Origin: a bacterium
GTDB lineage: Bacteria > B130-G9
Direction: 5' to 3'
Assembly: GCA_021160245.1 (NCBI GenBank)
Contig: JAGHCW010000045.1
Span: 1-13,166, forward strand
Length of the DNA: 13,166 nucleotides
The notes beneath the pieces are model-generated. The model ran no database searches, had not been told where the DNA came from, and saw only the letters and a list, made by a program, of their open reading frames with translations. The position numbers and the translations under genes were made by a program. This document shows, piece by piece, positions 1 through 13,166 of this stretch. The first letter of the stretch is position 1. Every line of letters begins with the position of its first letter.

Positions 1-90
1 GGCATATTCAATCAAGAACTTCAACACAAAAGGAAACAACCCAGCAAAGCCTTCTCCGCCTACTCCCGACTTATTGGACAGCCTCTCATT

Positions 91-110
91 GGTGGTGGTT
101 TGACACCACC
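91..110. repeat. Hairpin, 7-bp stem
   Basis: GGTGGTG (91-97) and CACCACC (104-110) are perfect inverted complements around a 6-base loop. No T-run follows on the + strand, so an intrinsic terminator is unlikely in that direction. The role is unknown. Confidence 0.5.
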
Positions 111-137
111 CTCTATGGATTGCCTTCTTGACCTTTC

Positions 138-245
138 AGGCAGTTATCTTCCGACCCGGACGCCAATCAATATAAAGCGATGCCGCGTCAAGCCGCGGCG
201 AACCAAAGCGGCGTCGAGCCGCCGCACTCCATAGGGAAACTGCCT
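138..245. repeat. Composite palindromic element with two GC-rich hairpins
   Basis: AGGCAGTT (138-145) and AACTGCCT (238-245) form an 8-bp inverted repeat around about 92 bases. Inside lie two hairpins with 6-bp stems and 6-base loops. One is GCCGCG/CGCGGC (182-187 and 194-199) with loop TCAAGC. The other is GCGGCG/CGCCGC (208-213 and 220-225) with loop TCGAGC. The two hairpins share an 11-of-12 direct repeat (185-196 and 211-222). Paired similar hairpins are typical of REP/BIME-like elements, and an outer inverted repeat is typical of MITE-like units. No clear target-site duplication is seen. Assignment to a repeat family is inference. Confidence 0.5.
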
Positions 246-277
246 TTTCGTATCAATGATTTTTCGCGCCCGGCGCC

Positions 278-321
278 TCCCGCGAATGGTCCTGCGGGAT
301 TTGGGCGTATGCAATACGCCC
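278..321. repeat. Double hairpin of dispersed-repeat type
   Basis: Two adjacent inverted repeats are seen: TCCCGC/GCGGGA (278-283 and 294-299, 10-base loop) and GGGCGTA/TACGCCC (303-309 and 315-321, 5-base loop). The second, followed by CTAC, resembles the palindromic GGGCG...CGCCC intergenic repeats found in many copies in diverse bacterial genomes. That resemblance is from memory and not verified. It ends four bases before the candidate promoter of the GH57 gene, and no T-run follows it. Confidence 0.45.
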
Positions 322-325
322 CTAC

Positions 326-354
326 TTGACCGAGTTGTCCTGATAGCCTATTCT
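326..354 (+). promoter_or_regulatory. Candidate sigma70-type promoter for the GH57 gene
   Basis: TTGACC (326-331) matches the -35 consensus at five of six positions. It is separated by 17 bases from TATTCT (349-354), which matches the -10 consensus at four of six. Transcription would start near 361, giving a leader of about 45 bases. A short inverted repeat, AGCCT/AGGCT (345-349 and 357-361), overlaps the -10 region. The assignment rests only on consensus match and position. Confidence 0.4.
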
Positions 355-367
355 CCAGGCTGAACTA

Positions 368-401
368 GCCTCGCTGGGGGCGAGGCGATCAACCCCGAGG
401 G
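368..401 (+). promoter_or_regulatory. Leader hairpin with alternative pairing to the Shine-Dalgarno
   Basis: GCCTCGC (368-374) and GCGAGGC (380-386) form a perfect 7-bp hairpin with a 5-base loop just upstream of the GH57 start. The Shine-Dalgarno GAGGG (397-401) lies within a second CGAGG (396-400). That copy can pair with the same CCTCG (369-373), so the two pairings exclude each other. The shorter alternative would mask the ribosome-binding site. The 7-bp local hairpin should be the more stable, so any switching is speculative. Confidence 0.35.
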
Positions 402-405
402 AAAT

Positions 406-2523
406 ATGAAGAGGATAAACTTCGCGTTCGGCGTGCATTTGCATCAGCCGCTTGGGAACTTTGACCATGTGTTTGAGTTTGCGCTCGAGAAGTCGTATCG
501 GCCATTCATGGAGACGCTCTGGCGTTTTGAGCGCGTGAAGACGGCCGTTCACGTGACCGGGACGCTTTGGGAGTGGATCGAGGCTCATCATCCAGAGTTC
601 TTCGATCTCATGCGTAAGCTTCAGGACCGGGGCCAGATCGAGGTGCTTGGCGGAGGCTTTTACGAGCCGATTCTCTCGGTTATCCCGGAGTGGGACAGAA
701 AGGCGCAGATTGCGCTTATGAACCGGCGGATAAAGAAGATGTTTGGCAAAAAGCCGAAGGGGATGTGGACTGCCGAGCGCGTGTGGGAGCCGCAGCTGGC
801 GTCGATAATCGCACGAGGCGGAATTGAGTATGTGGTCCTAGATGACTACCACTTCAAGGCGGCCGGACTTTTAAGCTCCGAGCTCTTTGGCTATTTCGTC
901 ACAGAGGACGCTGGCGAACGCCTCGCGGTGTTCCCGATCTCGGAGCGACTCCGCTACCTGATCCCGTTCGCAAAGCCGCAGGAGCCGATTGATTATCTTC
1001 GGGAGATGGCCTCGGATGACGGGGAGCGGCTGCTTGTTATGATCGACGACTGCGAGAAGTTTGGCGTCTGGCCGGGCACGCACAAGTGGGTCTTCAAGGA
1101 AAAATGGCTCGAGAAATTCCTGAAACTGCTCTCGGAGGCGGATTTCATAAACTTCGTAACGCCTTCAGAGTTCAAGAACTCATCTAAGCCGAGTGGCCGC
1201 GTCTATCTGCCAACTTGCTCGTATCACGAGATGGGTGAATGGTCGCTGCCAACCGAGTCCGCGCTCGTCTATGAGAGCCTTCTCGCCCAGCTGAAGGAAG
1301 ATGACAGTTTGGAGAGATATAAGCCTTTCGTTCGAGGCGGTTTCTGGCGGGGATTTCTCGCCAAATATCCCGAAAGCAACTACATGCACAAGAGAATGTG
1401 TTCTGTGAGCAAGATGGTTCACGGCGCCAAGGTCCCCGCCTCGGTGCGCAAACTCGCCGCAACCAACGTGATGCGGGCGCAGTGCAATTGCGCGTATTGG
1501 CATGGCATCTTCGGCGGTCTATATTTTCCCCACCTGCGATTTGCTATTTACAGGGAGCTCATTGAGGCGGAGTCATTGATCCAGTCGTCGCTTCTTGGGA
1601 AGAAGAAGTGGGTGTCGCTCAGTCAAGATGACATCGACGCGGATGGCGTGGACGAGGTTTTGATTGGCAACCCGAATCTCGGATGCGTTCTCTCAAGGAC
1701 AGGCGGGGCGATGGTTGAGCTTGATTGCCGCCGATCAAAGACGAACCTGCTCGATAGCCTTTCGCGGCACAAAGAGGCGTATCACGCTCATCTTCGGGCG
1801 TCCGATGACGAGGCCGACACCGACGAGCACGCGTCGATCCACGATCGGCAGTTTACGACTAGCGAGCGGATGATGAAGAGGCTGAACTACGATTGGCATC
1901 GGAAATGGTCATTTGTGGACCATTTTCTGGCGGCCGGCACGAAGCTTGCTGATGTTCGAGATGCCAAATACAGGGATTTGGGCGATTTTGTGAAGGCCAG
2001 GTTCGATCTTAAGACGAGCGAGTCCGGTAGCGTTGCGAGCGCCGAGTTTGCCCGCTGCGGCCATCTCTATTTTGATGAGGGGCGTCGCTCTTTGGAGCTT
2101 AAGAAACGTTTTAGCGTTGAGGCGGCCGGCTCCTCGGTCTGTTGTGATTATGAGATAAGAAACGCTGACGGCGAGTCTATCGAGGCAGTTTTTGGCGTGG
2201 AGTTTTCCATTGCATGTTATGGTGATAAGGAGCATTGTAGTTTCAGTCGCGGGGATGATGTTTGGGAGCCGCTTGCCGACACGGCCAGCTTGGAGCGGGT
2301 GAGTGCAGTTAGGCTTGCAGACCCTTATCGAGGTTATACAGTCAAGCTGGAATGGGACGGCGAGGCGGGCGTTTTCAGGTTTCCACTCGAGACAGTATCG
2401 CAGTCCGAAAAGGGATTTGACTTGATCAAGCAGGCGACGACCGTTGTAGTTCTATGGCCCTTGAATCTGGCTGGTGGAGCCTCGTTAAAAAGAAGCGTGT
2501 TGCTCGATCTATCGCCGCTTTGA
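406..2523 (+). CDS. GH57 family 4-alpha-glucanotransferase / alpha-amylase-like enzyme
   Basis: The 705-residue protein matches the GH57 family, close in layout to archaeal 4-alpha-glucanotransferases, which break and re-form alpha-1,4 glucosidic bonds in maltodextrin or glycogen. The HQP motif is at 13-15. WTAERVWEP (121-129) carries the expected nucleophile Glu124. DDCEKFGVWPG (214-224) carries the expected acid/base Asp, most likely Asp215. AYWHGIFGG, around residue 380, is the last conserved catalytic-domain block. The C-terminal 300 residues fit the DUF1925/DUF1926 all-beta region. Length is slightly above the usual 650-700. No signal peptide is seen, so it should be cytoplasmic. GAGGG lies four bases before the ATG. 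The motif usually reads DDGEKFG, and here Gly is Cys216. Glucanotransferase versus amylase cannot be decided by eye. The radical SAM gene follows after 36 bases. Confidence 0.88.
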   Translation: MKRINFAFGVHLHQPLGNFDHVFEFALEKSYRPFMETLWRFERVKTAVHVTGTLWEWIEAHHPEFFDLMRKLQDRGQIEVLGGGFYEPILSVIPEWDRKAQIALMNRRIKKMFGKKPKGMWTAERVWEPQLASIIARGGIEYVVLDDYHFKAAGLLSSELFGYFVTEDAGERLAVFPISERLRYLIPFAKPQEPIDYLREMASDDGERLLVMIDDCEKFGVWPGTHKWVFKEKWLEKFLKLLSEADFINFVTPSEFKNSSKPSGRVYLPTCSYHEMGEWSLPTESALVYESLLAQLKEDDSLERYKPFVRGGFWRGFLAKYPESNYMHKRMCSVSKMVHGAKVPASVRKLAATNVMRAQCNCAYWHGIFGGLYFPHLRFAIYRELIEAESLIQSSLLGKKKWVSLSQDDIDADGVDEVLIGNPNLGCVLSRTGGAMVELDCRRSKTNLLDSLSRHKEAYHAHLRASDDEADTDEHASIHDRQFTTSERMMKRLNYDWHRKWSFVDHFLAAGTKLADVRDAKYRDLGDFVKARFDLKTSESGSVASAEFARCGHLYFDEGRRSLELKKRFSVEAAGSSVCCDYEIRNADGESIEAVFGVEFSIACYGDKEHCSFSRGDDVWEPLADTASLERVSAVRLADPYRGYTVKLEWDGEAGVFRFPLETVSQSEKGFDLIKQATTVVVLWPLNLAGGASLKRSVLLDLSPL

Positions 2524-2559
2524 GGCCGGGTTATTGGCCCAAAAGGAAGGTGTTGTTGA

Positions 2560-3576
2560 ATGAGACTTAGGAATGTTTGGGAGATGGGAATGGGCGCGCT
2601 CAAGGCCAACTATCTCGGCCGGAGAATGCCGCTCAACGCGATGTTGTCTGTAACAAATCACTGCACCAGCCATTGCCGGTACTGCAATATCCCACTGAGG
2701 AAGCAGCGCGAGCTAACTACCGGTGAGATATTCAATCTCATTGACGGGCTGAGGCAGATGGGTTGCACGCGGCTGGGGCTTTGGGGTGGTGAACCGCTCG
2801 TTCGGGATGACATTGCGGAGATCGTCAACTACGCCTCGTTCAGGGGATTATATACAACCATGGACACAAATGGTTTTCTGGTGCCGGACAGAATCCATGA
2901 GCTCGGCAACTTGGAGCACATGATCATCGCGCTTGATGGCGACCGGGAGGCGCACGAGTTGAATCGGGAGCCGGATAGTTTTGATCGGGCGATGGAGGCG
3001 GTCAAAGTCGCCTCGAACAGACTGCCGTTCTGGTCGATTACGGTTCTCTCCAGGCATAATCTCCACTCAATAGACTTTATACTGGACACGGCGCGGAAGT
3101 ACAATTTTCTGACGACTTTTCAGGTGGTTCACCACAACGAAAAGCTCGGAGTTGACGTTCGCGATTTTGTGCCGACAAACGAGGACTACAAGGTCGCGAT
3201 CCGCAAGTTAATACTTGAGAAAAGACGCGGAGCCCCGATTGCCTCCAGCGAGCACTATTTGCGGCATCTTCTGGCGTGGGAGGACTACGCCACCCCAATG
3301 CTGCCCTACCGGTTTGGCGGGCTGAAATGCTGGGCCGGGCAGCTTTACTGCAACATTGACACAAACGGCGACTTCTATCCCTGCTCATTATTGATCGAGC
3401 TTATGGAGGCAAAGAACTTCCTTGATGTAGGCGTCAAGGAGGCGTTTGATTCGACGGCCAAGGTCTCATGCAAGGCGTGTGACGCCTCGTGCTTCACGGA
3501 GTACAACTACCTGTATTCTCTAGACCCGGGTGTGATCTTCAGTTGGATAAAATCGATGTATAGATCAAGGAAGTAA
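2560..3576 (+). CDS. Radical SAM protein with SPASM-like C-terminal cysteines
   Basis: This 338-residue protein has the CxxxCxxC motif of the radical SAM superfamily at Cys35, Cys39 and Cys42, which binds the catalytic [4Fe-4S] cluster. A GGEP motif at 76-79 is expected to contact the SAM methionine moiety. The C-terminal part has Cys257, Cys264, Cys275, Cys304, Cys307 and Cys311. The arrangement C-x12-G-x4-C, then CxxCxxxC, resembles SPASM/twitch domains that hold auxiliary iron-sulfur clusters, as in peptide-maturing and cofactor-building enzymes. AGGAAGG precedes the ATG by nine bases. The gene lies between a GH57 gene and a carbamoyltransferase whose start is two bases beyond its stop. 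No precursor peptide gene is evident, so a sugar or small-molecule substrate is as plausible as a peptide. The specific reaction is unknown. Confidence 0.85.
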   Translation: MRLRNVWEMGMGALKANYLGRRMPLNAMLSVTNHCTSHCRYCNIPLRKQRELTTGEIFNLIDGLRQMGCTRLGLWGGEPLVRDDIAEIVNYASFRGLYTTMDTNGFLVPDRIHELGNLEHMIIALDGDREAHELNREPDSFDRAMEAVKVASNRLPFWSITVLSRHNLHSIDFILDTARKYNFLTTFQVVHHNEKLGVDVRDFVPTNEDYKVAIRKLILEKRRGAPIASSEHYLRHLLAWEDYATPMLPYRFGGLKCWAGQLYCNIDTNGDFYPCSLLIELMEAKNFLDVGVKEAFDSTAKVSCKACDASCFTEYNYLYSLDPGVIFSWIKSMYRSRK

Positions 3577-3578
3577 TT

Positions 3579-5267
3579 GTGGAAACCTCTCGAGATCGAA
3601 TAATTCTTAGCTTTAGTGAGGATTTCACCTCAAACGCGTCGATCTTCGTTGATGGGAAGATTATCGCATCGGCCGCCGAGGAGCGCTTTAATCGCAAAAA
3701 ATGCAGCTCAGGTTTTCCGGAACAGGCCATACGATATTGCTTGTCCGAGGCCGGAGTTGAGCTGGCTGACGTGGACGTCGTTGTTGCTGCTAATCGGCTT
3801 CATTTCGTCTATCGACTATTCCCGAACCAGTTCAAGGAGTACAACCACGACTTCTTGAACCTGAAGCAGAAGGTTTACATGCACTATCACTCGGCCGTGA
3901 TGAAGAGCGAAATACTTCAAAAGCTCATTGAGCGATTCTGCGGCACTCTGGTTGAGCGGCGTGTTGGTCGAAAGATCGTCCTTTGTGATCACCACCTGAC
4001 ACATGCCTATTCCGCATTCATGACATCAGGCTTTGATGACGCGTTGTGTATCACCATCGACAACATCGGCGACGGGCTATCAGGCGGCGTTTTCCATTGC
4101 GCGGGCAGCAAGGTGCAGATGCTTTACGGCGTCCCCGCCCTGGCATCGGCGGGCCAGTTTTACGGCGAGATCACTCCGTATCTGGGGGTCAATCCACTAA
4201 AACATGCTGGCAAGGTGACTGGGCTTGCGGCTCGTTGCGACACCTATTACGCCTATCCGTTGATGATGAAGCTCTTCTCGCTGAGAGAAGATCAGAAGAG
4301 CTTTGTGCTACCGCCGATCATGTCGAAGAGCTTTAAACGAGGCGTTTACAGGAAGCTCGCGAAATACTCGGCCGAGGACATAGCCGCGGCCGCTCAGAGG
4401 CGCCTCGAGGACGTCGTACTCGATTTTGCCAAGCAGGCGCTTGCGCTGACGGGGCTAAGGCGGCTTGTGCTTGCAGGCGGCGTTGCGGCCAACGTTCGCA
4501 TGAACCAGAGGCTCCACGAGCTTGAGCAGGTTGACGAGATATTTGTCCACCCCGGCATGAGCGACGCCGGACTCTCACTCGGCGCCGGGCTTTGGTATCT
4601 GGCTGAGAAGAATGGGCTAAAACCGTTCAAGCTCAATGACGTCTTCTTCGGACCTGAGTTTGATGATGAGGCGGTGAAACGGGAACTCGACAAAGTCGGT
4701 GGAATCAAGGTCCAGAAGAAGCCTAACATGGCCGACACGATTGCGCGGCTGCTTGTCGATGGAAAGGTCGTGGCGAGGGCTTCTGGACGGATGGAGTACG
4801 GGCCTCGAGCATTGGGGAATCGGACGATTCTTTACAAGGCCGGCGATCCAACCGTCAATGACTGGCTTAACGTCAAATTGCGACGGACTGAGTTTATGCC
4901 ATTTGCCCCTGTAACGCCGGCCGAGGACGCCTCGAAGAGCTATCTTGGGCTTGCTGGCGCAGAATATACGGCCAAATTCATGACGATAGCGTTTGATTGC
5001 ACTGACGAGATGAAGAGGCAATGTCCCGGTGTTGTTCACGTTGACGGCACCGCGCGGCCGCAGTTGATATGCCGCGAGGACAACGGGGAGTACTACGACA
5101 TCGTGAAGCGCTACTTCGAGCTCACGGGCATATCAAGCCTCATCAACACGTCATTCAACATGCACGAGGAGCCGATAGTCTGCACCCCCTACGATGCTAT
5201 TCGCGCCTTCAAGCTCGGCCACCTCGACTACCTTTTGATCAATAGCTTCTTGGTCGAGAACGTTTGA
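3579..5267 (+). CDS. O-carbamoyltransferase, NodU/CmcH/TobZ family
   Basis: The 562-residue protein has the two-part layout of the NodU/CmcH/TobZ family, which moves a carbamoyl group from carbamoyl phosphate through carbamoyl-adenylate to a hydroxyl on a sugar or antibiotic. The N-terminal Kae1-like ASKHA domain shows AAEERFNRKK (32-41), HHLTHAYSAF (138-147) with likely metal-binding histidines, DNIGDG (161-166) and GGVAANVRMN (300-309). The C-terminal domain shows MEYGPRALGNR (405-415), VHVDGTARPQ (486-495) and NTSFNMHEEPI (523-533). Length is normal. Two oddities are seen: the usual His-Asp-containing stretch near residues 12-20 reads FSEDFTSNAS, and the usual DGxGD is DNIGD. The start is GTG, with AAGGAAG five bases upstream inside the end of the preceding gene, so translation is probably coupled. 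The acceptor substrate is unknown. Confidence 0.9.
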   Translation: METSRDRIILSFSEDFTSNASIFVDGKIIASAAEERFNRKKCSSGFPEQAIRYCLSEAGVELADVDVVVAANRLHFVYRLFPNQFKEYNHDFLNLKQKVYMHYHSAVMKSEILQKLIERFCGTLVERRVGRKIVLCDHHLTHAYSAFMTSGFDDALCITIDNIGDGLSGGVFHCAGSKVQMLYGVPALASAGQFYGEITPYLGVNPLKHAGKVTGLAARCDTYYAYPLMMKLFSLREDQKSFVLPPIMSKSFKRGVYRKLAKYSAEDIAAAAQRRLEDVVLDFAKQALALTGLRRLVLAGGVAANVRMNQRLHELEQVDEIFVHPGMSDAGLSLGAGLWYLAEKNGLKPFKLNDVFFGPEFDDEAVKRELDKVGGIKVQKKPNMADTIARLLVDGKVVARASGRMEYGPRALGNRTILYKAGDPTVNDWLNVKLRRTEFMPFAPVTPAEDASKSYLGLAGAEYTAKFMTIAFDCTDEMKRQCPGVVHVDGTARPQLICREDNGEYYDIVKRYFELTGISSLINTSFNMHEEPIVCTPYDAIRAFKLGHLDYLLINSFLVENV

Positions 5268-5416
5268 GGCAGAGCTGCCGGTGCAATCCGCTTACGAGTC
5301 TGTTGAGCAAAGACCTCAATAGAGACGCGACTAGGCTCAATATGGGAACCGGGATTCGATTATGGCAGCACTAGACGACTGGGTTTTCATTTGTGCTTAA
5401 GAAGTTGCGGAGAGAG
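5268..5416 (+). other. Gap between carbamoyltransferase and patatin genes
   Basis: No gene or convincing terminator is seen here. A weak hairpin, TTGAG/CTCAA (5303-5307 and 5315-5319), has no T-run. Short frames of 10 to 14 codons have no ribosome-binding sites. No promoter with both elements at correct spacing was found, so whether the patatin gene has its own promoter is open. Confidence 0.5.
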
Positions 5417-6436
5417 ATGAATATAGTTTTTCGAGACCGGAAGTGTTTGACAGCGCGACTCAGCGGATTCGTGCTACTCGTTTTGATGCTTATTTCTGTC
5501 GTCGGCTGCAGCCCCAGATGTGTGGTTCCGTTTGTCTCGGAGCAGAGCAAGCTTCTTCTAACCCCGCGCGAGCGGCTCTCACCCTCAGTTCTGCCAATTG
5601 CCCCGACGGAGGAGACCGGTATCTCAGGTAAGGATTCGGAGCGCCCTCGTGTAGCGCTCGTGCTTGGCAGCGGCGGCACACGAGGCATTGCGCATATTGG
5701 CGTGCTCAGAGCTCTCAGACAGCACGGCATTCCGGTTGACCTGGTCGTAGGTTGCTCGGCCGGCTCCCTTGTCGGCGCGCTCTTCTGCTCCGGGATGGAA
5801 CAGGACAAGATGGAGCGGATCGCCCTGACCTCCCGGCGAAAAGATATCTTTGGTTACGTGATATCCATGAATGGTGTGATTGATGGAACCAGATGCGAGT
5901 CGTTTCTCATCGAGCACATCGGTCGCTTGCGCTTCGGCCAGCTTGATACGCCATTTGCTGTTATTTGCACCGATGTGGAGACCGGAGAGGAAATAGTGAT
6001 TTCACGAGGTGACGTGGCTCGCGCAGTCCGGGCCAGCTGCACGTTTCCGGGACTTGTGATCCCGATGAGGGTAGATGGCCGGCTTCTCGTGGACGGCGGC
6101 GTTGTTGACAAGCTGCCGGTAACCGTTGCCAAAAAACTTGGCGCTGATGTAGTCATCGCAGTTGACGTCAGCGCTGGCATCTCTGGCACGCGCGTGACAA
6201 GCGCGGTTGACGTGCTCGTCCAAACAATCAATATAATGGGTAAGGAAATAACCAAGAGCGAGTTGAGATTGGCAGACGTTGTGATAAGGCCCGATGTTGG
6301 GGAAGTATGGATGCTTGATTTCAGGGACGGGAAGAAATGCATAGATGCCGGAATGGAGGCGGCAACCGCGGCCATACCTGCTATACGACGCGCTCTAGAG
6401 CAGAAGGGCAGTGGGAAGGAGGCCGCCACTCGATAG
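5417..6436 (+). CDS. Patatin-like phospholipase, lipoprotein form
   Basis: This is a predicted patatin/RssA-type serine hydrolase acting on acyl esters such as phospholipids. Counting from the ATG, a charged start and a hydrophobic stretch end in VVGC with Cys31, a lipobox for signal peptidase II. The protein should therefore be membrane-anchored outside the cytoplasm. The hydrolase domain starts near residue 77 with the oxyanion-hole motif GSGGTRG. It continues with GCSAG, nucleophile Ser114, and VDGG, catalytic Asp226, completing a Ser-Asp dyad. Length of 339 is normal. An upstream in-frame GTG at 5393 would add eight residues, but it has no ribosome-binding site. The ATG has GGAG four bases away. 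It is separated from the carbamoyltransferase by about 150 bases, so it may or may not share that transcript. The substrate is not known. Confidence 0.85.
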   Translation: MNIVFRDRKCLTARLSGFVLLVLMLISVVGCSPRCVVPFVSEQSKLLLTPRERLSPSVLPIAPTEETGISGKDSERPRVALVLGSGGTRGIAHIGVLRALRQHGIPVDLVVGCSAGSLVGALFCSGMEQDKMERIALTSRRKDIFGYVISMNGVIDGTRCESFLIEHIGRLRFGQLDTPFAVICTDVETGEEIVISRGDVARAVRASCTFPGLVIPMRVDGRLLVDGGVVDKLPVTVAKKLGADVVIAVDVSAGISGTRVTSAVDVLVQTINIMGKEITKSELRLADVVIRPDVGEVWMLDFRDGKKCIDAGMEAATAAIPAIRRALEQKGSGKEAATR

Positions 6437-6507
6437 CGGTACAAAGGGCATTGCTTATTAACCTCTTGTCGCGTTCCCCAATGGAGAAAACCTCCTGTTG
6501 ATGCAAC

Positions 6508-6536
6508 TTGACAATTAAGGCGATATAGGGCATTTG
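6508..6536 (+). promoter_or_regulatory. Possible promoter of the tRNA-Gln / prs run
   Basis: A perfect -35 hexamer TTGACA (6508-6513) lies about 55 bases before the tRNA. With a 17-base spacer the -10 would be CATTTG (6531-6536), a poor match. The better TATAGG (6524-6529) is too close. The position is right for the tRNA and the genes after it, but the weak -10 keeps confidence low. Confidence 0.25.
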
Positions 6537-6567
6537 TGTCCCATCCGAGTCTCATGGGCGCATACAT

Positions 6568-6638
6568 TGGGGCGTCGTCAAGTGGTAAGACACAGGACTT
6601 TGGATCCTGGATCGGAGGTTCGAATCCTCCCGCCCCAG
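6568..6638 (+). tRNA. tRNA-Gln (anticodon TTG)
   Basis: A complete cloverleaf can be drawn. The acceptor stem is TGGGGCG (6568-6574) with CGCCCCA (6631-6637), perfectly paired. The anticodon stem is CAGGA/TCCTG around loop CTTTGGA (6598-6604), with anticodon TTG at 6600-6602. The T arm is GGAGG/CCTCC around TTCGAAT. The variable region is four bases. The discriminator is G at 6638 and the CCA end is not encoded. The UA first pair and the UUG anticodon fit glutamine identity. It sits about 50 bases before prs, a placement I recall from Geobacter-like genomes. Confidence 0.95.
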
Positions 6639-6677
6639 TAATTTTTCGATAGTTCTTTGTAGAGTGGTTAACTCTTC

Positions 6678-6683
6678 GGAGGG
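6678..6683 (+). promoter_or_regulatory. Shine-Dalgarno fixing the prs start
   Basis: GGAGGG lies four bases before the ATG at 6688. It makes that codon the start rather than the in-frame GTG at 6664, which has no such site. Confidence 0.75.
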
Positions 6684-6687
6684 ATTC

Positions 6688-7632
6688 ATGCTTACAGACG
6701 AGTTAAGGGTATTCACAGGCAACGGGAATAGGCCTCTTGCGAAGATGATCTGTGAATACTTAGATATCACGCTTGGCAATGCCGACGTGGGTCGTTTCAG
6801 CGACGGCGAGATAATGGTCCAGATAGAGGAGAATGTTCGAGGCCGGGACGTATTTGTGGTGCAATCAATGGGCCGGCCGGTCAATGCTAATATCATGGAG
6901 CTTCTGCTCATGATTGATGCGTTAAAGCGCGCCTCGGCAGGCAGAATAACCGCCGTTTTGCCCTATTATTGCTATGCGCGACAGGATAGAAAGCGGCAAC
7001 CCAGAGTGCCGATCTCTGCGAAGTTGATGGCCGACCTTCTCAATGCGAGCGGTGCGGATCGTGCGCTATCGGTTGACCTCCATGCTGGGCAAATACAGGG
7101 CTTTTTCGACGTGCCGTTCGATCACCTCCATGCTGCGCCAGTTCTTGCGAGCTATCTTAAGGAGTTGGAGCTGAAGGACCTCGCCGTCGTGTCGCCTGAC
7201 GCTGGCGGCGTCGAGCGAGCGAGAATGTTTGCCAAAAGGTTGAACAGCAGCCTTGCAATAATCGACAAGCGCCGGGATGCGCCCAATGTTTCTGAAGTAT
7301 GTCATATCATCGGCGATGTCTTGAACAGAGATGTCCTGCTTCTAGACGATATGATCGACACAGCCGGCACAATTGCCAATTCTGCCATCGCGCTTCGATC
7401 AGCGGGGGCGAGGCGTATCTTTGCCGCCTGCACACACCCGGTATTGTCCGGGAAGGCTTACGAGAGGCTGGCCGAGTCGCCGATAGAGAAGATCATAACG
7501 ACTGACACGATACCAATCGACAGAAAGAAAGACACAAAGAACAAGATCATTGTTTTATCAATAGCCTCACTTATTGGGGAGGCGGTCAAGAGGGTGAGTA
7601 GGTCGCTCTCGATAAGCGAGATGTTCGAGTAG
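6688..7632 (+). CDS. prs: Ribose-phosphate pyrophosphokinase (PRPP synthetase)
   Basis: It makes 5-phosphoribosyl-1-diphosphate from ribose 5-phosphate and ATP, the precursor of nucleotides, histidine and tryptophan, in the cytoplasm. Counted from the ATG, the 314-residue length is typical of bacterial class I enzymes. Recognisable motifs include PYYCYARQDRK near 92-102, which covers the flexible ATP-binding segment, and VDLHAGQIQGFF near 129-140, which contains a metal-binding His. The PRPP-binding loop DDMIDTAGTI is at 220-229. All key positions look intact. It follows tRNA-Gln by 49 bases and precedes rplY by 24 bases, matching a known prs-rplY-pth gene order. Confidence 0.95.
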   Translation: MLTDELRVFTGNGNRPLAKMICEYLDITLGNADVGRFSDGEIMVQIEENVRGRDVFVVQSMGRPVNANIMELLLMIDALKRASAGRITAVLPYYCYARQDRKRQPRVPISAKLMADLLNASGADRALSVDLHAGQIQGFFDVPFDHLHAAPVLASYLKELELKDLAVVSPDAGGVERARMFAKRLNSSLAIIDKRRDAPNVSEVCHIIGDVLNRDVLLLDDMIDTAGTIANSAIALRSAGARRIFAACTHPVLSGKAYERLAESPIEKIITTDTIPIDRKKDTKNKIIVLSIASLIGEAVKRVSRSLSISEMFE

Positions 7633-7656
7633 CGAAAAAGCGTTAGGAGCAATTAG

Positions 7657-8283
7657 GTGGGAAAGAATCTCAGATTAAACGCGTCGGCCAGGGCGGAGAC
7701 AGGAGGAGGCGTTAGCCGAAAACTACGTCGGCATGGAAAGATGCCGGGCGTGGTTTACGGTCCCGATATGGAGACTGTGCCTATAGTCTTTGAGACAAAC
7801 GAGATGATGCACATTCTCCGGATGCCGGAATATGAGACGGAGCTCGTTAGCATCAAGATCGGTGATAGCGAGCCCGTGGACGTTCTTATCAAGGACGCTC
7901 GGTATGACCATATTGGTTTGAAGTTGCTTCACGTCGATTTTTACAGGATCAAGCGTGGCTCGAAAGTCACCGTGGATGTTCCTTTAGTAATGCAGGGCCT
8001 TGCGATAGGCGTCAAGATGGGCGGCATCTTGCAGGTCAATATGAGGCTCATCAAGATACGCAGTCTTCCTCGGGACCTAATCCATGAGATTATAGTGGAT
8101 GTCTCGGAGATGGATGTTGGCGATTCTAAGCACATCGGGGACTTGGACGTCCCGGAGACTATAGAGGTGCTTGAAGAAGAGCGTCGGACAATCGTGACAC
8201 TTCTCGCCAAGAAGGCTGAGGAAGAGGAGAAAGAGGAGGAGGAACTGGAAGAAGCTGAAGAGGATGAGAGTAAGGAGGAGTAA
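7657..8283 (+). CDS. rplY: Large ribosomal subunit protein bL25, CTC type
   Basis: L25 binds 5S rRNA in the 50S subunit. The 208-residue protein is the long CTC/TL5 form, not the roughly 95-residue E. coli form. The first 90 or so residues hold the 5S-binding domain, with KLRRHGKMPGVVYG near 22-35 and LLHVDFYRI near 89-97. A beta-rich C-terminal domain follows. The last 20 or so residues are almost entirely Glu and Asp with a few Lys and Ala, giving a strongly acidic tail. The start is GTG with AGGAG seven bases upstream. Its 3' end overlaps the longest reading of pth by 20 bases. Confidence 0.93.
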   Translation: MGKNLRLNASARAETGGGVSRKLRRHGKMPGVVYGPDMETVPIVFETNEMMHILRMPEYETELVSIKIGDSEPVDVLIKDARYDHIGLKLLHVDFYRIKRGSKVTVDVPLVMQGLAIGVKMGGILQVNMRLIKIRSLPRDLIHEIIVDVSEMDVGDSKHIGDLDVPETIEVLEEERRTIVTLLAKKAEEEEKEEEELEEAEEDESKEE

Positions 8284-8926
8284 TATAATTCGGCGAAGTG
8301 GCGTCTGGTCACGCCTTAAGAGACGGCAGCGTCCTCGAGATGCGCTTTTGGTCGGGCTAGGAAACCCGGGCGATGAATACGCGGGCACTCGTCACAATGC
8401 CGGTTTTATGGTCATAGACAGTATAGCAACAGGTCTGAGCGCCTCATTCACAGAGCGCTCAGGCGGGAAGACACTGGATTACTCGATTGACGGACGTCGC
8501 GTTGTGCTGGCCAAACCGGGGACCTATGTCAACAGGTCTGGGCAGTATATAGTGCCGGCGCTCCGGCGTTTCAAGGTTAGTATTGACAATCTTCTGGTGT
8601 TACATGATGATATTACATTGGAGCTAGGGAAGAGCAAATTCAAGTTCGGTGGCGGCGCGTCTGGTCACGGTGGGTTGCGTTCGATAATTGAGCAACTCAA
8701 CACAGATGATTTCTATCGATTGAGAATAGGAATCGGTCAGCCGGAACAAGGGGCTTCGAGAGTAGATTGGGTCCTTTCTCGGTTTCCTCCGGATGAGCTT
8801 GTGATAATGAATGAGGTGATTGAAAGATGCACGACAGCGGTAAGGGATTTTGCTACACAAGGCGGAGTCGCAGCTATGAATCTTCACAATAGGAGATTAA
8901 GGAGAGGAAAAGGGGTAGCCAATTGA
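8264..8926 (+). CDS. pth: Peptidyl-tRNA hydrolase
   Basis: Pth releases tRNA from prematurely dropped peptidyl-tRNA by cutting the ester bond. From the first in-frame ATG, GLGNPG (31-36) carries Asn34, TRHNAGF (42-48) carries catalytic His44, KPGTYVNRSG (84-93) carries Asn90, and LHDDI (113-117) carries Asp115, the equivalent of the E. coli catalytic Asp. FGGGASGHGGLRS (128-140) is also typical. Family members usually start two to four residues before VGLGNPG, so the basic 27-residue N-terminal extension is odd. The ATG at 8264 lies inside rplY and has only a weak ribosome-binding site. A strong AAGGAGG (8272-8278) points instead at in-frame ATA 8285 or ATT 8288. TTG at 8348 would give the standard length. 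The 3' end overlaps the rpsF start by four bases. Confidence 0.92.
   Translation: MRVRRSNIIRRSGVWSRLKRRQRPRDALLVGLGNPGDEYAGTRHNAGFMVIDSIATGLSASFTERSGGKTLDYSIDGRRVVLAKPGTYVNRSGQYIVPALRRFKVSIDNLLVLHDDITLELGKSKFKFGGGASGHGGLRSIIEQLNTDDFYRLRIGIGQPEQGASRVDWVLSRFPPDELVIMNEVIERCTTAVRDFATQGGVAAMNLHNRRLRRGKGVAN
8272..8278 (+). promoter_or_regulatory. Strong Shine-Dalgarno without a standard start codon
   Basis: AAGGAGG sits just before the rplY stop and is ideal as a ribosome-binding site. The codons at usable distance in the pth frame are ATA (8285) and ATT (8288), both rare starts. The same bases encode Lys-Glu-Glu at the L25 tail, so the match may be coincidental. Confidence 0.35.
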
Positions 8927-9279
8927 GGGCGTACGAACTTGTATATGCTCTTGTCCCGAATCTTGCCGACGAGGATAGGGTCGCGCTTATCAAGCGATTT
9001 GAGGAGCTTGCGAAGCGGCTTGCATGTACCCATATTGAATTGCAGCTTTGGGGTATCAGGAAGACAGCGTATGAATTGAAGAAGTTCCGCGACGCATACT
9101 ATGTCCAGATGCGTTTGGTCGCGGAGCCGTCAGCAAAGGATGAGATAGAGAGGCAGTTAAGGCTTTCCGATCGTGTCCTTCGGCACCTCTTCGTGAGGCT
9201 TCCGGAGAACGAGGATATGGTTGAGGAAGAAGAGATTGATGAAGGAGCGGCGCAAGTCGCTGAAGAAGAATCTGAATAA
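8923..9279 (+). CDS. rpsF: Small ribosomal subunit protein bS6
   Basis: S6 binds 16S rRNA in the platform of the 30S subunit as a partner of S18, which is encoded two genes downstream. The 118-residue protein begins MRAYELVYALVP and shows WGIRKTAYELKK near 44-55 and VLRHLFVRLPE near 85-95, standard S6 blocks. The last 20 or so residues are an acidic extension. The start codon is TTG, sharing four bases (TTGA) with the pth stop. AGGGG lies seven bases upstream, so re-initiation after pth is likely. Confidence 0.95.
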   Translation: MRAYELVYALVPNLADEDRVALIKRFEELAKRLACTHIELQLWGIRKTAYELKKFRDAYYVQMRLVAEPSAKDEIERQLRLSDRVLRHLFVRLPENEDMVEEEEIDEGAAQVAEEESE

Positions 9280-9297
9280 GATGAGAGGACATTTTCG

Positions 9298-9711
9298 ATG
9301 GCCGATCTGAATAGGGTGTTTTTGGTTGGGCGACTCACCCATGATGCAGAGCTCAAATACACAACCTCAAACCGGGCCGTATGTGAGTTCTCGATTGCGA
9401 TCAACACTCCTAAGAAGGAGGGCGGCCAGTGGAAAGATGAGGCGATGTTTATCAATCGCATCTCCTTCTGGGGTGAGCGTGCCGAGGCAGTGGCTGAGTA
9501 CCTTCTAAAGGGCAAGCTCGTCTTTGTGGAGGGGAAGCTGCGGATGGATGAATGGGAGCAGGACGGTCAGAAGCGTAGGATGCTTAAGGTTGTCGCGTTT
9601 AATGTTCAGATTCTGTCATCTCCTAGGACGGATTCAACCGGTGGCGCCCTAAGTGATAAGCCCTTCAAAAAGCCCGATGAGAAGCTTCCTGATGACGATC
9701 TGCCGTTCTAA
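9298..9711 (+). CDS. ssb: Single-stranded DNA-binding protein
   Basis: SSB coats single-stranded DNA during replication, repair and recombination. The 137-residue protein has the OB-fold start NRVFLVGRLTHDAELKY (5-21), the FSIAIN strand at 31-36, and FWGERAEAVAEYLLKG near 57-72. A short linker follows, and the C-terminal tip DDDLPF recruits partner proteins. Length is short relative to E. coli but normal for many bacteria. AGAGGA lies about nine bases before the ATG. Its place between rpsF and rpsR is a widespread conserved order. Confidence 0.95.
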   Translation: MADLNRVFLVGRLTHDAELKYTTSNRAVCEFSIAINTPKKEGGQWKDEAMFINRISFWGERAEAVAEYLLKGKLVFVEGKLRMDEWEQDGQKRRMLKVVAFNVQILSSPRTDSTGGALSDKPFKKPDEKLPDDDLPF

Positions 9712-9726
9712 ATAGGGAACGCCAGT

Positions 9727-9740
9727 CGCCTCGGAAGGCG
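9727..9740 (+). repeat. Small hairpin between ssb and rpsR
   Basis: CGCCT (9727-9731) and AGGCG (9736-9740) form a 5-bp stem with loop CGGA in the 72-base gap. No T-run follows, so it is unlikely to be a terminator. An RNA-processing or protein-binding role is possible but unsupported. Confidence 0.3.
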
Positions 9741-9783
9741 TAGTGTAGATTGTATGGAATATTGACTCTAGGAATGAGAAATT

Positions 9784-10011
9784 ATGGCTATTGGTCAGAG
9801 GTCTTACAGGCGACGATACTGCAGGTTCTGCGAGAAGAAGACTGATGAGGTTAGCTACAAAGAGGCAGACCTCCTGAAGAACTTCATAACTGCTAGAGGG
9901 AAGATCATCCCTCGCCGGATTTCCGGCACTTGCGCAAGGCATCAGCGCCAACTAACAACGGCAATTAAGCGCGCTAGAATCCTGGCTCTCCTTCCCTTCG
10001 CCGGTGAATAG
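9784..10011 (+). CDS. rpsR: Small ribosomal subunit protein bS18, zinc-binding (C+) form
   Basis: S18 pairs with S6 on the 30S platform. The 75-residue protein is of normal length and shows YCRFCEKK (12-19), [12 protein letters not shown] (25-36), a [12 protein letters not shown] run (39-50) and ARHQRQL (51-57), all typical. Cys13, Cys16, Cys50 and His53 make a likely zinc site, which marks the C+ version of S18. A moderate AGGA lies ten bases before the ATG. The gene directly precedes the DUF2232 gene. Confidence 0.95.
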
Positions 10012-10022
10012 GGAGGGGTCCG

Positions 10023-11036
10023 TTGGCGCCCGATTGTCCCGAGAATCCCGACGGCAGATTTGCGGAAGGCGCCGTATCCTTTAGGAAAATAGCATACGGC
10101 TCGCTTCTGGCTGCGGCGCTTCTTACGTTTTTGCATCTTGCGGCGCCGGAGCTAAACATAGTGACCAAATTCGTGTTGCCCCTGCCACTGGCAATGATCT
10201 ACATCTTGTTTGGGGCGTCCGCCGGTTTGGTCTTGCTGTCCGGATGCTCTGTGGCGCTATTTGCGTTTGCCTCGGTTGAGCACGCGATTTCCTTCGTGGC
10301 CGACGGGGCGGTTCTTGCTGTGTTGCTAGGCGAGTATCTCAAAAGGGGTACTACTCCGACCAGGACTATCGCGATTGGCGTTCTTTGTATTTCCGTAATC
10401 GTGACAGCAGGTGTTTTGCTGAAGACGCCGGAGATCTTTGACGGAGACTCCGAAGCGGGTTTGAGTCGGCTCTTCAACAAGGGTGATGAATCGGACAGAG
10501 AGCCCGCGCTACAGCCGTTAAAGGACTCACTTGGAGAAGAGGACGCGGCGAAACTTCTGAATTATATGGTTCTCTCGCTCCCATCGTTGATTGCGATGGG
10601 CGCCTTTCTGCAAACGCTTCTCGTGTTCCTCGCATTCAGAGTGCTTGTGAAGAGGATATTCGGTGAGGCGCAGGCCGGTGAGCATCTGACGGAACGGTTC
10701 ACTCTCTGGCACGCGCCGGACATCTTGGTCTTCGGCATTTTGCTGTCTGCGGCGTTGGCGCTGCTATTTGATGGGTCGATTTTTCAGATCTCGCTTAACT
10801 GCCTCATTATTCTTGGGGCCGTCTATTGCATTCAGGGAATGGCCATCGCTTTATTCTATTTGCAGCGAATAAAAGTGCCTCAGTCCTTGCGGTGGATAAC
10901 CGTTATAGTAGTCTTAGTTGGATTTGGCCGGTATGGCTCGTTTTTAATGTATGCCGCAATGGGGATTATGGACGTTTTCTTCGACTTCCGTAAAATAAGG
11001 CAAAGGCATTCGCCGCAGGCTCAAGAGGATAAGTAG
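10023..11036 (+). CDS. DUF2232 / YybS-like polytopic membrane protein
   Basis: The 337-residue protein is strongly hydrophobic, with about eight predicted membrane segments near 23-43, 50-72, 75-104, 114-134, 181-210, 231-251, 254-281 and 288-318. A charged, soluble loop lies around 135-178. The C-terminal signature MGIMDVFFDFRKI (313-325) and the position between rpsR and rplI match the YybS/DUF2232 family, whose function is not established. The start is TTG with GGGAGGGG four bases upstream. A Met or GTG start with a comparable site is not seen nearby. The gap to rpsR is 11 bases, so it should be on the ribosomal-protein transcript. Confidence 0.8.
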   Translation: MAPDCPENPDGRFAEGAVSFRKIAYGSLLAAALLTFLHLAAPELNIVTKFVLPLPLAMIYILFGASAGLVLLSGCSVALFAFASVEHAISFVADGAVLAVLLGEYLKRGTTPTRTIAIGVLCISVIVTAGVLLKTPEIFDGDSEAGLSRLFNKGDESDREPALQPLKDSLGEEDAAKLLNYMVLSLPSLIAMGAFLQTLLVFLAFRVLVKRIFGEAQAGEHLTERFTLWHAPDILVFGILLSAALALLFDGSIFQISLNCLIILGAVYCIQGMAIALFYLQRIKVPQSLRWITVIVVLVGFGRYGSFLMYAAMGIMDVFFDFRKIRQRHSPQAQEDK

Positions 11037-11046
11037 CATTGCACTT

Positions 11047-11052
11047 AAGGAG
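11047..11052 (+). promoter_or_regulatory. Shine-Dalgarno fixing the rplI start
   Basis: AAGGAG lies eight bases before ATG 11061. It overlaps the alternative GTG at 11052, which therefore cannot use it. Confidence 0.75.
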
Positions 11053-11060
11053 TGGTTGTT

Positions 11061-11534
11061 ATGGCAAACGTTGAAGTATATTTGAAGCAGGATATGGAGA
11101 AGATGGGCAAGGCCGGAGATCGGGTCTTGGTTAAGAGCGGATTCGCTCGGAACTATCTGATCCCCCGGAATCTCGCGATGATCGTAACAAAGGGCGGCGT
11201 GAAGGTTCTTGATGACGTTGCACGCCAGATTGCGAAGAAGAAGCGGACGGAGCTCAAGGACGCTGAGAGTGTCGCCGCCGCTTTGGGCGAGCTGAAGCTA
11301 CTCATCACCCGGCAGGCGGGCGAGGAAGGCAAGATATTTGGATCAGTCTCGGCCCGGGATATCGCGGCCGTTGTCGAGGAGAAGGGGATGCAGGTCGATT
11401 ACAGAAAAATACAGCTTGAAAGGCCGATCAAGTCTCTGGGCATTCATACCGTCCCGGTGAGAATTCACCCCGAAATAACTGCAGAACTGAAGGTGTGGGT
11501 TGAGGAGGAAAAAGGGGAAGAGACCACGAAGTGA
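11061..11534 (+). CDS. rplI: Large ribosomal subunit protein bL9
   Basis: L9 is an elongated protein binding 23S rRNA near the L1 stalk base and helps hold reading frame. From the ATG the 157-residue protein begins MANVEVYLKQDMEKMGKAG. It then carries the L9 signature GFARNYLIPRNLA near 27-39, a central helix rich in Lys and Glu, and a C-terminal domain with GKIFGSVSARDIA near 91-103. A short acidic/charged tail ends the protein. Length is slightly above the usual 148-150. The kinase gene follows after 39 bases. Confidence 0.94.
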   Translation: MANVEVYLKQDMEKMGKAGDRVLVKSGFARNYLIPRNLAMIVTKGGVKVLDDVARQIAKKKRTELKDAESVAAALGELKLLITRQAGEEGKIFGSVSARDIAAVVEEKGMQVDYRKIQLERPIKSLGIHTVPVRIHPEITAELKVWVEEEKGEETTK

Positions 11535-11573
11535 GGCCGGCCCTGATGGCTTCCAAATGAAGGCGAGGAAGTG

Positions 11574-13001
11574 ATGTCAAATGTCACGCTACCGCAGGCT
11601 GGGCTCGCTTACTCTGTCTTGTGGCTTGCCTTTGCCCTGTTCGTCTGGATCATGGCGGTCAGCGAGTGGCAGAGGACCCGAAAGCGCGACTATTATTTCA
11701 TAAGCCTCGCGTTCACGATTCTGACCTTTCGCCTGCTGCTCCCATACATCTTATTGGCCATCGATCAAACCGGCTCCACCTGGGCGACACATTCATTCGT
11801 CATCGTCGCGAATGCCGCCTGGGAGAACATCTCATTCGCGATTCTCGCCGGCGTGGTCATCATCAGGATGGTCAGAAGCCACCACCGGTTCGAGAAGCAC
11901 CTGATCCCCTACGTAGGATTTATTTTTCTCTTGGTGCTCGAGCTCATTCTAGCAGACCGGTTTTTCCCAACTCGCAATTTCGTCGTATGGACACCGTTTG
12001 TCTTCACATTGCTAAATATCGGCATCCTGTCCTTTGCAGTTATCTCCTGCTTTGCGCTCAAGCAATCGGTTCACCGCTTATTCAAAGGAGCATTCTGCCT
12101 CTTTTACGCGCATCAGGTCGTGGTCTTCTACTTCTATGTGGGGAAGCCGCACTCGCTCTTCAAGTATGCCAGAGACGTCTTGCCGATACTAGGCGCCTCG
12201 TTCATTGTGCTCGCGGTTCATGCTTCCATAAGGAGTGAGATAGAGAGCAAGACGAGGCGGCTGAAGGAGCTGGATGCGGCGAAGTCCCGGTTTGTGGCCG
12301 TGGTGTCCCACGAGCTTAGAACGCCGCTATCGTCGATGAAGATGTCTTACGACCTTTTATTGTCCGACAAATTAGGAGAGCTAAAGTCGGGGCAAAAGGA
12401 AGTGCTTCACATCATAAAGAAGAATGCGGAACGCTTGATAAGGATGATAGATGAGCTACTAGATATATCCCGAATAGAGAGAGGCGCATTCGACTTGAAC
12501 CTCAAGAGAGGGGACCTGACCGAGTTTGTGAGGAAGCTCGTCGCAGAGGCCAAAGAGAGTCTTCTTAATCACTCCACGGAACTGCGTGCGACAATCCCCT
12601 CAAAGCCCATCGATATCTGGTTTGACGCCGATAAGCTCTCCCAGGTGATCATCAATCTGCTTGCAAATGCCGACCAGCACAATAAAGAGGGAGGTACAAT
12701 CCAGATTCTCGTTGATGATAGCGCCGATTTCGCTCGCATCGAGGTTGCCGACCAAGGAGCCGGCATGCCGCCGAAGCAGACCAAGAAGATATTCGACAGC
12801 TTTGTCCGCGCTACTCCGGCGTCGCCAGGCCAAAGCGGTCTAGGTCTCGGGCTTGCCATCGCAAAGCAGATTGTCGAAGCTCATGACGGCGCAATTAGCG
12901 TGGTAAAAACTGGCCCGGAAGGGACGACCTTCAGGTTCACAATCCGCAAGCATCTCGGCGAGACCGCGCCGCGCGTTGAGGCTGCTGAAGAAGGAACTTG
13001 A
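11574..13001 (+). CDS. Membrane sensor histidine kinase
   Basis: From the ATG this is 475 residues. The N-terminal half has about seven hydrophobic segments between 13 and 219, an integral-membrane sensor that I do not recognise, with no visible PAS or HAMP. A short charged, possibly coiled stretch (221-239) leads to the H-box FVAVVSHELRTPLSS with phosphoacceptor His246. The ATPase domain shows the N-box NLLANADQH (361-369), G1 DQGAG (393-397), the F-box IFDSF (406-410) and G2 GLGLGL (422-427), so all catalytic boxes are intact. GTG at 11571 is an alternative start, but the AGGCGAGG site fits the ATG better. Its partner regulator starts two bases after the stop. The stimulus is unknown. Confidence 0.9.
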   Translation: MSNVTLPQAGLAYSVLWLAFALFVWIMAVSEWQRTRKRDYYFISLAFTILTFRLLLPYILLAIDQTGSTWATHSFVIVANAAWENISFAILAGVVIIRMVRSHHRFEKHLIPYVGFIFLLVLELILADRFFPTRNFVVWTPFVFTLLNIGILSFAVISCFALKQSVHRLFKGAFCLFYAHQVVVFYFYVGKPHSLFKYARDVLPILGASFIVLAVHASIRSEIESKTRRLKELDAAKSRFVAVVSHELRTPLSSMKMSYDLLLSDKLGELKSGQKEVLHIIKKNAERLIRMIDELLDISRIERGAFDLNLKRGDLTEFVRKLVAEAKESLLNHSTELRATIPSKPIDIWFDADKLSQVIINLLANADQHNKEGGTIQILVDDSADFARIEVADQGAGMPPKQTKKIFDSFVRATPASPGQSGLGLGLAIAKQIVEAHDGAISVVKTGPEGTTFRFTIRKHLGETAPRVEAAEEGT

Positions 13002-13002
13002 T

Positions 13003-13166
13003 GTGAGCAAGATCGAAGGACACATTCTGATCGCAGATGACGACGCGTCAATGCGAACCACGCTTGGTCTCCTTTTGAAGACGGCCGGACACGACGTGGT
13101 TGATGTCGCAAGCGAGAAGGAGGCGTCAAAGAGAGTCCGAGATGAGGTCTTCGATCTCGTCATCAC
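13003..13166 (+). CDS. Response regulator, N-terminal fragment cut by the window edge
   Basis: A GTG start at 13003, two bases after the kinase stop, opens a frame to the window end with AAGGA seven bases upstream. The 54 visible residues read as a receiver (CheY-like) domain. HILIADDDASMRTTL has the acidic pair that binds Mg, followed by LLKTAGHDVVDVASEKEA and then DLVI, which normally precedes the phosphorylated Asp. That Asp and any output domain lie beyond the window. It is almost certainly the partner of the kinase just upstream. Confidence 0.88.
   Translation, partial: MSKIEGHILIADDDASMRTTLGLLLKTAGHDVVDVASEKEASKRVRDEVFDLVI

Follow-up and report, generated by a model that had tools for sequence, protein, structure and literature searches.

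The three-gene locus

The window analysed here, a stretch of 13,166 nucleotides, is an entire contig (C239) of a Candidatus Coatesbacteria MAG of 3.43 Mb in 244 contigs. Three genes, encoding a GH57 enzyme, a radical SAM protein and a carbamoyltransferase (CbT), lie near its left end:

406..2523, + strand: GH57 gene; 705 amino acids in three domains, 4-alpha-glucanotransferase/alpha-amylase type
2560..3576, + strand: radical SAM gene; 338 amino acids, CX3CX2C at Cys35/39/42
3564..3581, + strand: radical SAM/CbT junction; AAGGAAG ribosome-binding site, TAA stop and GTG start
3579..5267, + strand: CbT gene; 562 amino acids, GTG start, class III, NodU/TobZ/GdmN-like
5393..6436, + strand: patatin-like gene; lipoprotein-like N-terminus, outside the conserved unit

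The open reading frame coordinates confirm the spacing of 36 and 2 bases on a single strand given in the initial annotation. The AAGGAAG ribosome-binding site is located inside the final codons of the radical SAM gene, and the GTG of CbT follows 2 bases past the TAA. No recognisable gene was found in the 405 bases between the contig start and the GH57 gene. To the right, the patatin-like gene is followed by tRNA-Gln, a housekeeping block (prs, rplY, pth, rpsF, ssb, rpsR, DUF2232 and rplI, several of these names being read from sequence) and then a histidine kinase gene. A promoter and terminator scan gave no more signals than were obtained in shuffles.

Conservation in Coatesbacteria

Four Coatesbacteria genomes (G000, G001, G002 and G003), covering three genera of one family, were compared. 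The order GH57, radical SAM, CbT is kept in all four, with the GH57 gene of G001 cut by the contig end such that just its final 90 residues are present. Identity to the window proteins is 81-82% for the radical SAM protein, 74-76% for CbT and 64-65% for GH57. The gaps between GH57 and radical SAM are 36, 6 and 74 bases, and those between radical SAM and CbT in the four genomes are 2, 5, -1 and -1 bases. In every genome CbT starts with GTG, and the radical SAM gene carries an AGGAA-type ribosome-binding site in its final codons. The cluster is tight and its last pair probably translationally coupled, as first proposed.

The flanks of the trio are not retained among these genomes. In the window the trio is flanked by patatin, tRNA-Gln and prs; a B12-binding radical SAM gene is found downstream of the trio in G001 and G002, and an EF-G-like gene (identity read from sequence) upstream on the opposite strand in G002 and G003. 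Downstream similarity between G001 and G002 and a short upstream match between G002 and G003 were both absent from the window's genome. The patatin gene was considered as a fourth operon member and rejected, as none of the other three Coatesbacteria genomes encodes a homologue (E <= 1e-20).

As a control, the retention of neighbours was compared between G000 and G002 using sampled stretches, 22 orthologue pairs and directed tests. Same-strand neighbours at most 100 bases apart were retained in 10/13 tests and other neighbours in 2/16 (Fisher p = 0.0007, where the tests are non-independent since every pair enters twice, once from either side). Because the order is kept, the junctions are short and the flanks differ, the trio is very probably an operon, behaving like an ordinary conserved one, and at least as old as the sampled Coatesbacteria family. 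Chance adjacency or neutrally inherited gene order would fit with a sample of four genomes from one family, and with the control, where most operon-like neighbours stay together at such a distance (10/13). We nevertheless regard it as very improbable, as non-operon neighbours are mostly lost (2/16), the trio's own flanks are lost, and the junctions are tight in all genomes. Control and conservation together speak well for a real cluster and only moderately for a single pathway; operon membership alone is no proof of a shared pathway.

The encoded enzymes

The GH57 assignment of the initial annotation is borne out by three Pfam domains, all passing their cut-offs (Glyco_hydro_57, 174 bits; AmyA-A_glucT_m, 108 bits; AmyA-gluTrfs_C, 220 bits), and by aligned catalytic residues. 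The alignment with the Thermococcus litoralis 4-alpha-glucanotransferase (TLGT, PDB 1k1w; E 3e-158) spans the entire protein. The catalytic nucleophile Glu123 and acid Asp214 of TLGT are matched by Glu124 and Asp215, which do not vary among three genomes. The two enzymes thus share the full-length match, the three domains and the catalytic Glu and Asp; unlike TLGT, the window enzyme is clustered with radical SAM and carbamoyltransferase genes. It is a putative 4-alpha-glucanotransferase that may act as a transferase or as a hydrolase.

The radical SAM protein matches Radical_SAM (PF04055) with E 2e-19 and carries the CX3CX2C cysteines at positions 35, 39 and 42. Towards the C-terminus there are six more invariant cysteines (257, 264, 275, 304, 307 and 311) of the auxiliary-cluster type, SPASM-like and non-canonical. 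The canonical SPASM pattern is CX9-15GX4C, then CX2CX5CX3C. C257-x12-G270-x4-C275 fits the first half of this pattern, whereas the second half reads C304-x2-C307-x3-C311. The Pfam SPASM score of 15.5 bits is below the cut-off of 21.5 and covers profile positions 1-22 only. Of the earlier assignment as a radical SAM/SPASM protein, the radical SAM part stands on motif, PF04055 and fold, and the SPASM part is reduced to a sub-threshold match with a variant cysteine pattern.

The best NCBIfam match, nearly full length at 117 bits, is the PTO1314 family TIGR03961, a hypothetical equivalog with no assigned function, and the score is below its 306-bit family cut-off. By sequence profile the closest solved relative is BlsE (cytosylglucuronate decarboxylase, PDB 7vob). 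An AlphaFold2 model, built from five sequences with a mean pLDDT of 70 and weak at the cluster loops, gave PqqE (6c8v) as the first and BlsE as the second fold match; further structural neighbours are SPASM or related enzymes, among them SkfB and SuiB, which like PqqE act on peptides, and viperins. Identity to BlsE and PqqE is about 16-20%, the scores are far under both NCBIfam equivalog cut-offs, and the C-terminal cysteine pattern departs from canonical SPASM. A hopanoid reading, which would combine the radical SAM enzyme HpnH with carbamoyl hopanoids, was rejected: the HpnH score is 44.8 against a cut-off of 225 bits, and the hopanoid paper concerns Alphaproteobacteria.

CbT has both domains of class III enzymes, the Kae1-like Carbam_trans_N (118.7 bits) and the YrdC-like Carbam_trans_C (180.7 bits). 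Its motifs are intact, with H138xxxH142 and Asp329 (metal) in the Kae1-like domain and S525xN527 (adenylation) in the YrdC-like domain. Both domains, HxxxH with Asp, and SxN are shared with GdmN, NovN and TobZ (PDB 7vyj, 9s2t and 3ven), from which CbT differs in genomic setting. It is about 120 residues shorter than GdmN, without the GdmN C-terminal extension. A scan of viral contigs with CbT gave no relatives.

In GdmN, His27 is reported to act as the general base: activity is lost in H27N, and the residue is described as universally conserved in the GdmN subclade (PMC9633730). All four Coatesbacteria CbTs have Phe16 in the His27 column and no His in that loop, Phe16 being situated one residue before the first aligned GdmN residue (Asp28), so that the exact column depends on the outermost part of the local alignment. 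In an alignment of 42 sequences, 28 have His in this column. Judged from this alignment, Phe16 is a real departure from the best-studied class III mechanism. The protein was initially described as NodU/CmcH-type, carbamoylating hydroxyls. The class III domains and motifs are present; CbT is not NodU (126.9 bits against an NCBIfam equivalog cut-off of 1000), and as the essential His is missing, carbamoylation of hydroxyls cannot be assumed.

One alternative is that CbT is no longer an O-carbamoyltransferase: its acceptor may be an amine or thiol, a different base may stand in for His, or it may deliver carbamoyl-AMP to some other reaction. This would account for a Phe16 that is invariant in four genomes and replaces the His of 28/42 sequences, essential in GdmN. 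Yet ten further relatives in the alignment also lack His in the column, some of them in surface-sugar loci (e.g. L115). Three of the ten, which are among the nearest relatives (L107, L135 and L136), have a His three residues earlier, and several others are more distant; the family thus tolerates variation there. The loop furthermore retains an invariant Glu14-Asp15 that might substitute for His, and we find the alternative improbable.

Relatives in other genomes and the proposed pathway

The survey covered 386 genomes, four of them Coatesbacteria. CbT relatives (E <= 1e-70) were found in 43/386, radical SAM relatives (E <= 1e-45) in 16/386 and GH57 relatives in 131/386, the last mostly without the radical SAM-CbT pair. 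The trio was not seen among the 382 other genomes. Radical SAM orthologues and CbT co-occurred in 4/10 unrelated genomes versus 10% overall (p = 0.012, relatedness ignored); we do not rely on this statistic as evidence.

A FastTree phylogeny of 42 CbT sequences places the Coatesbacteria CbTs in a 13-member clade (support 0.98) together with nine proteins from a second phylum, that of G037, G182 and G316. Radical SAM genes directly adjoin CbT in 6/9 of these members. A SPASM-type radical SAM gene is found 2-7 bases before CbT in L108, L109 and L137 (Pfam SPASM shown for L109), and in L108, L109, L116, L138 and L139 CbT is followed by a frame of 2174-2314 residues that contains four or five radical SAM motifs. 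In L109 and L138 a B12-type radical SAM gene separates CbT from the giant frame, and in L107 and L135 a B12-type radical SAM-like gene, assigned by motif only, is about 4.5-5 kb from CbT. Among the remaining CbT loci examined, L117 alone has a radical SAM gene directly adjoining CbT.

In contrast to the window, the radical SAM proteins of the second phylum are canonical SPASM or giant multi-module B12-type, and the stretches read contain no GH57. As they are non-orthologous to that of the window, it is the superfamily as such to which the CbT clade is linked. The family adjacency that the initial annotation had suggested looking for was thus found in all Coatesbacteria examined, and in the second phylum in part, with a non-orthologous radical SAM protein. 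Radical SAM and CbT are likely to be functionally linked.

GH57 could on the other hand be a housekeeping alpha-glucan enzyme that shares a promoter with the pair, leaving radical SAM and CbT as the only pathway unit, which would tailor a glycan of the cell surface or a glycolipid whose biosynthetic genes are located elsewhere. Besides the many pairless GH57 relatives, the adjacency of radical SAM and CbT without GH57 in another phylum is in line with this; glycogen synthase is encoded away from the trio in 3/4 Coatesbacteria, which leaves room for an alpha-glucan metabolism independent of the pair. Against it, GH57 is first in the cluster wherever the Coatesbacteria contigs reach (junctions of 6-74 bases) despite reshuffled flanks. 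We consider this division of the operon possible but somewhat unlikely.

The radical SAM relatives compared have 36-50% identity, and the stretches around them (up to about 9 kb on each side, contigs permitting) contained neither a GH57 nor a CbT gene. DegT sugar aminotransferase genes overlap or adjoin them in L015 (Myxococcota), L041 and L042 and are near in L043. A GDP-mannose-dehydratase-like epimerase gene overlaps or adjoins the relative in L036, and flavoprotein genes do so in L034 and L043. Many of the eighteen CbT loci first read are placed among polysaccharide genes, namely flippases, glycosyltransferases, NeuB/cytidylyltransferase nonulosonate genes and PMT-type transferases. Because the genes next to the relatives are for the most part sugar genes, we favour the tailoring of a carbohydrate as a best guess; the odds that the substrate is a carbohydrate are about even. 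Speaking against a sugar, radical SAM relatives also adjoin DUF362 (L038, and beside the radical SAM position in L035), and genes for a U32 peptidase and a second, Tes/TrsS-like radical SAM protein accompany the relative in L014.

The pair may alternatively modify a nucleoside, a tRNA, a lipid or a peptide. Such a substrate would suit the PqqE, SkfB, SuiB and viperin neighbours of the model, the QueC-like PP-loop ATPase genes beside CbT relatives and the Tes/TrsS-like radical SAM and U32 genes beside radical SAM relatives. It is also favoured by a cytosine modification in which a carbamoyltransferase is implicated (PMC8670742). We hold a non-carbohydrate substrate to be unlikely, given the prevailing sugar genes and the fact that no small precursor-peptide open reading frame beside the trio is conserved across all genomes. 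A RiPP reading was rejected on the same ground, no small open reading frame beside the trio being common to all four.

Our preferred reading is that the three-gene operon encodes a carbohydrate-tailoring route combining an alpha-glucan enzyme, a radical modification and a carbamoylation, to which we assign a probability of roughly 0.42. What the sequences themselves show is a conserved cluster, the families to which its enzymes belong, the core motifs for catalysis and a linkage of CbT with radical SAM across the clade. In the order we infer, GH57 would make or trim an intracellular alpha-1,4-glucan or malto-oligosaccharide acceptor. The 5'-deoxyadenosyl radical of the radical SAM enzyme would then abstract hydrogen from a sugar carbon, resulting in oxidation, epimerisation or deoxygenation, with the C-terminal cysteines presumably holding one or more auxiliary Fe-S clusters. 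Finally, the YrdC-like domain of CbT would adenylate carbamoyl phosphate and the Kae1-like domain would transfer the carbamoyl group to the modified product. The lack of the His base that is reported as necessary for an O-carbamoyltransferase of this class (PMC9633730) counts against the last step.

Co-transcription and a sugar substrate are likewise what we infer. GH57 accompanies the pair in Coatesbacteria alone, so that its part in the route is presumed as well, if plausible. Of the glycan or secondary-metabolite route proposed at first, glycan modification agrees with the genes found around the relatives. A more specific version is speculative and quite unlikely to hold in full: a pathway specific to Coatesbacteria would couple radical C-H chemistry to a base-less CbT acting on an alpha-glucan-derived acceptor, giving an undescribed carbamoylated saccharide, and the loss of the His would reflect a differing acceptor or mechanism.

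The initial annotation held that no pathway with this trio had been described. We found no published description of the combination of GH57, radical SAM and carbamoyltransferase in the open-access literature, outside which most subscription papers fall, and with this scope the absence is weak evidence of novelty; a single paper that shares some of the vocabulary is an unrelated transcriptome study. We conclude that the trio is a real, conserved and undescribed cluster, and very probably an operon. It is small, cleanly bounded and testable, in a phylum with very little literature. The clade as a whole suggests that radical SAM enzymes are recurring partners of one CbT clade in two phyla. The CbT of the trio provides a natural test of whether the class III catalytic histidine is truly indispensable.

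Other genes of the window

Two further features of the window were recorded as follows.
5393-6436, patatin-like protein; its signal (LMLISVVGC) resembles that of a lipoprotein
6664-11534, standard block prs-rplY-pth-rpsF-ssb-rpsR-DUF2232-rplI

The rpsR gene of this housekeeping block is present, though short (9784-10011). For the patatin-like protein, no homologue was found in the other three Coatesbacteria genomes at E <= 1e-20.

Loop histidine of the carbamoyltransferase

The window carbamoyltransferase (3579-5267) carries Phe16, and the catalytic histidine of the characterised GdmN/TobZ type is absent in all four Coatesbacteria genomes. The loop histidine is likewise missing from a related carbamoyltransferase at locus L115, which adjoins the following genes, and this is possibly a carbamoylated nonulosonate locus.
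L115:3315-7941, minus strand, two genes for NeuB-type synthases and one for a cytidylyltransferase

B12-binding radical SAM genes

Downstream (3') of the trio, two Coatesbacteria genomes encode a B12-binding radical SAM protein akin to Sden_1168-type P-methyltransferases, scoring below the cut-off (327 vs 575 bits). Giant single reading frames adjoin or lie near carbamoyltransferase genes in one candidate phylum, at or near the 3' side.
L016:5653-7188, minus, B12-binding radical SAM (G002)
L013:3426-4628, plus, cut, B12-binding radical SAM (G001)
L108:9844-16788, plus, giant frame
L109:11288-18001, plus, cut, giant frame
L116:1366-8118, minus, giant frame
L138:11480-18001, plus, cut, giant frame
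L139:10101-16823, plus, giant frame

Each giant frame is uninterrupted over about 2170-2314 residues, and a domain scan of two of the five (L108, L116) found the radical SAM domain five times and the B12-binding domain four times in each. A fused cobalamin radical SAM protein with five modules looks unusual.
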